Shown here: positions 1 to 64,000 of the stretch, in pieces
Position numbering within the stretch: the first letter of the stretch is position 1
How the letters are laid out: every line of letters starts with the position of its first letter
Assembly: GCA_947500135.1 (NCBI GenBank)
Contig: CANMQX010000008.1
Location: 62,001-126,000, forward strand
Reading direction: 5' to 3'
Source of the DNA: an uncultured Paracoccaceae bacterium
GTDB lineage: Bacteria > Pseudomonadota > Alphaproteobacteria > Rhodobacterales > Rhodobacteraceae
Length of the DNA stretch: 64,000 nt
The notes under the pieces: generated by a model
Told to the model about the DNA's origin: nothing
What the model saw: only the letters and a program-made list of their open reading frames with translations
Databases searched by the model: none
Program-made: the position numbers and the translations under genes

Positions 1-457
1 TCAGGCGTTTATGTAAAGACTTCCCTTCAACCTCCAGCCCCGGCAGGTCCATCGCTTCGCCAAACACACCCTTGGCATCTGACAAAAGCGGGAATGGCAG
101 ATGCAGCCGCTCTGCCGCCTCTGCCTGATAAGACGTGTCCTGTACCGACAGGCCAAACAAATGATCGACACCGTGACCCTGCAATTCGGCATAATGGTCA
201 CGAAACGCACAGGATTGCGGCGTGCAACCCCGTGCGCCGGGAATGTCATCCCAGCCATCTGGCAGGTCCCGGTCGGGCCGGCCTGTCATCGGGTAGATAT
301 AGATCACAGCCCAACCGCGCAGTTTTGACAGGTTGACCGACCGGCCATCGGTTGCAGGCAAAGCCACATCCGCCAGCGCCATGCCTTCCAGATGGTCGGC
401 GCGCCCATCGTCAGACGGGGCGGGGATCAGGGACCAGTCAACCTCAGTCAGGCTCAT
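1..457 (-). CDS. Peroxiredoxin (Bcp/AhpC-TSA type), 3' part outside window
   Basis: Thiol peroxidase that would reduce hydroperoxides in the cytoplasm. About 152 codons are visible; the frame is still open at base 1, so the C-terminus is missing. The protein starts MSLTEVDW. Near residues 70-75 it has GCTPQSC, the peroxidatic cysteine followed by a second cysteine five residues later, as in Bcp-like enzymes. A segment reading [10 protein letters not shown] follows. The start ATG overlaps the proS stop (ATGA), so the two genes are probably translationally coupled. The family is clear; the exact subfamily and reductant are not visible. Confidence 0.85.
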
Positions 458-1794
458 GCGATACCTTTGTAAATCTGGGCGATGCGTTCCACCGCCTGTT
501 CGGGTGGCATTTCTTCGCTGGTCCCGCTGCGGCGGCTGGTCAGTTCCACCACCCCGTTTTTCAGACCGCGCGGACCAACGGTAATCCGCCATGGCAGCCC
601 GATCATATCCATCGTGCCAAACTTGGCCCCCGCCCGTTCATCGCGGTCATCATAGAGCGGATCAAGACCCAGCGCTTTCAGGCTGTCATAAATCGCGTCA
701 CAAGCGGCGTCCGCCTCTGCATCGCCGGATTTCATGTTCAGGATACCACAATGGAACGGGGTGACCTGTTCGGGCCAGATGATGCCCTTGTCATCATGAC
801 TGGCTTCGATAATCGCCCCAATCAGGCGCGATACACCAATCCCGTGCGACCCCATATGGACCGGCACCTTGTTGCCTTTGCCATCATCCACCTCGGCCTT
901 CATAACCTCGGAATATTTTGTCCCGAAATAGAAGATCTGACCAACTTCGATCCCGCGCGCGGTGCGGCGACGCTCCTCGGGGACCTCTGCAAAGATGCTG
1001 TCATCATGGGTTTCATCCGTGCGGGCGTAGGGGGCCGTCCATTCATCGAAAATCGCCTGACACTGCGCGACGCTGCCATAATCCACGGCCCGGTCGCCCA
1101 GATGCAAATCAGTCACCGCGCTGTCATAAAACACTTCGGATTCGCCCGTTTCGGCCAGCACAAGGAATTCATGGGTGTAATCGCCGCCAATCGGGCCACC
1201 ATCCGCCTGCATCGGAATGGCCTTCAGCCCCATCCGTTCATAGGTGCGCAGATAGCTGACCAGATGGCGGTTATAGGCGTGCAGCGCGTCATCCTTGGTC
1301 AGGTCGAAATTATAGCCATCCTTCATGAAAAATTCACGGCCACGCATAACGCCGAAACGGGGGCGGACCTCATCCCGGAATTTCCACTGGATGTGGTAAA
1401 GGGTCAGGGGCAGTTCCTTGTAGCTGCCGATATGGCTGCGAAAGATATCGGTGATCAGTTCCTCATTGGTCGGACCATAAAGCATATCGCGACCATGCCG
1501 GTCCTCGATCCGCAGCATCTCGCGGCCATAGTCGTTATAGCGCCCGCTTTCCTGCCACAGCTCTGCAGGTTGCAAGGTGGGCATCAGCATCGGCAGATGG
1601 CCCGCGCGCTGCTGTTCCTCATGCACGATGTTTTCCAGCTTGCGCAGCACCTTGAAACCCATCGGCAACCACGAATAAATGCCCGCGCTGGCCTGTTTGA
1701 TCATGCCCGCCTGCAGCATATAGCGATGGCTGACAATCTGCGCCTCGCGCGGCGTTTCTTTGAGAACTGGCAGAAAATAGCGGCTCAGGCGCAT
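454..1794 (-). CDS. proS: Prolyl-tRNA synthetase, short alphaproteobacterial type
   Basis: Charges tRNA-Pro with proline in the cytoplasm. At 446 aa it is the short bacterial form without the editing insertion domain, which is usual in alphaproteobacteria. Class II motifs are visible: the N-terminal segment [12 protein letters not shown], motif 2 around [19 protein letters not shown], and a C-terminal anticodon-binding domain ending at KGIA. The ATG at 1794 is preceded by GGGGACATCC as ribosome binding site. It is followed directly by the peroxiredoxin gene with a 4-base overlap. Confidence 0.97.
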
Positions 1795-2079
1795 GGATGT
1801 CCCCTTGGGTTAGGTCTGTTCAGCAGGTTTAGGGCGCATACCAAACAGTGACAAGCGACAACCAACATATGACCAACGCAGATGTTTGGGGGGAAATGCG
1901 CGCATGTTCTGGATGCTATTTTTCTGACAGACCGCGATGATCCGCTGCGCGCCACAGCAACCACTCCTGAGGTTAAATCTATACGAAACACATTTCCGGC
2001 CACAATTATCCTTATTATCGTCGGAAAAAGTGCTAAAGTATCTGAGGTTTTGTATATTGTTTGAGTAAATGGTGAATAA
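1795..2079. other. Intergenic region, AT-richer
   Basis: The 285 bases between proS and the secreted protein at 2080 hold no convincing gene. The right half is clearly richer in A and T than its surroundings and probably carries the promoters of the two divergent genes. I could not assign -35/-10 elements with confidence. Confidence 0.4.
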
Positions 2080-2841
2080 ATGAGCAGTCTTTTTGATGGT
2101 TTTAAACTTGTTGCCGCCATTGTCGTTGGCGTCACCTTGGCACCCGCTTCCGTGCTCGCCCAACAAAGCGATACTTCAGCACAACAGACTGATCCGGCCT
2201 CGCCAAATGCTACCGATTTGGAACAAAATGATCCCGTAGACAGTCAAGATACCGCAATTGCCGAGCAGGCTGCCCTGGCCGCCCAAACCGCCGCCACCCT
2301 AAGAGCAGACGCCGAAGCAAAGGCTGCTGCCGCAACTGAAGCTGTGGTTGCCGCCTCAGAAGTTGTTGAGATTTCCGCAGCTGCTGCAAAGGCCGCGGCA
2401 GAACCTGATGCGAAAGCCGCGACAATTGCTGCCGCAGAAGCTGTTGCCGCCATCGCGACTGAGGCTCTCGCTGTCGCTGCGGAAGCTGTTACCGCCAGCA
2501 CAGCGGCGACAGAGATTGCTGTCGCTGCTGAGGCGGAGGCCAAAACCCTTGCCGCTGCCGCTGCTACTGAAGCCGCCGTAAAAGCGGCAACCGAAGCCAC
2601 ACCCGAACCCACGCCCGCAGAGGCCAGTGATACGCCTCAAGATCAACAGAATGCTAACTCCCAAACAGATGAGATCGAACTGCGTTCCGCTGACGGTTTT
2701 GTTGCCCTGAAAGGTTTTATCATCGACTTTGACGACATCCTCATCACCGTCAGGACGTCGTCTGGGATCGTCGGCATTGAAAACGATAGGATCGAATGCA
2801 TCGGGGCCGCGTGCCCGCCCGAATTGCTGGCCGATCCCTAA
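2080..2841 (+). CDS. Secreted alanine-rich protein with C-terminal envelope mini-domain
   Basis: Function unknown. The first 28 residues are a signal peptide ending ASVLAQQ. Residues about 65-180 are almost entirely Ala, Glu, Thr, Val and Lys with no Pro or Gly, in repeats such as AAATEAVVAA; this should form a long, probably coiled, helix. A Pro/Thr linker (TPEPTPAEASD) follows. The last 55 residues are a compact domain that starts LRSADGFVALKG and ends CIGAACP. A similar short domain precedes substrate-binding/OmpA proteins in Rhodobacterales (recognised from memory). The two cysteines may form a disulfide. It is probably periplasmic. The next gene is another envelope protein in the same direction, 108 bases on. 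Confidence 0.75.
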   Translation: MSSLFDGFKLVAAIVVGVTLAPASVLAQQSDTSAQQTDPASPNATDLEQNDPVDSQDTAIAEQAALAAQTAATLRADAEAKAAAATEAVVAASEVVEISAAAAKAAAEPDAKAATIAAAEAVAAIATEALAVAAEAVTASTAATEIAVAAEAEAKTLAAAAATEAAVKAATEATPEPTPAEASDTPQDQQNANSQTDEIELRSADGFVALKGFIIDFDDILITVRTSSGIVGIENDRIECIGAACPPELLADP

Positions 2842-2949
2842 CCGATATTGCAATCAGCCGCCCCCGATATGTTGATTTAACCAAACCTCACAACAACCTC
2901 GGCACAAAGGCGCGCGTGCCGTCCCCCTGTAACTGATGGAGACACTTTA

Positions 2950-4041
2950 ATGAGTTTTACCGCCCCCCAAACCGCCTCGGCCTGTCTTGTGGCCATTGGT
3001 CTTTCCGCGATGGCTTCAACCGCGCAAGCACAAGCCATTGAATGTGGCAGCACCTATACCGTGCGTTCCGGCGATTCACTGTCGCAGATCGCAAGCGACG
3101 TCTATGGATCGTCGAGCGATTTTCAGATCATCTACAGCGCCAATTCCGCTGTCATCGGATCAAACCCGGGTATCATCAGCATTGGTGCGGAACTGAAAAT
3201 CCCCTGCTTGGATGATGAAGTTGCGGCGTCAACAGCAAACGCAGCCGCAATAACCGAGATCCAGACAACCGAACAAATGTCAGCACCGACGGTCGAAATG
3301 ATCCGGGTTGTGGCTGGCGGTAACTGGGCCCCGTTCCTGAGCGAGGAACAGGCGCAAGGCGGCATGCTGACCGAGATTGTGAATGTCGCTCTGGAAAATG
3401 CGGAAGGCAGCCCAGATTACCGCATCGATTTTATCAATGATTGGGGCGCGCATCTGCAGCCGCTGATCTCTGATCACCGCTACGACTTTTCTCTGGCGTG
3501 GTTCCAACCAAATTGCGACATCGTTGACCGGCTTAGCGATGACAGCAAGTTCCGTTGCAACAACCTGCTTTGGTCGGAAACGCTGTTTGAACAGATCCTT
3601 GGATATTACACCCGTTCGGGTGAGCCGGCCCCTACATCGTATGAAGACATGTTCGGCAAAACAATTTGCCGTCCCGCCGGTTACTCAACCTTCATGCTAG
3701 AAGAGCATGACCTGGTTGAACCGAACGTGAAAATGGCGCGTGATGACACACCACAAGGCTGCTTCAATGGGCTGGCTGACGGGAGCTACGACGTCGTGGC
3801 GCTTGCCGTTGATACGGCTGATGGCGTGATCACTTCTGAGGGGTTGGGCGATCAGGTTGTCTACAATGAACCACTGAGCCAAGTTTTGACGGTTCACGCC
3901 GTTATCTCAAACACCAACCCCAACGCCGAAGCCTATCTCGAAACACTGAACGACAGCCTGCTTGACATGAAGCTGAAGGGGCAGTGGTTCGGCATTGTGC
4001 GTCGCCATCTCACTGAATTCCGGGCCGCCAATCAGTCCTAG
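2950..4041 (+). CDS. LysM domain fused to periplasmic substrate-binding domain
   Basis: A 363-aa exported protein. The signal peptide runs to about residue 28 (AQAQA). A LysM peptidoglycan-binding domain covers about residues 35-88 (YTVRSGDSLSQIASDVYG through GAELKIPC). From about residue 115 it resembles SBP_bac_3 solute-binding domains (RVVAGGNWAPFLSEEQ, then LAWFQPNCDIVDRLSDD). The fusion would anchor a binding protein to the cell wall. No ABC permease or ATPase lies nearby, so it may sense or scavenge rather than feed a dedicated transporter; the ligand is unknown. A strong terminator follows. Confidence 0.85.
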   Translation: MSFTAPQTASACLVAIGLSAMASTAQAQAIECGSTYTVRSGDSLSQIASDVYGSSSDFQIIYSANSAVIGSNPGIISIGAELKIPCLDDEVAASTANAAAITEIQTTEQMSAPTVEMIRVVAGGNWAPFLSEEQAQGGMLTEIVNVALENAEGSPDYRIDFINDWGAHLQPLISDHRYDFSLAWFQPNCDIVDRLSDDSKFRCNNLLWSETLFEQILGYYTRSGEPAPTSYEDMFGKTICRPAGYSTFMLEEHDLVEPNVKMARDDTPQGCFNGLADGSYDVVALAVDTADGVITSEGLGDQVVYNEPLSQVLTVHAVISNTNPNAEAYLETLNDSLLDMKLKGQWFGIVRRHLTEFRAANQS

Positions 4042-4063
4042 GCTTGCGAACCAACCAAAAATG

Positions 4064-4097
4064 AAACCGCTCCGTTCTTGAACGGGGCGGCTTTTTT
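4064..4097 (+). terminator. Rho-independent terminator after LysM-SBP gene
   Basis: An 11-bp stem (CCGCTCCGTTC with GAACGGGGCGG, one G-T pair) closed by a TT loop is followed by C and six T. It sits 23 bases after the stop codon and ends the 2080-4041 transcription unit. Confidence 0.93.
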
Positions 4098-4239
4098 GGC
4101 GTTCAATGCCTCGGGGTGGCCATTTCGATGAAACCACCGCGGCAAGGGCTACACACAAACATCAACTGGACGTGAGCCAGAAGAATAAATCGCAGGTCAG
4201 AGGCGTAACCGGTGTAGAACCCACACCGAGGAGCCTCCA

Positions 4240-4818
4240 ATGCAACGCCTTTTCGCCCTGATCCTGATGTTGACGCCGCTTGCCAGTCTTGCGGCCCCCG
4301 CCAGTTACAATCTGCAATCCGACCGGTCTGAGGTCGGGTTTGTCTACACCCTCAGCGGTGCGCAAAATCGCGGCTCCATGCCGGTGCGCGCGGCCCAAAT
4401 CACCATTGATCTGGACCAGTTCAGCAATTCCAGCGCCGATGTCACCGTGGATGTGACCCGTGCACGCACAGGGCTGATCTTTGCGACCGAGGCGCTGAAG
4501 GCGGGTAGCGTGCTGAATGCCAGCGCCCATCCCACGATCCGGTTTCAATCCACCGCAATCCGGCCTGATAACCCGCGCAACCTGTCGGCAGGTGGCAAAA
4601 TCGATGGGCTGTTGACCATCCGGGGCGTCACCCGACCCGTAACCCTGAACGCCGCCGTGTTTCGCCAGCAAGGCACAGCCGACGGCGACCTGAGCCAGCT
4701 GAGCTTTCGGATCAGCGGTGCGGTCCGCCGGTCGGATTTCGGGGCCACCGGATATAGCGATCTTGTGAATGATGTGATCCAATTGGATATCGCTGCACGG
4801 GTGGTGCGGGCGCAGTAA
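4240..4818 (+). CDS. YceI family periplasmic protein
   Basis: A 192-aa protein with a signal peptide (MQRLFALILM to LAA, about 18 residues) and one YceI-like lipocalin-fold domain. Typical signs are the N-terminal YNLQSDRSEVGFVYTLSG, the HPTIRFQST strand at about residue 100, and GLLTIRGVTRPVTL at about residue 125. YceI proteins bind isoprenoid-type lipids or amphiphiles in the periplasm; the ligand here is unknown. The start is supported by CCGAGGAG upstream. Adjacent genes do not indicate a pathway. Confidence 0.93.
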   Translation: MQRLFALILMLTPLASLAAPASYNLQSDRSEVGFVYTLSGAQNRGSMPVRAAQITIDLDQFSNSSADVTVDVTRARTGLIFATEALKAGSVLNASAHPTIRFQSTAIRPDNPRNLSAGGKIDGLLTIRGVTRPVTLNAAVFRQQGTADGDLSQLSFRISGAVRRSDFGATGYSDLVNDVIQLDIAARVVRAQ

Positions 4819-4886
4819 TTGCGCGCGCACCCTTGCACCAGCCCGACCCATAACGCATCTATAACCAAAGCTAATTTGGATGAGTT

Positions 4887-5990
4887 ATGGCGCTACCGGT
4901 CGGACAACAAGCAAAGTATTGGGGCATCGCCACGGCGCTGTTCCTTATTATCTTATGGTCGCTGGGCGACGTGATCCTACCCTTTGTGCTGGGTGGGGCC
5001 ATCGCATATTGCCTGGATCCGCTGGCCGACAGGCTGGAACGGGCCGGATGCACCCGCACATTGGCCGTGGCCATCATCACCCTAATCGCCGTCCTGATCT
5101 TTGTGCTGTTGATCCTATTGGTGATCCCGACCCTGATCCAACAGACCGCCGCCCTGATCGACACAGCGCCTGAACTTTTTGGGCGGCTGCAGGCATGGCT
5201 GACTGAAAGGTTCCCGCAAATCCTTGATGAGGACAGCACGATCCACCAGCAATTGCTGGCCATCGGGGACACGATCCAATCCAAAGGGGGCGAGTTGGTC
5301 AACGGGTTGGTCAGTTCCGCATTGGGGCTGATTAACATCCTTGTCCTGCTGGTGATTGTGCCCGTGGTGGCGTTTTATATGCTGCTGGACTGGGACAATA
5401 TGACCGCCAAGATCGACAGCATGCTGCCCCGCGACCATGTTGACACCATCCGGTCGATTGCCCGCGATATCGATGCAACACTGGCATCGTTCATCCGTGG
5501 CCAAGGCACAGTCTGCCTGATCCTGGGCACCTATTACGCGGCAGGGCTGATGCTGGCGGGGTTGAATTTCGGCCTGATCGTCGGGTTTATCGCCGGGCTG
5601 ATCACCTTCATTCCCTATGTCGGCGCGCTGGTCGGTGGCGTTCTTGCCGTTGGGCTTGCGCTGTTTCAGTTCTGGGGATCTATCGAGGTCACAGATGGCG
5701 AAACGGTCAGCTATGCTACCAACTGGGTGCGGATCGGCATTGTTGCCGGCATCTTTGGCTTTGGGCAATTTCTGGAAGGGAATATCCTGACCCCGAAACT
5801 GGTCGGCGGCTCCATCGGGTTGCACCCTGTCTGGCTGCTTTTTGCCCTGTCGGTTTTTGGGTCACTCTTCGGTTTCGTTGGGATGCTGGTCGCTGTTCCC
5901 GTAGCCGCCATGCTTGGGGTTTTGGCCCGTTACGGGTTGGAACGCTACCGCGAAAGCCTGCTCTATCGCGGGCAATCCAAGGACGAATAA
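4887..5990 (+). CDS. AI-2E family (PerM/UPF0118) membrane permease
   Basis: A 367-aa inner-membrane protein with about seven or eight hydrophobic segments, beginning with two helices at residues 12-60 and a large central loop at about 85-130. Family signs include IPVVAFYMLLDWDN at about residue 155, FIRGQGTVCLILGTYY at about residue 205 and GNILTPKLVGGSIGLHPVWLL near residue 300. Members export or import small solutes; the AI-2 assignment is historical and should not be taken as function. The stop codon touches the hdaA start (TAA then ATG), so they are one operon. Confidence 0.92.
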   Translation: MALPVGQQAKYWGIATALFLIILWSLGDVILPFVLGGAIAYCLDPLADRLERAGCTRTLAVAIITLIAVLIFVLLILLVIPTLIQQTAALIDTAPELFGRLQAWLTERFPQILDEDSTIHQQLLAIGDTIQSKGGELVNGLVSSALGLINILVLLVIVPVVAFYMLLDWDNMTAKIDSMLPRDHVDTIRSIARDIDATLASFIRGQGTVCLILGTYYAAGLMLAGLNFGLIVGFIAGLITFIPYVGALVGGVLAVGLALFQFWGSIEVTDGETVSYATNWVRIGIVAGIFGFGQFLEGNILTPKLVGGSIGLHPVWLLFALSVFGSLFGFVGMLVAVPVAAMLGVLARYGLERYRESLLYRGQSKDE

Positions 5991-6650
5991 ATGGCGCGGC
6001 AAATGTCATTTGACTGGCCAACAGGTGTTGCGCTGGGGCCTGACGATTTTTTCGTGTCAGAAGCGAATGCAAAGGCTTTCGCGATGCTGCAAAAACCGCA
6101 GCACTGGCCAGAACGTAAGCTGGTCATCGCAGGCCCCGCAGGCTGTGGCAAAAGCCACCTTGCGCGGATCTTTCAGGCCGAAAACGACGGCGAGATGTTA
6201 CAGGCGGCCCAGATCACACCGGACACACGCAGCGATGCAACCACCGTCATCATCGAAGATATGGACACGCTGCCCGCCAATGCAGAAGAGGCCGTGTTCC
6301 ACATCCATAACAACCTGCGCACCAGCGGCGGGACCTTGTTGCTGACGGCCAATAACGCACCCAGCCGGTGGCCCATCACCCTGCCCGATCTGGCCAGCCG
6401 GATGCAGGCCACGACCCTGATGACAATCACCAGCCCCGATGACGCACTGCTGCAAGCGCTGATCATGAAACTCTTCGCCGACCGGGGGATCAGCCCCAAA
6501 CCTGATCTTGTTGCCTATCTTGGCAAGCGGATTGAGCGGTCTTACGCCGCCGCTGCCGCCATTGTGGCGCAACTGGATGAAACCGCATTAGCCACCGGCG
6601 ACAAGATCAACCGGCAACTGGCCAAGCGACTGCTGGACAAGGCGGGCTAG
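5991..6650 (+). CDS. hdaA: DnaA-related replication regulator HdaA
   Basis: Member of the DnaA-like AAA+ family that, with the sliding clamp, stimulates DnaA-ATP hydrolysis to prevent over-initiation. The protein has 219 aa. It begins with MARQMSFDW, where QMSF resembles a short clamp-binding peptide. A Walker A motif GPAGCGKS lies at residues 48-55 and a Walker B-like VIIEDMD at about 87-93; sensor and lid regions follow. No DnaA domain IV is present. The AI-2E-family gene immediately upstream and ppk just downstream are frequent neighbours of this gene in Rhodobacterales. Confidence 0.9.
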
Positions 6651-6700
6651 CCCCGCGATACTTGTCATACTCCCGCAACAGTTCCAGCCGACAAGGCGCT

Positions 6701-8869
6701 ATGACAAAAGCAAATTTCCTCATCGGGGATTACCCCGCCCCAACGACACTTGATATTGACCTCAAGACGCCCGCGCGGTTCGTCAACCGCGAGATGAGCT
6801 GGCTCAGCTTTAACTGGCGGGTGCTGGAAGAGGCTGAAAACCCGCGCGTGCCATTGCTGGAACGGCTGCGCTTTCTGTCGATCTCGGCCACCAATCTGGA
6901 CGAATTTTATACCGTCCGGGTCGCGGGCCTGCGCGAATTGGCGAATGAGGGCAACACAACCCCCGGTCTGGACGGGCGCACCCCTGCTGAACAACTGGCG
7001 ATCATCGACATCGATGCGCGCAGCCTGATGATGCGGCAGCAGACTGTGTTCACGCAGCTGAACAACGATTTGGCCGCGGCCAATATCCAATTGCTCACCC
7101 GTGACAAGCTCAGCCAGGCAGATGTGGATTATCTGGAGGACGTGTTTATCGAACAGGTCTTTCCGGTTCTGTCACCGCTGGCGATTGATCCCGCCCACCC
7201 ATTCCCGTTCCTGCCCAACGAAGGCTTTGCATTGGCGCTGCAGCTGGTCCGCGACGATAACAAACGCAGCCTGCGCGCATTGCTACCCGTGCCTGCACAG
7301 ATCGACCGTTTCGTGCCTCTGCCATCAGATGACGGACACCGGTTCCTGCCTTTGGAAGAACTGCTTTTGCTGCATATCGGGCGGCTGTTTCCGGGCTATC
7401 AGATCAAAGGCAGCTGCGCCTTTAAGGTCCTGCGCGACAGCGATCTGGAGGTTGAGGACGAAGCCGAAGACTTGGTGCGCGAATTCGAAGTCGCCCTGAA
7501 ACGCAGGCGCCGGGGTGAGGTGGTGCGGCTGAAAATGTCCGCCGGTGCGCCCTCTGCCCTGAAATCGCTGATCATGAATGAATTGCATGTGGGCGAGGAA
7601 ACCGTGATCGAGGTGGACGGCTTGATCGGCATCGCCGATCTGGGGGAGCTTGTGCTGGACGCACGACCGGACCTGCTCTGGCCGCCGTTTAGCCCCCGCG
7701 TGCCTGAACGGGTGCAGGACCATGACGGCGACATGTTCGCCGCGATCCGGCAAAAGGACATGCTGCTGCACCACCCTTATGAAACCTTCGACATGGTCGT
7801 GCGGTTTCTCGCACAGGCCGCGCGTGACCCGAACGTGGTTGCGATCAAACAAACGCTATACCGAACCTCCAAACGCTCACCGATTGTCGAGGCGTTGTGC
7901 GAAGCAGCCGAAGACGGCAAATCCGTCACTGCATTGGTGGAACTGAAGGCCCGGTTCGACGAGGCCGCCAATATCCGGCAATCGCGGCGGCTGGAACGGG
8001 CGGGCGCGCATGTGGTCTATGGGTTCCTGAACTACAAAACCCACGCCAAGATCAGCACAGTTGTGCGGCGCGAGGGCGACAAGCTGGTCACCTATACCCA
8101 CTTTGGCACAGGGAACTATCACCCGATCACGGCGCGCATTTACACCGACCTCAGTCTGTTCACCTGCGACGCAAAACTGGGGCGGGACGCGACCAAAGTG
8201 TTCAACTATCTCTCTGGCTATGCGCAACCTGACGGGCTCGAAAATCTGGCCATTTCGCCGCTGACCCTGAAACAAACCCTGCTGGATCGGATCGCGGCAG
8301 AGGCGGCAAATGCCAAGGAAGGCAAGCCGGCCGCCATCTGGGCCAAGATGAATTCGCTGATCGAAAGCGATGTGATCGACGCGCTTTACGCGGCCAGCCA
8401 GGCCGGGGTGAAAATCAGCCTTGTGATCCGTGGCATCTGCGGGCTGCGACCAGGGGTCAAGGACCTGTCGGAAAACATCCGGGTCAAATCGGTTGTCGGG
8501 CGATTTTTGGAACATTCCCGGATCGTCTGCTTTGGCAATGGGCATGACTTGCCCAGCAAAAAGGCCAAGGTGTATATCAGTTCCGCCGACTGGATGGGGC
8601 GCAATCTCAACCGGCGGGTTGAAACACTGGTTGAGATCAAGAATGCCACCGTCAAGGCACAGATCGTCAGCCAGATCATGGCGGCCAATATGGCTGATGT
8701 CACACAAAGCTGGATCATGGCCGCCGATGGCAGCTTTACCCGCACACCCTTGGCCGAAGGTGAGTTCCCGTTCAACTGTCACCGGTTCTTTATGGAAAAC
8801 CCATCGCTGTCAGGGCGCGGTTCTGCAGGGGCCAGCGACGTTCCGCAATTGACGCATACGGATGATTAA
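6701..8869 (+). CDS. ppk: Polyphosphate kinase 1
   Basis: Makes polyphosphate from ATP. I use the ATG at 6701 ([11 protein letters not shown]) rather than the earlier in-frame ATG at 6662 because AAGGCG lies just upstream and the shorter N-terminus fits the family; this gives 722 aa. The N domain shows [13 protein letters not shown]. The two phospholipase-D-like catalytic regions are visible: the phospho-accepting histidine in NYKTHAKI, and the second histidine in FLEHSRI. The downstream ppx, 35 bases away, encodes the opposing enzyme. Confidence 0.97.
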
Positions 8870-8904
8870 CCGATACCTGTTGCGGGGATAGCGACGGGGA
8901 CCAC

Positions 8905-10449
8905 ATGACAAAGCATCCTGAAAGCATTGACTGGGGTCCGTTCGGGCGTCCGCTATTCGAAGATGCCGCTGCCAAGGGCCTAAGCCGGGTTGGGGTGATC
9001 GATGTGGGATCCAACTCTGTCCGGTTGGTGGTGTTTGATGGGGCGGCACGGTCGCCCGCCTATTTCTACAACGAAAAAATCATGTGTGCGCTTGGCGCTG
9101 GCCTGTCGCAAACCGGGCATCTGAACCCCGAAGGGCGCAAGCGCGCAATCTCGGCGATCCGCCGCTTTGCCGCGCTGGCCAAGGGGATGGGCATCCTGCC
9201 ACTGACAGCCGTCGCTACCGCCGCCGTGCGCGAGGCATCGGATGGACAGGCATTCCGGGACGAGGTGCAGCGCGAAACCGGTATCAAGCTGTGGGTGATC
9301 GATGGCAAGGAAGAGGCGCGATTGTCAGCGCAGGGCGTCCTTTTGGGTTGGCCGGGCAGTTATGGGCTGGTCTGCGATATCGGCGGATCATCGATGGAAC
9401 TGGCCGATCTGGCCGAAGGCCGGGTTGGCAGGCGGGTGACATCCGCACTTGGCCCGCTGAAGCTACGCGAAATCAAAGGCGGCAAGAAAGCCGTCAAAGC
9501 CTATGTGCGTGAGACCATGGAACGCCTGCATGACGACATGGGCAATACAACCGGCATGCGGCTGTTTCTGGTCGGTGGGTCATGGCGGGCCATCGCCCGC
9601 GTCGATATGGAACGCCGCGAATACCCGCTGACAGTGCTGCATGAATACCGGATGTCATCGCGCCAGATCAGCAAGACGGCCGAATATATCCGCAAATCCG
9701 ATCTTCAGGAACTACGCAGCCGCTGCAATATCTCAGACAGCCGGATGTCGCTGGTGCCGCTCGCCTCCATCGTGCTGAAGGAACTGATGCGCACCTTCAA
9801 ACCCAAGGATGTGGCCGTGTCATCCTATGGCATCCGCGAAGGGATGCTATTTGAACAGATGCCCGCCGCCTTGCGCGACCGCGACCCTCTGGTCGAGGCA
9901 TGCCGCTTTGCTGAAGCCAAGGATGCCCGCATGCCCGGTTTCGGGCGGGTTCTCTATGATTTCGTCAAACCGCTATTCCCACGTGCCAACTGGCAACGCA
10001 AACGGATCATCAAGGCGGCTTGCCTCTTGCATGACGTCAGCTGGCGCGCCCATCCCGATTACCGGGCCGAGGTGACGTTTGACAATGCGACCCGCGCCAA
10101 CCTGGGCGGGCTGAAACACTATGAACGGGTGCTTTTAGGACTGGCGCTGATGAACCGCTACACCAACAAGATCGACAAGACGCGCTATGCATCACTTTTC
10201 GAGATGCTCAATGATGATCAGGTGAAAGAGGCTGAGATTTTAGGCAAGGCAATGCGGCTTGGCGCGATGCTTTGGCTGACATCAGACGAAACGCCGGGCG
10301 GTCTGAAATGGTCATCCAAAGCGCGGGAATTGACCCTGAAACTATCCGAAGAGGCGCGCCCGCTTTTTGGCGAAGTGGCAGAGGCGCGCTTCGCCGCCCT
10401 GACAAATGCGCTGGACGCGCAAGGCACGGTCGTCTTTCGCAAGATGTAA
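8905..10449 (+). CDS. ppx: Exopolyphosphatase / guanosine pentaphosphatase family
   Basis: Ppx/GppA phosphatase of 514 aa that removes terminal phosphate from polyphosphate and may act on pppGpp. The actin-like fold begins with IDVGSNSVRLVVFD at about residues 32-45. A second phosphate-binding loop reads CDIGGSSMELADL at about residue 155. The C-terminal ~190 residues form a helical HD-like region (LLHDVSWRAHPDY). It follows ppk by 35 bases and should be co-transcribed, giving synthesis and degradation of polyphosphate in one unit. Confidence 0.94.
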   Translation: MTKHPESIDWGPFGRPLFEDAAAKGLSRVGVIDVGSNSVRLVVFDGAARSPAYFYNEKIMCALGAGLSQTGHLNPEGRKRAISAIRRFAALAKGMGILPLTAVATAAVREASDGQAFRDEVQRETGIKLWVIDGKEEARLSAQGVLLGWPGSYGLVCDIGGSSMELADLAEGRVGRRVTSALGPLKLREIKGGKKAVKAYVRETMERLHDDMGNTTGMRLFLVGGSWRAIARVDMERREYPLTVLHEYRMSSRQISKTAEYIRKSDLQELRSRCNISDSRMSLVPLASIVLKELMRTFKPKDVAVSSYGIREGMLFEQMPAALRDRDPLVEACRFAEAKDARMPGFGRVLYDFVKPLFPRANWQRKRIIKAACLLHDVSWRAHPDYRAEVTFDNATRANLGGLKHYERVLLGLALMNRYTNKIDKTRYASLFEMLNDDQVKEAEILGKAMRLGAMLWLTSDETPGGLKWSSKARELTLKLSEEARPLFGEVAEARFAALTNALDAQGTVVFRKM

Positions 10450-10474
10450 GCCGCCGCGCGTTGCGTTTACCCGC

Positions 10475-10492
10475 CCCCACCGTGCGGTGGGG
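10475..10492. terminator. GC-rich hairpin between convergent genes
   Basis: CCCCACCG and CGGTGGGG form an 8-bp inverted repeat around TG, 25 bases past the ppx stop. No clean T run follows immediately, but TTTT occurs at 10500-10503. Its place between two convergent genes suggests a termination role. Confidence 0.5.
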
Positions 10493-10572
10493 TCCGACGT
10501 TTTGCCGACGTGTGGCCGACGCTTTGCAGACCGGTGTTTTTGGTCGCCAAAGCGGCGTTAACCATCGCGTGG

Positions 10573-10941
10573 TTATAGGTCTATCTCGCCGTTTTCGTCC
10601 TCTGGCATCCACATGGGCGCGGTCGGCTTACGACGCAGGATGATATCACCATTGGGCAGGAATTCCGGCGCTTCATAATGGCGGAAATCATCGACCTGCG
10701 CCAAAAACTCGGTCAGGGCCGGACCCATCTCACGGGCGAATTCGCCAATCACCGGTGCCATATCCTCCAACGATCCACGCAGTTCTGAAATCGCCGGTTC
10801 CATTTCGGACATAAGGCCGCGCATCAACAGCCGCGCGCCCTCTTCGATCAGGTTAAAGCCTTCTTGAACCTCGCCATCCTGCGCGCTTGCAGGGCTGACA
10901 GCCAGGCCAAGGGCAAGTGTCAGTGCAGCAATCTGTTTCAT
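10573..10941 (-). CDS. Small secreted protein, conserved type, unknown function
   Basis: 122 aa with a clear signal peptide (MKQIAALTLALGLAVSPASA, cleaved before QDG). The mature part is helical and acidic, rich in Met and Glu (MRGLMSEMEPAISELRGSLEDM), and ends with a short Pro-rich tail. Proteins of this shape are common in Rhodobacterales genomes, sometimes labelled misleadingly as AAA+ ATPases; no nucleotide-binding motif is present. Function cannot be assigned. It converges with ppx. Confidence 0.75.
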   Translation of the reverse strand: MKQIAALTLALGLAVSPASAQDGEVQEGFNLIEEGARLLMRGLMSEMEPAISELRGSLEDMAPVIGEFAREMGPALTEFLAQVDDFRHYEAPEFLPNGDIILRRKPTAPMWMPEDENGEIDL

Positions 10942-10977
10942 GCGGGTAATATAGTAAAACCGGCGCGGTTTTTCAAA

Positions 10978-11976
10978 TCACAAGCTAATGTCCAAGACAA
11001 CAGGAAAGTGATCAGAGGCCAACAAAAGCGCCTCGCGCAAATCCCGATCTTCATAGCATTCAGGGTGATCAAACGGGTGCCAGATTTGCCATTTCGGCGC
11101 CTTCGCACGCAGGCCGGGCGACACCATGACATAATCCAAAAGCGCCTGTAAATAAGGCTTTCCCTTACGTTTGAAGCGCGCGGTGACCGGCATCGCAGCC
11201 AGCCTGCGGCTTAGCGCGACACGCGCATGCGGGTCAAACATCCGCGCGGCGTCACCTTCGCCCAGCACAATCTCAACCCCGGACCGGCCAAACAGTTTTT
11301 CATACTCGTCCAGCCCAGGACCATCATTGAAATCCCCCAGCACAATCAGGTCATCCCCGGCCTCCAAATGCGCCGCCACACGGCCCCGAAGCCAGACACA
11401 TTGCGCCAATTGCTTGCGCCGGTTTTCAATCGAAATACGGATCGCCGCGGCATCATTGCGGGCACCATGCGGGGCCTTGGATTTGGCATGTACACCGATC
11501 ATCCGCAACGGACCTGCAGGGGTGGCCAACGCCACCTCCAACGGCGGTTTCGACCAGCGCACCGGGTCGGGGGCGGCGTCCACATCCAGATCCATCCGGA
11601 AGGTGCCATTAAAGCGGGGAAAGCCGGGATCATCGCGCGGATCATGCGCCGCCTTCACCACCAGCGGGTCATAAAGCAGGGCGATTTCCTGCTGTGTATC
11701 GTTCTGAAACCCGGAAATAGCCGCATTGGCGCGCAGGCCGAATTGCGCCGCAAACTGGCCCAACGCCGCGACGCTACTGCGTTTTCGGCTGCTATCGGGG
11801 GCTTCGATGATCATCACCGCATCGGCGTCAAGCAATTGAAATACATGACCTAATGCGGCTGTCTGCTGGGCCTTTGTCACATCCCAGCGGCCTGACCATG
11901 ACCCGTCATTGATCAACGCACCGGCATCATCAAACAGGGCGTTGAACCATTCAACATTATAGGTCGCGATCCTCAC
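10978..11976 (-). CDS. Endonuclease/exonuclease/phosphatase family protein
   Basis: A metal-dependent hydrolase of the EEP superfamily with 332 aa. The GTG at 11976 (VRIATYNVEWFN) is taken as start. It overlaps the upstream stop as GTGA and places the conserved TYNVEW strand at the usual N-terminal position; an ATG nine codons earlier is possible. Active-site signatures are VLGDFNDGPG at about residue 210 and the terminal SDHFPVVLD. The substrate could be DNA, a phosphodiester or a lipid and cannot be read from the sequence. No signal peptide is apparent. Confidence 0.88.
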   Translation of the reverse strand: MRIATYNVEWFNALFDDAGALINDGSWSGRWDVTKAQQTAALGHVFQLLDADAVMIIEAPDSSRKRSSVAALGQFAAQFGLRANAAISGFQNDTQQEIALLYDPLVVKAAHDPRDDPGFPRFNGTFRMDLDVDAAPDPVRWSKPPLEVALATPAGPLRMIGVHAKSKAPHGARNDAAAIRISIENRRKQLAQCVWLRGRVAAHLEAGDDLIVLGDFNDGPGLDEYEKLFGRSGVEIVLGEGDAARMFDPHARVALSRRLAAMPVTARFKRKGKPYLQALLDYVMVSPGLRAKAPKWQIWHPFDHPECYEDRDLREALLLASDHFPVVLDISL

Positions 11977-12653
11977 GACCTTGCATCCTGTATCTGTTCC
12001 CAAGCACGATTAATGGCCACCATACGTTTTTCGGCCAGCTTGATCGCCTCTTCCGGGACACCGCGGGCCATCATCCGGTCGGGGTGGGTTTCGCGGACCA
12101 GATTACGCCAGGCGGTGCGGATTTCATCCATCGGTGCTTCGGGATCAACACGCAGCACATCGTAAGGATCACCTTCGGCATCGGTCACAAATTGCGCGCG
12201 AATACCCCGAAACCGGCGGGCACTAAACCCAAAGATATCAGAGACTTCCTGCAGGAACGCATCCTCCTTTGGGTGATAGATGCCGTCGGCCATCGCGATA
12301 TGAAACAACCCCTGCAACAGGTCCGATAACGGGCCTTCATCATCGCCAAACATCGCCTTGATCCGACGCGCATAGATATCAAACCCGGCCACATCCTGAC
12401 GGGCCAGGTTGAAAACACGGGCGGCACTTTCCTCCTCTGCGGGCGGGATGACAAAAACCTCGCGAAAGGCCAGAACCTCATCCCTTGTCACCACCCCGTC
12501 CGCCTTGGCCATCTTGGCACCCAGCGCGATCACGGCAATGGTAAAGGCCACGGTGCGGTCCGGTGGCGTGCGCAGTTTTTCAAAGACAGCCGACAGCCCC
12601 TCACCCGAGGTGAGGGCGGCCAAAGCGTCAGCAATGCGGGTCCAGATTGACAT
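11973..12653 (-). CDS. TerB/DnaJ (DjlA-like) co-chaperone
   Basis: 226 aa with two domains. Residues about 30-150 are a TerB-like helical region (FTIAVIALGAKMAKADGVVTRDE). The last ~65 residues are a J domain with the HPD motif in RETHPDRM. The J domain recruits DnaK. Unlike DjlA of enterobacteria there is no N-terminal membrane anchor. It is translationally coupled to the downstream EEP gene and lies 39 bases after the VOC gene, suggesting one minus-strand operon with methylmalonyl-CoA mutase. Confidence 0.9.
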   Translation of the reverse strand: MSIWTRIADALAALTSGEGLSAVFEKLRTPPDRTVAFTIAVIALGAKMAKADGVVTRDEVLAFREVFVIPPAEEESAARVFNLARQDVAGFDIYARRIKAMFGDDEGPLSDLLQGLFHIAMADGIYHPKEDAFLQEVSDIFGFSARRFRGIRAQFVTDAEGDPYDVLRVDPEAPMDEIRTAWRNLVRETHPDRMMARGVPEEAIKLAEKRMVAINRAWEQIQDARS

Positions 12654-12691
12654 CCGCGCATTCTCTGACGCGCAGCAAAATCATTCAACCG

Positions 12692-13276
12692 CTATCCGCG
12701 CAAATGGCGGGTCCCGGCTGGGGTTTCGATCACCGCATCAAACCCTTTGGGGCCAGCTGTCACATGCACACGCGGATCAGGTGTGGCCGCAATCGCGGCA
12801 GCATCGGGATGGAACACCCGGAACCTTCGCAAACGGCAGCCGCTGTCGGGCAAGGATTTGGTTGGGTGGGTCACCCCATCGCCCCAACGCATCAGGGTTG
12901 GAAGCGCCCCGTCAAAGGGCAGACTGCCATCTTCGGGCACAGTGATTTGCCAATGCAGATCACCCCGTTCCAAATCAACCGCTGGGCCGCATTCAGGCGG
13001 GGCCCATTTCAAATCTCCGACCTCGCAAATCCAATTTGCCAGACGTGGTCCGCCAGTGAATTGATCCAGCCCGAACCAGCTTGGTCCGGTACGTTTGGCG
13101 TCAGGGTCCAGCGCGATGACCTCCAGATACAGATCGCCCATACCAAGAAGCGCGTTATGTGTACCAAACCGGGCGTGTTTGCCACCCGGCACCATCGAAA
13201 CACCCAGCGCTTCTTCCACGAAAGCCACGCCTTCCGCCAGCGTTTCCGCCGCGACGGCCAGGTGGTCCAGGCGCAT
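12692..13276 (-). CDS. VOC superfamily protein (Glyoxalase_3-like)
   Basis: 194 aa, beginning [20 protein letters not shown], typical of vicinal-oxygen-chelate proteins; GMGDLYLEVIALDP at about residue 47 carries a plausible metal-ligand Glu. It resembles the Glyoxalase_3 group more than known methylmalonyl-CoA epimerases, which are shorter. Its start overlaps the mutase stop by one base (TGATG), so the two are translationally coupled. The position makes a link to methylmalonyl-CoA metabolism possible, but the reaction is unknown. Confidence 0.82.
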   Translation of the reverse strand: MRLDHLAVAAETLAEGVAFVEEALGVSMVPGGKHARFGTHNALLGMGDLYLEVIALDPDAKRTGPSWFGLDQFTGGPRLANWICEVGDLKWAPPECGPAVDLERGDLHWQITVPEDGSLPFDGALPTLMRWGDGVTHPTKSLPDSGCRLRRFRVFHPDAAAIAATPDPRVHVTAGPKGFDAVIETPAGTRHLRG

Positions 13277-15402
13277 CAGCCGCGGGCCGCGCGGATCAGG
13301 CGCAGGATGTCTTCGGCGGCTTGCGGGATGTTTGTGCCGGGACCAAAGATCGCCTTCACGCCCGCATCATAAAGGAATTGGTAATCCTGCTGCGGAATAA
13401 CGCCGCCGCAGATCACGATGATATCGTCAGCATCCGCGTCTTTCAGCGCCTGCACCAGTTTCGGGGCCAGTGTTTTGTGTCCCGCAGCCTGGGAACTGAT
13501 CCCGATGACATGCACGTCATTGTCGATGGCATCCTGTGCGGCCTCTTCTGGTGTCTGGAACAGCGGCCCCACATCCACGTCAAAGCCGATATCGGCAAAG
13601 GCGGTGGCAATCACCTTGGCCCCCCGGTCATGCCCGTCCTGCCCCATCTTGACGACCAGCATGCGGGGGCGGCGCCCTTCTTCCTCAGCAAAGCCTTCGA
13701 CGCTTTGCTGGATGGCCGCGAAACCTTCATCGCCTTCATAGGCCGCGCCATAAACGCCTGCCAATGTCTTAACCTCGGCGCGGTGCCGTCCAAATGATTT
13801 TTCCATGGCCATGCTGATTTCTCCAACTGTGGCGCGGGCGCGCGCGGCTTCGACTGCGGCTTCCAACAGATTGCCGCCTTCATTCGCGCGGCGGGTCAGT
13901 TCGGCCAGGGCGGCATCGCAGGCGTCTTGGTCCCGGGTGGCCTTGGTTTTTTCGATCCGGGCAACCTGCGCCTCGCGCACTGCGGCATTGTCGATATCAA
14001 GGATATCGATCGGGTCTTCCTTGTCTTTGCGGTATTTGTTGACGCCAACGATCACCTCGATTCCACGGTCAATCTCGGCCTGACGGCGGGCGGCGGTTTC
14101 CTCGATCCGCAGCTTGGGCATGCCGGTGGCAACGGCCTTTGTCATACCGCCGAGCTCTTCAACCTCTTCGATCAGCTTCCAAGCGGCTTCGGCCAACTCG
14201 TGGGTCAGATTCTCGACGTAGTAAGACCCCGCCAGCGGATCGACCACATTGGTCACTCCGGTTTCTTCTTGCAAAATCAATTGGGTATTCCGCGCAATGC
14301 GGGCACTGAATTCAGTAGGCAGCGCAATCGCCTCGTCCAGCGCATTGGTATGCAGGGATTGCGTGCCACCCAGAACCGCGCTCATCGCTTCATAGGCGGT
14401 GCGGATCACGTTGTTATACGGGTCCTGTTCCTGCAACGACACGCCAGATGTCTGGCAATGGGTGCGCAGCATCGACGATTTGGGGTTCTTCGGCTCAAAC
14501 TCCGCCATGATCCGCGACCAGAGCAGGCGGGCGGCGCGCAGCTTGGCTGCCTCCATAAAGAAGTTCATGCCGATGGCGAAGAAGAAACTTAGCCGTCCGG
14601 CAAACTGATCTACATCCATGCCCCGCGCAATGGCGGTGCGGACATATTCGCGCCCATCGGCCAGCGTATAGGCCAGTTCCTGCACGAGGTTCGCACCCGC
14701 CTCTTGCATGTGGTAGCCGCTGATGCTGATCGAGTTGAATTTCGGCATCTCGTTGGTCGTATATTCGATGATATCCGCGATGATGCGCATCGAAGGTTCC
14801 GGCGGGTAAACATAGGTATTCCGCACCATGAACTCTTTCAGAATATCGTTCTGAATGGTCCCCGAGAGTACATTGCGCGGATGCCCCTGCTCCTCCCCCG
14901 CCACGATGAAATTGGCGAGGATCGGGATCACCGCACCGTTCATCGTCATGGAAACACTGACTTTATCCAGCGGGATCCCATCAAACAGGATCTTCATATC
15001 CTCGACGCTGTCGATGGCGACACCGGCCTTGCCCACATCGCCCTCAACACGCGGATGGTCACTGTCATAGCCCCGATGTGTCGCCAGATCGAAGGCGACG
15101 GATACGCCCTGCTGCCCGGCATCCAGCGCCTTGCGATAGAATGCATTCGATTCCTCAGCCGTAGAAAATCCCGCATATTGCCGGATCGTCCAGGGGCGGC
15201 CCGCATACATCGTGGCCTTCACGCCACGGGTATAGGGTGCAACACCCGGCACACCGCCCATATGCGGCAGATCGGCGGTGTCTTCGGCGGTATAAAGCGG
15301 CTTGACCGCGATCCCTTCCAACGTGTCCCAATCCAGTGCCGCAAGGGGTTTGCCGCGCAGTTCCTTGGCTGCAACATCTTCCCAGGTTTTCTTGTCGGTC
15401 AT
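13276..15402 (-). CDS. scpA: Methylmalonyl-CoA mutase
   Basis: Converts (R)-methylmalonyl-CoA to succinyl-CoA with adenosylcobalamin. 708 aa, the full single-chain length. The N-terminal TIM barrel shows [22 protein letters not shown] at residues about 58-80, the acyl-CoA binding region. The C-terminal B12 domain (about residues 575-708) has DGHDRG with the cobalt-ligand histidine, plus [10 protein letters not shown] and a terminal GPGT loop. A strong AGGAGGT site precedes the ATG. It is the last step of the propionyl-CoA route whose first step, PCC, is encoded by pccA and pccB nearby. Other names used for this gene are mcmA and mutB. Confidence 0.97.
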
Positions 15403-15501
15403 CTCAACCTCCTGCTTGCGGCGGCAGGGATCGCGAAATTGTTTTCACTGATTTGCGCAATACCCTTAGCTTTTGGCAAAGCCGCCTCTATATCTAATTT
15501 C

Positions 15502-15963
15502 ATGAAACTATTGACGAACATCGCCACGGTCCTTTGCCTGATGGCCGCACCGCTTTCCGCAGAAGACGCCACAACGCTTGAGCGGTGGGAAGAAGACCAC
15601 ACACAGGTCTTTGACGCAGCTGATATCACTTTGGCAGAGCTGCAATGGGTCGTGCGCCCCTTGGTGGTCTTTGCCGACACGCCCAATGATCCGCGCTTCC
15701 AACAGCAGTTGGACCGGCTGATGGAAGGTCTGGATGATCTGGCAGAACGGGATGTGATCATCATCACCGATACCGACCCCAGCGCCGAAACCGAGTTGCG
15801 TACAAAACTGCGCCCGCGCGGATACATGATGGCGCTGATCGGCAAGGATGGACGCGTCGCCCTGCGCAAACCATCACCCTGGAGCGTGCGCGAACTGTCC
15901 CGTTCCATCGACAAAATGCCCCTGCGCCAGCAAGAGATATCAGACCGGCGGTTGGGGGGGTAA
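15502..15963 (+). CDS. DUF4174 domain secreted protein
   Basis: 153 aa, starting at ATG 15502 (MKLLTNIATVLCLMAAP, signal peptide to SAEDA). The mature protein matches DUF4174: WVVRPLVVFADTPNDPRFQQQ, then a middle stretch DVIIITDTDP and a C-terminal LIGKDGRVALRKPSPW. The fold resembles a thioredoxin-like domain without catalytic cysteines. It is divergent from the mutase gene with a 99-base shared upstream region. The role is unknown. Confidence 0.85.
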   Translation: MKLLTNIATVLCLMAAPLSAEDATTLERWEEDHTQVFDAADITLAELQWVVRPLVVFADTPNDPRFQQQLDRLMEGLDDLAERDVIIITDTDPSAETELRTKLRPRGYMMALIGKDGRVALRKPSPWSVRELSRSIDKMPLRQQEISDRRLGG

Positions 15964-15994
15964 CTGTACAACAAGCGCCCCGCCCGGCTGACAG

Positions 15995-16027
15995 GTCGGG
16001 CAGCGCCCGACCCTCCCCACGGGAGGG
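15995..16027. terminator. Two tandem GC hairpins between convergent genes
   Basis: GTCGGGC/GCCCGAC (15995-16011, loop AGC) and CCCTCCC/GGGAGGG (16011-16027, loop CAC) sit back to back between the DUF4174 gene and the end of pccA. Neither is followed by a T run. A bidirectional block to transcription is an inference from position. Confidence 0.45.
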
Positions 16028-16088
16028 CGCTTCGCACCCACCCAGCGTCAGGCGCTGCCCTCAGCAACTTCCGACCCGGCCTTGTCAT

Positions 16089-18086
16089 CTATTCAAACTC
16101 CATGATCACATCGTCCACAGCCAGGCTATCGCCAGCCCCCGCATTCACCTTTTTGACCACGCCTTTGCGTTCGGCCCGCAAGATGTTTTCCATCTTCATG
16201 GCTTCCACGGTGCATAGCGCTTGACCTTCCTGCACCTCGTGGCCTGCTGCAACATCGACCTTTACGATCAGGCCGGGCATCGGGCAAAGCAGGAATTTCG
16301 ACGTATCAGGGGGCAGCTTTTCCGGCATCAGCGCTGCCAGTTCGGCCTGACGCGGGGTGCGCACATGCACCTTTAGATCGGCACCGCGATAGCGGACGCG
16401 GAACCCACCTGATATCTTACCGATTTTAAGCACCAAAGGCGCATCATCGACCATCAAACGGGCCAAGGGTTGGCCCGGTGTCCAGTCGCTTTCCACGCGC
16501 AAGGTTTGGCCACCGATTTGCACATCCGCTCCAGCCTTATCAGCGATAATGACGACGTCGTGGGAATGGCCCTGCAAGCTGACAACCCAGTCTTCACCGA
16601 CATGCCGTTCGTGATTGTCCATCCGGCCTGAAATACGGGTACGTCGGATTTCGGCCACGCGGTGCATGGCAGCCGCCGCTGCCGCGACACGGGTGCAAGC
16701 CTCATCCGGCAAGGTCACCCCATCAAAACCGTCGGGATACTCTTCCTCGATAAACGCCGTTGTCATATTGCCAGAAGTGAATTTCGGGTGGTCATAGACC
16801 GCCGCAAGGAATGGCAGGTTATGCCCGATCCCCTCCAATTCGAACCCGTCAAGGGCCAATCGCATTTCCTCAATCGCCGTGGCCCGGTCAGGGGCCCATG
16901 TGCAAAGCTTGGCGATCATCGGGTCGTAATACATGCTGATTTCGCCGCCTTCATAGACGCCCGTGTCATTGCGGACAGCGCGCTTCGCCTCTGCCTCTTC
17001 GACCGGTGGGCGGTAGCGGGTCAGACGGCCAATCGATGGCAGGAAGTTGCGATAAGGGTCTTCGGCATAAAGGCGGCTTTCCATCGCCCAGCCGTTGATT
17101 TTCAGGTCCGACTGTTGGAACGGGAGCTTTTCACCTGCTGCGACCCGGATCATCTGTTCGACCAGATCGACACCTGTGATCAACTCGGTCACCGGATGTT
17201 CGACCTGCAAACGGGTGTTCATTTCCAGGAAGTAAAAGTTGCGGTCACCATCGACAATGAATTCAACCGTGCCCGCGCTGGTATAGCCCACGGCCTGCGC
17301 GAGGGCGACAGATTGTTCGCCCATCGCCCTGCGGGTCGCCTCGTCCAGAAACGGGCTTGGTGCTTCTTCGATAACTTTCTGGTTCCGGCGCTGGATCGAA
17401 CATTCGCGTTCATGCAGATAGACCGCGTTGCCATGCCCATCGCACAGCACCTGAATTTCGATATGGCGGGGCTGGGTCACGAATTTTTCAATGAATATCC
17501 GGTCATCACCAAAGGAATTCGCGGCTTCGTTCTTGGACGATTGAAAGCCTTCTCGCGCCTCATCGTCATTCCAGGCGATGCGCATCCCCTTACCGCCACC
17601 GCCAGCGGACGCTTTGATCATCACCGGATAACCAACTTCGTTGGAAATCTTCACCGCCTCATCGGCATCTTCGATCAGGCCCATATAGCCGGGAACGGTT
17701 GAGACATTGGCCTCTTGCGCCAGTTTTTTTGAGGTGATCTTGTCCCCCATCGCCTCAATCGCGCCTTTAGGTGGGCCGATGAAGGCAACACCCGCAGCCT
17801 CCAGCGCCTCGGCGAATTTGGAATTCTCGGACAGGAAACCATAGCCCGGATGCACGGCCTCTGCCCCGGTCTGTTTGATCGCATCCATCACCTTGTCGAT
17901 GACGATATAGGACTGATTGGCAGGTGGCGGACCGATATGCACCGCCTCATCGGCCATTTTGACGTGCAGCGCGTTGCGGTCAGCGTCCGAATAGATCGCA
18001 ACCGTTTTGATACCCATCTTGCGGGCAGTCTTGATCACACGGCAGGCGATTTCGCCACGGTTCGCGATGAGAATTTTTTTGAACAT
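16089..18086 (-). CDS. pccA: Propionyl-CoA carboxylase alpha subunit (biotin carboxylase + BCCP)
   Basis: ATP-dependent biotin carboxylase subunit of the enzyme that makes (S)-methylmalonyl-CoA from propionyl-CoA. 665 aa. The N-terminal biotin carboxylase shows KILIANRGEIACRVI, the glycine-rich ATP loop ASAGGGGKGMR at about residue 165 and MNTRLQVEHPVTE at about residue 290. The C-terminal biotinyl domain carries EAMKMEN, with the biotinylated lysine at about residue 631. Its partner pccB lies 1.5 kb upstream on the same strand; three small genes separate them. Confidence 0.97.
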   Translation of the reverse strand: MFKKILIANRGEIACRVIKTARKMGIKTVAIYSDADRNALHVKMADEAVHIGPPPANQSYIVIDKVMDAIKQTGAEAVHPGYGFLSENSKFAEALEAAGVAFIGPPKGAIEAMGDKITSKKLAQEANVSTVPGYMGLIEDADEAVKISNEVGYPVMIKASAGGGGKGMRIAWNDDEAREGFQSSKNEAANSFGDDRIFIEKFVTQPRHIEIQVLCDGHGNAVYLHERECSIQRRNQKVIEEAPSPFLDEATRRAMGEQSVALAQAVGYTSAGTVEFIVDGDRNFYFLEMNTRLQVEHPVTELITGVDLVEQMIRVAAGEKLPFQQSDLKINGWAMESRLYAEDPYRNFLPSIGRLTRYRPPVEEAEAKRAVRNDTGVYEGGEISMYYDPMIAKLCTWAPDRATAIEEMRLALDGFELEGIGHNLPFLAAVYDHPKFTSGNMTTAFIEEEYPDGFDGVTLPDEACTRVAAAAAAMHRVAEIRRTRISGRMDNHERHVGEDWVVSLQGHSHDVVIIADKAGADVQIGGQTLRVESDWTPGQPLARLMVDDAPLVLKIGKISGGFRVRYRGADLKVHVRTPRQAELAALMPEKLPPDTSKFLLCPMPGLIVKVDVAAGHEVQEGQALCTVEAMKMENILRAERKGVVKKVNAGAGDSLAVDDVIMEFE

Positions 18087-18107
18087 TTGTTATCCGTCCC
18101 CCAAATA

Positions 18108-18143
18108 CAAAACCGCCGCAGGGGTTTTCCCCCTACGGCGGTT
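18108..18143 (-). terminator. Terminator after small lipoprotein gene
   Basis: On the minus strand ACCGCCG pairs with CGGCGGT and an inner GGGG/CCCC extends the stem; GGTTTTG follows. It lies between the lipoprotein stop and the pccA start. It may end the lipoprotein transcript or act as an attenuator before pccA. Confidence 0.75.
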
Positions 18144-18183
18144 CCATTGATCAGCACGCCCCGAAAGGGCGTTGTTATTTGTC

Positions 18184-18390
18184 TTACTTACAGCCGTTGA
18201 TGCCTGCGTCGTCGCAAAGTACGCCAGCGGCAGCACCGGCAAGGATTGTCCCGGTGCGGTCAGTGCCCAGCACTTCGGCAGCAACCAGACCTGCGCCTGC
18301 GCCTGCAACGCCGCGCTCGACGTCGCCTTCAAGACAGCCTGCAAGGCCGAACATAGCCACTGCGGCAAGGATGATAGATGTTTTCTGCAT
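18184..18390 (-). CDS. Small lipoprotein with glycine-zipper segment
   Basis: 68 aa from the ATG at 18390 (MQKTSIILAAVAMFG). A lipobox LAGC at residues 16-19 predicts lipid attachment at Cys19. The mature 50 residues contain a small-residue helix (GVAGAGAGLVAAEVLG, then GTILAGAAAGVL) like the glycine-zipper of outer-membrane lipoproteins such as Lpp-associated or OsmB types. Two further cysteines near the C-terminus (VLCDD, NGCK) may pair. It lies between pccB and pccA; a functional link to them is not shown. Confidence 0.75.
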   Translation of the reverse strand: MQKTSIILAAVAMFGLAGCLEGDVERGVAGAGAGLVAAEVLGTDRTGTILAGAAAGVLCDDAGINGCK

Positions 18391-18731
18391 TGTTTTCTGC
18401 CTAACTTTGTTTTCGCCGTAGCCCCAGAATTGGCGCCTACTATGCTGCACTGAATAGTCAGATTGCTCTGATATCCAATAACAACTGCATGAATTCGGCG
18501 AAATGAGCGGAAAATGGGAACCGGCCCGCCCTGGGAAGGGGCAGACCGGCAAAGGGAAGGGTTCAAGTGTTGATATCCGGCAACAGTGCGATTGCTGGTT
18601 TGCGCTGCTGCTGGGATGATCTTGGCGCATTCGGACGCAGTCGCAAAGCGACCTGATCTGCCCCCCCATAAATGGGCGGGCATTTGCCCTTGCATGGCCG
18701 CCTTCCGCTGGTTTTCGCCAATAATCCGCAT
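18391..18731. other. Non-coding gap with one hairpin
   Basis: In 341 bases I see no supportable gene. An imperfect inverted repeat at 18659-18682 (TGCCC.CCCA with TGGG.GGGCA, one mismatch) lies about 50 bases past the stop of the next gene and may be its transcript end. The rest probably holds the lipoprotein promoter. Confidence 0.4.
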
Positions 18732-19079
18732 CTATGGCCACGCAATCTCGGGGAAACTGATGCGCGCCACATCCACATCGATGCGCAGCAATGCATCATA
18801 ACTTGCAGGGTCAAAAGGGTCTTCGGCAGGAACGATTTCGCGTTCAAACAGCCAGCTGATCCGCCCTGCATCAAGATTGCCGCGCTCAAACGGCTGGTCG
18901 CCGAAATAGTCCCAAAGCGCCTGGATAAATCCCGCGTCGGCCCGTTTGTCGGGCGGACGTCGGTCGGCATAACGTGCGCGCGCCGTCAGCGGGGTTGCCC
19001 CGTCTTTATTGGCCCGTCTTATAGTGAATTGAAAATCTGTGCCCGGCAGTCGGCCCGGGAAACCGCGATGTTTTTCCAT
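18732..19079 (-). CDS. Small cytoplasmic protein of unknown function
   Basis: 115 aa from the ATG at 19079 (MEKHRGFPGRLPGTDF), chosen over an upstream GTG because GGGGGTGCTAGG sits directly before it. There is no signal peptide or membrane segment. It is rich in Arg, Asp and aromatic residues; a central stretch reads FIQALWDYFGDQPFERGNL and the end reads VDVARISFPEIAWP. I do not recognise the family. Codon use looks like that of neighbouring genes. It lies between pccB and pccA on the same strand. Confidence 0.6.
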   Translation of the reverse strand: MEKHRGFPGRLPGTDFQFTIRRANKDGATPLTARARYADRRPPDKRADAGFIQALWDYFGDQPFERGNLDAGRISWLFEREIVPAEDPFDPASYDALLRIDVDVARISFPEIAWP

Positions 19080-19107
19080 CCTAGCACCCCCAAGCGTTTT
19101 GGGGAAT

Positions 19108-19141
19108 GTCACGGACGGGCCTGCTCGTCCGTCCGTGACCA
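19108..19141 (-). terminator. Inverted repeat downstream of 41-aa gene
   Basis: GTCACGGACG and CGTCCGTGAC form a 10-bp stem around a 12-base loop. It lies 24 bases past the stop of the small membrane protein gene. No T run follows, so termination would be weak; it may also stabilise the transcript end. Confidence 0.45.
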
Positions 19142-19165
19142 GTTTGACTGTCCAACAGTTTACCC

Positions 19166-19291
19166 TTAGCGGGACGCCTCCTGCACAACCATGTCCGAGG
19201 TGACCCGTAGTGGTCCCCGTTCATGGCTGCCGGACGCTGCAACCAACGCCATAAGCGCGGCCACCCCGAAAGCGATAAGTCCTTGTACCAT
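19166..19291 (-). CDS. 41-aa single-pass membrane protein
   Basis: A very short gene: MVQGLIAFGVAALMALVAASGS followed by a polar tail ending QEASR. One N-terminal hydrophobic helix and about 19 residues outside the membrane, or a signal peptide with a tiny secreted product. The start is backed by GAGGCAGGAAACAAAA before the ATG. It lies 306 bases after pccB. Function unknown. Confidence 0.55.
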   Translation of the reverse strand: MVQGLIAFGVAALMALVAASGSHERGPLRVTSDMVVQEASR

Positions 19292-19597
19292 TTTTGTTTC
19301 CTGCCTCTTTTGATGCAGGCCCGTCCGGATTTTCCGGTACGACCCCACGAGGGCGCGATACCATGTTCGCACACAGGAAGCGTATCAAATTTCTGTTTGT
19401 TTTCATCAGGCTCAAAGGCGAAGGTCGCGCAATGTGACGTTCGGGCATCACCAGCAGAAACACGCCGAGATGCAGCCACCACATCTGGCACGCCCGAGAC
19501 TCCGGCACCCAGATGTTGGGATCGCAGCCCGCCGCAATGCTCCGGCTCGGTTTTGGCATTCTCAGCATGAATTCGCCAAAACCCATCCCGGCCGAGA
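19292..19597. other. Non-coding gap after pccB
   Basis: 306 bases without a gene I can support on either strand. The only structure I notice is the inverted repeat directly behind pccB, listed separately. Confidence 0.4.
19549..19583. repeat. Perfect 9-bp inverted repeat behind pccB
   Basis: GGTTTTGGC and GCCAAAACC are separated by 17 bases and begin 15 bases past the pccB stop. No T tract follows on the transcribed strand, so a role in transcript end-protection or processing is as likely as termination. Confidence 0.55.
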
Positions 19598-21136
19598 TCA
19601 GAGCGGGATATTGTCATGTTTCTTCCATGGGTTCTGAAGCTGCTTGCCGCGTAGTGATGCAAAGGCTCGGCAAATCCTTTTGCGGGTCGAATGCGGCATG
19701 ATCACCTCGTCGATGAAGCCTTTTTCGGCGGCCACAAACGGGTTCGCAAAACGGTCTTCGTAATCCTTGGTATGCTGGGCGATCTTTTCAGCATCTCCCA
19801 AATCAGCGCGGTGGATAATCTCGGTCGCGCCCTTGGCCCCCATTACGGCAACTTCCGCCGTCGGCCAGGCATAGTTGAAATCACCGCGCAGATGCTTTGA
19901 CGCCATCACGTCATAAGCCCCGCCATAGGCCTTGCGCGTGATCACCGTCACTTTCGGCACTGTCGCTTCACCAAAGGCGAACAGCAGTTTCGCACCGTGT
20001 TTGATGACCCCGCCATATTCCTGAGATGTTCCAGGCAGAAAACCGGGCACGTCGACAAGCGTCAGGATCGGAATTTCGAAGGCGTCACAGAACCGGACAA
20101 AGCGCGCCGCCTTGCGGCTGCTGTCGATATCAAGGCACCCGGCCAACACCATGGGTTGATTGGCAACAACCCCCACGGTCGATCCTTCCAACCGGATAAA
20201 GCCGGTCAGGATGTTTTTGGCAAAATCTTCCTGTATCTCGTAAAAATCGCCCTCATCGGCCAGCTTGGCAATCAGCTCTTTCATGTCATAGGGCGAATTG
20301 GGATTGTCAGGGATCAGCGTATCAAGGCTGTCCTCCAACCGGTTCACATCATCAAAGAACGGGCGGACCGGCGGTTTGGTCCGGTTGTTGAGCGGCAGGA
20401 AATCGACGAGGCGGCGCACCTCGGCCAGCGCCTCAACATCATTTTCAAACGCCCCATCTGCGACGGAAGATTTCTTGGTGTGGGTCGATGCCCCGCCCAG
20501 TTCCTCTGCCGTCACAATCTCATTCGTCACGGTTTTGACCACGTCAGGTCCCGTGACAAACATGTAGCTGCTGTCTTTGACCATGAAAATAAAATCGGTC
20601 ATGGCGGGGGAATAGACCGCACCGCCCGCGCAAGGCCCCATGATCACGCTGATCTGCGGGACCACGCCGGATGCCATTATGTTGCGCTGGAAAACCTCGG
20701 CATAACCGGCAAGCGACGCCACACCTTCCTGAATACGCGCACCACCGGAATCGTTGATGCCGATCACGGGCGCGCCGTTCTGCATCGCCATATCCATGAT
20801 CTTGCAAATCTTCTGGGCATGGGTTTCCGAAAGGGAACCGCCAAAGACGGTGAAATCCTGACTGAACACATAGACCATGCGCCCGTTGATCGTCCCCCAG
20901 CCAGTGACCACCCCGTCACCTGCGGGCCGATCCTTTTCCATGCCGAAATCGGTACAGCGGTGGGCGACGAACATATCGAACTCTTCGAATGACCCGTCAT
21001 CAAGCAGCAACTCGATCCGTTCGCGCGCGGTCAGCTTGCCTTTGCTGTGCTGCGCATCAATCCGGCGTGTACCACCGCCCAATCGTGCTGCATTCCGCCG
21101 CGACTCAAGCTCTTGCAGAACATCCAAATGCGTCAC
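19598..21136 (-). CDS. pccB: Propionyl-CoA carboxylase beta subunit
   Basis: Carboxyltransferase subunit; moves CO2 from biotin on PccA to propionyl-CoA. 512 aa, the usual size. It shows [20 protein letters not shown] near the N-terminus, the first oxyanion region [21 protein letters not shown] split by short variable residues, and the second [14 protein letters not shown] with [17 protein letters not shown]. The start is uncertain: GTG at 21136 is used, but the TTG at 21127 has better spacing to GGGGGAG. TTTGC repeats upstream point to control by the PccR-type regulator. Confidence 0.96.
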
Positions 21137-21200
21137 TCCCCCTGCTGATCCTATTTGTCCTAAGCTTTTTGCCCTGTGAGGAGAAGGCTGAATGAGAAAA

Positions 21201-21249
21201 TTTGCAAACTATCGGGTTAGCACGGATTACATAATGCAAATCTGCAAAT
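21201..21249 (-). promoter_or_regulatory. Candidate PccR operator upstream of pccB
   Basis: TTTGCAAA at 21201-21208 and, read on the minus strand, TTTGCA-GA-TTTGCA at 21234-21249. PccR of Rhodobacter sphaeroides is reported to bind repeated TTTGCAAA (from memory). The same TTTGCA-N2-TTTGC unit occurs before the regulator gene. Position is 65-115 bases upstream of the pccB start. Confidence 0.65.
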
Positions 21250-21319
21250 CAAACGACGCGTCCCCCGTTTATACTCCCACGCGATGGACAGTCAGGCCCA
21301 GCCACCATAAGTCTTGTGA

Positions 21320-22531
21320 ATGACTGTCCTTCCACGCATTCGTTTTCTTGATCGCACAACACCACCGCACATCCTGACACTGATCCTGATCACGGGGATG
21401 TCGGCGCTGAACATGTCGATCTTTTTGCCATCTCTGGCGGCGATGACATCGTATTTCGAAACGGACTACGCGATCATGCAGATCGCCCTTTCCGGCTATT
21501 TGGCGGCCACGGCAGTTCTGCAAACCATCATCGGCCCAATTTCGGATAGGTTTGGACGGCGCAAGATTGTGATGGGATCACTGGCCATCTTTGTGCTGGC
21601 CACGATTGGCACGTATTTCGCAACAACGGTCGAAACCTTTCTGCTGTTCCGCATTCTGCAAGCAGCCGTCGCAACCTCAATGGCGCTCAGCCGGGCCATC
21701 GTGCGTGATATGGTGCCACAAGAACAGGCCGCATCCATGATCGGCTATGTCACAATGGGCATGGCCATCGTCCCGATGGTCGGGCCCATGATTGGCGGCG
21801 CGCTGGATCAGCTGTTCGGCTGGCATGCGACCTTCATCTTTCTAGCACTCGCCGGGACAAGTGTCTTAATCCTGTGCCATTTCGACCTTGGTGAAACGGT
21901 CGCGGGCGAAGGCGTCAGTTTCGCCGATCAGATCAAAGATTATCCTGAACTTTTCCGCTCTCCCCGGTTTTGGGGTTACGTGCTATGCTCTGCCTTCAGT
22001 TCCGGCGCGTTCTTTGCCTTGCTTGGCGGCGCATCTTTTGTTGCGACCAGCATTTTCGATCTGTCCCCGTTATGGAGCGGTATTGCCCTTGGCGCACCGG
22101 CCATCGGCTATGCGGCGGGGAACTTTCTGTCTGGTCGCTATTCCGTGCGCATGGGGATCAACCGGATGGCGCTGGCGGGTACGGCGGTCACCATATTCGG
22201 GATGGGGATGTCGGTCATCCTGACCCTGTCGGAGGTGATCCATCCGCTGAGCTTCTTTGGGTTTTGCGTTTTTCTGGGGATCGGGAACGGGATGACATTG
22301 CCAAATGTCATGGCGGGGTCAATCTCGGTCAGGCCACATCTGGCGGGTACAGCCAGCGGGCTGGGCGGGGCGATCATGATTGGTGGCGGCGCGGCCTTGT
22401 CACAATTTGCAGGTGGCTTGCTAACATTGGAAACTGGCACCCTGCCCCTGCAATGGGTGATGCTAAGCGTATCGGTTCTGGCCATGCTGTCCGTCTTATT
22501 CGTGATCTGGCGAGAAAAGGCGCTTGGTTGA
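21320..22531 (+). CDS. MFS transporter, Bcr/CflA-like
   Basis: 403-aa inner-membrane protein with about 12 transmembrane helices. After helix 2 it carries GPISDRFGRRKIVMGS, the MFS motif A, and in helix 4 the RILQAAVATSMALSRAIVRD region typical of 12-helix drug/H+ antiporters of the Bcr/CflA group. It probably exports a small hydrophobic compound; the substrate is unknown. It lies between pccB (divergent) and pccR (same strand, 51 bases on) and may share the pccR transcript. Confidence 0.88.
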   Translation: MTVLPRIRFLDRTTPPHILTLILITGMSALNMSIFLPSLAAMTSYFETDYAIMQIALSGYLAATAVLQTIIGPISDRFGRRKIVMGSLAIFVLATIGTYFATTVETFLLFRILQAAVATSMALSRAIVRDMVPQEQAASMIGYVTMGMAIVPMVGPMIGGALDQLFGWHATFIFLALAGTSVLILCHFDLGETVAGEGVSFADQIKDYPELFRSPRFWGYVLCSAFSSGAFFALLGGASFVATSIFDLSPLWSGIALGAPAIGYAAGNFLSGRYSVRMGINRMALAGTAVTIFGMGMSVILTLSEVIHPLSFFGFCVFLGIGNGMTLPNVMAGSISVRPHLAGTASGLGGAIMIGGGAALSQFAGGLLTLETGTLPLQWVMLSVSVLAMLSVLFVIWREKALG

Positions 22532-22537
22532 CGAAGG

Positions 22538-22576
22538 CTTTGCATTTGCTAAACCTGCATAGCAAAGATGCAAAGG
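22538..22576 (+). promoter_or_regulatory. Candidate autoregulatory operator of pccR
   Basis: CTTTGCATTTGCTA at 22538-22551 faces TAGCAAAGATGCAAAG at 22560-22575: an imperfect dyad with a short spacer, built from TTTGC units. It lies between the MFS stop and the pccR start and covers the ribosome-binding region, which suits autorepression. Confidence 0.6.
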
Positions 22577-22582
22577 TGCCCT

Positions 22583-23983
22583 ATGCCCCCTCAGAAACTT
22601 TACGCCGGTGCGAAACTGCGTGAATTGCGCGGGCGGCTGTCGCTGACCCAGAAAGCCTTTGCCGAAAAGCTGGGGGTGTCGCTGCCCTATCTCAACCAGA
22701 TGGAAAACAACAACCGGCCAGTATCCACCGCCGTGGTGCTGGGGCTGGCGCAGGAGTTTGGGTTTGACGTGACCGAGCTGCAATCGGGGGATGAGGCACG
22801 CTTGGTCGGCGACATGCGCGAGGCACTCGCCGATCCGGTGTTTACTGGCACGGCACCCGCGCTGGCTGACCTGCGGCTTGCGGCGGCAAACGCACCGACA
22901 TTGGCCCGCGCCTTTCTTGACCTGCACACGGCATATCGGCAAAGCCATGAACGGCTTGCCTCCCTGGATGAGGCCTTGGGCCGCGAGGATGTCCGACTGC
23001 GCCCCAGCCCCTGGGAAGAGGTGCGGGATTTTTTCCACTACTGCGACAACTACATTGACGCCGTAGACCGCAGTGCCGAGCGTTTTTCCAGCCAGTGCCC
23101 GCCCGGTGAAACCATGGCAGAGGCCGCGATCCGTACCCTTGCCACCCGGCAAATCACCACCGTGATGACCGGCACGGATGCGGTCCGCCACTATGATGCG
23201 GCGACAAAAACGCTGACGATTTCGAAACATGCCAGCCCCGCAACCCAGACCTTTCAACTGCTGCTGCAACTGGCCCTGATCACCCAAGACCCGCTGCTGA
23301 CCGCCACGCTGGACCTTGCGCGATTTCAATCGGAAGAGGCGCGCAGCATCGCAAAGGTGGGGTTGGCCAACTACTTCGCCGGTGCCGCACTGATGCCATA
23401 CGGCACGTTTTTGGTTGCTGCCGAAGAAACCCGACATGATCTGGAGGTGTTGGCGACCCGCTTTGGCGCATCATTGGAACAGGTTGCGCACCGGCTGTCC
23501 ACCATGCAGCGGCCCGGTGCCAAAGGCATTCCGTTTTTCTTTGTCCGGGTGGATCAGGCGGGCACCATCACCAAACGACATTCGGCGACAACGCTGCAAT
23601 TTGCCCGCTATGGCGGGGCCTGTCCGCTGTGGAACGTACATCAGGCGTTTGAAACGCCGGGGCAATTCCTGCGGCAACTGGCCGAAACGCCCGACGGGGC
23701 ACGGTATTTCTGTCTGGCGCGGGATGTCAGCAAATCAGGCGGATCCTACAGCCAGCCCACCCGACGTTATGCCATCGGGTTGGGGTGTGAAGTCAAACAC
23801 GCCCCTGCCCTTGTCTATGCCGACCACATGGATCTCGGGTCAGCCGCAGCCTATGCCCCGATTGGTATTTCCTGTCGGATCTGCGAACGGCGCAACTGCC
23901 ATCAAAGGTCAGTTCCGCCGCTAGAACGTCACTTGCGGGTCGACCCCAACAGGCGCGGGGTGCTGCCCTATCAACTGGATTAG
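22583..23983 (+). CDS. pccR: Short-chain fatty acyl-CoA regulator (ScfR family), PccR-like
   Basis: 466 aa. The N-terminal XRE helix-turn-helix (residues about 8-60) reads LRELRGRLSLTQKAFAEKLGV. A large acyl-CoA sensing region follows. The C-terminal segment CRICERRNCHQRS is the cysteine-rich signature of this family. In Rhodobacter sphaeroides PccR controls propionyl-CoA carboxylase; here the gene is 1.4 kb from pccB and TTTGC repeats lie before both. The start at 22583 (MPPQKLYAG) follows AAAGGTG; an ATG five codons earlier is possible. The stop overlaps the convergent DUF465 gene by 4 bases. Confidence 0.9.
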   Translation: MPPQKLYAGAKLRELRGRLSLTQKAFAEKLGVSLPYLNQMENNNRPVSTAVVLGLAQEFGFDVTELQSGDEARLVGDMREALADPVFTGTAPALADLRLAAANAPTLARAFLDLHTAYRQSHERLASLDEALGREDVRLRPSPWEEVRDFFHYCDNYIDAVDRSAERFSSQCPPGETMAEAAIRTLATRQITTVMTGTDAVRHYDAATKTLTISKHASPATQTFQLLLQLALITQDPLLTATLDLARFQSEEARSIAKVGLANYFAGAALMPYGTFLVAAEETRHDLEVLATRFGASLEQVAHRLSTMQRPGAKGIPFFFVRVDQAGTITKRHSATTLQFARYGGACPLWNVHQAFETPGQFLRQLAETPDGARYFCLARDVSKSGGSYSQPTRRYAIGLGCEVKHAPALVYADHMDLGSAAAYAPIGISCRICERRNCHQRSVPPLERHLRVDPNRRGVLPYQLD

Positions 23984-24222
23984 ACCGCTTCGCGCAGCGC
24001 TGCCGCGATCTGATCTTTCAACTGCATCCGTTCCTTGCGCATCTGCGCCATGTGCAGATCGTCAGTTGGTTCCACATCGGTTTCCGCCCGGTGAATAGCC
24101 CGATTGATATCATGATAACCGTCAGCCAGTTTTGCGAAATGCGCGTCGGATGCTTTAAGCTTGTTGATCGCCTCTTGCTGATCGGGAAACTCTTCACTCA
24201 ATTCATGGGGGGTATGCGACAT
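23980..24222 (-). CDS. YdcH-like DUF465 protein
   Basis: 80 aa from the ATG at 24222 (MSHTPHELSEEFPDQQEAI), chosen for GAAGGAGACCGCG directly before it. The pattern of FPDQQEAINKLKASDAHFAKLADGYHDINRAI, given here across its variable residues, is typical of the small helical DUF465 family. Molecular function unknown; it may be a small cytoplasmic binding protein. A perfect FNR-type box lies about 60 bases upstream, suggesting induction at low oxygen. The stop overlaps that of pccR. Confidence 0.88.
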   Translation of the reverse strand: MSHTPHELSEEFPDQQEAINKLKASDAHFAKLADGYHDINRAIHRAETDVEPTDDLHMAQMRKERMQLKDQIAAALREAV

Positions 24223-24281
24223 CGCGGTCTCCTTCGTTCTTTTGTTCAAAGGAAGGTTAGACAACGCTCATGCGCGCGACA

Positions 24282-24295
24282 TTGATCCGGATCAA
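24282..24295 (-). promoter_or_regulatory. FNR/FnrL-type box
   Basis: TTGATCCGGATCAA is an exact match to TTGAT-N4-ATCAA, the consensus of FNR-type oxygen-responsive regulators (FnrL and Dnr in Rhodobacterales). Its centre is about 66 bases upstream of the DUF465 start codon, compatible with activation of that gene. Confidence 0.75.
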
Positions 24296-24305
24296 GCCCA
24301 AGGCA

Positions 24306-24953
24306 TTATCGACGGATGGGCCGCCATCCTGCGGCCTCGGCCTCTGCGGTGCTGCAAAACCAGCGTTCGCCATTGGCCAGGTTAATCCCGGTGCGGGCAT
24401 AGCTTCTGTCGTCAGGCAGATGATAGATCCGGCCATTGCCCGAAATGTTGCCCTTGATCGCACAGGATGGATCGGGCGCAGTGCGACCTGAGGTCCGTCT
24501 TTCGCGAAACGCCGCTGGCGTCTCAATCGCCACACCCCAGATACCCTGTTCGGTGATGGCGGCGGCCTTTTCATCCAGATCATAGGCGTTTGAATAGCGG
24601 CGATAGGCCCAGGCAGCCCCGGCCTGCACAATCGCGGCGCCCATATCCTGCCCGCCGACCTGACAGGTGGCCACAACCCGGCCATAGCGGTCAATTTCGA
24701 TCATCTCACAGCGGGCCTGCTGACCCTCGAACTGATCCCGGACAAAATCGCGCGCCCAGCGCCCACAATCCCATTCCCGGCCACTGGCGCGGCAAGGCTG
24801 GCCCATTTCAGGGGCGTCAATGCCATGCAGGCGCACACGGGTCTGGCCAACATCGATTGTGTCGGCATCAACAACCCTGATCCTGCCTTCCGGCATCGCC
24901 GCAACCGCACTGGCCCAAAACAGGCACCATAGAAGACTGCAAATTCTTACCAT
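24306..24953 (-). CDS. Secreted thermonuclease-like protein
   Basis: 215 aa with a signal peptide (to AVAAMPEG, about 19 residues). The SNase domain shows RVVDADTIDV, RLHGIDAPEMGQPC and IDRYGRVVATC, which contain the expected arginine and glutamate residues of the nuclease active site. After about residue 145 a second small domain begins CAIKGNISGNGRIYHLP and ends ERWFCSTAEAEAAGWR, found behind SNase domains in related bacteria. Predicted to degrade extracellular nucleic acids. Two or four cysteines could form disulfides. Confidence 0.9.
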   Translation of the reverse strand: MVRICSLLWCLFWASAVAAMPEGRIRVVDADTIDVGQTRVRLHGIDAPEMGQPCRASGREWDCGRWARDFVRDQFEGQQARCEMIEIDRYGRVVATCQVGGQDMGAAIVQAGAAWAYRRYSNAYDLDEKAAAITEQGIWGVAIETPAAFRERRTSGRTAPDPSCAIKGNISGNGRIYHLPDDRSYARTGINLANGERWFCSTAEAEAAGWRPIRR

Positions 24954-24998
24954 CTCCGTCGCCTAAAGCGGCGGACACCCGTTAATCAAGCAATTCCA

Positions 24999-25023
24999 TT
25001 AACCTCGGTTAACAAATCCTTAA
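24999..25023. promoter_or_regulatory. TTAA-rich site, CtrA-like
   Basis: TTAACAAATCCTTAAC (25009-25024) fits TTAA-N7-TTAAC, the CtrA consensus. It overlaps the palindrome TTAACC-TC-GGTTAA (24999-25012). The site is about 55 bases upstream of the secreted nuclease gene and touches the betA stop. CtrA control is an inference from one motif. Confidence 0.4.
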
Positions 25024-26678
25024 CGCTGTGACGTTTCCCACGCAGGGTTGATCCATGGCTGATCGTTTACCGGCGGCAGCGGATGACGTTGCAGGATGTG
25101 ATCCGACACTTTCTCGCCCACCATGATCGACGGCGCGTTCAGGTTGCCATTGGTGATGCGCGGAAAGATCGAACTGTCGGCTAGGCGCAGCCTATCGACC
25201 CCGATCACCCGCGCCTGCGGGTCGACAACTGCCATGGGATCATCAACTGTCCCCATCTTACAGGTGCCGCAGGGGTGATAGGCACTTTCGGCATGTTCGC
25301 GGATAAAAGCATCCAGTTCTTCATCGGTTTGCGCCTCTTCACCGGGCTGAATCTCATGCCCACGGAATTCATCAAAGGCGGGTTGGGCAAAAATCTCGCG
25401 CGTTAGGCGGATACAGGTCCGGAACTCTTCCCAATCCTGCGGATCAGACATGTAGTTGAACTGGATGCGCGGGTTGTCATTAGGATCAGCCGACCGCAAC
25501 GTGACTTGCCCGCGCGAGACGGATCGCATTGGGCCGACATGCGCCTGAAACCCGTGGCCTTCGGGTGCGACCTTGCCATCATAACTGACTGCAATAGGCA
25601 AAAAATGGAACTGGATATCGGGATAGTCGATCCCCGCCTTTGACCGGATAAAGCCCGCGCTTTCAAACTGGTTGGAGCTGCCCAAACCGGTTTTCCACAA
25701 CAGCCACTCGGCCCCGATCCGGGCCTTGCCGCGCAAGTTCCAATAGGAAAACAGGGTCACCGGTTTGGTCGCTGCCTGCTGGATATAAAGTTCCAGATGG
25801 TCCTGCAGGTTCTGCCCTACGCCGGGGCGGTCCGCGACAACATCAATGCCGTGTTCGGCCAGATGTGCGGCCGGGCCGATACCCGACAACATCAGCAGCT
25901 TGGGCGAATTCAGCGAAGAGGCGGCGATGATGACTTCGACATTGGCATGTATCACCTCAACCTTGCTGCCACGGCTGACCTCGACCCCTGTTGCCCTACC
26001 ATCTTCGATGATGATCCGACGGGCCAGCGCCCGTGTGATCGTGCAATTGGGCCGCTTCAGCGCAGGGCGCATATAGGCATTCGCCGCCGACCAGCGCCGC
26101 CCTTTGTAGATTGTCGCATCGAAGGGTCCGAACCCTTCCTGCTGCTCCCCGTTATAATCACCGGTCACGGGATAGCCCGCTTGGGCGCCAGCCTCGACAA
26201 ATGCGCGGGTCAGCGGGTTTTTCCGGGGGCCACGGGTGACGTGCAACGGGCCATCCTTGCCGCGCCAATCCGGGTCACCGCCATGTCCGCCATCATGCCA
26301 CTGTTCCATCCGTTTGAAATAGGGCAGCACATCGGCATAGGACCAGCCATGTGCGCCCTGCTCGGCCCAATGATCGAAATCGCGGGCATGGCCGCGCACA
26401 TAGATCATCCCGTTGATCGAGGATGAACCGCCGATCACCTTGCCGCGCGGAGTGACCAATTCGCGCCCGCCCAGATGCGGCTCCGGCTCCGACTTCATCC
26501 CCCAATCATACATTTTCATGTTCATCGGGTAAGACAGGGCGGCAGGCATCTGAATGAACGGGCCGGCATCACTGCCGCCATGTTCGATCACCAGCACCTG
26601 CTTGCCCGCCTCGGCCAAGCGGTAAGCCATGGCGCAGCCAGCAGAGCCTGCACCGATAATGACATAATCTGCACGCAT
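25020..26678 (-). CDS. betA: Choline dehydrogenase
   Basis: FAD-dependent GMC oxidoreductase that oxidises choline to betaine aldehyde at the inner membrane. 552 aa from the ATG at 26678 ([20 protein letters not shown]), which fits the family; a GTG three codons earlier is less likely. Signatures are the FAD-binding GAGSAG, the GMC motif [14 protein letters not shown] at about residue 85 and the C-terminal [12 protein letters not shown]. It is the last gene of the bet operon, starting one base after the small membrane protein stop. Confidence 0.97.
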
Positions 26679-26679
26679 C

Positions 26680-26919
26680 TCAGGCACTCAAATACCCCGC
26701 AACAAGCGAAATGAATGCGCCCAGATGCACAATCATAATCGCCCGATCCTTCCACATAAAGCCGACTGCAAACCACAAAACGATCCCCACGATAAAAGCG
26801 TAGATGTTCCATGGGGTGTAGTTCATACCTGTCAAACCATACCCGATCAACTGAATGACGGTTGCCAGCCATTTGACATAATCAACCGGCTTGAAAGGTA
26901 GTTTCGTTGTCGTTTCCAT
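26680..26919 (-). CDS. Small membrane protein in the bet operon (DUF6552-like)
   Basis: 79 aa with three hydrophobic stretches: [30 protein letters not shown] and [18 protein letters not shown]. Charged residues lie between them, including KDR. I believe it belongs to a small family often found between betB and betA in Rhodobacterales (DUF6552, from memory). Its stop is one base before betA and its start is 15 bases after betB, so it is co-expressed. It may help anchor choline dehydrogenase to the membrane or feed quinone; this is inference. Confidence 0.75.
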
Positions 26920-26933
26920 CAGATTTTCATTTC

Positions 26934-28385
26934 CTAGAACGGCGCCTCCAGATCGCCCATACGGACATAGACGCCCTTGATCTGGCTGTAATGCTCAATG
27001 GCCGCCTTGGAGTTTTCGCGGCCCACGCCAGACATCTTTGAGCCACCAAACGGGGCCTCAACCGGCGCATCATTATAGGTGTTGATGTAGCATGTGCCCG
27101 CTTCGAACCCTGCAGCCATTCGGTGCGCGCGGGTCAGATCGGCCGTAAAGACACCGGCAGCAAGGCCGAATTCCGTGTCATTGGCGCGCGCCAGCACCTC
27201 TTCCTCGGTGTCGAAATCCAGCACCGACATGACGGGGCCGAAAATCTCATCCCGCGCGATGGTCATGTCATCGGTGACGTCAGCAAAGACAGTTGGCTCC
27301 AGGTAGAACCCGTCGCGGTCCACACGCTTGCCACCGGTAACCAGTGTCGCGCCTTCTTCGACACCCTTGGTAAAAAACCCCTCGACAATGTCACGCTGGT
27401 TTTCAGATACCATGGGGCCAAAATTCGTGTCCGGGTCCTGCGGGTCACCCATTTTGACGCCCTCAAGTCGTTCGGTCAGGCGTTTGAGGAATGCGTCCTT
27501 GATCCCCTTTTGGACAAAAACCCGCGTGCCGTTCGAGCACACCTGACCAGAGGAATAGAAATTGCCAAGAATCGCGCCTGATACCGCGTTTTCGAGATCG
27601 GCATCATCAAAGATGACAAGCGGGGATTTGCCCCCCAGTTCCATTGTCACATGGCGCACGCCCTCTGCCGCGGCGGCATAGACCTTGCGCCCCGTGGGGA
27701 CCGAGCCGGTCAGTGATACCTTGTCCACGCGCGGATCAGTTATCAGCGATGCACCTACAGCACCGTAGCCTTGAATGACGTTGCAAACGCCCGCAGGCGC
27801 GCCCGCCTCGACCAGGATTTCGGCGACTTTCAGTGCGCAAAGCGGGGTGGTTTCCGACGGTTTGAACACCATCGCATTGCCGCAAGCGAGTGCGGGTGCT
27901 GCCTTCCAGCAGGCGATTTGCGTTGGATAATTCCACGCGCCAATCCCGATGCAAACGCCGAGTGGTTCGCGCCGCGTGTAAACGAAATCATCACCGAGCG
28001 GGATATGTTCGCCGGTGATGCTGGCCGCAAGACCACCGAAGTATTCCAGCGCATCGGCCCCCGATGTGGCATCCACAACGCTGGTTTCCTGATAGGGTTT
28101 GCCAGTGTCATAGGTTTCCAGCACCGACAGATCATGATTGCGGTCGCGCATGATATCCGCAGCCCGGCGCAGCACGCGACCACGCGCTGTCGCTGTCCAG
28201 CCCGCCCATTCCTTTTGCGCGCGTTTGGCGGCGGCAAGCGCCTGATCGACAATCGCAGGGGTCGCCGCGTGCAGTCTGGCAATCACGTCGCCAGTGGCGG
28301 GGTAAATCACCTCAATGACGTCACCAGTTCTGTCTTCAATATACTTGCCATCAATAAAATGGCTGGCTTCTGGTTGTGCGTTCAT
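26934..28385 (-). CDS. betB: Betaine aldehyde dehydrogenase
   Basis: NAD(P)+-dependent aldehyde dehydrogenase making glycine betaine from betaine aldehyde. 483 aa. The cofactor-binding segment is [12 protein letters not shown]; the catalytic glutamate lies in [13 protein letters not shown] and the nucleophilic cysteine in [11 protein letters not shown]. The start [15 protein letters not shown] is conventional. It follows betC and precedes the small membrane protein and betA. Confidence 0.96.
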
Positions 28386-28430
28386 GGCTTGGGTGCCTCC
28401 GGCGGGAGTATTTCGGGCAAAATGATAATG

Positions 28431-29939
28431 TTATTCCCCACGGGGAAAACGCTGGTTTTCTTCGAGGATGTTGAGGTCCATGTGGTTGCGCATGTAGCGC
28501 TCTGACGCTTTTTGCAGTGGTTGGTAATCCCATGGATAGTAGTTGCCGTTGCGCAGCGCCTCGTAAACGACCCAGCGGCAGGCCTGTGAATGGCGCACAT
28601 CGGCATCGAATTTGACAAGGTCCCAACGCGCCTCCGATTTTGTGCGGAGTTGCGTGACGGTGCCCTGATGCTCCGGCACGTCCGCCAAATTGGTCAACTC
28701 ATGCGGATCGGCGTCCAGATCAAACAGCTGATCAGGGTCCAACGCGCAGCGATTGTATTTCCACTTGCCATAGCGGAGCGAAACGAGCGGGGCATAGCTC
28801 GCCTCCGCTGCGTATTCCATGGCAACCGGCGTGTCGCGTTGACCACCCTGCCCCAGATGCACAAGGCTTTCGCCTTGGGTCCATGGCATCACCTCGGACA
28901 TGTCGACGCCAGCAAGATCGCAAAGCGTTGGCGTGATATCGATGGTGCTGACGGGCGTCACGTTTTGACCAGCCTCCATCACCGGTGAGGCTATCATCAG
29001 CGGCACCCGCGACGATCCTTCATAGAAGGACATTTTGAACCATAAACCGCGCTCGCCCAGCAAATCGCCATGGTCTGAAACAAAGACGATCACCGCCTCC
29101 TGCCGCGTATCCTCAAGTGTTTGCAGAATTTCACCGACCTTGTCATCGAGGTAGGAGATATTGGCGAAATAGGCCTGCCGCGCGCGGCGAATATGGTCTT
29201 GGGTGATATTGAAGTTATCGCGATCATTCGCATCCAGAATGCGCTGCGAATGGGCATCCTGACCTTCATAGGGGATCGGGCCGATCTCCGGCATCAGGTG
29301 ATCGCAATGCTCGTAAAGGTCCCAATATTTCTTGCGCGCCACGTAAGGGTCATGTGGATGGGTGAAGCTGACGGTCAGGCACCAAGGCCGGTCATCATGA
29401 CCACGTGAGAGGTCATAGAGTTTGCGGGTCGCGTTATAGGCGACCTCGTCATCATATTCCATCTGGTTCGAAATTTCGGCCACGCCTGCACCAGTGACTG
29501 AACCCATATTGTGATACCACCAATCGATCCGCTCGCCCGGTTTGCGGTAATCTGGGGTCCAACCGAAATCGGCAGGGTAGATATCGGTTGTCAGCCGTTC
29601 CTCAAACCCGTGCAATTGGTCGGGGCCGACAAAATGCATCTTGCCCGACAAGCAGGTTTGATAGCCCGCACGGCGCAGATGATGGGCATAGGTGGGAATG
29701 GACGATCCAAATTCGGCTGCATTATCGTAAACACCCGTCCGTGACGGCAGTTGCCCCGACATAAACGACGCCCGCGCGGGGGCGCATAAGGGGGACGCTG
29801 TATAGGTGTTGGCAAAGCGTGTTGACCGGGCCGCCAGCGCCTTAAGGTGAGGGGCATGCAGCCAATCGGCGGGACCGTCAGGAAACAGCGTACCATTCAA
29901 CTGGTCCACCATGATGATCAAGATATTTGGTTTGCTCAT
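28431..29939 (-). CDS. betC: Choline-sulfatase
   Basis: Hydrolyses choline-O-sulfate to choline and sulfate. 502 aa. The sulfatase signature is SPLCAPARAS, in which Cys52 would be converted to formylglycine, and a metal-binding segment IIMVDQLNG opens the protein. VFVSDHGDLLGERGLW at about residue 290 supplies further metal ligands. The start overlaps the betI stop (ATGA). Its presence shows that choline-O-sulfate, common in marine settings, is a substrate of this locus. Confidence 0.96.
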   Translation of the reverse strand: MSKPNILIIMVDQLNGTLFPDGPADWLHAPHLKALAARSTRFANTYTASPLCAPARASFMSGQLPSRTGVYDNAAEFGSSIPTYAHHLRRAGYQTCLSGKMHFVGPDQLHGFEERLTTDIYPADFGWTPDYRKPGERIDWWYHNMGSVTGAGVAEISNQMEYDDEVAYNATRKLYDLSRGHDDRPWCLTVSFTHPHDPYVARKKYWDLYEHCDHLMPEIGPIPYEGQDAHSQRILDANDRDNFNITQDHIRRARQAYFANISYLDDKVGEILQTLEDTRQEAVIVFVSDHGDLLGERGLWFKMSFYEGSSRVPLMIASPVMEAGQNVTPVSTIDITPTLCDLAGVDMSEVMPWTQGESLVHLGQGGQRDTPVAMEYAAEASYAPLVSLRYGKWKYNRCALDPDQLFDLDADPHELTNLADVPEHQGTVTQLRTKSEARWDLVKFDADVRHSQACRWVVYEALRNGNYYPWDYQPLQKASERYMRNHMDLNILEENQRFPRGE

Positions 29940-30505
29940 GCCGCCCCCTCCGTCAGGATTGTCAGTAGTTTCAGCGTCTTGCCATGCGCATCCTCATCCG
30001 GCACTGCAAGTGCGGCGCGGATATAGAACCCATCAATCAGGGCGGCCAACATATCAGCAGCCTCTTCTGGTTTGGGTGTGATGGGGCGCAGCGCATGGGT
30101 CAGGTTGCTTCGCAGACGGCGCTGATAAAGGCGCAACAGGCGCAGGGCGGCCCGGTTTGTCTGGGCCTGCACATAAAACATCATCCAAGCGCTGACCGTG
30201 GCCGGGTCAAAACAGGATGGGGCGAAGTTAGCGGCGATAATGGCCCGCGCACGCGCCGCAGGATCACGCGCATCATGCAGGGCTGTCACCACCTCTGCCC
30301 CGTAATCGCGCAGGATCTGGCGCATCGCGGCTTCGAATATCTGATCCTTGCCACCAAAATAGTGATGCGCCAGCGCCGAGGACATGCCAGCACGTTTAGC
30401 AATCTTGCTAACTGTAACGTCTAGCGTCCCTGCTGCACCGATCTCGTCAATCGTTGCTTTAACTAATGCGGCACGCCGGATAGGTTCCATTCCAAGCTTG
30501 GGCAT
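29936..30505 (-). CDS. betI: TetR-family repressor BetI
   Basis: 189 aa from the ATG at 30505 (MPKLGMEPIRRAALVKATI), preceded by AGAGGATCAG. The N-terminal helix-turn-helix includes VSKIAKRAGMSSALAHHYFGGKDQ across residues 30-53 (broken here for brevity at AGMS). BetI represses bet genes until choline binds. The divergent choX start is 90 bases away, with the operator in between. Confidence 0.94.
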   Translation of the reverse strand: MPKLGMEPIRRAALVKATIDEIGAAGTLDVTVSKIAKRAGMSSALAHHYFGGKDQIFEAAMRQILRDYGAEVVTALHDARDPAARARAIIAANFAPSCFDPATVSAWMMFYVQAQTNRAALRLLRLYQRRLRSNLTHALRPITPKPEEAADMLAALIDGFYIRAALAVPDEDAHGKTLKLLTILTEGAA

Positions 30506-30549
30506 CTGATCCTCTTTCAGGTGGACATAAGCAGATAATTTGTTTTTTA

Positions 30550-30579
30550 TTGACTCGTCAATCAAGAAAAACGAGTCAA
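30550..30579. promoter_or_regulatory. Inverted repeat, probable BetI operator
   Basis: TTGACTCGT (30550-30558) and ACGAGTCAA (30571-30579) are perfect inverted repeats 12 bases apart; the left copy extends to TTGACTCGTCAA, resembling published BetI half-site pairs. It lies 16 bases before choX and 45 bases before betI, so one site could control both units. Confidence 0.72.
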
Positions 30580-30594
30580 AACTGGGAGACGACC

Positions 30595-31518
30595 ATGAAA
30601 CTGAAATCCACCCTATCCGTGCTTGCAATCTGTGCGGCCGCACCTGCCCTTGCTGATTGCGACACCGTACGTTTTTCCGATGTCGGCTGGACCGACATCA
30701 CTGCGACAACCGCCGCAACGTCGATTGTGCTGGAAGCGCTGGGATATGAAACAACAACTGACATCCTGTCAGTGCCGGTCACTTACGCCTCAATGGCGCA
30801 GGGTGACATTGATGTCTTCCTTGGCAACTGGATGCCCACGATGGAAGGCGACATCGCCAGCTATCGCGAAGCGGGCACAGTGGACACAGTGCGCACCAAT
30901 CTGGAAGGCGCGAAATATACGCTGGCCACGAATGCTGCTGGTGTTGCGGCTGGCATCACCGATTTTGCATCCATCGCACAGGCAAAGGATGCGCTGGATG
31001 GCAATATCTATGGGATCGAAGCAGGCAATGACGGCAATCGCCTGATCATCGATATGATCGATGCTAATGCCTTTGGCCTTGAAGGGTTCGAGGTTGTCGA
31101 AAGCTCTGAGCAGGGCATGCTGGCACAGGTCGAACGCGCGAGCGACCGTGATGAGCCGGTTGTGTTTCTAGGCTGGGAACCTCACCCGATGAATGCCAAT
31201 TACGACCTGACATATCTGCCCGGTGGTGATGACTACTTTGGCCCTGATCTGGGCGGTGCAACCGTGGCGACAAACACGCGCGCGGGCTATGTAGATGAAT
31301 GCGCCAACACCGGTAAGCTGTTGCAAAACCTCGAATTCTCGCTCGCGATGGAGAATGAGATTATGGGCGCAATCCTGAATGATGACGTCGACCCTATGGA
31401 TGCAGCGAAGGCATGGTTGGCCGCCAATTCCGACGCCTGGACCCCATGGCTGGACGGTGTGACCACCAAGGACGGTGGTGATGCCGCTGCGGCGGTAACG
31501 GCAGCGCTGGCTGAATAA
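30595..31518 (+). CDS. choX: Choline ABC transporter, substrate-binding protein
   Basis: 307 aa periplasmic protein. Signal peptide MKLKSTLSVLAICAAAPALA, mature protein starting DCDTVRFSDVGWTDITATT, as in ChoX/ProX-type OpuAC domains. Aromatic residues such as FLGNWMPTM and FLGWEPHPMN are positioned like the choline cage. The ATG at 30595 has CTGGGAG upstream. It is first in choXWV and divergent from betI. A terminator follows the gene. Confidence 0.95.
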   Translation: MKLKSTLSVLAICAAAPALADCDTVRFSDVGWTDITATTAATSIVLEALGYETTTDILSVPVTYASMAQGDIDVFLGNWMPTMEGDIASYREAGTVDTVRTNLEGAKYTLATNAAGVAAGITDFASIAQAKDALDGNIYGIEAGNDGNRLIIDMIDANAFGLEGFEVVESSEQGMLAQVERASDRDEPVVFLGWEPHPMNANYDLTYLPGGDDYFGPDLGGATVATNTRAGYVDECANTGKLLQNLEFSLAMENEIMGAILNDDVDPMDAAKAWLAANSDAWTPWLDGVTTKDGGDAAAAVTAALAE

Positions 31519-31530
31519 GAAAACAAACGA

Positions 31531-31560
31531 AAAAAAGGGGGCGGCGACGCCCCCTTTTTA
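31531..31560 (+). terminator. Terminator/attenuator between choX and choW
   Basis: AAAAAGGGGGCG pairs with CGCCCCCTTTTT around GCGA, ending in five T. It lies inside the choXWV unit, so partial read-through would give more binding protein than permease. Confidence 0.9.
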
Positions 31561-31577
31561 ATTGACAAGGGGCGGGC

Positions 31578-32408
31578 ATGGACTGGCTGACAGAAAACAA
31601 AATTCCGGTGGGCGACTGGTCAGAAACAGCCGTTGACTGGCTCAAGGACAATGGCCGCCCGGCCTTTGACGCGCTCAGCGATGGGCTGGACTGGATGATC
31701 GATGGCATCGTCTGGTGTCTGCAAACGCCGCCCGCCTTTGTCGTGATCCTGCTATTCGTGGCGCTGACATGGGTTTTGCAGCGATCATGGAAAATCTGTC
31801 TACTGGTGCTTTTGTGCCTGCTATTTGTGATCAATCAGGGCTATTGGGACGAAACCACTGACAGTCTTGCGCTGGTGTTATCATCCTGCGTGGTCTGCAT
31901 GGGCCTTGGGGTGCCGATTGGTATTTTCCTCGCACACCGGCCCCGCGCCTATCAATCGCTCAGCCCGATCCTTGATCTGATGCAAACACTGCCTGCATTC
32001 GTCTATCTGATCCCGGCCATCGTCTTCTTTGGTCTGGGCATGGTGCCCGGCCTATTTGCGACGGTGATATTTGTGTTACCCGCCCCGATCAGGCTGACCT
32101 ATCTGGGGGTTTCAAACACCCCCACCCCACTATTGGAAGCCGCTGAGTCCTTCGGCGCCACCCCGGCGCAGCGGTTATGGAAGGTTGAGCTGCCCTATGC
32201 GTTTCCACAGATCATGGCGGGGCTCAATCAGGTGATCATGCTGTCGCTTTCGATGGTTGTGATCTCGGCCTATGTCGGTGCAAACGGCTTGGGCAAACCG
32301 GTCGTGCAGGCGCTGGGGCGCAATGACCCCGGTCTTGGGTTTGAATCCGGATTTGCGATTGTGGCCGTGGCCATCATGCTCGACCGCATGCTGAGGGTGA
32401 ATAAATGA
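31578..32408 (+). CDS. choW: Choline ABC transporter, permease
   Basis: 276 aa inner-membrane protein with about six or seven helices. The ABC permease EAA-type loop is visible as EAAESFGATPAQRLWKVELP at about residue 188. The N-terminal region (WLTENKIPVGDWSETAVDWL) is typical of ProW/ChoW proteins. AAGGGGCGGG precedes the ATG. The stop overlaps the choV start by 4 bases. Confidence 0.95.
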   Translation: MDWLTENKIPVGDWSETAVDWLKDNGRPAFDALSDGLDWMIDGIVWCLQTPPAFVVILLFVALTWVLQRSWKICLLVLLCLLFVINQGYWDETTDSLALVLSSCVVCMGLGVPIGIFLAHRPRAYQSLSPILDLMQTLPAFVYLIPAIVFFGLGMVPGLFATVIFVLPAPIRLTYLGVSNTPTPLLEAAESFGATPAQRLWKVELPYAFPQIMAGLNQVIMLSLSMVVISAYVGANGLGKPVVQALGRNDPGLGFESGFAIVAVAIMLDRMLRVNK

Positions 32409-33421
32409 GCGCGGTAGAATTCGACAACGTCTCAATCGTCTTCGGACCCAAACCGATGTCCGCCTTACCACTGATGGATAAAGGTATGGAACGCGCGGAA
32501 ATTCGTGCAGAGACCGACCAAATCCTGGGCGTACACAATTGTTCGCTGAATGTGGAAGTGGGCGAAATACTGGTGCTGATGGGCCTGTCAGGCTCTGGCA
32601 AATCAACATTGTTGCGAGCCGTAAACGGGTTGAACCCCGTGGTCCGGGGCGAGGTGCGCATCTTTGATGGCGACTGGTCTTGCAGCGTCGGCAATGCGTC
32701 GGCACCCGATCTGCGCCGCGTCAGGCGCGAATGCGTATCCATGGTTTTCCAGCAGTTTGGCCTGCTGCCATGGCGCACGGTCCGCGACAATGTTGGCCTG
32801 GGGCTCGAACTGGCCGGTATGTCCAAGGCAGAGCGGAACAAGCGGGTCGATGAAGAACTGCATATGGTTGGTCTGGATGATCGTGCGGATGCGCTGGTCG
32901 GGGAATTGTCTGGCGGCATGCAGCAGCGCGTTGGCCTTGCCCGCGCCTTTGCCACCGACGCGCCCATCCTGCTGATGGATGAACCGTTTTCGGCGCTCGA
33001 TCCGTTGATCCGGACCAAGCTGCAAGATGAATTGCTGGACCTTCAGAAACAGCGCAATCGCACCATTATTTTCGTCAGCCACGATCTGGATGAGGCGTTT
33101 AAAATCGGCAATCGGATCGCAATTATGGAAGGTGGCCGGATCGTGCAATGCGGTACCCCGCGCGATATCTTTACCAACCCAGTGAACGATTATGTGGCCG
33201 AGTTTGTGGCCCATATGAACCCGCTTGGCGTCCTGACCGCACGTGATGTGATGACCGATGGGTCCGCCCGCGGGCCGGCAATCGACGTGGAAACCCCGGT
33301 GCAGGACATCATGCATCAGATCGACGGCGAAGCGCTCCAAGTCATGGAAAACGGGCAGCCCATCGGACAGGTAACGCAAAGTTCCTTGCTTGCGCGGCTA
33401 ACCCCGCCCAGCGCTGATTGA
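32405..33421 (+). CDS. choV: Choline ABC transporter, ATP-binding protein
   Basis: 338 aa. Walker A GLSGSGKST at about residue 60, signature LSGGMQQRVGLARA at about residue 165 and Walker B ILLMDEPFSALD are all intact. An insertion in the N-terminal third (ALPLMDKGMERAEIRAETDQ) and a C-terminal tail with one degenerate regulatory repeat (VQDIMHQIDGEALQVME) are seen. The last 24 bases overlap the convergent hydrolase gene. Confidence 0.95.
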   Translation: MSAVEFDNVSIVFGPKPMSALPLMDKGMERAEIRAETDQILGVHNCSLNVEVGEILVLMGLSGSGKSTLLRAVNGLNPVVRGEVRIFDGDWSCSVGNASAPDLRRVRRECVSMVFQQFGLLPWRTVRDNVGLGLELAGMSKAERNKRVDEELHMVGLDDRADALVGELSGGMQQRVGLARAFATDAPILLMDEPFSALDPLIRTKLQDELLDLQKQRNRTIIFVSHDLDEAFKIGNRIAIMEGGRIVQCGTPRDIFTNPVNDYVAEFVAHMNPLGVLTARDVMTDGSARGPAIDVETPVQDIMHQIDGEALQVMENGQPIGQVTQSSLLARLTPPSAD

Positions 33422-34138
33422 GGTCAGGAAGTCATCAATCGCCTGCCGCAGCTCTGTCGGATTATCTGTGTGCAGCATATGCCCACCGGGCAGCGTGATC
33501 ATCTGCGCGCCAGGGATTTGTTCAGCCATCAGTGCTGCACCCCGATGGGTCGCTTTGTTCTTGCGCCCCACGATGATTAATGTCGGCACCGAAACCTGCG
33601 GAAGATGCGCCCGCCCGTCATAGGCTGCTGCTGCGTCCAGCGCCGCCACAATCCGCGGCTTGTCCATGCGCGGCATTTGCCGATGCAGTTCCGCGCGGGT
33701 CTGCGGGGTTTGCCCCACGCCTGACAAGCGCGTGAACCATGAAAGCGGGATCGCCTTGAACAACGCTGCCGCCAATGTCGCTGATATTCGCCCCATGAAC
33801 CGGTCGCGTACCGTCGGAACGGCTTCGATCAGCACCAATGCAGCTACTTTACCCTTCAGGCGCATGGTAAGCTCCAGCGCAACCATCCCACCTAACGAAT
33901 GCCCAATCAGCACCGCATCTTGCGGCACGTCGTCAGCAAAGACCTCGGCAAACCGCTCCACTCTTGACGGATGCATCACCGCCGTCTGCCCATGACCGGG
34001 CAAATCAGGTGTACGCGCCAGCGGCAAATCCGCTGTCATCCGGTCCCAGCTATCACCGGCCAGGCCAGCACCATGCACCCAAAAGCTGTCGCATCGCGCC
34101 AAAGGGGATACCGGTGCTTCGCCATCATCCGCTGTCAT
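33398..34138 (-). CDS. Alpha/beta-fold hydrolase
   Basis: 246 aa with the fold pattern of small esterase-like enzymes: WVHGAGLAGDSWDRM at about residue 20 (oxyanion loop), nucleophile elbow GHSLGGMVALEL at about residue 83, and a terminal histidine in PGGHMLHTDNP. The usual acid position after the sixth strand reads IIVGRKNKATH, with no Asp, so the acid may sit elsewhere. Substrate unknown. It converges with choV and precedes nothing obviously related. Confidence 0.85.
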   Translation of the reverse strand: MTADDGEAPVSPLARCDSFWVHGAGLAGDSWDRMTADLPLARTPDLPGHGQTAVMHPSRVERFAEVFADDVPQDAVLIGHSLGGMVALELTMRLKGKVAALVLIEAVPTVRDRFMGRISATLAAALFKAIPLSWFTRLSGVGQTPQTRAELHRQMPRMDKPRIVAALDAAAAYDGRAHLPQVSVPTLIIVGRKNKATHRGAALMAEQIPGAQMITLPGGHMLHTDNPTELRQAIDDFLTSISAGRG

Positions 34139-34142
34139 CGGT

Positions 34143-35045
34143 CTATACCTTTGTCGCTGATACTACCGGCGTCACATTTCGCCGCGCCACGGCTTCGCGC
34201 CATGTGATGAAACTGACCGATGCCATGATGATGGCGCCACCAAGAATGACCCAGCCATCAATTTCCTCTGCAAAGGCGAAATAGCCCAATAGTACCGCCC
34301 AGACCAACTGCAAAAACGTCACAGGCTGCGTGACGGTCAGCGGGGCGGCGGCAAAGGCCAGCGTCATTGTGTAATGGCCCGCCGTGGCAAAACAGGCGAC
34401 AAGAAACAGCCAGCCCAACTGCGCAAGCGTTGGGGTGACCCAAACCGCAGCCGCAAATGGGGCCAGCCCAATTGTGACTGTGATCGACAGCATGCCAACG
34501 ACGACAATTGGTGACACCTCGCCCGATAACTGCTTGGCGATCAGGTAGCCCGCAGCAAAACCAACGGCCGTACCCAACATTGCGATATGCCCGATATCGA
34601 CCGCCTTGATCCCCGGACGCAGAATGATCAGCGCACCCAACAAGGCCACGATCACCGCGATCAGACGGCGGGGTGGCAGTTTTTCCTCCATGAAAAGTGC
34701 GGCCCCCAGCGTGACATAGATGGGTGACAGGTAATTCATCGCCGTCACCTCGGCGATAGGGATGCGTGTCATGGCAAAGAACCACAGGATCACCGCAATC
34801 GTATGGGCCAGACCGCGCAGGCAAAACAGCCGCAACTGGCGGCGTGTCATATGCGCGGCAAGGATTGGTTTGATCATAGGGATCAGAAAAACCAGCCCAA
34901 GGATGTAGCGCAGAAAGGCAGCCTGCGCCGCCGGTACTTCATCGCCCACATGTTTTACAATCGCGGTCACAGCGACAAAATTGAACCCGGTCACCACCAT
35001 CCAAAAGATGCCGGTCAGAGGCTGCGATGATGTGGAACGGGTCAT
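34143..35045 (-). CDS. EamA/DMT family transporter
   Basis: 300 aa with ten predicted membrane helices in two EamA repeats (about residues 12-145 and 155-288). Typical segments are AEVTAMNYLSPIYVTLGAALFMEE in the first repeat and LQLVWAVLLGYFAFAEEIDGW in the second, each interrupted by conserved small residues. Members export amino acids or other metabolites; the substrate is unknown. It ends 4 bases before the hydrolase start, so the two are probably co-transcribed. Confidence 0.9.
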   Translation of the reverse strand: MTRSTSSQPLTGIFWMVVTGFNFVAVTAIVKHVGDEVPAAQAAFLRYILGLVFLIPMIKPILAAHMTRRQLRLFCLRGLAHTIAVILWFFAMTRIPIAEVTAMNYLSPIYVTLGAALFMEEKLPPRRLIAVIVALLGALIILRPGIKAVDIGHIAMLGTAVGFAAGYLIAKQLSGEVSPIVVVGMLSITVTIGLAPFAAAVWVTPTLAQLGWLFLVACFATAGHYTMTLAFAAAPLTVTQPVTFLQLVWAVLLGYFAFAEEIDGWVILGGAIIMASVSFITWREAVARRNVTPVVSATKV

Positions 35046-35081
35046 GCGTCAGGCGTGGCAGCAACCCCGCCTGAACACAAG

Positions 35082-35831
35082 TCAGCTTTCGACAAATGCC
35101 GACATAACGTCGTCCGAGGCTTCAAAATTTGCCGTCACACGCTGGACGTCGTCATCTTCTTCCAGCGTATCCAGCAGCTTCATCAATTTGGTCAGGCCTT
35201 CCAGATCAATCTCGGTGGTCATGTTGGGTTTCCAGATCAGTTTGGTCGATTCTGACTCGCCCAGTTCCGCTTCAAGCGCGGTGGAGACCTCGTTCAGATC
35301 GGTATCCGCGCAGATGATGACATGGTTTTCTTCATCGCTTTGCACGTCTTCGGCACCCGCCTCAATCGCAGCCATCATGACGGTGTCGTCGTCGCCAACA
35401 GATGCGGGGTAAACCACTTCACCTTTGCGGTCGAACATGAAACCGACAGAGCCGGTTTCGCCCAAATTCCCACCATTCTTGGAGAATGTGGAGCGCACAG
35501 TTGAAGCCGTCCGGTTGCGGTTATCGGTCATCGTTTCTACAATCACCGCAACGCCATTTGGCCCGTAACCTTCATACCGGATTTCATCGTAGTTTTCTGC
35601 GTCACCGCCTTGCGACTTCTTGATCGCGCGGTCGATCACGTCCTTGGGGACGGAGCTTGATTTGGCTTCCTTGACCGCCAGACGCAGACGCGGGTTTTTC
35701 TCGGGGTCGGGGTCACCCATTTTGGCCGCCACGGTGATTTCCTTGGCAAGCTTGGAAAACAGCTTGGAGCGCAGCTTATCCTGCCGTCCCTTACGGTGCT
35801 GAATATTTGCCCATTTTGAGTGGCCAGCCAT
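35082..35831 (-). CDS. yebC: YebC/PmpR family protein
   Basis: 249 aa. It begins [17 protein letters not shown] after the start Met, the family hallmark, and has three compact domains. TACO1/YebC proteins assist translation of proline-rich stretches and some act in transcription control. Length and conserved blocks ([14 protein letters not shown] at about residue 85, [11 protein letters not shown] at about 125) are normal. It is usually next to ruvC in other bacteria, but not here. Confidence 0.96.
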
Positions 35832-35903
35832 CGGAAACCTCGTCAGATGTGGTTTGAATTTGCGCCTCTATAAGGCATGCCGCACCAGCCCCGCAACCCT
35901 GCG

Positions 35904-37685
35904 CTAAAGCGGCCAGATCATCGGGATCACAAATGACGCAATCGGCGCCAGCGACAGGTTCAGCGGGATCCCGAATTTCAGGAAATCGGCGAACTTGTAC
36001 CCCCCCGGACCATAAACCAACGTATTGGTCTGATATCCGATTGGCGTGGCAAAGCTGGCACTGGCGGCAATCATCACCGCAACCACCAAAGGGCGCGGAT
36101 CGACACCAAGTGCTGTCGCCAGGCCAATGGCAATCGGGGTCATCACAACCGCAACCGCATTGTTGGACACAAGTTCTGTCAGGATGCTGGATAGCAGATA
36201 GACCGACAGCACGACAAAGAACGGCGGCAGGATCATCATCACAGGAGATATCGCATCCGCAATGATCCCCACCGCACCGGATGATTGCAGCGCAGATCCA
36301 ACCCCCAACATGGCAAAGATCAAGGCCAGCAACCGGCCATCGACAAAGGAAAATGCCTCTTCCGCATCAATGCAGCCGGTCATCAGAACAATCGTGACCC
36401 CGACCATGGCCAATAGCAGGATCGGGGCGATGCCCAAGGCCGCGAGGGTCACGACGCTCAGCAAAACCCCAATTGCGATGGGTGCATGCGCGCGCCGATA
36501 GGCGCGCTGGGTCGGCTTGGACACATCGCCAAGGTTCATATCCTCGCCCAACCGCTGAATGTCTTCGGGTGCGCCTTCCAGCAGCAGCGTGTCACCCACG
36601 CGCACAACCACATCATCCATCTGGCGGGCGATATTGGCGTCGCGGCGATGCACAGCAAGCGTATAGACCGCATAGCGGCGGCGCAGGCGCAATGACCCAA
36701 GACGACGCCCAACCATCATGCAGTTGGGCGTGATCAACACCTCCACCGTCGTGGTTTCAACCGCTGAAACCTGATCGACCCGGCGCAGTTCCTTGTTGGA
36801 TTGCAGCGATAACAGCTCTGTCATCTCGGTGCGCAGCACCACCCGATCGCCAAGTTGTAATGTCACGGCTGCCAAATTGCGCCGCAGCGATGTATCACCA
36901 CGCACCACGTCGATCAGGCGCACCCCATCGCGTTTGAACAATTGGACGGAATTCACCTCGCGGCCTATCAGGTTGCTGTCGGGGGGTATCACAGCTTCGG
37001 AAAAGAACTTCTTTTTCGAACGATCCGACAACATCGTCGCCATGCTTTGCCGATCCGGCAGCAGGCGCGGTGCCATGAAATATAGATAGGTAAAGGTCCA
37101 TGCGACCACCACCAGCCCAACTGGCATGATCTCCAGAATGCCAAAGGGTTCCATACCCGATGACCGGGCAACGCCGTCAACCAGCAGGTTGGTCGATGTG
37201 CCCAGCAAGGTCAGCGTGCCGCCCACAATCGCCGCATAGCTGAGCGGGATCAGCAGTTTCGACGCAGATGTGCCCAATGTACGGGCCAGTTGCACAAAGA
37301 CCGGTATCATGACCACGACCAAAGGCGTGTTGTTCATGATGGCGCTGGCAAAGGCGACAAAGATAAGACCGCCGCCAATGGCGCGGGCCGGGCTGACCGC
37401 GGCCTGCCGTTCGGCCAATTGGGTCATGGCATTCAACGCGCCTGTCCGCACAAGCGCACCGACGATGATGAACATCGCAACGATTGTCCACGGCGCCGGA
37501 TTTGCAAGGGCCGCCACCGCATCCTCGTAAGGCAACACGCCGGTCACCAGCAGGATCGACACGCCGATCATCGCAACCACTTCGGTCGGGAATACCTCGC
37601 GTAGGAACAACAGGAACATGGCCACAACCACGCCCATCGTCAGAAAGGCGGCTTGCGTTTGTGAAAGGGCAATAAAATCAGTCAT
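35904..37685 (-). CDS. SLC13/DASS-type permease with two TrkA-C domains
   Basis: 593 aa from the ATG at 37685 (MTDFIALSQTQAAF); a TTG twelve codons earlier is less likely. Hydrophobic helices flank a central soluble part of about 200 residues with two TrkA-C domains (LIGREVNSVQLFKRDGVRLI and MVGRRLGSLRLRRRYAVYTL regions). This layout is seen in putative sodium-coupled sulfate or other anion carriers. The conserved helical hairpin NNTPLVVVMIPVF and its C-terminal match VSNNAVAVVMTPI are present. Ligand not known. Confidence 0.88.
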   Translation of the reverse strand: MTDFIALSQTQAAFLTMGVVVAMFLLFLREVFPTEVVAMIGVSILLVTGVLPYEDAVAALANPAPWTIVAMFIIVGALVRTGALNAMTQLAERQAAVSPARAIGGGLIFVAFASAIMNNTPLVVVMIPVFVQLARTLGTSASKLLIPLSYAAIVGGTLTLLGTSTNLLVDGVARSSGMEPFGILEIMPVGLVVVAWTFTYLYFMAPRLLPDRQSMATMLSDRSKKKFFSEAVIPPDSNLIGREVNSVQLFKRDGVRLIDVVRGDTSLRRNLAAVTLQLGDRVVLRTEMTELLSLQSNKELRRVDQVSAVETTTVEVLITPNCMMVGRRLGSLRLRRRYAVYTLAVHRRDANIARQMDDVVVRVGDTLLLEGAPEDIQRLGEDMNLGDVSKPTQRAYRRAHAPIAIGVLLSVVTLAALGIAPILLLAMVGVTIVLMTGCIDAEEAFSFVDGRLLALIFAMLGVGSALQSSGAVGIIADAISPVMMILPPFFVVLSVYLLSSILTELVSNNAVAVVMTPIAIGLATALGVDPRPLVVAVMIAASASFATPIGYQTNTLVYGPGGYKFADFLKFGIPLNLSLAPIASFVIPMIWPL

Positions 37686-37728
37686 CAGGCCCAGTGTCGC
37701 GGGTTGATCGGGGAAGGGCAAGCGGTGG

Positions 37729-38544
37729 TTATTCTGGCCCGGTCTGCATCAACCGTCCGCCCTGGCGTACCGGTGCCACGCGCGTAGCCTTGCCCGTGCG
37801 ATCATCGGTTTCGATGTAAAGCCCTGCCAGCGTCGCCTCTTCCAATGCAGGGGTAAACCGGGATTTGGGCATACCGGTGACAAACCGCCGCATCGGTTCG
37901 GTCTTTTCCATCCCGATGACTGAATTGTAGTCGCCGCACATCCCCGCATCAGTCATATATGCCGTGCCACCGGGCAGGATCATTGCGTCGGCGGTGGGCA
38001 CATGAGTGTGGGTGCCCACAACAATGCTGGCGCGCCCGTCACAGAAATGCCCAGCCGCCATTTTTTCCGATGTCGCCTCGCAATGAAAATCGATCAGGCT
38101 CGCCTGTACCTGCCCGCCCATGGGATATTGGCGCAGCGTGGCATCAAGTGCCGAAAACGGATCATCAAAGGGACGTTTCATGAAAACCTGCCCCAGAACC
38201 TGTGCCACCAGAACCTTGCGGCCACCTTTGGCTGTAAAGACACGCGCGCCGCTGCCGGGGGCCGCTTTAGAAAAGTTGATCGGGCGGATGATCCGCTGTT
38301 CTTTTTCGATAAAACTCAGCATGTCTTTTTGGTCAAAGGCATGGTCACCCAAGGTGATTACATCGGCGCCCGCCTCCAGCAAGTCCTTGGCATGATCACC
38401 TGACAAACCCATGCCGGATGTGGCATTCTCGCCATTGACCACAACAAAATCCAACCGCCATTCGTCGCGCAAGAGCGGCAGATGGGCCGCCACAGCCGCA
38501 CGGCCCGCGCGGCCCATGACATCACCAAGAAACAAGATTTTCAT
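37729..38544 (-). CDS. YmdB-type metallophosphoesterase
   Basis: 271 aa. It begins KILFLGDVMGRAGRAAV and continues VVNGENATSGMGLS, the signature of the YmdB/TIGR00282 family; GDHAFDQKDMLSFI and GTHTHVPTADAMIL supply further metal ligands. Family members are cyclic-nucleotide phosphodiesterases with a di-metal centre. It lies between 5-formyl-THF cyclo-ligase and the SLC13 permease on the same strand. Confidence 0.93.
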   Translation of the reverse strand: MKILFLGDVMGRAGRAAVAAHLPLLRDEWRLDFVVVNGENATSGMGLSGDHAKDLLEAGADVITLGDHAFDQKDMLSFIEKEQRIIRPINFSKAAPGSGARVFTAKGGRKVLVAQVLGQVFMKRPFDDPFSALDATLRQYPMGGQVQASLIDFHCEATSEKMAAGHFCDGRASIVVGTHTHVPTADAMILPGGTAYMTDAGMCGDYNSVIGMEKTEPMRRFVTGMPKSRFTPALEEATLAGLYIETDDRTGKATRVAPVRQGGRLMQTGPE

Positions 38545-38588
38545 TGGGCAGTGTTAGGCGTTAGGCGCGGAATCTTCTAGCAGTTTCT

Positions 38589-39128
38589 TTACGGCGTCAG
38601 CACACCATTTTCAGTCACAATCAGATCAAGCGGCTGATCGGTCGGCTCCAGTGGCAGGCTCTCATCTTCTTGGGCAGTATAGGCAAAGCCAATTGCCATG
38701 GTTGGCCGCTTGGCCCGCAACCCTTCCAACGTGCGGTCATAAAAGCCGCCACCATAGCCTAATCGACTACCCCGCCTGTCAAAGGCCACCAAGGGGACGA
38801 TCAGGATTTCGGGTTCCATCCACGCCCCCTCTGCCGGGATTTGCGCACCGAATTCACCCGGGATCATCGCGCAACCGGGCTCCCAGATACGAAACCGCAG
38901 CGGTTGGCCAGCGTCCATGATGACAGGCACGCCGACAGGGCCATGGGCTGCGGCCTCTTCCATCGCTGCTGTCGGATCAATCTCGGTCCGCATCGCCATG
39001 TAACCGGCCAGCGGCACGCCGCGATAGCCCGCCAGCACCTCGCTAAGGTACCCAGCTGTCCCCTGCCCCGTCTCATGTGCCAGCTTACGGCGGGCAAAGG
39101 CGGCAGCACGTGCGTCAGATTTATCCAT
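38589..39128 (-). CDS. 5-formyltetrahydrofolate cyclo-ligase
   Basis: 179 aa cytoplasmic enzyme that converts 5-formyl-THF to 5,10-methenyl-THF using ATP. The diagnostic GYGGGFYDRTLEGL is at about residue 122, preceded by LIVPLVAFDRRGSRL. The start codon directly follows the mgtE stop (TAA then ATG), so the two are joined in one transcript. Confidence 0.93.
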   Translation of the reverse strand: MDKSDARAAAFARRKLAHETGQGTAGYLSEVLAGYRGVPLAGYMAMRTEIDPTAAMEEAAAHGPVGVPVIMDAGQPLRFRIWEPGCAMIPGEFGAQIPAEGAWMEPEILIVPLVAFDRRGSRLGYGGGFYDRTLEGLRAKRPTMAIGFAYTAQEDESLPLEPTDQPLDLIVTENGVLTP

Positions 39129-40502
39129 TTACAACAGCCACATTGCAGCGAGGCCCAAAAAGGCAAAGAAACCAACAACATCCGTCACAGTCGTGACAAA
39201 AGCACCCGAGGCCAAGGCAGGATCGACCCCCATCTTTTCCAAAACCACGGGGATCACCGTACCGGCCAGTCCGGCCACGACCAGATTGATCACCATCGCC
39301 ACCGCGATCACAACGCCAAGCATCGGTGAGCCGAACCAGACGACGCCGACAATACCCATGACAACTGCAAAGATCAGACCGTTTATCAGGCCCACAAGCA
39401 CTTCGCGTTTGATGACCCGCCAGACGTTTGCGGTGGTCAAATCGCGGGTCGCCAAGGCGCGCACCGCCACGGTCAGCGACTGGGTGCCTGCATTGCCCCC
39501 CATTGAGGCAACGATCGGCATCAGCACGGCTAGCGCGACCAGCCCGGCAATCGTTTCTTCAAAAAGCGATATCACAAGTGACGCAAAAATCGCCGTCACC
39601 AGATTGACGGCCAACCATGGAAAGCGCCGCTTGGTGGTCTCGATCACCTTATCGGACAGACTGCCCTCGCCGACACCGGCAAGGCGCAGAATATCTTCCT
39701 CCGCCTCTTCTTCCAAAAACGCCATAGCGTCATCAATGGTAATCACACCGACAATCCGGTCGTCATCATCCACCACAGGGGCGGTGATCATGTGGTAGTG
39801 GTTGATCGCTTGGGCCACTTCCTCCACGTCCTGGGCGACATGGAATGTGCGGAACGTATCCTCGGTCAGGTCCTTTAGCAGCATATCGCGCGGATGGCTT
39901 AGTATCCGGCCAAGTGTCACATAACCCACCGCCTTCAAGCGCGGGTCAACCAGAATGATGTGGTAAAACTGATCCGGCAGCACCACATCGGAGCGCAGAT
40001 AGTCAATCGCCTCGCCCACATTCCAATGCTCTGGCGCGCGGACCAGTTCGGATTGCATGTGACGGCCGGCGGATTCTTCTGGATATGACAGCGCCTGTTC
40101 GACAACGACACGGTCGCCCGCATCCAGCGCATCCAGAACCGCCTCTTGCTGCTCATCGCCAAGGTATTCAACCAGATCGACAACATCGTCGCTTTCCAGA
40201 TCACGCACGGCCTCAGCCAGATCAGCGGGCGCAAGCTGTTCGATCACCTCTTCGCGCAGACCTTCATCCAACTCGGACAGAACATCGCCGTCCATCCCGC
40301 CTTGCCAGACCGCCAGCAAATCGCGCCGGTCGCGCGGATCGATCTGTTCCAGCAGGTGGGCCACGTCGGCGGGGTGCAGCGGCTCCAGCAAGGCTTCGAC
40401 CCAGTCGGTGCCGCCTTCACGAACGGCTTCCATCACATCATTGACCAACCGGTCCGTGATGCCGAATGCCTCGTCCTCGGTGTTTTCCTGCGGTTCCGCC
40501 AT
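39129..40502 (-). CDS. mgtE: Magnesium transporter MgtE
   Basis: 457 aa from the ATG at 40502 (MAEPQENTEDEAF), with GAGGGCAG upstream; longer in-frame starts would run into the divergent guanine deaminase promoter. Domain order: N-terminal superhelical Mg2+-sensing domain (about 35-135), two CBS domains (about 140-260; IITIDDAMAFLEEEAEED at the end), then five membrane helices with the pore segment MPIVASMGGNAGTQSL. It passes Mg2+ under control of its cytosolic domain. Confidence 0.95.
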   Translation of the reverse strand: MAEPQENTEDEAFGITDRLVNDVMEAVREGGTDWVEALLEPLHPADVAHLLEQIDPRDRRDLLAVWQGGMDGDVLSELDEGLREEVIEQLAPADLAEAVRDLESDDVVDLVEYLGDEQQEAVLDALDAGDRVVVEQALSYPEESAGRHMQSELVRAPEHWNVGEAIDYLRSDVVLPDQFYHIILVDPRLKAVGYVTLGRILSHPRDMLLKDLTEDTFRTFHVAQDVEEVAQAINHYHMITAPVVDDDDRIVGVITIDDAMAFLEEEAEEDILRLAGVGEGSLSDKVIETTKRRFPWLAVNLVTAIFASLVISLFEETIAGLVALAVLMPIVASMGGNAGTQSLTVAVRALATRDLTTANVWRVIKREVLVGLINGLIFAVVMGIVGVVWFGSPMLGVVIAVAMVINLVVAGLAGTVIPVVLEKMGVDPALASGAFVTTVTDVVGFFAFLGLAAMWLL

Positions 40503-40600
40503 GATCTGCCCTCGCTGGCCTGCAACATAATCGATCAGCGCTGTCTTACAACGCGCATTCGGCGATTTACGCTGTTGTTTCACGCGCATATGGTCGGCGC

Positions 40601-41896
40601 ATGACAAAGCAGCTTCTTCTTGGCCAAACCCTTGGTTTTTCCGGCAATCCCCTGATCGGGGACTGGGCCGATGCGGTGCAATTCGACAGTGCAGGCGGCG
40701 TATTGATCGAAGGTGATCGTATTACCGCTGTCGGGAATGGGCAGGCACTGAAAACCGACCATCCTGATGCCACGGTAACAGATTATGGTGCGCAGCTAAT
40801 CAGCGCGGGTTTTGTCGATGCCCACATGCATTATCCGCAAACCGGCATGATCGCGAGCTGGGGTAAACAGCTGATCGACTGGTTGAACACCTATACGTTT
40901 CCAGAAGAGGCCCGTTTCGGTGATCCGGCCTATGCGGCGGACGTGGCAAGTCGGACACTTGATCTGGCACTCGCTCACGGCACCACAACGCTGACCAGCT
41001 TTTGCACGATCCACCCAGAGAGCGTGGATGCGCTTTTTGCGGCGGCTAACGCGCGCAATATGGCGGTTGTGGCTGGCAAAACCTGCATGGATCGCAACGC
41101 GCCCGATGATCTGCGCGACACGGCACAGTCCGCCTATGATGACAGCAAGGCGCTGCTAGAAAAATGGCATGGCAAAGGGCGCGGACAATACGCCATTACA
41201 CCACGCTTTTCGCCGACCTCAACACCGGATCAACTGGCCGCGCTTGGTACGCTTTGGGGTGAACATCCGGGTTGCCTGATGCAAACACATCTCAGCGAGC
41301 AGCATCCTGAAATCGCCTGGGTCAAAACGCTTTTCCCGGATGCCCGCGATTATCTTGACACTTATGAAGCGTTCGGCCTGCTGGGTGAACGCGGGCTTTA
41401 TGGCCACGCCATTCATCTGGAAGACCGTGAAATCGCACGGTTGAAAGAGGTCGGTTCCGCAGTGGTGCATTGCCCGACATCCAACACGTTCATCGGCTCT
41501 GGACTGTTTGACATGATGGGGTTGGCAAAGGCCGGACTGCGCATCGGGTTGGCGACAGATACCGGCGGCGGATCATCCTTTTCGATGTTGCGCACCATGG
41601 CCGCAGCTTATGAGATTGGGCAATTGCGCGGCGCGGCGCTGCATCCCGCACAATTGATGTGGCTGGCCACAGAGGGATCGGCACAGGCGCTGCATATGCA
41701 GGGTCAGATTGGCCACCTAAACGCGGGGGCCATGGCCGATATCATTGTGCTGGACCTTGGATCAACCGCCACCATCGCACAGCGGTTTGAAAAGGCGCAT
41801 GACATCTGGGATGCCCTGTTTCCAACCATCATGATGGGTGATGACAGGGCGATTGCAGATGTTTGGATCGCGGGAAAGCTGGTTAGCAGGGCTTAG
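40601..41896 (+). CDS. guaD: Guanine deaminase
   Basis: 431 aa zinc amidohydrolase converting guanine to xanthine. Metal and substrate motifs: DAHMHYPQTG at about residue 73, TSFCTIHPES at about 137, QTHLSEQHPEI at about 226, HAIHLEDREI, CPTSNTFIGSGLF and GLATDTGGGSSF near residue 320. A second purine deaminase gene is 0.5 kb away. The last 14 bases overlap the convergent CAP-domain gene. Confidence 0.95.
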   Translation: MTKQLLLGQTLGFSGNPLIGDWADAVQFDSAGGVLIEGDRITAVGNGQALKTDHPDATVTDYGAQLISAGFVDAHMHYPQTGMIASWGKQLIDWLNTYTFPEEARFGDPAYAADVASRTLDLALAHGTTTLTSFCTIHPESVDALFAAANARNMAVVAGKTCMDRNAPDDLRDTAQSAYDDSKALLEKWHGKGRGQYAITPRFSPTSTPDQLAALGTLWGEHPGCLMQTHLSEQHPEIAWVKTLFPDARDYLDTYEAFGLLGERGLYGHAIHLEDREIARLKEVGSAVVHCPTSNTFIGSGLFDMMGLAKAGLRIGLATDTGGGSSFSMLRTMAAAYEIGQLRGAALHPAQLMWLATEGSAQALHMQGQIGHLNAGAMADIIVLDLGSTATIAQRFEKAHDIWDALFPTIMMGDDRAIADVWIAGKLVSRA

Positions 41897-42344
41897 CCAT
41901 CAACAGAACCCAGTTGCCGCCCGCTTCGCCCAGCCCGTATTCGGTATAATTTGCCCCGAGCATATTTTTAAGATGCAGTGGCGAACCCTGCCAGGCGGCG
42001 AATGCGGCGGACCGGTTCGGCAATGCAGATCCCAGATTTTCAGCCCAGCCACAGGCGCTATAGCCAGTCTGTGCGATCCGGCGATCCGCGCGGCTGCCAT
42101 CCGGCGCGCGGTGTGCAAAGTAGCCACGCTCCGACATGTCGCGGGCGTGGGCCGTTGCAGCCTGCGCCAATTGGGGATTTGGCACGACCAGCCCCAGACC
42201 GTTGGACTGGCGCAACCCGTTCAGTTGGGTTGTGAACGCATCCGTTGGCACAACGCGCGGCGCTGTATTCGCCGGTGCGGTCGCTTGTGGCGCGCTGCAC
42301 GCCATCAACATTGCCGCGAATACCGTCATCAAAATTCTGGACAT
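41883..42344 (-). CDS. CAP-domain (SCP/PR1) lipoprotein
   Basis: 153 aa from the ATG at 42344 (MSRILMTVFAAML). A lipobox-like MLMAC at about residues 12-16 suggests lipid attachment. The mature domain shows LNGLRQSNGLGLVVPNPQL, AHARDMSERGYFAH and a final YTEYGLGEAGGNWVLLM, as in bacterial CAP proteins. Likely anchored in the envelope; activity unknown. It overlaps the guaD end. Confidence 0.87.
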   Translation of the reverse strand: MSRILMTVFAAMLMACSAPQATAPANTAPRVVPTDAFTTQLNGLRQSNGLGLVVPNPQLAQAATAHARDMSERGYFAHRAPDGSRADRRIAQTGYSACGWAENLGSALPNRSAAFAAWQGSPLHLKNMLGANYTEYGLGEAGGNWVLLMAKPC

Positions 42345-42385
42345 GTCCACTCCACTTTGTTCAGGACAAGCCTAACCCAGCGCGA

Positions 42386-43723
42386 TCAGTCAGCCAAGCG
42401 GCGGGCCAAGGTGTTTTGTCGTTCGATCACGCGCGGCAGATCAATGGTCTGCATGTGGCCATCCGCCACAACCTGACGGCCTTCGACAAACAGGTCGCGC
42501 ACCTTCATCGGCCCAGCTAAAACCAGTGCCGCTGGATCCCAGGACCCCGCCGCCTCAACCGATTGCGCATCCCAAATCGCGATATCGGCGCGTTTGCCAA
42601 CAGCAATCTGGCCACAATCATCACGACCCAGAACCTGCGCACCGCCACGGGTTGCGATCTCCAATACCTCGCGTGCAGACATTGCATCGGCGCCATTTCG
42701 GACCCGTTGCAGCAGCATCGCTTGGCGCGCTTCCGCCATGATGTTCCCCACATCATTGCTGGCCGATCCGTCCACACCCAGCCCAACAGGCACGCCCGCA
42801 TCGCGCATCTGACGCACCGGCGCGATACCAGATCCAAGCCTGCAATTGGAACAAGGGCAATGGGCCACGCCAGTCCGGGTGCGGGCGAACAAATCAATCT
42901 CTTGCCCATCCAGTTTTACACAATGGGCATGCCAGACATCATCGCCGACCCACCCCAGATCTTCGGCATATTGGCCAGGACGACAACCGAACTGTTCCAG
43001 TGAATAGGCGATATCCTCGTCATTTTCGGCCAAATGGGTATGCAACATCACACCCTTGTCACGGGCCAACAGGGCGGCGTCGCGCATCAGGTCACGGGTG
43101 ACCGAAAACGGGCTGCAAGGGGCCACACCGACGCGGACCATGGCACCCGGACTGGGATCGTGAAACGCATCAATGACCCGGATGCAGTCCTCCAGAATGG
43201 CATTTTCGTCCTCAACCAGCGCATCGGGTGGCAGGCCGCCCGCACTTTCGCCAATGCTCATCGCGCCGCGTGTAGGGTGAAAGCGCAGACCGACCTCGGC
43301 CGCAGCGGCAATAGTATCATCCAGCCGGGCACCATTGGGATAGAGGTACAGGTGATCAGATGTCAGTGTGCAGCCCGACAACGCCAGTTCGACCAAACCC
43401 ACCTGGGCCGACACAAACATCTCTTCCGGGCCAAAGCGGGACCAGATTGGATAAAGCGTCTGTAACCAGCCAAATAACAGCGCGTCCTGTGCGGCAGGCA
43501 CGGCCCGGGTCAATGTCTGGTAGAGATGATGGTGCGTATTCACCAATCCGGGGGTGACGACAGTACCCGCCGCATCAAACACCGCACTGCCATCCACCGG
43601 CAGCCCCTGCCCAACATCGGCAATCACACCATCTGCGATCCTGATATCGGCATTTGCCAATTCGCGGCGGCTGTCATCCATCGTCAGAACGACAGCGGCG
43701 TTTTTGATAAGCAGATCAGCCAT
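42386..43723 (-). CDS. 8-oxoguanine deaminase
   Basis: 445 aa amidohydrolase; converts 8-oxoguanine to urate in this subgroup. Motifs: NTHHHLYQTLTRAVPAAQ at about residue 62, LHTHLAENDEDIAYS at about 230, HCPCSNCRLGSG and GLGVDGSASND near 310. The start is ATG 43723 (MADLLIKNA); an ATG three codons earlier exists. The gene start overlaps the hisN stop region, so they are coupled. With guaD it forms a purine-deaminating pair. Confidence 0.9.
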   Translation of the reverse strand: MADLLIKNAAVVLTMDDSRRELANADIRIADGVIADVGQGLPVDGSAVFDAAGTVVTPGLVNTHHHLYQTLTRAVPAAQDALLFGWLQTLYPIWSRFGPEEMFVSAQVGLVELALSGCTLTSDHLYLYPNGARLDDTIAAAAEVGLRFHPTRGAMSIGESAGGLPPDALVEDENAILEDCIRVIDAFHDPSPGAMVRVGVAPCSPFSVTRDLMRDAALLARDKGVMLHTHLAENDEDIAYSLEQFGCRPGQYAEDLGWVGDDVWHAHCVKLDGQEIDLFARTRTGVAHCPCSNCRLGSGIAPVRQMRDAGVPVGLGVDGSASNDVGNIMAEARQAMLLQRVRNGADAMSAREVLEIATRGGAQVLGRDDCGQIAVGKRADIAIWDAQSVEAAGSWDPAALVLAGPMKVRDLFVEGRQVVADGHMQTIDLPRVIERQNTLARRLAD

Positions 43724-44525
43724 CAACCACATCTTTCAAAACGGACAAGGCCGCGGCGTGAATTGCGGGGTTCGCGGCTGCAAGGGCCCGACCACCTTGA
43801 TGGGCGGGGCCGCCTGCCCAATCCGTCACGATGCCACCTGCCGCCGTCACCACGGCAATCGGCGCCTGAATATCGTAAGGGTTCAACCCCGCCTCAATCA
43901 CCAAATCCACCTGCCCGGCTGCCAGCAAGGCGTAACCGTAACAATCCATGCCATAGCGGGTCAGAAGTGTCTGACCGGCGACAGCCTGAAACGCACGCAT
44001 CTCTAACTCTGTCCCCACTTCGGGAAATGTCGTCAGCACGGTGGCCGCTGCCAGACCGGTGACAGCGCTGGTGGTCAGGGCCTGCTGGCCGCGCGGCCCG
44101 GTGATCTGGGCCAGGTCGAACCCACCGATAAACCGTTCACCGATATAGGGCTGGTCAATGATGCCGAACAAAGGGCCAGTGGCATCAGCCACCGAAATCA
44201 GAACCCCCCAAGTCGGGGTGCCGCTGATATAGCCGCGTGTGCCATCAATCGGGTCCAGCACCCAGGTAAACTCAGTGGTGCCCTGATAATGGCCAAACTC
44301 TTCGCCCAGAATACTGTCATCAGGGCGTTCATTGGCCAACACAGCACGCATCGCGCGCTCTGCCGCGCGGTCAGCTTCGGTGACGGGGTCAAAACCGTCA
44401 TCCAGTTTATTATCGGTGGAAAGGGCAGGCTGGCGAAACAGGCGAAGTGTTTCAGGACGGGCTGCATCTGCAAGCAAATGCGCAACACGGATCAGATCCG
44501 TTTTCGTCGTGGTATCGAGTGGCAT
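43716..44525 (-). CDS. hisN: Histidinol-phosphatase of the inositol monophosphatase family
   Basis: 269 aa. Metal-binding motifs are GEEFG at about residue 76 and DPIDGTRGYISGTPTWGVLI at about residue 92, the latter diagnostic for HisN-type enzymes rather than SuhB. It removes phosphate from L-histidinol phosphate in histidine synthesis. It is not next to other his genes. Its end overlaps the 8-oxoguanine deaminase start. Confidence 0.9.
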   Translation of the reverse strand: MPLDTTTKTDLIRVAHLLADAARPETLRLFRQPALSTDNKLDDGFDPVTEADRAAERAMRAVLANERPDDSILGEEFGHYQGTTEFTWVLDPIDGTRGYISGTPTWGVLISVADATGPLFGIIDQPYIGERFIGGFDLAQITGPRGQQALTTSAVTGLAAATVLTTFPEVGTELEMRAFQAVAGQTLLTRYGMDCYGYALLAAGQVDLVIEAGLNPYDIQAPIAVVTAAGGIVTDWAGGPAHQGGRALAAANPAIHAAALSVLKDVVDG

Positions 44526-44594
44526 GATCGATCCTTATCTGCCCTGCGCTTACCTCGGCGGTAGCGCGGGGCAGATAAAGGGTCAAGCCCGCGA

Positions 44595-44966
44595 TCAGGC
44601 CGCTTCGCTTAGAACGCGGGCAAGATCGAACAGACGACGACGCTGGTTTTCAGGGATCGCGTAATAAGAGCGCAGCAGCTCCAACGCTTCCTTGTCGGTC
44701 AGGATATCACCCGGCATATCACTATTGGCGCCGTCAGCCGGAGGTTGAGTATCAAGCCCCTCGAAAAAGAATGACACAGGTACGTTCAGCACTTTCGCAA
44801 TATCCCAGAGCCGCGATGCGCTGACCCGGTTCATGCCCGTTTCATATTTCTGGATTTGCTGAAACTTGATCCCTACCTTCTCAGCAAGCTGTTGCTGGGT
44901 CGTCCCGCTCATCCAGCGGCGGTGCCTAATTCGCTTGCCTACATGTACATCTACAGGATGTTTCAT
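44595..44966 (-). CDS. XRE-family transcriptional regulator
   Basis: 123 aa. The helix-turn-helix occupies residues about 11-65 (RIRHRRWMSGTTQQQLAEKVG, then IQKYETGMNRVSASRLWDIA). The C-terminal part DKEALELLRSYYAIPENQRRRLFDL with its few variable residues is shared by a widespread alphaproteobacterial group including PhrR/PraR of rhizobia. Target genes are unknown; the 277-base upstream region contains an 11-bp palindrome that it might bind itself. Confidence 0.88.
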   Translation of the reverse strand: MKHPVDVHVGKRIRHRRWMSGTTQQQLAEKVGIKFQQIQKYETGMNRVSASRLWDIAKVLNVPVSFFFEGLDTQPPADGANSDMPGDILTDKEALELLRSYYAIPENQRRRLFDLARVLSEAA

Positions 44967-45243
44967 TTGTTCGTTTCCTTAGTTTGAAAGAACACGGCAT
45001 GTGTGTCGCCAGTGCCCGATACAGCGTTTCGCGCGTTCCCCAACCCATCAACGCGTTTAGAATGATGATGTGCATGACACCAATCACTCGTAACACGCAA
45101 CGGTTGCAGTAACAGACCTGACCTTAAAGACAGGTTCATGATGACACTTTTTGTCCAAGCGGTCAAAGCCGCTGTCCTTTCATACCGACCCATGTTTTGT
45201 TGATAAGGGTTAATAAAGTCATACCAAGGAGGATTCGTTTCGT
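44967..45243. promoter_or_regulatory. Divergent upstream region of XRE gene and quinone reductase
   Basis: 277 bases with no supportable gene. GCAAC-G-GTTGC (45097-45107) is a perfect palindrome midway and is a candidate operator. AAGGAGG stands just before the quinone reductase start. Promoters of both divergent genes should be here. Confidence 0.45.
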
Positions 45244-46203
45244 ATGCGCGCATTTCTAGTGTCATCGTTTGATAACGCCCCAACCGTCGAGAATGTTCCC
45301 GCTCCGATTGCAAAAAATGATGAGGTTCTCCTCGACATTGCAGCATGCGGCCTGAACTTCGCAGATTTGCTTATGGCAAAGGGCACTTATCAGGACACAC
45401 CGGTGCCGCCCTTCACCCTCGGGATGGAGGTTTGCGGGACCGTCACGGCACTTGGGCCAAACGTAACGACGCCTGCGATTGGGACCCGTGTCGCGGTGTT
45501 CGGGGGCAATGGCGGATTGGCCGAACAAGGTGTGTTCCCGGCGGCGTTATGCCGCCCGGTGCCCGATGACATGCCCTCTGACGTGGCGGCGGGCTTTATG
45601 GTGGCTTACGGGACGTCGCATCTGGTGCTGACACGACGCGCGCAATTGCAAAAAGGCGAAACACTTCTTGTGCTGGGCGCAGCTGGTGGCGTTGGACTGA
45701 CCGCCGTTGAAATTGGCAAGGCAATGGGGGCGACCGTGATCGCCGTCGCGCGCGGCGCTGATAAACTGGCCGTGGCCAAAAACGCCGGGGCCGATCATCT
45801 GATCGACAGTACAACAGACGACATCACCGAGGCCGTCAAGGCCCTGGGCGGGGCCGATGTTGTTTATGATCCGGTCGGCGGTGATGCATTCAAGGCTGCA
45901 TTACGGGCCTGCAACCGCGAGGCGCGTGTCATTGTCATCGGATTTGCCAGCGGCGACGTGCCGGCAATCCCGGCCAATATCATTCTGGTCAAGAACATCA
46001 CAGTGATCGGTTTCTATTGGGGCGGCTACCTGCGCTTTAACCCCACCGCGCTGGCCGACAGTCTGGATGAGTTGATGGCATGGTATGCACAGGGCCGTCT
46101 ACGCCCGCATATCAGCCATGTCATGCCGTTAGACGATGCAGCCAAGGCATTGGAACTCATGCGAAATCGTACCTCGACAGGCAAGGTTGTTGTCACGCCA
46201 TAA
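45244..46203 (+). CDS. NADPH:quinone oxidoreductase-like, zinc-free MDR family
   Basis: 319 aa. The catalytic domain has GLNFADLLMAKGTYQ and GMEVCGTVTALGPNV; the Rossmann domain has VLGAAGGVGLTAVEIGKAMG at about residue 142. The zinc-ligand cysteines of alcohol dehydrogenases are absent. It reduces quinones or enones with NADPH. An AAGGAGG site supports the start. The last 11 bases overlap the convergent LysR gene. Confidence 0.92.
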   Translation: MRAFLVSSFDNAPTVENVPAPIAKNDEVLLDIAACGLNFADLLMAKGTYQDTPVPPFTLGMEVCGTVTALGPNVTTPAIGTRVAVFGGNGGLAEQGVFPAALCRPVPDDMPSDVAAGFMVAYGTSHLVLTRRAQLQKGETLLVLGAAGGVGLTAVEIGKAMGATVIAVARGADKLAVAKNAGADHLIDSTTDDITEAVKALGGADVVYDPVGGDAFKAALRACNREARVIVIGFASGDVPAIPANIILVKNITVIGFYWGGYLRFNPTALADSLDELMAWYAQGRLRPHISHVMPLDDAAKALELMRNRTSTGKVVVTP

Positions 46204-47062
46204 TCGGCGTCCGCAAGGTGTGAAACCCGTCGCGCAAGAACTCCGCCAGATCAGGTAAGATTGGGCCATCCTGCACCGTCGCACTATACATATTGATATT
46301 CACATCGATCAGATCAGGCAGGCTGCCACCGTGATGGATGCACTCAAAATGGCGCGGTTCTGTGCCTTCCAGCATCGTATGCACGGCCAAATCCGCGCTC
46401 ACTGTCGCCTCGACAGTGCGGGTTGAATTGCTTTCGACAGCCATATCCCAGGGAATACCAACCTCATCCAGACGACGCTGCACATATTGGCGAAAGATGC
46501 ACCGGCCCTCATAAGCCAGCCGCAAGGGGCGCTGTTTCCAGGCCTGACCACCGGGCGCGCCCATCCAGACAAGCGGCAATTTCGCCAGCGTCTCGCCCCC
46601 CAAACCGACGCTATCTTCGGTCGTCAGGATCACGTCAATCTCGCCACGGTTGAATTGCTCTTTCAGTTTTCGTGTATAAGAGGAAACCAACTGTACCCGG
46701 ACACGCGGATAGGCCGCAGCAAAGCGCTGTAAAACCTTCGGGATAACCGGGTAGATCACGTCATGCGGCACGCCTAGCGTCACCTCACCTTCAAACTCTA
46801 CCGCTGTTAGTTTGCCATAAATCTCGTCATTCAGCGCAAGCATCCGCCGGGCATAGCTCAGCAGCTGTTCGCCCTGTGGTGTCAGGCCAATGGCGCGGGC
46901 AGATCGATCCAGCAGCGACACATTCAACGACTCTTCCAGCCGTTTCAGCTGCATCGATACCGCGGACTGTGTCAAGTTCAGCAACCCGGCCGCCTTGGTT
47001 ACCCCGCCAGTATCTGACACAGCCACAAACGACCGCAACGCTGTCATATCAAGATTTCTCAT
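46193..47062 (-). CDS. LysR-family regulator
   Basis: 289 aa. The winged helix includes TKAAGLLNLTQSAVSMQLKR at about residues 20-39 and an effector-binding domain follows from about residue 90. It is divergent from a DUF1127 gene with a 116-base shared region that contains the palindrome CATTCGAATG; LysR genes beside DUF1127 genes are common in roseobacters. The inducer is unknown. Confidence 0.92.
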   Translation of the reverse strand: MRNLDMTALRSFVAVSDTGGVTKAAGLLNLTQSAVSMQLKRLEESLNVSLLDRSARAIGLTPQGEQLLSYARRMLALNDEIYGKLTAVEFEGEVTLGVPHDVIYPVIPKVLQRFAAAYPRVRVQLVSSYTRKLKEQFNRGEIDVILTTEDSVGLGGETLAKLPLVWMGAPGGQAWKQRPLRLAYEGRCIFRQYVQRRLDEVGIPWDMAVESNSTRTVEATVSADLAVHTMLEGTEPRHFECIHHGGSLPDLIDVNINMYSATVQDGPILPDLAEFLRDGFHTLRTPIMA

Positions 47063-47135
47063 TCATCAACATCCTTGATGCATATACTATCAAATATTCG
47101 TTTTTATCATGCCAGATGCCACGATACATATCAAG

Positions 47136-47145
47136 CATTCGAATG
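47136..47145. promoter_or_regulatory. Palindrome between LysR and DUF1127 genes
   Basis: CATTCGAATG is a perfect 10-bp palindrome 33 bases before the DUF1127 start. LysR regulators usually bind dyads in such divergent regions; assignment is inference. Confidence 0.4.
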
Positions 47146-47178
47146 AAATAGCTTCACTTGATCACGAAAGGACATGAC

Positions 47179-47400
47179 ATGAGCATATTTACACTCCATA
47201 AATCGACTGGTCTTTGCACCAAACCGGCGCGGCGTGGATGGCTTCTTGCGGTGGCAGACATGCTTGCGGTTGCGCGGCAGCGGCGCCATTTGTCCCGGTT
47301 GGACACGCATCAGCTTCGGGATATCGGGCTCAGCGAACATCAAGCACGGACAGAAGCAGAAAAACCAATCTGGGATACGCCGTCATATTGGCAGCGATAA
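47179..47400 (+). CDS. DUF1127 (YjiS-like) small protein
   Basis: 73 aa from the ATG at 47179 (MSIFTLHKSTG), preceded by AAAGGACATGAC. The C-terminal half has the family pattern HLSRLDTHQLRDIGLSEHQA followed by IWDTPSYW. Such Arg-rich small proteins bind RNA or partner proteins and influence phosphate, carbon or RNA metabolism in rhizobia; the role here is unknown. Probably controlled by the adjacent LysR. Confidence 0.9.
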   Translation: MSIFTLHKSTGLCTKPARRGWLLAVADMLAVARQRRHLSRLDTHQLRDIGLSEHQARTEAEKPIWDTPSYWQR

Positions 47401-47463
47401 CCCCTTTATTTCCTTTGGCCTGCGACATTCCCGCCCGAAATAATCAGATTTAACGAAATCGCC

Positions 47464-47506
47464 CCGACGGAGCCTTGAAAAAAGGGCTCTGTCGGCCAAT
47501 ATTGGC
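47464..47506 (+). repeat. Hairpin plus palindrome in Bax-inhibitor leader
   Basis: An 11-bp stem (CCGACGGAGCC with GGCTCTGTCGG) at 47464-47495 is followed without a T run by the perfect 12-bp palindrome GCCAATATTGGC (47495-47506), which begins on the last base of the stem. The first may end the DUF1127 transcript; the second could be an operator. Confidence 0.55.
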
Positions 47507-47553
47507 AACAAGGATGCCGTTTTGCGGCGCAACTGGTTATTCTGGAGGTCTAA

Positions 47554-48327
47554 ATGGCTCAATACGAGACAATGAAATCAACGGTTGGCGGTGTTCGGAC
47601 CGCCGCCATCGACGAAGGGCTACGCGCCCACATGAACAAGGTCTACGGCACCATGTCTGTTGGCATGCTGATCACAGCTGCTGCGGCTTGGGCGATTTCA
47701 GGTCTGGCATTGTCCAGTGATCCGACACCTTATCAGATCGGTGCATCGACTTATCTGACCGATCTGGGGGTAACACTCTACACCACGCCTCTGAAATGGG
47801 TCGTGATGTTCCTGCCACTCGCCATGGTGTTCATGTTCGGCGCAATGATCAACCGACTCTCAGCCGCTGGTGCGCAGACGTTCTTTTACGTCTTTGCCGC
47901 CGCGATGGGTGTGTCGATCAGCTGGATCTTCGCGGTCTTCACCGGATTTTCGATCATCCAGATTTTCCTAATCACGGCAATCGCCTTCGCCAGCCTGTCG
48001 CTCTGGGGATACACCACAAAGAAAGACATCTCTGGTTGGGGGTCGTTCCTGATCATGGGTGTGGTTGGTTTGTTGGTGGCAATGATCGTCAACATCTTCC
48101 TGCAATCGCCTGCCATCATGTTCGCGATCTCTGCAATTGGTGTGCTGATTTTCGCAGGTCTCACAGCCTACGACACGCAAAAGATCAAAAACGACTACCT
48201 CGCACATGCCGCAAGCGGCGACAGCGAATGGTTGGCTAAGTCTGCGATCATGGGTGCGTTGAACCTGTATCTGGACTTCATCAACATGTTCATGTTCCTG
48301 CTGCAACTCTTCGGCAGCCGCGAATAA
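47554..48327 (+). CDS. Bax inhibitor-1/YccA family membrane protein
   Basis: 257 aa with about seven membrane helices. Family signs are the N-terminal HMNKVYGTMSVGMLITAAAAW, with its variable positions, and the C-terminal GALNLYLDFINMFMFLLQLFG. Bacterial members (YccA, YbhL) act as pH-dependent ion leak channels or FtsH modulators. TCTGGAGGTC precedes the start. A strong terminator follows. Confidence 0.93.
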   Translation: MAQYETMKSTVGGVRTAAIDEGLRAHMNKVYGTMSVGMLITAAAAWAISGLALSSDPTPYQIGASTYLTDLGVTLYTTPLKWVVMFLPLAMVFMFGAMINRLSAAGAQTFFYVFAAAMGVSISWIFAVFTGFSIIQIFLITAIAFASLSLWGYTTKKDISGWGSFLIMGVVGLLVAMIVNIFLQSPAIMFAISAIGVLIFAGLTAYDTQKIKNDYLAHAASGDSEWLAKSAIMGALNLYLDFINMFMFLLQLFGSRE

Positions 48328-48353
48328 ACCTCGCCTCCGGCGGGTACCGATTG

Positions 48354-48387
48354 GCCCGGTCAAGCGTAACGCTTGGCCGGGCTTTTT
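48354..48387 (+). terminator. Terminator after Bax-inhibitor gene
   Basis: GCCCGGTCAAGCG pairs with CGCTTGGCCGGGC (one wobble) around TAA, followed by five T. It ends 60 bases after the stop codon. Confidence 0.95.
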
Positions 48388-48563
48388 CGTTCCAAATCAC
48401 GATATTCCGCCGACAAGTTGTCCATACGCTGTCCGCTGGCGTTCAGGTGACATTTCAGAATGTACGATCAATCATCAAAGGCAGCAGCATGGCTACAAAC
48501 TTCGGGATATGCAAAATCGGCCGACTCATTACGCGGTCAGCACCCGGCAATCATATGACCGGA

Positions 48564-49349
48564 CTAAACGGTCACGCCTCTTGCTGCATAAAGAGCAACA
48601 GCAGCGGCGTTGGACACATTCAACGATCCAAAGCCACCCGCAGCATCAATACGTACCAATCCATCACAGGTGGCGAGCGTTTTTTCGCGCAGGCCCGGCC
48701 CCTCGGCCCCCATGACCAGAGCAACGGCATGATCACGACGACCAGAAAGCGCCTCGTCAATCGTCTGATCAGCCGTGCCATCCAGCCCCAACACCAAGTA
48801 ACCCATGCCTTGTAGTGCGACCATCGTATCAGCCAGGTTACGGACACGCAGATAGGGCTGACGCTCCAATGCGCCGCTGGCTGTCTTTGCCAATGCACCG
48901 GTCTCGGGTGCTGCGTGACGCTGCACGGCGATCACTGCGCGGGCGCCAAACACCTCTGCTGATCGCAGGATCGCACCAACGTTATGTGGATCAGTGACGC
49001 GGTCCAACAGCACAAGTCGAGGCGGCATTGGCCCGTCACCAATGGCCACATCCTCAAGCGATCCCCAGTTTAATGGCTTGACCTCAAGAGCGGCCCCTTG
49101 GTGCACCGATTGCGGATCCAAGGGCGCCGCAAATCTACGCGGGTCCGAGATTTCAGGTTCCACACCGCCTATAGCGACGGCATCTCCTAGACGCTCGAGC
49201 GCGTTGCGGGTCACCACAAGGCGCAGCTTTATACGGGCCGGGTTTTCCAGCGCATCGCGGACAGCATGCAAACCAAAAAGCCAGACCGTTTCGCTGGCTG
49301 CGACACGTTTTGCCTGTTCCTTGGCAATAACCCATTTCGGCTTTTTCAT
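48564..49349 (-). CDS. rlmB: 23S rRNA (guanosine-2'-O)-methyltransferase, RlmB-like
   Basis: 261 aa SpoU-family enzyme that methylates a 23S rRNA guanosine with SAM. The ATG at 49349 (MKKPKWVIAKEQ) is the start; the frame stays open upstream but there it is antisense to tRNA-Tyr. An N-terminal substrate-binding domain begins ETVWLFGLHAVRDAL. The knotted catalytic domain shows LDRVTDPHNVGAILRSAEVFG, ALVMGAEGPGL and a final SLNVSNAAAVALY. Confidence 0.93.
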   Translation of the reverse strand: MKKPKWVIAKEQAKRVAASETVWLFGLHAVRDALENPARIKLRLVVTRNALERLGDAVAIGGVEPEISDPRRFAAPLDPQSVHQGAALEVKPLNWGSLEDVAIGDGPMPPRLVLLDRVTDPHNVGAILRSAEVFGARAVIAVQRHAAPETGALAKTASGALERQPYLRVRNLADTMVALQGMGYLVLGLDGTADQTIDEALSGRRDHAVALVMGAEGPGLREKTLATCDGLVRIDAAGGFGSLNVSNAAAVALYAARGVTV

Positions 49350-49474
49350 ATGACTACCCAATGCGACACTCTGCCCGAGGCGATACCGCACATCCCGCGC
49401 ACTGTGAAGAGGATGCGAAACGATCATATTTGTTGTTGACGGGCCAATGAGCGGGGGGTAATCAGCCCGACAGT

Positions 49475-49558
49475 GGGCGACAGGCCGCAAGGTGTGGCAG
49501 GGGACTGTAACTCCCTCGCGGAGACGCACGCCTGGTTCGATTCCAGGGTCGCCCACCA
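49475..49558 (+). tRNA. tRNA-Tyr (GTA)
   Basis: A full cloverleaf can be drawn: acceptor GGGCGAC/GTCGCCC, D stem GCC/GGC, anticodon loop CTGTAAC with GTA, a long variable arm typical of bacterial tRNA-Tyr, T arm CCTGG-TTCGATT-CCAGG, discriminator A and encoded CCA. An integrase remnant follows 94 bases downstream. Confidence 0.97.
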
Positions 49559-49651
49559 TTACACTCAACATGCTGTTTTTTATGGCCCTGAGGTGCTAAC
49601 ATGTACCCCAGATAGGCCATATTCGATGCAAACGGGCATAATTTCGATACA

Positions 49652-50158
49652 ATGAGTGACCAAGAGAGGGTCCTCTACCTGAAAATCGACCGTGGTAGAT
49701 ACTTCTACCAGCGTCGCGTTTCACAGCAGATCCAGGCTCATCTCGGTATCCGCAGGTGGCAATTGCCATGTGGCAATGTCAGCACTCCAAAGCCGTTCAG
49801 ATGGTGGTGACTTGGGCCTAGGAATGACGAACTTATTGCCAAGCTGCGGGAGGCTGGCGTGTCTGCCGTCCGCGCAACCAAGGCGAAACGTGCCGTCGAA
49901 CCTAATCCATTTGATATTCCCCGTTTCTACGAGATGACAGAGCAGCTTGACGGAGAAAAACAGCACTTCCCAAAACGTGCTATTCCTCGTTCTTGGCAGG
50001 CTGCTGCGAAGATGTTGCAAGATGCAAAAGCGGCTTTTATGCGGGTCAGCCCGATCAGGAAACTAACATACAAACAATCAACTTCTGGATTGAGGAAACG
50101 AGGCGTGGTGATCCGCCAACTAGAATACAAGAAGTTCACACGTACTCACCGGTGGTAG
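49652..50158 (+). pseudogene. Decayed tyrosine-recombinase (integrase) gene
   Basis: The first 50 codons read like the start of phage-type integrases (YLKIDRGRYFYQRRV, then IQAHLGIRRWQLPCG). At about 49784 the frame shifts; the lost frame continues SKAVQMVVTWA, and near 49822 the first frame resumes as NDELIAKLREAGVSA. A stop (TGA at 49808) and later divergence break the gene, and no catalytic domain with the R..HxxR..Y residues is present. Position right behind a tRNA fits an integrative element that has been lost. Confidence 0.65.
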
Positions 50159-50301
50159 GTCGCATTAAGACTTTGGACCCTAAGCTTGTTCGGAAAGCAA
50201 AGATCAGACTGATTGATTTGCTCCCTCTGTCTGTCGTCAGGGTTTTTGGGACCAATGGTGGCCTGAAGTAAGATAGCGTTTGGCTCATCTTGTTGGTTTG
50301 A

Positions 50302-50538
50302 TTATGCGGCGTGCTGCCGGTGATGCAAGCGTCGCGCTTCGAGTCTCTTGCGTTTAATCCTTTCGCGTTGTTTTAGAATGGCTTTGTCGCGGCCGAAGTA
50401 GACGTCGGCACGAATGTTGGTGCAGAGCTTCCACGAGACGATGTAGCGGCTGTAATCGTCCAGGACCGTACTGAGATAGAATCAGCCCCAGCCCAGCACC
50501 TTGATGTAGGTGAAGTCTGTCGTCCAGCTCAACTTTTC
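50302..50538 (-). pseudogene. IS3-type transposase remnant with internal deletion
   Basis: On the minus strand the frame reads KLSWTTDFTYIKVLGWG, a stop, then FYLSTVLDDYSRYIVSWKLC and directly RADVYFGRDKAILKQRERIK to the natural C-terminus RQHAA. These are the first two aspartates of the IS3-family DDE domain and the conserved tail; about 100 residues with the catalytic Glu are missing. A TGA replaces a conserved Trp. The sequence near 50281 may be the right end of the former element. Non-functional. Confidence 0.8.
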
Positions 50539-50636
50539 TTTATTTTGACAACAAGTATGAGTGGCATCGAACGCTCGGCCAAGCGTCAAGGTTACAACGC
50601 AGTTCAGGTTTAAGACATTGAATATGAAAACTTAAT

Positions 50637-50722
50637 TGGTGCGGGCGGTGGGACTCGAACCCACACGGGCATACGCCCCTCAGATTTTAAGTCTGGTATG
50701 TCTACCATTCCATCACGCCCGC
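50637..50722 (-). tRNA. tRNA-Leu (TAA)
   Basis: Acceptor GCGGGCG/CGCCCGC, anticodon loop CTTAAAA giving anticodon TAA, a long variable arm (GGGCGTATGCCC region), T loop TTCGAGT and encoded CCA. It is the class II type expected for leucine. Confidence 0.96.
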
Positions 50723-50825
50723 ATCCGGCGCAGTCTTCAATTTTCACCATCGAGCCCATTTTGGGCCTGAAAGCAGTCTTTTCGACGCAACGCCTTGTTC
50801 CGTATGCACAACTTGGCACAGACAC

Positions 50826-50869
50826 AAGGATTTTAGTCTCCAGTGTCTACCATTCCACCACGCAGGCAC
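50826..50869 (-). pseudogene. Partial tRNA-Leu copy (5' half)
   Basis: On the minus strand the sequence matches the D arm of a leucine tRNA (TGGTGGAATGGTAGACA) and runs through a TAA anticodon loop (CTAAAAT), then loses similarity; no variable arm, T arm or CCA follows. The 20 bases at 50841-50862 nearly repeat those in the intact tRNA-Leu 145 bases away. Probably a remnant of duplication or element insertion. Confidence 0.7.
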
Positions 50870-50911
50870 GTCACTTTCCTAAGATGACCGGCGAAGTTGG
50901 GCAAGCCATGA

Positions 50912-51451
50912 TCACAGCTCAGTGCCCATTGCTTCGCGCAGAAGTGCCCGTTCCTGCAGCCATGGGTTCAGCTTGAGTGCGGCGCGCAGGACCTCTTGCC
51001 CTTCGGCATCCCGCCCCAGCCCGAATAATGAGAGCGCCTTGCCCGCCAAGGCCGCCACATGGTTTGGCATGATCGCCAAGGCTGCATCCAGATCAACCAA
51101 TGCTGCCTCATAGTCCTGAAGCAGAAAGCTGGCGAACGCGCGCTGGTTATAACCTTCGGCATAGGCCGGGCAATATTCGATCAACGCATCCAGCGTGTCC
51201 CGCGCGCCCAGAAAGTCATATTCGGTGCGTTGGCGCATACCTTTGTCCAGCAGCTCTTGGGCCTTGCTGTCAGGTGCGTCGAGCCAAATTTCCCATAATT
51301 GGCGTGATAGTTGTTGCGCTGCCGCCTCTCCGCCAGACGCGCCCAATTGGGCGATGATCTGGTCTAACCTGTCAGCGTGATCGGCCACAGCCGGGCAGGT
51401 TTCGGCAAGGGCGGGCGGGGCGAGCAGGCAAAGCGGCAATATCCATTTCAT
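50912..51451 (-). CDS. Secreted TPR-repeat protein
   Basis: 179 aa. Signal peptide MKWILPLCLLAPPALA, then a helical N-terminal part with CPAVADHADRLDQII. Three or so TPR units cover the C-terminal half: YAEGYNQRAFASFLLQDYEAA, VAALAGKALSLFGLGRDAEG. TPRs mediate protein contacts in the periplasm; partners are unknown. Minus strand, just after the tRNA/remnant region and before putR. Confidence 0.88.
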   Translation of the reverse strand: MKWILPLCLLAPPALAETCPAVADHADRLDQIIAQLGASGGEAAAQQLSRQLWEIWLDAPDSKAQELLDKGMRQRTEYDFLGARDTLDALIEYCPAYAEGYNQRAFASFLLQDYEAALVDLDAALAIMPNHVAALAGKALSLFGLGRDAEGQEVLRAALKLNPWLQERALLREAMGTEL

Positions 51452-51482
51452 GCCTCATGATCTGCGCCGCGATGCCTGCGCG

Positions 51483-51980
51483 TCAAGTCACGGGGTCGGT
51501 TCCCGGGATGATCGGTGACAATCCTTCCTCTTTTATTGCCTGCATGGCGACATAGGTGGATGTGTTGGAGACATGCGGCAGGGTGGAGATTTTTTCAGCC
51601 AGTACCGCCCGGTATCCTGTCATCCCAGAGGTCCGCACCTTGAGCAGATAATCAAACGCCCCTGCAATCAGGTGACATTGTTCAACCTCGGGGATTTGCA
51701 TCACGGCCTTGGCAAAGGCGGCCAATGCGGCCTCGCGCGTGTCTGATAGTTTCACCTCGACAAAGGCGATGTGATCCCGCCCCAGTCGGATCGGATCATA
51801 CAGCGCCCGGTAGCCCCGGATCACCCCGTTTTCCTCCAGCCGTTTCAGCCGCGCCTGGGTTGGTGATTTAGACAATCCGATCCGCCGCGCGAGTTCAGTG
51901 ACGTTGATCCGCCCCTCAACCGCAAGCACGTTTAGAATCTTGCGGTCGAACCCATCAAGATCGGAATATACTTCGGTCAT
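51483..51980 (-). CDS. putR: Lrp/AsnC-family regulator of proline use
   Basis: 165 aa. The helix-turn-helix is INVTELARRIGLSKSPTQARLKRL with a variable residue or two at its edge; the C-terminal RAM domain includes HLIAGAFDYLLKVRTSG. It is divergent from putA with 104 bases between, the arrangement of PutR in alphaproteobacteria, where it activates putA on proline. Gene name given by this context. Confidence 0.88.
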   Translation of the reverse strand: MTEVYSDLDGFDRKILNVLAVEGRINVTELARRIGLSKSPTQARLKRLEENGVIRGYRALYDPIRLGRDHIAFVEVKLSDTREAALAAFAKAVMQIPEVEQCHLIAGAFDYLLKVRTSGMTGYRAVLAEKISTLPHVSNTSTYVAMQAIKEEGLSPIIPGTDPVT

Positions 51981-52084
51981 GAATGGGTCCTTTTTCGTAC
52001 GATCAGCCTGGTATTTTAGACAATAGAAGGCAAATCGCCTGCGATCAATGCGGTATGATAGGTCAACTTTGGAAGGAGTATGTC
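51981..52084. promoter_or_regulatory. putR-putA divergent control region
   Basis: 104 bases containing the promoters of both genes and GGAAGGAG before the putA ATG. AT-rich patches are present, as expected for Lrp-type binding, but I cannot define single sites. Confidence 0.4.
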
Positions 52085-55000
52085 ATGCCCCGCGACCACG
52101 CGCACCCGACCCATCAGATTGATCTGGCCATGTATAGCGATGAAGACGCTGCCGTTGCCGCCCTGACCCATATGGCTGCCCTGTCTGATGCTGACCGGTC
52201 ACGCATCACGGCCCGTGCTGCCGATCTGGTCCGCCAGATTCGCTCCAGCACCGAACCGGGTTTGATGGAGGTGTTTCTGGCTGAATATGGTCTGTCAACG
52301 GATGAAGGTATCGCCCTGATGTGTCTGGCCGAGGCGCTGCTGCGTGTGCCCGATGCCGACACGATTGATGCCCTGATTGAGGATAAGATCGCCCCATCGG
52401 ACTGGGGCCGGCATTTGGGTCATTCTGCGTCTTCACTGGTCAATGCGTCAACTTGGGCGTTGATGTTGACTGGTCGCGTGCTGGATGATGATCGCCCTGG
52501 CATTACCGGCCAGTTGCGCGGTGCTATCAAACGTCTGGGTGAACCTGTGATCCGCACCGCCGTTGCCCGGGCCATGCGCGAAATGGGCCGTCAGTTCGTG
52601 TTGGGTGAGACCATCGTCAAGGCCATGGACCGCGCGAGCGGCATGCAGGCCAAGGGCTTTACCTATAGCTATGATATGCTTGGCGAGGCTGCCCGCACCG
52701 ATGCCGACGCCCGTGGTTATCACCTGTCCTATTCCCGGGCGATCAGTGCCATCGCCGACCATTGCACCCATGATAGCGTGGCCCAGAACCCCGGTATTTC
52801 GGTCAAGCTGTCTGCCCTGCATCCCCGTTATGAGGTCGCCCAGACCGCCCGAGTCATGGATCAGTTGGTCCCCCGCGTTCGGTCGCTGGCCATGTTGGCC
52901 AAATCGGCGGGCATGGGTTTCAATATCGATGCCGAAGAGGCGGATCGCCTGTCTTTGTCTCTGGATGTGATTGAGGCTGTCCTGGCCGAACCTGCATTGG
53001 CTGGCTGGGATGGTTTTGGCGTGGTTGTGCAGGCCTATGGCCAGCGTGCCCCGTTGGTCATCGATCATCTGCATGACATGGCCACAAGGCTGGATCGCAA
53101 GATTATGGTCCGCCTTGTAAAAGGTGCCTATTGGGATGCTGAGATCAAGCGCGCCCAGGTCGAAGGTATTGACGGTTTTCCGGTGTTCACCGCGAAGCCC
53201 CATACCGACATCAGCTATATCGCCAATGCCCGCAAATTGCTGGGTCTGACGGATCGCATCTATCCGCAATTTGCCACCCATAACGCCCATACCGTTGCCG
53301 CCATTCTAGAGATGGCGGACGATATGAACCGCACGCCGGATGATTACGAATTCCAGCGTCTGCATGGCATGGGTGAGACATTGCACACCATTGTTCTGCG
53401 CGCCGAAAAAACCCACTGCCGTATCTATGCCCCCGTGGGTGCCCATGAGGATTTGCTGGCTTATCTGGTCCGCCGTCTGTTGGAAAACGGCGCCAACTCC
53501 AGCTTCGTCAACCAGATCGTGGATGAGGATGTGCCCGCTGAAGTCGTTGCTGCTTGTCCGTTTGATGAAGTGGGTCCGGGGGTTGGTTTACCGACAGGCC
53601 CCGAATTGTTTCAGCCAGAGCGGATCAATTCTCAGGGCTGGGACCTGACCCATGGCCCTGTGCTCGCCGGGATTGCGGATGCGCGTGATCCGTTTCTGAC
53701 GGCGCGCTGGGATGGTGGACCGCTTTTGGCTGGTGCCGTTGCTGACGGCCCGGCGCATGAGGTGATGAACCCGGCCCGACCGGCTGATATTGTTGGCAGC
53801 GCCCGCAGTGCGACCCCAGCCGATGTTGCCGCAGCGTTGGATACCGCCCGCCCGTGGACGGCATCCCTTACCGACCGCGCGCGCATTCTGAATGCCGCCG
53901 CTGATGCCTATGAGGCCCATGCCGCCGAGCTATTTGCCATTCTGACCCGCGAAGCAGGCAAGGCAATGCCCGATGTCGTGGCAGAGCTGCGTGAGGCCGT
54001 CGATTTTCTGCGTTATTATGCGGCACAAGCTAAAGAAGGCATGGCCCCACGCGGTGTTTGGACCTGTATCAGCCCATGGAACTTCCCGTTGGCGATTTTT
54101 TCAGGCCAGATTGCCGCCGCCCTTGCCGCGGGGAATGCCGTGCTGGCCAAACCCGCCGAGCAGACCCCGTTGATTGCCACCCGCGCCGTGCAGTTGCTGC
54201 ATCAGGCGGGCGTTCCGCGTGAAGTATTGCAATTATTGCCTGGGGACGGGGCGGTTGGTGCTGCCCTTACCGCTGACGCCCGGATCAATGGTGTTGCCTT
54301 TACCGGGTCCACTGCCACGGCGTTGAAAATCCGTCAGAACATGGCGACCCATTGCGCTCCCGGCACGCCTCTGATCGCCGAAACAGGCGGGTTGAACGCG
54401 ATGATCGCGGACAGCACCGCCCTGCCCGAACATGCTGTGCGCGATATCGTCAATGGCGCATTCCGGTCTGCCGGGCAGCGCTGTTCGGCCTTGCGCTGCC
54501 TGTACGTGCAGGAAGATATCGCCGATAATCTGTTGAAAATGCTGATCGGTGCCATGGATGAGCTGACGGTTGGTGACCCTTGGCACCTGTCCACCGATCT
54601 GGGGCCGGTCATTGACCAAACCGCCCATCAGGGCATTGCCGATTACATTGCCGTTGCCCGCGCTGAAGGCCGTGTGCTGCATGAAATCGCAGCACCTGAG
54701 ACAGGTCATTTCATCGCCCCGACCGTGATCCGCGTGAATGGCATTGCCCAGATGGAACGGGAGATTTTTGGCCCCGTCCTGCACGTCGCCACGTTCAAGG
54801 CGCGCGAATTGGATGCGGTGATCGATGCGATCAACGCAACCGGTTTTGGCCTGACCTTTGGCCTGCATACCCGGATCGATGACCGGGTGCAGACCATCGT
54901 GGAACGGGTCGCGGCGGGAAATATCTATGTCAATCGTGACCAGATTGGTGCTGTTGTGGGCAGCCAGCCCTTTGGCGGCGAAGGCATGTCGGGGACTGGC

Positions 55001-55537
55001 CCCAAGGCGGGTGGACCGCATTATCTGCCCCGATTTACCGCCCAGCCTGTAGCCACAACTCAGGCCGCATGGGCCAAGCCTGCCGATTTGGCGGCACTGA
55101 CCCGGCAACTGGCCATTCCAATACCAGAGGTCGCCAAAACCCCAACCGACATGCCCGGGCCCACTGGCGAATCCAACCGGCACAGCCTGCATCCGCGCGG
55201 TCCGATCCTGTGTATGGGTCCGGGTGCGCAAGCAGCCCAGGAACAGGTGGAAGCCGTGCGCGCGCTTGGCGGTGCGGCCATTCCCGCCGCCGGTATGGTG
55301 GACCCCGACACGCTAACCAATCTTGCGCCGCTGGCTGGTGTGATCTGGTGGGGCGACGCAGAAACCGGGCGCGCGATTGAGGCGGCATTGGCCCGCCGCA
55401 GCGGCCCCATCACAGCGTTGGTGACCGGCCAACCCGATATCGCGCATGTCATGCATGAACGCCATGTCTGCATCGATACCACCGCCGCCGGTGGCAACGC
55501 GGCCTTGCTGGCAGAGGTGGCAGGCCAAAGCGCTTGA
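52085..55537 (+). CDS. putA: Bifunctional proline dehydrogenase / P5C dehydrogenase
   Basis: 1150 aa from the ATG at 52085 (MPRDHAHPTHQ), chosen for GGAAGGAG six bases before it. Oxidises proline to glutamate. The proline dehydrogenase barrel covers about residues 160-470 (ISVKLSALHPRYEV, VRLVKGAYWDAEIKRAQ, FATHNAHTVAAI). The aldehyde dehydrogenase covers about 530-1010, with ETGGLNAMI and the catalytic cysteine at about residue 800 (SAGQRCSALR). A C-terminal ALDH-like domain of ~110 residues follows. There is no N-terminal ribbon-helix-helix DNA-binding domain, so regulation is left to PutR. Confidence 0.97.
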   Translation: MPRDHAHPTHQIDLAMYSDEDAAVAALTHMAALSDADRSRITARAADLVRQIRSSTEPGLMEVFLAEYGLSTDEGIALMCLAEALLRVPDADTIDALIEDKIAPSDWGRHLGHSASSLVNASTWALMLTGRVLDDDRPGITGQLRGAIKRLGEPVIRTAVARAMREMGRQFVLGETIVKAMDRASGMQAKGFTYSYDMLGEAARTDADARGYHLSYSRAISAIADHCTHDSVAQNPGISVKLSALHPRYEVAQTARVMDQLVPRVRSLAMLAKSAGMGFNIDAEEADRLSLSLDVIEAVLAEPALAGWDGFGVVVQAYGQRAPLVIDHLHDMATRLDRKIMVRLVKGAYWDAEIKRAQVEGIDGFPVFTAKPHTDISYIANARKLLGLTDRIYPQFATHNAHTVAAILEMADDMNRTPDDYEFQRLHGMGETLHTIVLRAEKTHCRIYAPVGAHEDLLAYLVRRLLENGANSSFVNQIVDEDVPAEVVAACPFDEVGPGVGLPTGPELFQPERINSQGWDLTHGPVLAGIADARDPFLTARWDGGPLLAGAVADGPAHEVMNPARPADIVGSARSATPADVAAALDTARPWTASLTDRARILNAAADAYEAHAAELFAILTREAGKAMPDVVAELREAVDFLRYYAAQAKEGMAPRGVWTCISPWNFPLAIFSGQIAAALAAGNAVLAKPAEQTPLIATRAVQLLHQAGVPREVLQLLPGDGAVGAALTADARINGVAFTGSTATALKIRQNMATHCAPGTPLIAETGGLNAMIADSTALPEHAVRDIVNGAFRSAGQRCSALRCLYVQEDIADNLLKMLIGAMDELTVGDPWHLSTDLGPVIDQTAHQGIADYIAVARAEGRVLHEIAAPETGHFIAPTVIRVNGIAQMEREIFGPVLHVATFKARELDAVIDAINATGFGLTFGLHTRIDDRVQTIVERVAAGNIYVNRDQIGAVVGSQPFGGEGMSGTGPKAGGPHYLPRFTAQPVATTQAAWAKPADLAALTRQLAIPIPEVAKTPTDMPGPTGESNRHSLHPRGPILCMGPGAQAAQEQVEAVRALGGAAIPAAGMVDPDTLTNLAPLAGVIWWGDAETGRAIEAALARRSGPITALVTGQPDIAHVMHERHVCIDTTAAGGNAALLAEVAGQSA

Positions 55538-55568
55538 CCCCGCAGGTCAGATCGGGGACCGTCGGCGC

Positions 55569-56306
55569 ATGTTTCCGATCCGCGATCATAACCCATCTGA
55601 ACGGGTGCCTTATGTCACGTTCACGCTGATCGGGCTGAATATCGCGGTCTATCTTTACGGATTGGCCGCGCATCAGACTGATCAGGCGTTGATGCAGCTT
55701 TATTTTGATTACGCCATGATCCCCGCCCGCCTGTCAGAGGGTGAAGGCTATACCGGGCTGGTGACATCAATCTTTCTGCATGCAGGTTTTATGCATCTGG
55801 CCGGTAACATGTTGTTTTTATGGATATTCGGTGACAATCTGGAAGAAAAGATGGGCCATGTTCCGTTCCTGATTTTCTATCTGTTCTGCGGCATCGGAGC
55901 CAGCCTTGCACAATATGCCACCGATCCGGGATCCATCGTGCCCACAGTGGGCGCATCAGGCGCAATTGCTGGCGTCATGGGTGGCTATCTGCTGTTATTT
56001 CCCAAGGCGCGCGTCGATGTTTTCATTTTTTTCATCGTGTTCTTTCGCATCTTTCCAATACCTGCCTGGATCATGCTGGGGCTTTGGTTTGGATTGCAAT
56101 TGTTCAATGGGGTCGGTGCAGATGTCACTGGCGGCGGTGTCGCCTATTGGGCCCATGCGGGTGGGTTTGTGATCGGGTTTATCGTAACATTACCAGTCTG
56201 GTTGCGACAGGGCGGCACGCGGTTCTGGCAGCGCACCCACGGCCATCCTGACCATCCCGAAGCAACCTATGGCCGAAGCAGCATACCGATTGTACGACGC
56301 CGTTAG
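55569..56306 (+). CDS. Rhomboid family intramembrane serine protease
   Basis: 245 aa with about six membrane helices. The catalytic dyad is visible: Ser130 in VGASGAIAG and His196 in YWAHAGGFVIGF; HAGFMHLAGNMLFLWIFGDN at about residue 71 gives the conserved His/Asn. All key residues are kept, so it should be active. Its substrates are unknown. It starts 31 bases after putA and may be on the same transcript. Confidence 0.94.
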   Translation: MFPIRDHNPSERVPYVTFTLIGLNIAVYLYGLAAHQTDQALMQLYFDYAMIPARLSEGEGYTGLVTSIFLHAGFMHLAGNMLFLWIFGDNLEEKMGHVPFLIFYLFCGIGASLAQYATDPGSIVPTVGASGAIAGVMGGYLLLFPKARVDVFIFFIVFFRIFPIPAWIMLGLWFGLQLFNGVGADVTGGGVAYWAHAGGFVIGFIVTLPVWLRQGGTRFWQRTHGHPDHPEATYGRSSIPIVRRR

Positions 56307-56351
56307 TCACCCCGATCGGCAATTCACAACATTACCAACAGCCCAACTGTA

Positions 56352-56391
56352 GGTTCGCGCCCACGCTAGGGGGCGGTGTGGGGCGCGAACC
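56352..56391. terminator. Long hairpin between convergent rhomboid and suhB genes
   Basis: GGTTCGCGCCC pairs with GGGCGCGAACC (11 bp) around an 18-base loop. No T run follows on either side. Its position between convergent genes suggests a two-way transcription block. Confidence 0.55.
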
Positions 56392-56451
56392 GGGTCGCAG
56401 GCGATCCGCGAGTTGTGCAATGCGCCGCAGTCTGGATTCAGTTGCTGCGGC

Positions 56452-57240
56452 CTAACCCTTGCGAATGACCTTGGAAAAGGTTTCGAAAATCGGCTCGTTG
56501 GCGCAGATGATCTGACCATCAGCCAGAATATCGCCATCCGGTTGCAGCGGCTCAACGATACCACCGGCCTCGCGTACGATCACGATCCCGGCGGCGAGGT
56601 CCCAGGCCTGCAAACCACGTTCCCAGAACCCGTCATAGCGCCCCGCCGCGACATAGGCCAAGTCAAGCGCGGCAGCCCCGAAACGACGTACACCCGCACA
56701 GGCAGGCAAAAGGCGCGCCAGATCCTGCATAGTTTGCGGCAAATCTGCGCGGCCCGCAAAGGGCAGCCCAGTGGCAAAGATACTTTCGATCAGCCGGTGC
56801 CGCCCGGACACGCGCAGGCGGCTTTCATTCAGCCATGCGCCGCCGCCTTTTTCGGCATAGAACATCTCGTCCTTGGCAGGGTCATAGATCACCCCGGCGA
56901 CAATCTGGCCCTTATGTTCCAGCGCGATGGACACTGCCCAATGTGGTAGTCCATGCAGGAAATTCGTCGTCCCATCCAGTGGATCAACGATCCAGCGGCG
57001 GGTCGGATCATCACCTTCGATTTCCTTGCCTTCTTCGCCCAGAAACCCATAGGTGGGGCGGGCATGCATCAGTTCTTCCCTGATCGTTGCCTGGGCGGCC
57101 TTGTCGGCGCGGCTGACAAAATCGCCCGGACCTTTGCTACTGACCTGCAGGTTCTCGACCTCGCCAAAATCCTTTAGCAGCGCCCGGCCCGCCTTGCGGG
57201 CGGTTTTCATCATTACGTTCAGATTTGCGCTGCCAGCCAT
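56452..57240 (-). CDS. suhB: Inositol monophosphatase family protein (SuhB)
   Basis: 262 aa from the ATG at 57240 (MAGSANLNVMM), chosen for AAGGAGGCC immediately before it. Metal-binding motifs: GEEGKE at about residue 66, DPLDGTTNFLHGLPHWAVSI at about residue 83 and the C-terminal LQAWDLAAGIVIVREAGG. The first motifs mark IMPase/SuhB rather than HisN. SuhB also acts in rRNA maturation in enterobacteria. Divergent from the GGDEF-EAL gene. Confidence 0.93.
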   Translation of the reverse strand: MAGSANLNVMMKTARKAGRALLKDFGEVENLQVSSKGPGDFVSRADKAAQATIREELMHARPTYGFLGEEGKEIEGDDPTRRWIVDPLDGTTNFLHGLPHWAVSIALEHKGQIVAGVIYDPAKDEMFYAEKGGGAWLNESRLRVSGRHRLIESIFATGLPFAGRADLPQTMQDLARLLPACAGVRRFGAAALDLAYVAAGRYDGFWERGLQAWDLAAGIVIVREAGGIVEPLQPDGDILADGQIICANEPIFETFSKVIRKG

Positions 57241-57398
57241 CTTGGCCTCCTTCATGCGGACAAGGCGGGCGTATAGGCCCAAGACCCACGAGGAACAAGG
57301 GGCAAGAGCTTCTTAACTATGCAGAGATTAAGGCGACAGGATTAACCAGTTGTTGTGCAGATTTGTCCATAAGGGCGCAAGGAGGTTCACCAACCGAT

Positions 57399-59357
57399 AT
57401 GCGCCGCAATTTGATCGACCAGTTTTTGCACCAAACACAAATCGCGGGGCTGATTTCCGGCCGCGATGTAGCCAAAAGGCTGTCCACGGGCGCCATGATC
57501 GCGCTGGTCTGCATATATGCGGGATTTCAAGATCAGACGCTGATGGTTTGTGCGTCCATTGTGCTGCTTGAGTTGATCGTCTTTCCGCTAAACAAACGTG
57601 CCGCACAGTTTGACCGCCCCATCGGCCTGACGGCGGCCATCCCGATTTTCCTGTTGAACTGGGTGTCGATGGTGCCGTTTCTGGCGTTTTCTATCATTCT
57701 GTCGCAAAGCGCATCTTTGCCGTTTGTGCTGGCCGGATATATCTGGGCTTTTGGCGTTTTTGTGCATGTAACCAATGCGTTCGGCTTGCTGCCCTTTTAC
57801 AACTGGACGCAGATGGCACCGGCCTTTGCGACCATATTTTGGATGTTGTGGAACTTGTCGCAAAACCCCGTCTATGACGCTCCGTCCATTGAATGGGGCA
57901 TCGCATTGGCGCTGATGGTGGTTTACGTCGTCAATACATTCGACACGATGATGCGGCAGAAAGACACCCATAATGCGTTGAACCGCGCACGCAAGGAAGC
58001 GAATGCGCGGCTGGCCGAGCTGGAGCATCTGTCGCGCTATGACAGCCTGACTGATCTGATGAACCGCCGCGCCTTTGACGAGACATTGCAACAACAGATG
58101 ACTGAGTCGCGGGAAAAGCTGGGCGTCACTGTTTTCCTGATTGATCTGGATGGTTTCAAGCCCATCAATGACAGCTATAGCCACACCGCAGGCGACGCCG
58201 TTCTTATCGAAACCGCGGAACGGTTGCGCCAGCTTGCCCGCCAATATGGCGGCAAGGCGGCCCGATTGGGCGGTGATGAATTCGCGATCATGCGGCACAA
58301 TATCTCTGACGCTGAACAGGCACGTGCCTTTGGCAGCACAATCGCAGTCGCGTTGAACAAGCCGATTACGTTTGAACAAAAGACGCTGACGATTGGGGCA
58401 AGTGTCGGGATCGCTATGCAAAGCCAGGGGATCATGGCCCCCGCTGACCTGCTATCAGGTGCTGATCAGGCGATGTTCGTTGCGAAGGATCAGCCTGATA
58501 CTGATGCCGTCATTTACAAAAAAGACGCCTTTCCTGTTCGTCCCAGCCTAGAGGATCGAGAGACCCTTCTGACCGCCATGCGTAACGATGAGATATCCCC
58601 GTTTTATCAACCAAAAACCTGTATCGAGACCGGCAAGATCATGGGGTTTGAGGCGTTGTCCCGCTGGCAGAACCCCGAACGAGGTCTGCTTTTCCCGGCA
58701 AGTTTCATCCCTGTTATCAACGATTTGTCCCTGCAGGGTGAATTCATGATCCACACGGCACGGCGCGTTCTGGAGGATATTTCGCAATGGAAGGCCGAAG
58801 GGTTTGACCCGGGCCAAGTGTCGATCAACCTGTCAGAGGTGACTTTGGCCACCCTTTCGGGCCGGGACGAGTTGATGGAACTGGTCGCGCAATATCCGGC
58901 CGTCAGGCATCACCTGACCTTTGAGATTACCGAAGATATTTTCATCACCCGATCTGCGGATATCATTCAGCAATCAATCAAGATCTTCCGCAGTGCGGGC
59001 ATTCGCATATCGCTTGATGATTTTGGCACCGGGTTCGCATCGTTCCAGCATCTGCGCGAGTTGGAATTCGACGAATTGAAACTGGACACTGCATTTGTCC
59101 ACGATCTGGGTGTGGATCCTGCCGCAACGGTGCTGATTGATGGGTTCCTGACCATTGGTGAAGGTTTGGGGGTTCAGGTTATTGCCGAAGGTGTCGAGCG
59201 CAAACAACAGCTTGAGCTCCTGCGCGGGCTGGGCTGCCAGATTGTCCAAGGTCACTATTTCGGGGCAGCGATGCCATTTTCAGAAACGCTACTGCGGCTG
59301 GCAGTTGGCGATACGGCTGCGACGATCGCGAAGGCTAGACAGGATAATGCCGCATGA
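57399..59357 (+). CDS. Membrane-bound GGDEF-EAL protein
   Basis: 652 aa from the ATG at 57399 (MRRNLIDQFLHQT), with AAGGAGG upstream at slightly long spacing. Several hydrophobic helices occupy residues about 30-185. The GGDEF domain (about 215-375) has RLGGDEFAIM intact; no RxxD inhibition site stands five residues before it. The EAL domain (about 395-640) has FEALSRWQNP, the segment DDFGTGFASFQHLRELEFD and IAEGVE, so phosphodiesterase residues look complete. Either or both activities on cyclic di-GMP are possible. Confidence 0.93.
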   Translation: MRRNLIDQFLHQTQIAGLISGRDVAKRLSTGAMIALVCIYAGFQDQTLMVCASIVLLELIVFPLNKRAAQFDRPIGLTAAIPIFLLNWVSMVPFLAFSIILSQSASLPFVLAGYIWAFGVFVHVTNAFGLLPFYNWTQMAPAFATIFWMLWNLSQNPVYDAPSIEWGIALALMVVYVVNTFDTMMRQKDTHNALNRARKEANARLAELEHLSRYDSLTDLMNRRAFDETLQQQMTESREKLGVTVFLIDLDGFKPINDSYSHTAGDAVLIETAERLRQLARQYGGKAARLGGDEFAIMRHNISDAEQARAFGSTIAVALNKPITFEQKTLTIGASVGIAMQSQGIMAPADLLSGADQAMFVAKDQPDTDAVIYKKDAFPVRPSLEDRETLLTAMRNDEISPFYQPKTCIETGKIMGFEALSRWQNPERGLLFPASFIPVINDLSLQGEFMIHTARRVLEDISQWKAEGFDPGQVSINLSEVTLATLSGRDELMELVAQYPAVRHHLTFEITEDIFITRSADIIQQSIKIFRSAGIRISLDDFGTGFASFQHLRELEFDELKLDTAFVHDLGVDPAATVLIDGFLTIGEGLGVQVIAEGVERKQQLELLRGLGCQIVQGHYFGAAMPFSETLLRLAVGDTAATIAKARQDNAA

Positions 59358-59369
59358 AGCCCCGCGGGT

Positions 59370-60275
59370 CTACGCCACTTGCATCTTGACCGCTTCCTGT
59401 TTTGCCAACCGGATCAGATGGGCCATGTAAGGTCGCGCCGTATCATCGGACCGGGTCGCGGCATAAAGCCTGCGGGTGATACCACCATGGGTCAGCGGGC
59501 GTGTGATGTAATCCGAATTGTAGCGCACCTGCCGCACCACCCAATCGGGCAGGACCGCCACACCCCGGTTTGATGCCACAAGCAGCAGGATGACGGCCGT
59601 AAGTTCGACCTGCCGTACTGCGGCCGGTTCGACCTTTGCCGGTGTCAGAAGTTGCGAAAATATATCCAGACGCGCCCGATCGACCGGGTAGGTGATCAGG
59701 GTTTCGCCCCGGAAATCCTCTGCCTCGATCACCGTTTTGGCCGCCAGCGGATGTGACGCAGAGGCGACAAAGACGGGTTCATAATCGAAAAGCGGTGTAA
59801 AATCAGTTTCTGGCAGGTCCTCCGGATCGGAAGACACGACCAAATCCACTTCTTCCTTGCGCAGGGCGGGCAGCGCATCAAAGGCCAGGCCGGGCCGGAT
59901 ATCAACGTCGACCTCTGGCCAGGCCCGGCGGAATTGTTCCAGCACCGGAAACAACCATTCGAAACAGGCATGGCATTCAATCGCGATATGCAACCGGCCC
60001 GCGCTGCCTGCGATAAGGCCGGAAAACTCTGCCTCCAATGCCGCGACGCGGGGCAGGATCGCCTCTGCTGCGGCCAGCATTTTCATGCCTGCGGCTGACA
60101 GTTTCAACGGTTTGGAACGACGCACGAAAAGTTCCACCCCAGCCTGATCTTCGATCCCTTTGATCTGATGGCTGAGCGCGCTTTGGGTGATGTTCAGCTG
60201 ATCCGCAGCCCGCGCCAAACCGCCGGTGTCGTGAATCGCTTTGATCGTCCGTAAATGTCGGAATTCGATATGCAT
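59370..60275 (-). CDS. metR: LysR-family regulator MetR-like
   Basis: 301 aa from the ATG at 60275 (MHIEFRHLRTIKAI). The winged helix shows LARAADQLNITQSALSHQIK, the MetR-like pattern, and the effector domain starts about residue 90. It is divergent from metF, and an exact TGAA-N5-TTCA box lies between them. In other bacteria MetR senses homocysteine and activates methionine genes. Confidence 0.92.
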   Translation of the reverse strand: MHIEFRHLRTIKAIHDTGGLARAADQLNITQSALSHQIKGIEDQAGVELFVRRSKPLKLSAAGMKMLAAAEAILPRVAALEAEFSGLIAGSAGRLHIAIECHACFEWLFPVLEQFRRAWPEVDVDIRPGLAFDALPALRKEEVDLVVSSDPEDLPETDFTPLFDYEPVFVASASHPLAAKTVIEAEDFRGETLITYPVDRARLDIFSQLLTPAKVEPAAVRQVELTAVILLLVASNRGVAVLPDWVVRQVRYNSDYITRPLTHGGITRRLYAATRSDDTARPYMAHLIRLAKQEAVKMQVA

Positions 60276-60309
60276 CTGTGAGCCGCCTTCATAATTGTTT
60301 TGAAGGTTA

Positions 60310-60322
60310 TGAATTAGCTTCA
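60310..60322. promoter_or_regulatory. MetR box between metR and metF
   Basis: TGAATTAGCTTCA is an exact match to TGAA-N5-TTCA, the MetR consensus. It lies 48 bases before the metF start and 35 bases before the metR start. Confidence 0.82.
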
Positions 60323-60369
60323 AGTTCATAAAGGTGCGACAAGGTCAGCGCAAGAGAGAGGTCTGCCCC

Positions 60370-61236
60370 ATGTCCGCACCAGCTGTTTCCTTTGAATTCT
60401 TTCCGCCCAAATCGCTTGAGGCGTCATTCCGGCTGTGGGATTGCGTGAACACGCTGGCTCCGCTTGATCCCAAATTCGTCTCGGTCACCTATGGCGCAGG
60501 CGGGACAACCCGCAAACTGACCCACGAGGCGGTGACGACAATCCATCGCACCAGCGGGTTGAATGTGGCGGCACATCTAACTTGCGTGGATGCCACCAAG
60601 GCAGAAACGCTAGAGATTGCGGCGGGCTATGCTGAGTCTGGTGTCACGGACATTGTCGCATTGCGCGGCGATGCACCAAAGGGTGCCGCAAAATTTGTAG
60701 CGCATCCAGACGGTTTCGCCAGTTCCGTGGACCTAATTGCAGTCCTGGCCGAGACCGGCGATTTCAACATCCGTGTTGGTGCCTATCCTGAAAAACACCC
60801 TGATGCTGCGGATCAGGCGGCAGATATCGCCTTTCTGAAACGTAAGCTGGATGCTGGTGCAACATCGGCCATCACGCAGTTCTTTTTCGAGGCCGAAACA
60901 TTTTTCCGGTTTCGTGATGCTTGTGCCAAAGCCGGGATCGACGCCCCGATCATTCCGGGCATCTTGCCGATTGAGAACTGGAACGGCGCACGTAAATTTG
61001 CCGAAAGCTGCGGCACATCTATCCCGCAGGTCGTGTCGGACGCTTTCACAAATGCGACCCGCGATGGCACGACTGACCTGCTGGCCACAGCATTGGCGGC
61101 AGAGCTGTGCGATGATCTGATCCAGGGCGGCGTTGATCATCTGCATTTCTACACGCTCAACCGGCCGGAACTGACGCGTGACGTGTGCCATGCGCTTGGC
61201 GTGACGCCAAAACTGCGGTTGCAAAACGTCGCCTAA
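60370..61236 (+). CDS. metF: Methylenetetrahydrofolate reductase
   Basis: 288 aa from the ATG at 60370 (MSAPAVSFEFFPPK), with GAGAGAGG upstream. FAD enzyme making 5-methyl-THF for methionine synthesis. Family segments: SFEFFPPKS, FVSVTYGAGGTTRK, HLTCVDATK, ALRGDAPKG and the C-terminal HFYTLNRPEL. Length is typical. Adjacent to metR, which should control it. Confidence 0.96.
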   Translation: MSAPAVSFEFFPPKSLEASFRLWDCVNTLAPLDPKFVSVTYGAGGTTRKLTHEAVTTIHRTSGLNVAAHLTCVDATKAETLEIAAGYAESGVTDIVALRGDAPKGAAKFVAHPDGFASSVDLIAVLAETGDFNIRVGAYPEKHPDAADQAADIAFLKRKLDAGATSAITQFFFEAETFFRFRDACAKAGIDAPIIPGILPIENWNGARKFAESCGTSIPQVVSDAFTNATRDGTTDLLATALAAELCDDLIQGGVDHLHFYTLNRPELTRDVCHALGVTPKLRLQNVA

Positions 61237-61270
61237 ACCGCCAGCCTTGGGAAAAACCACCCGAGGCCTG

Positions 61271-61756
61271 ATGTTCACCGCCACCACATTAGAAGAGCTG
61301 CCCGACCAGACCACCGTTCTGTCGCTTTCGGGCCTGGAATTCATGCAAGCCATGCTGCGTGGCGAGATTGCACGCCCGCCGATTTCTGATCTGTTGAACT
61401 ATTCGCTGGATCAAGTCGCACCGGGTAAAGTCACCTTTCGTGGCACACCCGAATTCGGGCACACCAACCCGCTAAGTGGCGTGCATGGCGGCTGGTATGG
61501 CACATTGCTGGACAGTTGCATGGCCTGCGCCGTGATGACGATGGTGCCAAAAGGCTCCGTCTATACCACGTTGGAATATAAGGTGAACCTGACCCGTGCG
61601 ATCCCGTTGGGGACAGAAATTCTGGCCGTGGGCGAGATTGATCATGTGGGCCGCAGCACTGGTATCGCCCATGGGGAAATCAGGGGTGCCAACGATGGCA
61701 AACTTTATGCCACCGGATCAACCACTTGCCTGATCATGAAGATCGCCGACGGCTGA
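61271..61756 (+). CDS. PaaI-type hotdog thioesterase
   Basis: 161 aa from the ATG at 61271 (MFTATTLEELPDQ), with GAGG just before. The hotdog core shows GVHGGWYGTLLDSCMACAV at about residue 75 (HGG motif) and VYTTLEYKVNLTRAI, followed by VGRSTGIAHGEI. Predicted to hydrolyse an acyl-CoA thioester; the acyl group is unknown. Its last 39 bases overlap the convergent DUF2235 gene. Confidence 0.9.
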   Translation: MFTATTLEELPDQTTVLSLSGLEFMQAMLRGEIARPPISDLLNYSLDQVAPGKVTFRGTPEFGHTNPLSGVHGGWYGTLLDSCMACAVMTMVPKGSVYTTLEYKVNLTRAIPLGTEILAVGEIDHVGRSTGIAHGEIRGANDGKLYATGSTTCLIMKIADG

Positions 61757-62791
61757 GGCCTGTTCTAGTTCATCCGTCACGCTTTCATGTATGCTTTCCG
61801 ACACATCACGCCCGATGATCCGCCGCCTGCGTGACAGAAAAATCTTGGACCAACCCCGCCAATTGCCGATGGAGGGGGCGTAGACGTTTTCTTCAAACCG
61901 GGTCCGCCAGCCGTCAGGCAAGGTCACCCCGCACATTTCCAACCGGCTAAGCATCCAGACAAGCGGGATATTGGCCAGAGGCCGCGCTTGGGGGTGAACA
62001 CCCACCTGCCCGCCAACATCGCCATGATTGCCTCGGAACCAAACCTGTTCAATATTGCCCGTCCAACCGGGCGGGCAGGCCCACAGCACGGGCGCGTAAG
62101 CCTCGCGCCGTTCATCAAGGGCCAGCGCATGAAATCCGTTGCGTACATGCGACCCCAGAGTGTGATTGTGGAAATCATGTTGCGCCAATGCCCAGCGCCA
62201 GACAATGGGAAGTCTCAAACCCAGCGCCTTAACCGTGTCCCATACCGCGACCGCTTCGATTTGCACGTCTTTATGGCAATAAAGTTCGCGGAACTTGAGC
62301 GCGACTGGCCCGCGCGCACCGGTTCGGTAGTGCCGATAAGCCTGCCGGATCGCCCGCACGGTGGCGCAATCTGCCCGCACCAGCCCGACCAAGTCAATGA
62401 CACCCGCCAATGACCGCACCGCATAGGCCCCACGCGAGTAGCCGACAAGAATGATGTCATCGCCGGGCCGGTAGCGGGATGCGACAACCCCGTAAGCCCG
62501 TTCAATCTGCCGGTTGATGCCTTTGCCGGTCATCACGCCCCAGGTCCCTGCCCAGTCGCGCCATTGGATGCCCGCCTCGTAATGGATTGTCAGATTTTCG
62601 CGACTGCTCGCCTCTGACAGCAGTTTGAATGTCAGGCCTGCATTGGTTTCCCATCCCGGTTCAAGCGACGACATGGTGCCGTCCAGAATGATCACATGAG
62701 TGGCAGGGCCGCGCCGCCTGAGCGCTCCTTCTTCGGATCGGGCGCGCCGTCTAAAAAGTCCAAAGAACCAATCACGCAGCTGCACTGTCAC
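61718..62791 (-). CDS. DUF2235 alpha/beta hydrolase
   Basis: 357 aa from the GTG at 62791. The domain, akin to T6SS phospholipase Tle1 and fungal homologues, has a nucleophile motif GYSRGAYAVRSLAG at about residue 128 and a late RGNHGDVGG at about residue 267, with HVIILDGTMSSLEPGWETN near the start. No signal peptide and no type VI neighbours (VgrG, PAAR, immunity gene) are visible, so an effector role is not supported. Its start lies inside the end of the coxL-like gene (20-base overlap). Confidence 0.88.
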   Translation of the reverse strand: MTVQLRDWFFGLFRRRARSEEGALRRRGPATHVIILDGTMSSLEPGWETNAGLTFKLLSEASSRENLTIHYEAGIQWRDWAGTWGVMTGKGINRQIERAYGVVASRYRPGDDIILVGYSRGAYAVRSLAGVIDLVGLVRADCATVRAIRQAYRHYRTGARGPVALKFRELYCHKDVQIEAVAVWDTVKALGLRLPIVWRWALAQHDFHNHTLGSHVRNGFHALALDERREAYAPVLWACPPGWTGNIEQVWFRGNHGDVGGQVGVHPQARPLANIPLVWMLSRLEMCGVTLPDGWRTRFEENVYAPSIGNWRGWSKIFLSRRRRIIGRDVSESIHESVTDELEQASAVGDLHDQASG

Positions 62792-64000
62792 CCTTCGCCA
62801 ATTTTATTGCCTGCCAAATCCGATGTGGCGTGAACGGCATATCCACCTTGCGCACCCCGGTCTCCCAAAGCGCGTCGATCACCGCGTTGCTGATGGCGGC
62901 CAATGCACCGACTGTACCCGCTTCACCACAGCCTTTCATCCCCATGGGATTATAGAGCGACGGCGTGCATTCTGTCGAAAATCCGATCATAGGAATATCA
63001 TCCGCGCGGGGCATGGCGTAGTCCATAAACGATGCGGTGAGCAGTTGACCGTCTTCATCAAACACCACCCGTTCGGTCAGCGCCTGCCCGACCCCCTGGG
63101 CAACACCACCATGCACCTGCCCTTCGGCCAGCATCGGGTTGATCAGGTTACCAAAGTCATCGACCACAGTGTAGCGGTCAACGGTGACAACGCCGGTTTC
63201 GGGGTCGATCTCAACCTCTGCTACATGTGCGCCATTGGGGAAGCTGCGATTGTCCAGCTTGATCCGCGCGGAATGGGTCAACAGATCGTCGCGGCCAGCA
63301 TCTCGGGCCATATCGGCCACCTCCAACATGGTGGGGGTTAGGTTGGACCCCGCGATGCGGAACCGTTCATCATCAAAGCTGACGGCGGACGCATCCACGC
63401 CCTCCGCCTCGGCCAGAAATGCGGTAAAGCCCGCTAGCATCACCTCAACCGTGGCCAGCGTGGCTGTGTTCTGCACAGTGACGGAGCGTGACCCACCCGT
63501 GCCACCGCCCGTGGCGATCCGATCGCTGTCACCTTGCACAACGGTAATCCGATCTGCCGGAATGCCAGTCTGATCTTCCAGAAACTGGGCATAGACCGTT
63601 TCGTGCCCCTGCCCGTTTGACTGGGTGCCGACATAGATCAGGGCGCCACCGTCGGCGAATTCCACCGTCGTTGTCTCTGCCGGATCCCCAAGGATGCTTT
63701 CGATGTAATAGCATAGCCCCTGCCCCCGCAATTTACCCGCCGCTTGGGACGCCGCCCGGCGCGCGGCAAAACCGGACCTGTCCGCCTCTCGCCCAGCGCT
63801 GCCCAGCACCTGCATAAAATCACCCACGTCATAGGTCACGCCGCTGACTGTCGTATAAGGAAACTGTGAAGGGGTGATGAAGTTCTTTTCCCGCAACTCC
63901 CACGGGTCCACTCCCAATTGGCGAGCGGCCTCATCCATGATCCGTTCCAGCACAAAAATCGCCTCTGGCCGTCCGGCCCCGCGATAGGCATCAACTGGTG
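62772..64000 (-). CDS. Molybdenum hydroxylase large subunit, CoxL-like form II (5' part outside)
   Basis: About 409 codons are visible and the frame is open at 64000. The first visible segment reads VDAYRGAGRPEAIFVLE: AYRGAGR is the form II signature (form I carbon-monoxide dehydrogenases have AYRCSFR). Near the end GMKGCGEAGTVGALAAIS contains the catalytic-Glu loop of xanthine-oxidase-family enzymes. Substrate may be an aldehyde, CO or other compound; form II alone does not prove CO oxidation. Medium and small subunits must lie beyond the window if present. Confidence 0.93.
   Translation of the reverse strand, partial: PVDAYRGAGRPEAIFVLERIMDEAARQLGVDPWELREKNFITPSQFPYTTVSGVTYDVGDFMQVLGSAGREADRSGFAARRAASQAAGKLRGQGLCYYIESILGDPAETTTVEFADGGALIYVGTQSNGQGHETVYAQFLEDQTGIPADRITVVQGDSDRIATGGGTGGSRSVTVQNTATLATVEVMLAGFTAFLAEAEGVDASAVSFDDERFRIAGSNLTPTMLEVADMARDAGRDDLLTHSARIKLDNRSFPNGAHVAEVEIDPETGVVTVDRYTVVDDFGNLINPMLAEGQVHGGVAQGVGQALTERVVFDEDGQLLTASFMDYAMPRADDIPMIGFSTECTPSLYNPMGMKGCGEAGTVGALAAISNAVIDALWETGVRKVDMPFTPHRIWQAIKLAKGDSAAA

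Follow-up and report, generated by a model that had tools for sequence, protein, structure and literature searches.

Genomic islands are already known in which the integrase family keeps to a single chromosomal site, and the dusA-associated islands are a close parallel to the elements reported here (Farrugia et al, 2015; PMC4482086). There, an integrase family bound to a single site comes with diverse cargo. As in our elements, the integrase is the common feature and restriction–modification genes are among the cargo, whereas the target is the dusA protein gene and not tRNA-Tyr (PMC4482086); the likeness drawn here is one of description. Site-specific insertion into tRNA genes is also described for Rhodobacteraceae prophages (PMC8224337) and for Sinorhizobium islands, the latter likewise with tyrosine integrases (PMC11476347). 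The prophage study names nine tRNA isotypes as sites, and Tyr is not among them (PMC8224337). Among open-licence papers, judged by their titles and by term counts, we found no tRNA-Tyr integrase family in Rhodobacterales.

A second reference point is phage lambda, whose attP combines core sites with arm-type sites on both sides. Lambda integrase is the top structural match of the proteins described below, its core-binding domain can be aligned with theirs, and the repeats at both ends of their elements resemble arm sites. It is shorter (356 residues, versus mostly 480–564), and the tRNA-Tyr elements differ from it in having a pair of repeats 21 bp apart at each end.

Here, we analyzed a tRNA-Tyr locus of an uncultured Paracoccaceae bacterium within a contiguous stretch of 64,000 nucleotides (the window). 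The feature behind this tRNA is almost certainly the left end of an integrative element, a genomic island that inserted at the tRNA-Tyr 3′ end and has since decayed (Table 1).

Table 1. Features at and around the tRNA-Tyr locus, in window coordinates
Feature	Position	Strand	Basis
23S rRNA 2′-O-methyltransferase gene adjoining tRNA-Tyr	48564..49349	-	ORF and homologous DNA in relatives
tRNA-Tyr (GTA), target gene	49475..49558	+	ARAGORN
Attachment core CGATTCCAGGGTCGCCCACCA, equal to the tRNA-Tyr 3′ end; left junction	49538..49558	+	21-mer at island ends in relatives
First putative arm-type repeat, diverged by one base	49622..49630	+	pair 21 bp apart
Second putative arm-type repeat, abutting the start codon	49643..49651	+	pair 21 bp apart
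Integrase remnant, first piece: N-terminal, up to residue ~ 140 of 551, including the frame excursion and the TGA at 49808–49810	49652..50038	+	tblastn
Integrase remnant, second piece: in a different frame, up to residue ~ 203	50026..50227	+	tblastn; stops at IS remnant
IS3-type element remnant, IS end and transposase tail	50228..50409	-	89–91% identity to L012 and L011, the two closest copies
Same IS remnant beyond an internal deletion, remaining IS missing	50405..50520	-	IS comparison
Stretch adjoining the rearrangement junction	50521..50636	.	no match wholly inside among the matches listed in the genus search
tRNA-Leu (TAA), 3′ end facing the integrase remnant	50637..50722	-	ARAGORN

The integrase remnant and its tRNA-Tyr-associated family

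A sequence-only reading of the locus had recognized an integrase N-terminus close behind tRNA-Tyr, followed by a frame excursion and a stop and lacking a catalytic domain. All of this was borne out. Between the end of the tRNA and the ATG at 49652 lie 93 bases. When the intact integrase of G007, a 551-aa protein from another member of the genus, was compared with window positions 49475–50700 by tblastn, residues 2–140 matched at 53% identity (E 8e-43), and a second piece in a different frame reached residue 203 (E 2e-6). This similarity is far above what chance would give in such a comparison. At the DNA level, the remnant is 78% identical to G007 over its first 371 bases; in G007, an uninterrupted frame of 551 codons follows tRNA-Tyr. 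In the window, the ATG opens only 52 codons, which an in-frame TGA closes (ORF list). Aligned with the DNA of relatives, the remnant shows short indels, one of them of two bases. An ORF in the original frame runs from 49859 to a stop at 50156–50158, and the homology passes into another frame further on. The extent proposed earlier, 49475–50158, was correct in its coordinates and ends on that original-frame stop, but the homology continues to about 50227. Pfam searches of the remnant pieces, which had been suggested as a check, gave sub-threshold unrelated matches only; because Pfam alone fails to recognize the pieces, their identification rests on the intact relatives.

In the G007 protein the catalytic domain (PF00589) occupies residues 372–531 (E 1.3e-5; 25.4 bits, just below the curated 27.1). 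The remnant ends at about residue 203 and therefore keeps only the N-terminal unit and linker. Tyrosine recombinases use the catalytic residues R..K..R..H..Y, and the corresponding R409, K432, R499, H522, and Y531 (G007 numbering) are invariant in the four intact relatives compared, as are their counterparts in 13 of 13 sequences. At the box that usually reads H-x-x-R in tyrosine recombinases, the family integrases read Y-S-x-R. Thirteen of the 14 proteins measured are 480–564 residues long. What the window retains is homologous to an intact member of the family and has no catalytic domain; like other members of the tRNA-Tyr-specific family, it starts just 3′ of tRNA-Tyr and is preceded by a pair of repeats 21 bp apart.

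To collect the family, we aligned four intact integrases and scanned 84,980 public genomes for their relatives; the scan relied on two peptide patterns of the catalytic half, and relatives without these patterns were missed. It returned 15 loci, all of which we take to belong to Rhodobacterales, with best-segment identities to the query of 38–100%. In 14 of the 15, ARAGORN placed tRNA-Tyr(GTA) just upstream of the integrase, and the exact 21-mer core was likewise present in 14; the exception (L151) is a partial match starting 200 bases from a contig end. As a control, we inspected the best 8 of 16 integrase-domain matches in the window's own genome: in flanks of at most 1.5 kb, none showed a tRNA-Tyr and one showed a tRNA-Leu. 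One of 50,697 phage records matched the integrase (21.9% identity over 47% of the query), as did four of 72,556 plasmid records; none of these matches reached 30% identity or covered half of the query, and neither set contained a full-length relative. The sequence comparisons thus support the earlier proposal that tRNA-Tyr is the insertion site, here as that of the whole integrase family.

We modeled the family from 13 sequences (alignment A2, which leaves out L151, cut at its contig end, and L155, whose match length is no multiple of three). The model is of moderate quality (mean pLDDT 72.7, pTM 0.44). Its predicted N-terminal unit consists of strands 14–17, 20–26, and 39–43 and helices 29–35 and 49–69, and is compatible with an arm-binding domain. 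The top Foldseek match, to lambda Int bound to DNA (E 2.1e-6), is a match of the whole model with the domains not separated. In profile alignments, the family matches the lambda core-binding domain at about residues 249–364 and the catalytic part of XerA at residues 382–514.

Within the genus, 51 of 56 genomes carry the 21-mer core at ≤ 1 mismatch. Integrase-family sequence lies within ~ 150 bases of it in ten of these 51: the window's genome (G000), G004, G007, G016, G022, G026, G070, G074, G077, and G078. This count was compared by hand, and G026 was seen in one of two integrase searches. In G076 a remnant lies 3.3 kb from the core. A full-length open integrase is present in four genomes, and in each a second core follows in the same orientation, 18,160 bp (G004), 13,068 bp (G007), 10,317 bp (G016), and 31,094 bp (G078) away; the second copy in G078 has one mismatch. 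The islands that the earlier reading proposed to look for at related tRNA-Tyr loci thus exist, as four elements of 10–31 kb between core copies. G011 has an empty site, in which the gene 140 bases past tRNA-Tyr is the one found beyond the second core in relatives (68–70% protein identity to G007, 81% to G004).

The site can also be occupied by more than one element. In G016 (L030), two family elements apparently stand in tandem at tRNA-Tyr: the full-length integrase is at the inner core, and the copy beside the tRNA is in two pieces, separated by an open frame that resembles a transposase by eye. In G078, a further remnant lies behind the inner core copy.

On the other side of tRNA-Tyr, homologous DNA of the methyltransferase gene, presumably of rlmB/trmH type, adjoins the tRNA in eight of eight loci compared; we set its start from the MKKPKWVIAKE of relatives. 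The segment from this gene through tRNA-Tyr (48578–49586) is 84% identical to G077, whereas its flanks are 94–95% identical, which suggests, at the level of sequence, that the segment was replaced by recombination or has a separate history.

Paired repeats at the island ends

The two 9-bp repeats between tRNA-Tyr and the remnant agree in 8 of 9 letters, and 100 shuffles of the window yielded no match to such a pair. A direct repeat of this kind (≥ 8 of 9 letters, spacing exactly 21 bp) was found between tRNA-Tyr and the integrase at 21 of 23 sites, which are related and not independent of one another; the two sites without a pair are the remnants in G026 and G078. Each of the other spacings between 12 and 40 gave such a repeat at 0 to 2 of the 23 sites. 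Only one of 22 other tRNA-Tyr sites had a repeat at spacing 21. These controls came from 30 loci (L079–L108), from which four with an integrase beside the tRNA had been removed and others dropped for want of the exact pattern or for a short flank.

The repeat itself varies by element and subgroup (TTCGATACA, TTAGACACA, CTGGACACA, TTTCGGTAC, TTTCTGTAC, GATATCGTA, TTGGACACA), and the members of a pair stay alike. The same pair recurs, in the same orientation, 111–113 bp before the second core in all four complete islands, with one changed base each in the right-end pairs of G007 and G016. G004 has four exact copies of its 9-mer within 18 kb, all of them in the two end pairs. The G074 contig with a second core also carries a right-end pair; this end (L128) apparently has three repeats in 21-bp steps, not two. 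A scan of the 56 genomes with one version of the pair hit eight places, seven of them at ends of tRNA-Tyr elements, including the window's, and one unrelated (G072). The reversed pattern hit one place.

Since a core with repeats on both sides resembles the sites of arm-type integrases such as that of lambda, we read the paired repeats as probable arm sites of the integrase. In an intact element, the tyrosine recombinase would recombine the 21-bp core identical to the tRNA-Tyr 3′ end, and a second copy of the core would mark the far end. Because the core equals the 3′ end of the gene, insertion would leave the tRNA intact. The N-terminal domain of the integrase may then bridge core and arm by binding the repeat pair at each end.

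The repeats could instead be operator sites for an autorepressor or an excisionase, and in several members the second repeat does abut, or nearly abut, the integrase start codon. The presence of the same pair at the right end of four of four islands, in front of the second core, speaks against this, and we consider a role as operators unlikely. We lean toward the view that the islands form an undescribed Rhodobacterales family, specific for tRNA-Tyr, whose ends carry element-specific pairs exactly 21 bp, or two helical turns, apart. The repeats drift between elements, yet the two of a pair match, and so do the two ends of each of the four complete islands (to one base); this would suggest co-evolution with the arm-binding domain of the integrase.

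Probable truncation in place, decay, and rearrangement

The complete islands have a second core at the far end. In the window's draft genome we found no second copy of the tRNA 3′ end at ≤ 1 mismatch, so the search for one, also suggested at the outset, gave nothing, and none further along in the window at ≤ 3 mismatches. The left repeat pair is single as well, with no right-end pair found in the genome at ≤ 1 mismatch. Because neither the right pair nor a second tRNA end was found in this draft genome, the element was probably truncated in place and not cleanly excised.

Site-specific excision with the remnant staying behind would fit the single core copy in the genome. Recombination between the cores would, however, have taken the integrase and both arm pairs with it, whereas the left pair and more than a third of the integrase remain, directly followed by a piece of an IS. 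We therefore regard departure by excision as highly improbable. The earlier formulation, that the element had decayed or left, holds in its first half; the second half falls, since excision would have removed the integrase, and both an IS remnant and a rearrangement adjoin what is left.

From 50228 onward, the DNA resembles insertion sequences carried by other members of the genus, with 79–91% identity over 143–190 bases. The transposase of one such copy (L012) passes the NCBIfam IS3 model with 191.7 bits (cut-off 160); its score against the IS481 model, 214.9 bits, is higher than the IS3 score but under that model's own cut-off of 224. The order of decay may have been insertion of the IS into the integrase, deletion within the IS, and loss of the remainder together with a rearrangement.

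The rearrangement was seen in comparison with G077, the close relative with 94–95% identical flanks. There, window positions 39522–49586 lie on one contig and 50637–60411 on another. Because the stretches behind tRNA-Tyr and behind tRNA-Leu in G077 have their counterparts on contig C6 of the window's genome, 1.45 kb from each other, the tRNA-Tyr/tRNA-Leu junction (49559–50636) is, as judged from these map positions, a rearrangement breakpoint in either the window's genome or G077. In G026, window positions 48327 and 50637 are neighbors, ~ 230 bp apart, and rlmB with tRNA-Tyr lies 82 kb away; the G026 sequence to the left of rlmB also maps to C6. At the reciprocal junction (C6:318700–320300), where we searched for the remainder of the element, we found neither an integrase nor an IS of this type.

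We also considered that the frame is a real small gene, encoding a short DNA-binding protein derived from the integrase N-terminus and retained for its own role. The frame is indeed open for its first 52 codons, from ATG to TGA, and the model predicts the N-terminal domain as a separate unit. Against this, homology runs beyond the stop in shifted frames, and G077 carries a different, shorter fragment. What would have spoken for such a gene, an unbroken copy of this short frame shared by many strains, did not turn up among the relatives compared: the G077 remnant after tRNA-Tyr is 88–91% identical over 34 residues to the subgroup with G016, L148, and L149, and the window's remnant comes closest to the Yoonia litorea/Lentibacter subgroup (80% over 44 residues). 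Because the two remnants belong to different subgroups, we infer that elements inserted and decayed at this site twice, independently, in close relatives.

The nearest DNA relative of the remnant among the four compared is that of Lentibacter sp. XHP0401 (L147; 79.3% identity over 667 bases), against which it shows three deletions (1, 2, and 18 bases) and one 2-base insertion. Over the first 44 codons, remnant and L147 differ by nine synonymous and nine nonsynonymous changes, versus 12 and 2 for the G074 copy and L147. These numbers are small but consistent with decay of the remnant, and they too speak against a selected small gene, an explanation to which we give hardly any credence. The remnant is, on these comparisons, a dead gene piece and no conserved small gene.

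That the integrase is intact and only appears broken through sequencing or assembly error has next to no chance of being right: short indels can arise in sequencing and the genome is a draft of 34 contigs, but the IS remnant and ~ 350 missing C-terminal residues go beyond single-base errors, the site lies inside a 159,599-base contig, and family searches of all 34 contigs found this one integrase piece only, with no catalytic part of this family in the remnant or elsewhere.

Cargo of the islands and significance

We scanned ten proteins of the G007 island, integrase included, with Pfam. For five, the matches point to roles in modifying, restricting, or cleaving DNA (NgoMIV-type endonuclease, C5 cytosine methylase, N6/N4 methylase, DndB-like protein, and HNH protein), and two had no match. 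In PADLOC, the endonuclease matched a type II restriction model; the cytosine methylase matched DruM models best and a type II methylase next. The DndB/DpdB-like protein (L029:11765–12763) is encoded in the same island as the NgoMIV-type endonuclease and the cytosine methylase. Ten chosen proteins downstream of tRNA-Tyr in G004, G016, and G026 were scanned as well, three without a match. Pfam identified a methylase and a caspase-like peptidase in G016, a DUF3644 and an IrrE-like protein in G004, and type I restriction subunits downstream of tRNA-Tyr in G026. By these domain matches, at least two tRNA-Tyr islands carry DNA-modification or restriction genes.

What had been a guess from the bare sequence is thereby settled, and a family of integrases that has repeatedly used tRNA-Tyr in marine Rhodobacterales has come to light. 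Its cargo includes, in one island, a type II restriction endonuclease beside a cytosine methylase. The repeat pair offers a simple pattern by which such islands and their exact ends may be found, and the matched, drifting pairs would provide a natural series for how the N-terminal domain of an integrase reads its arm sites.
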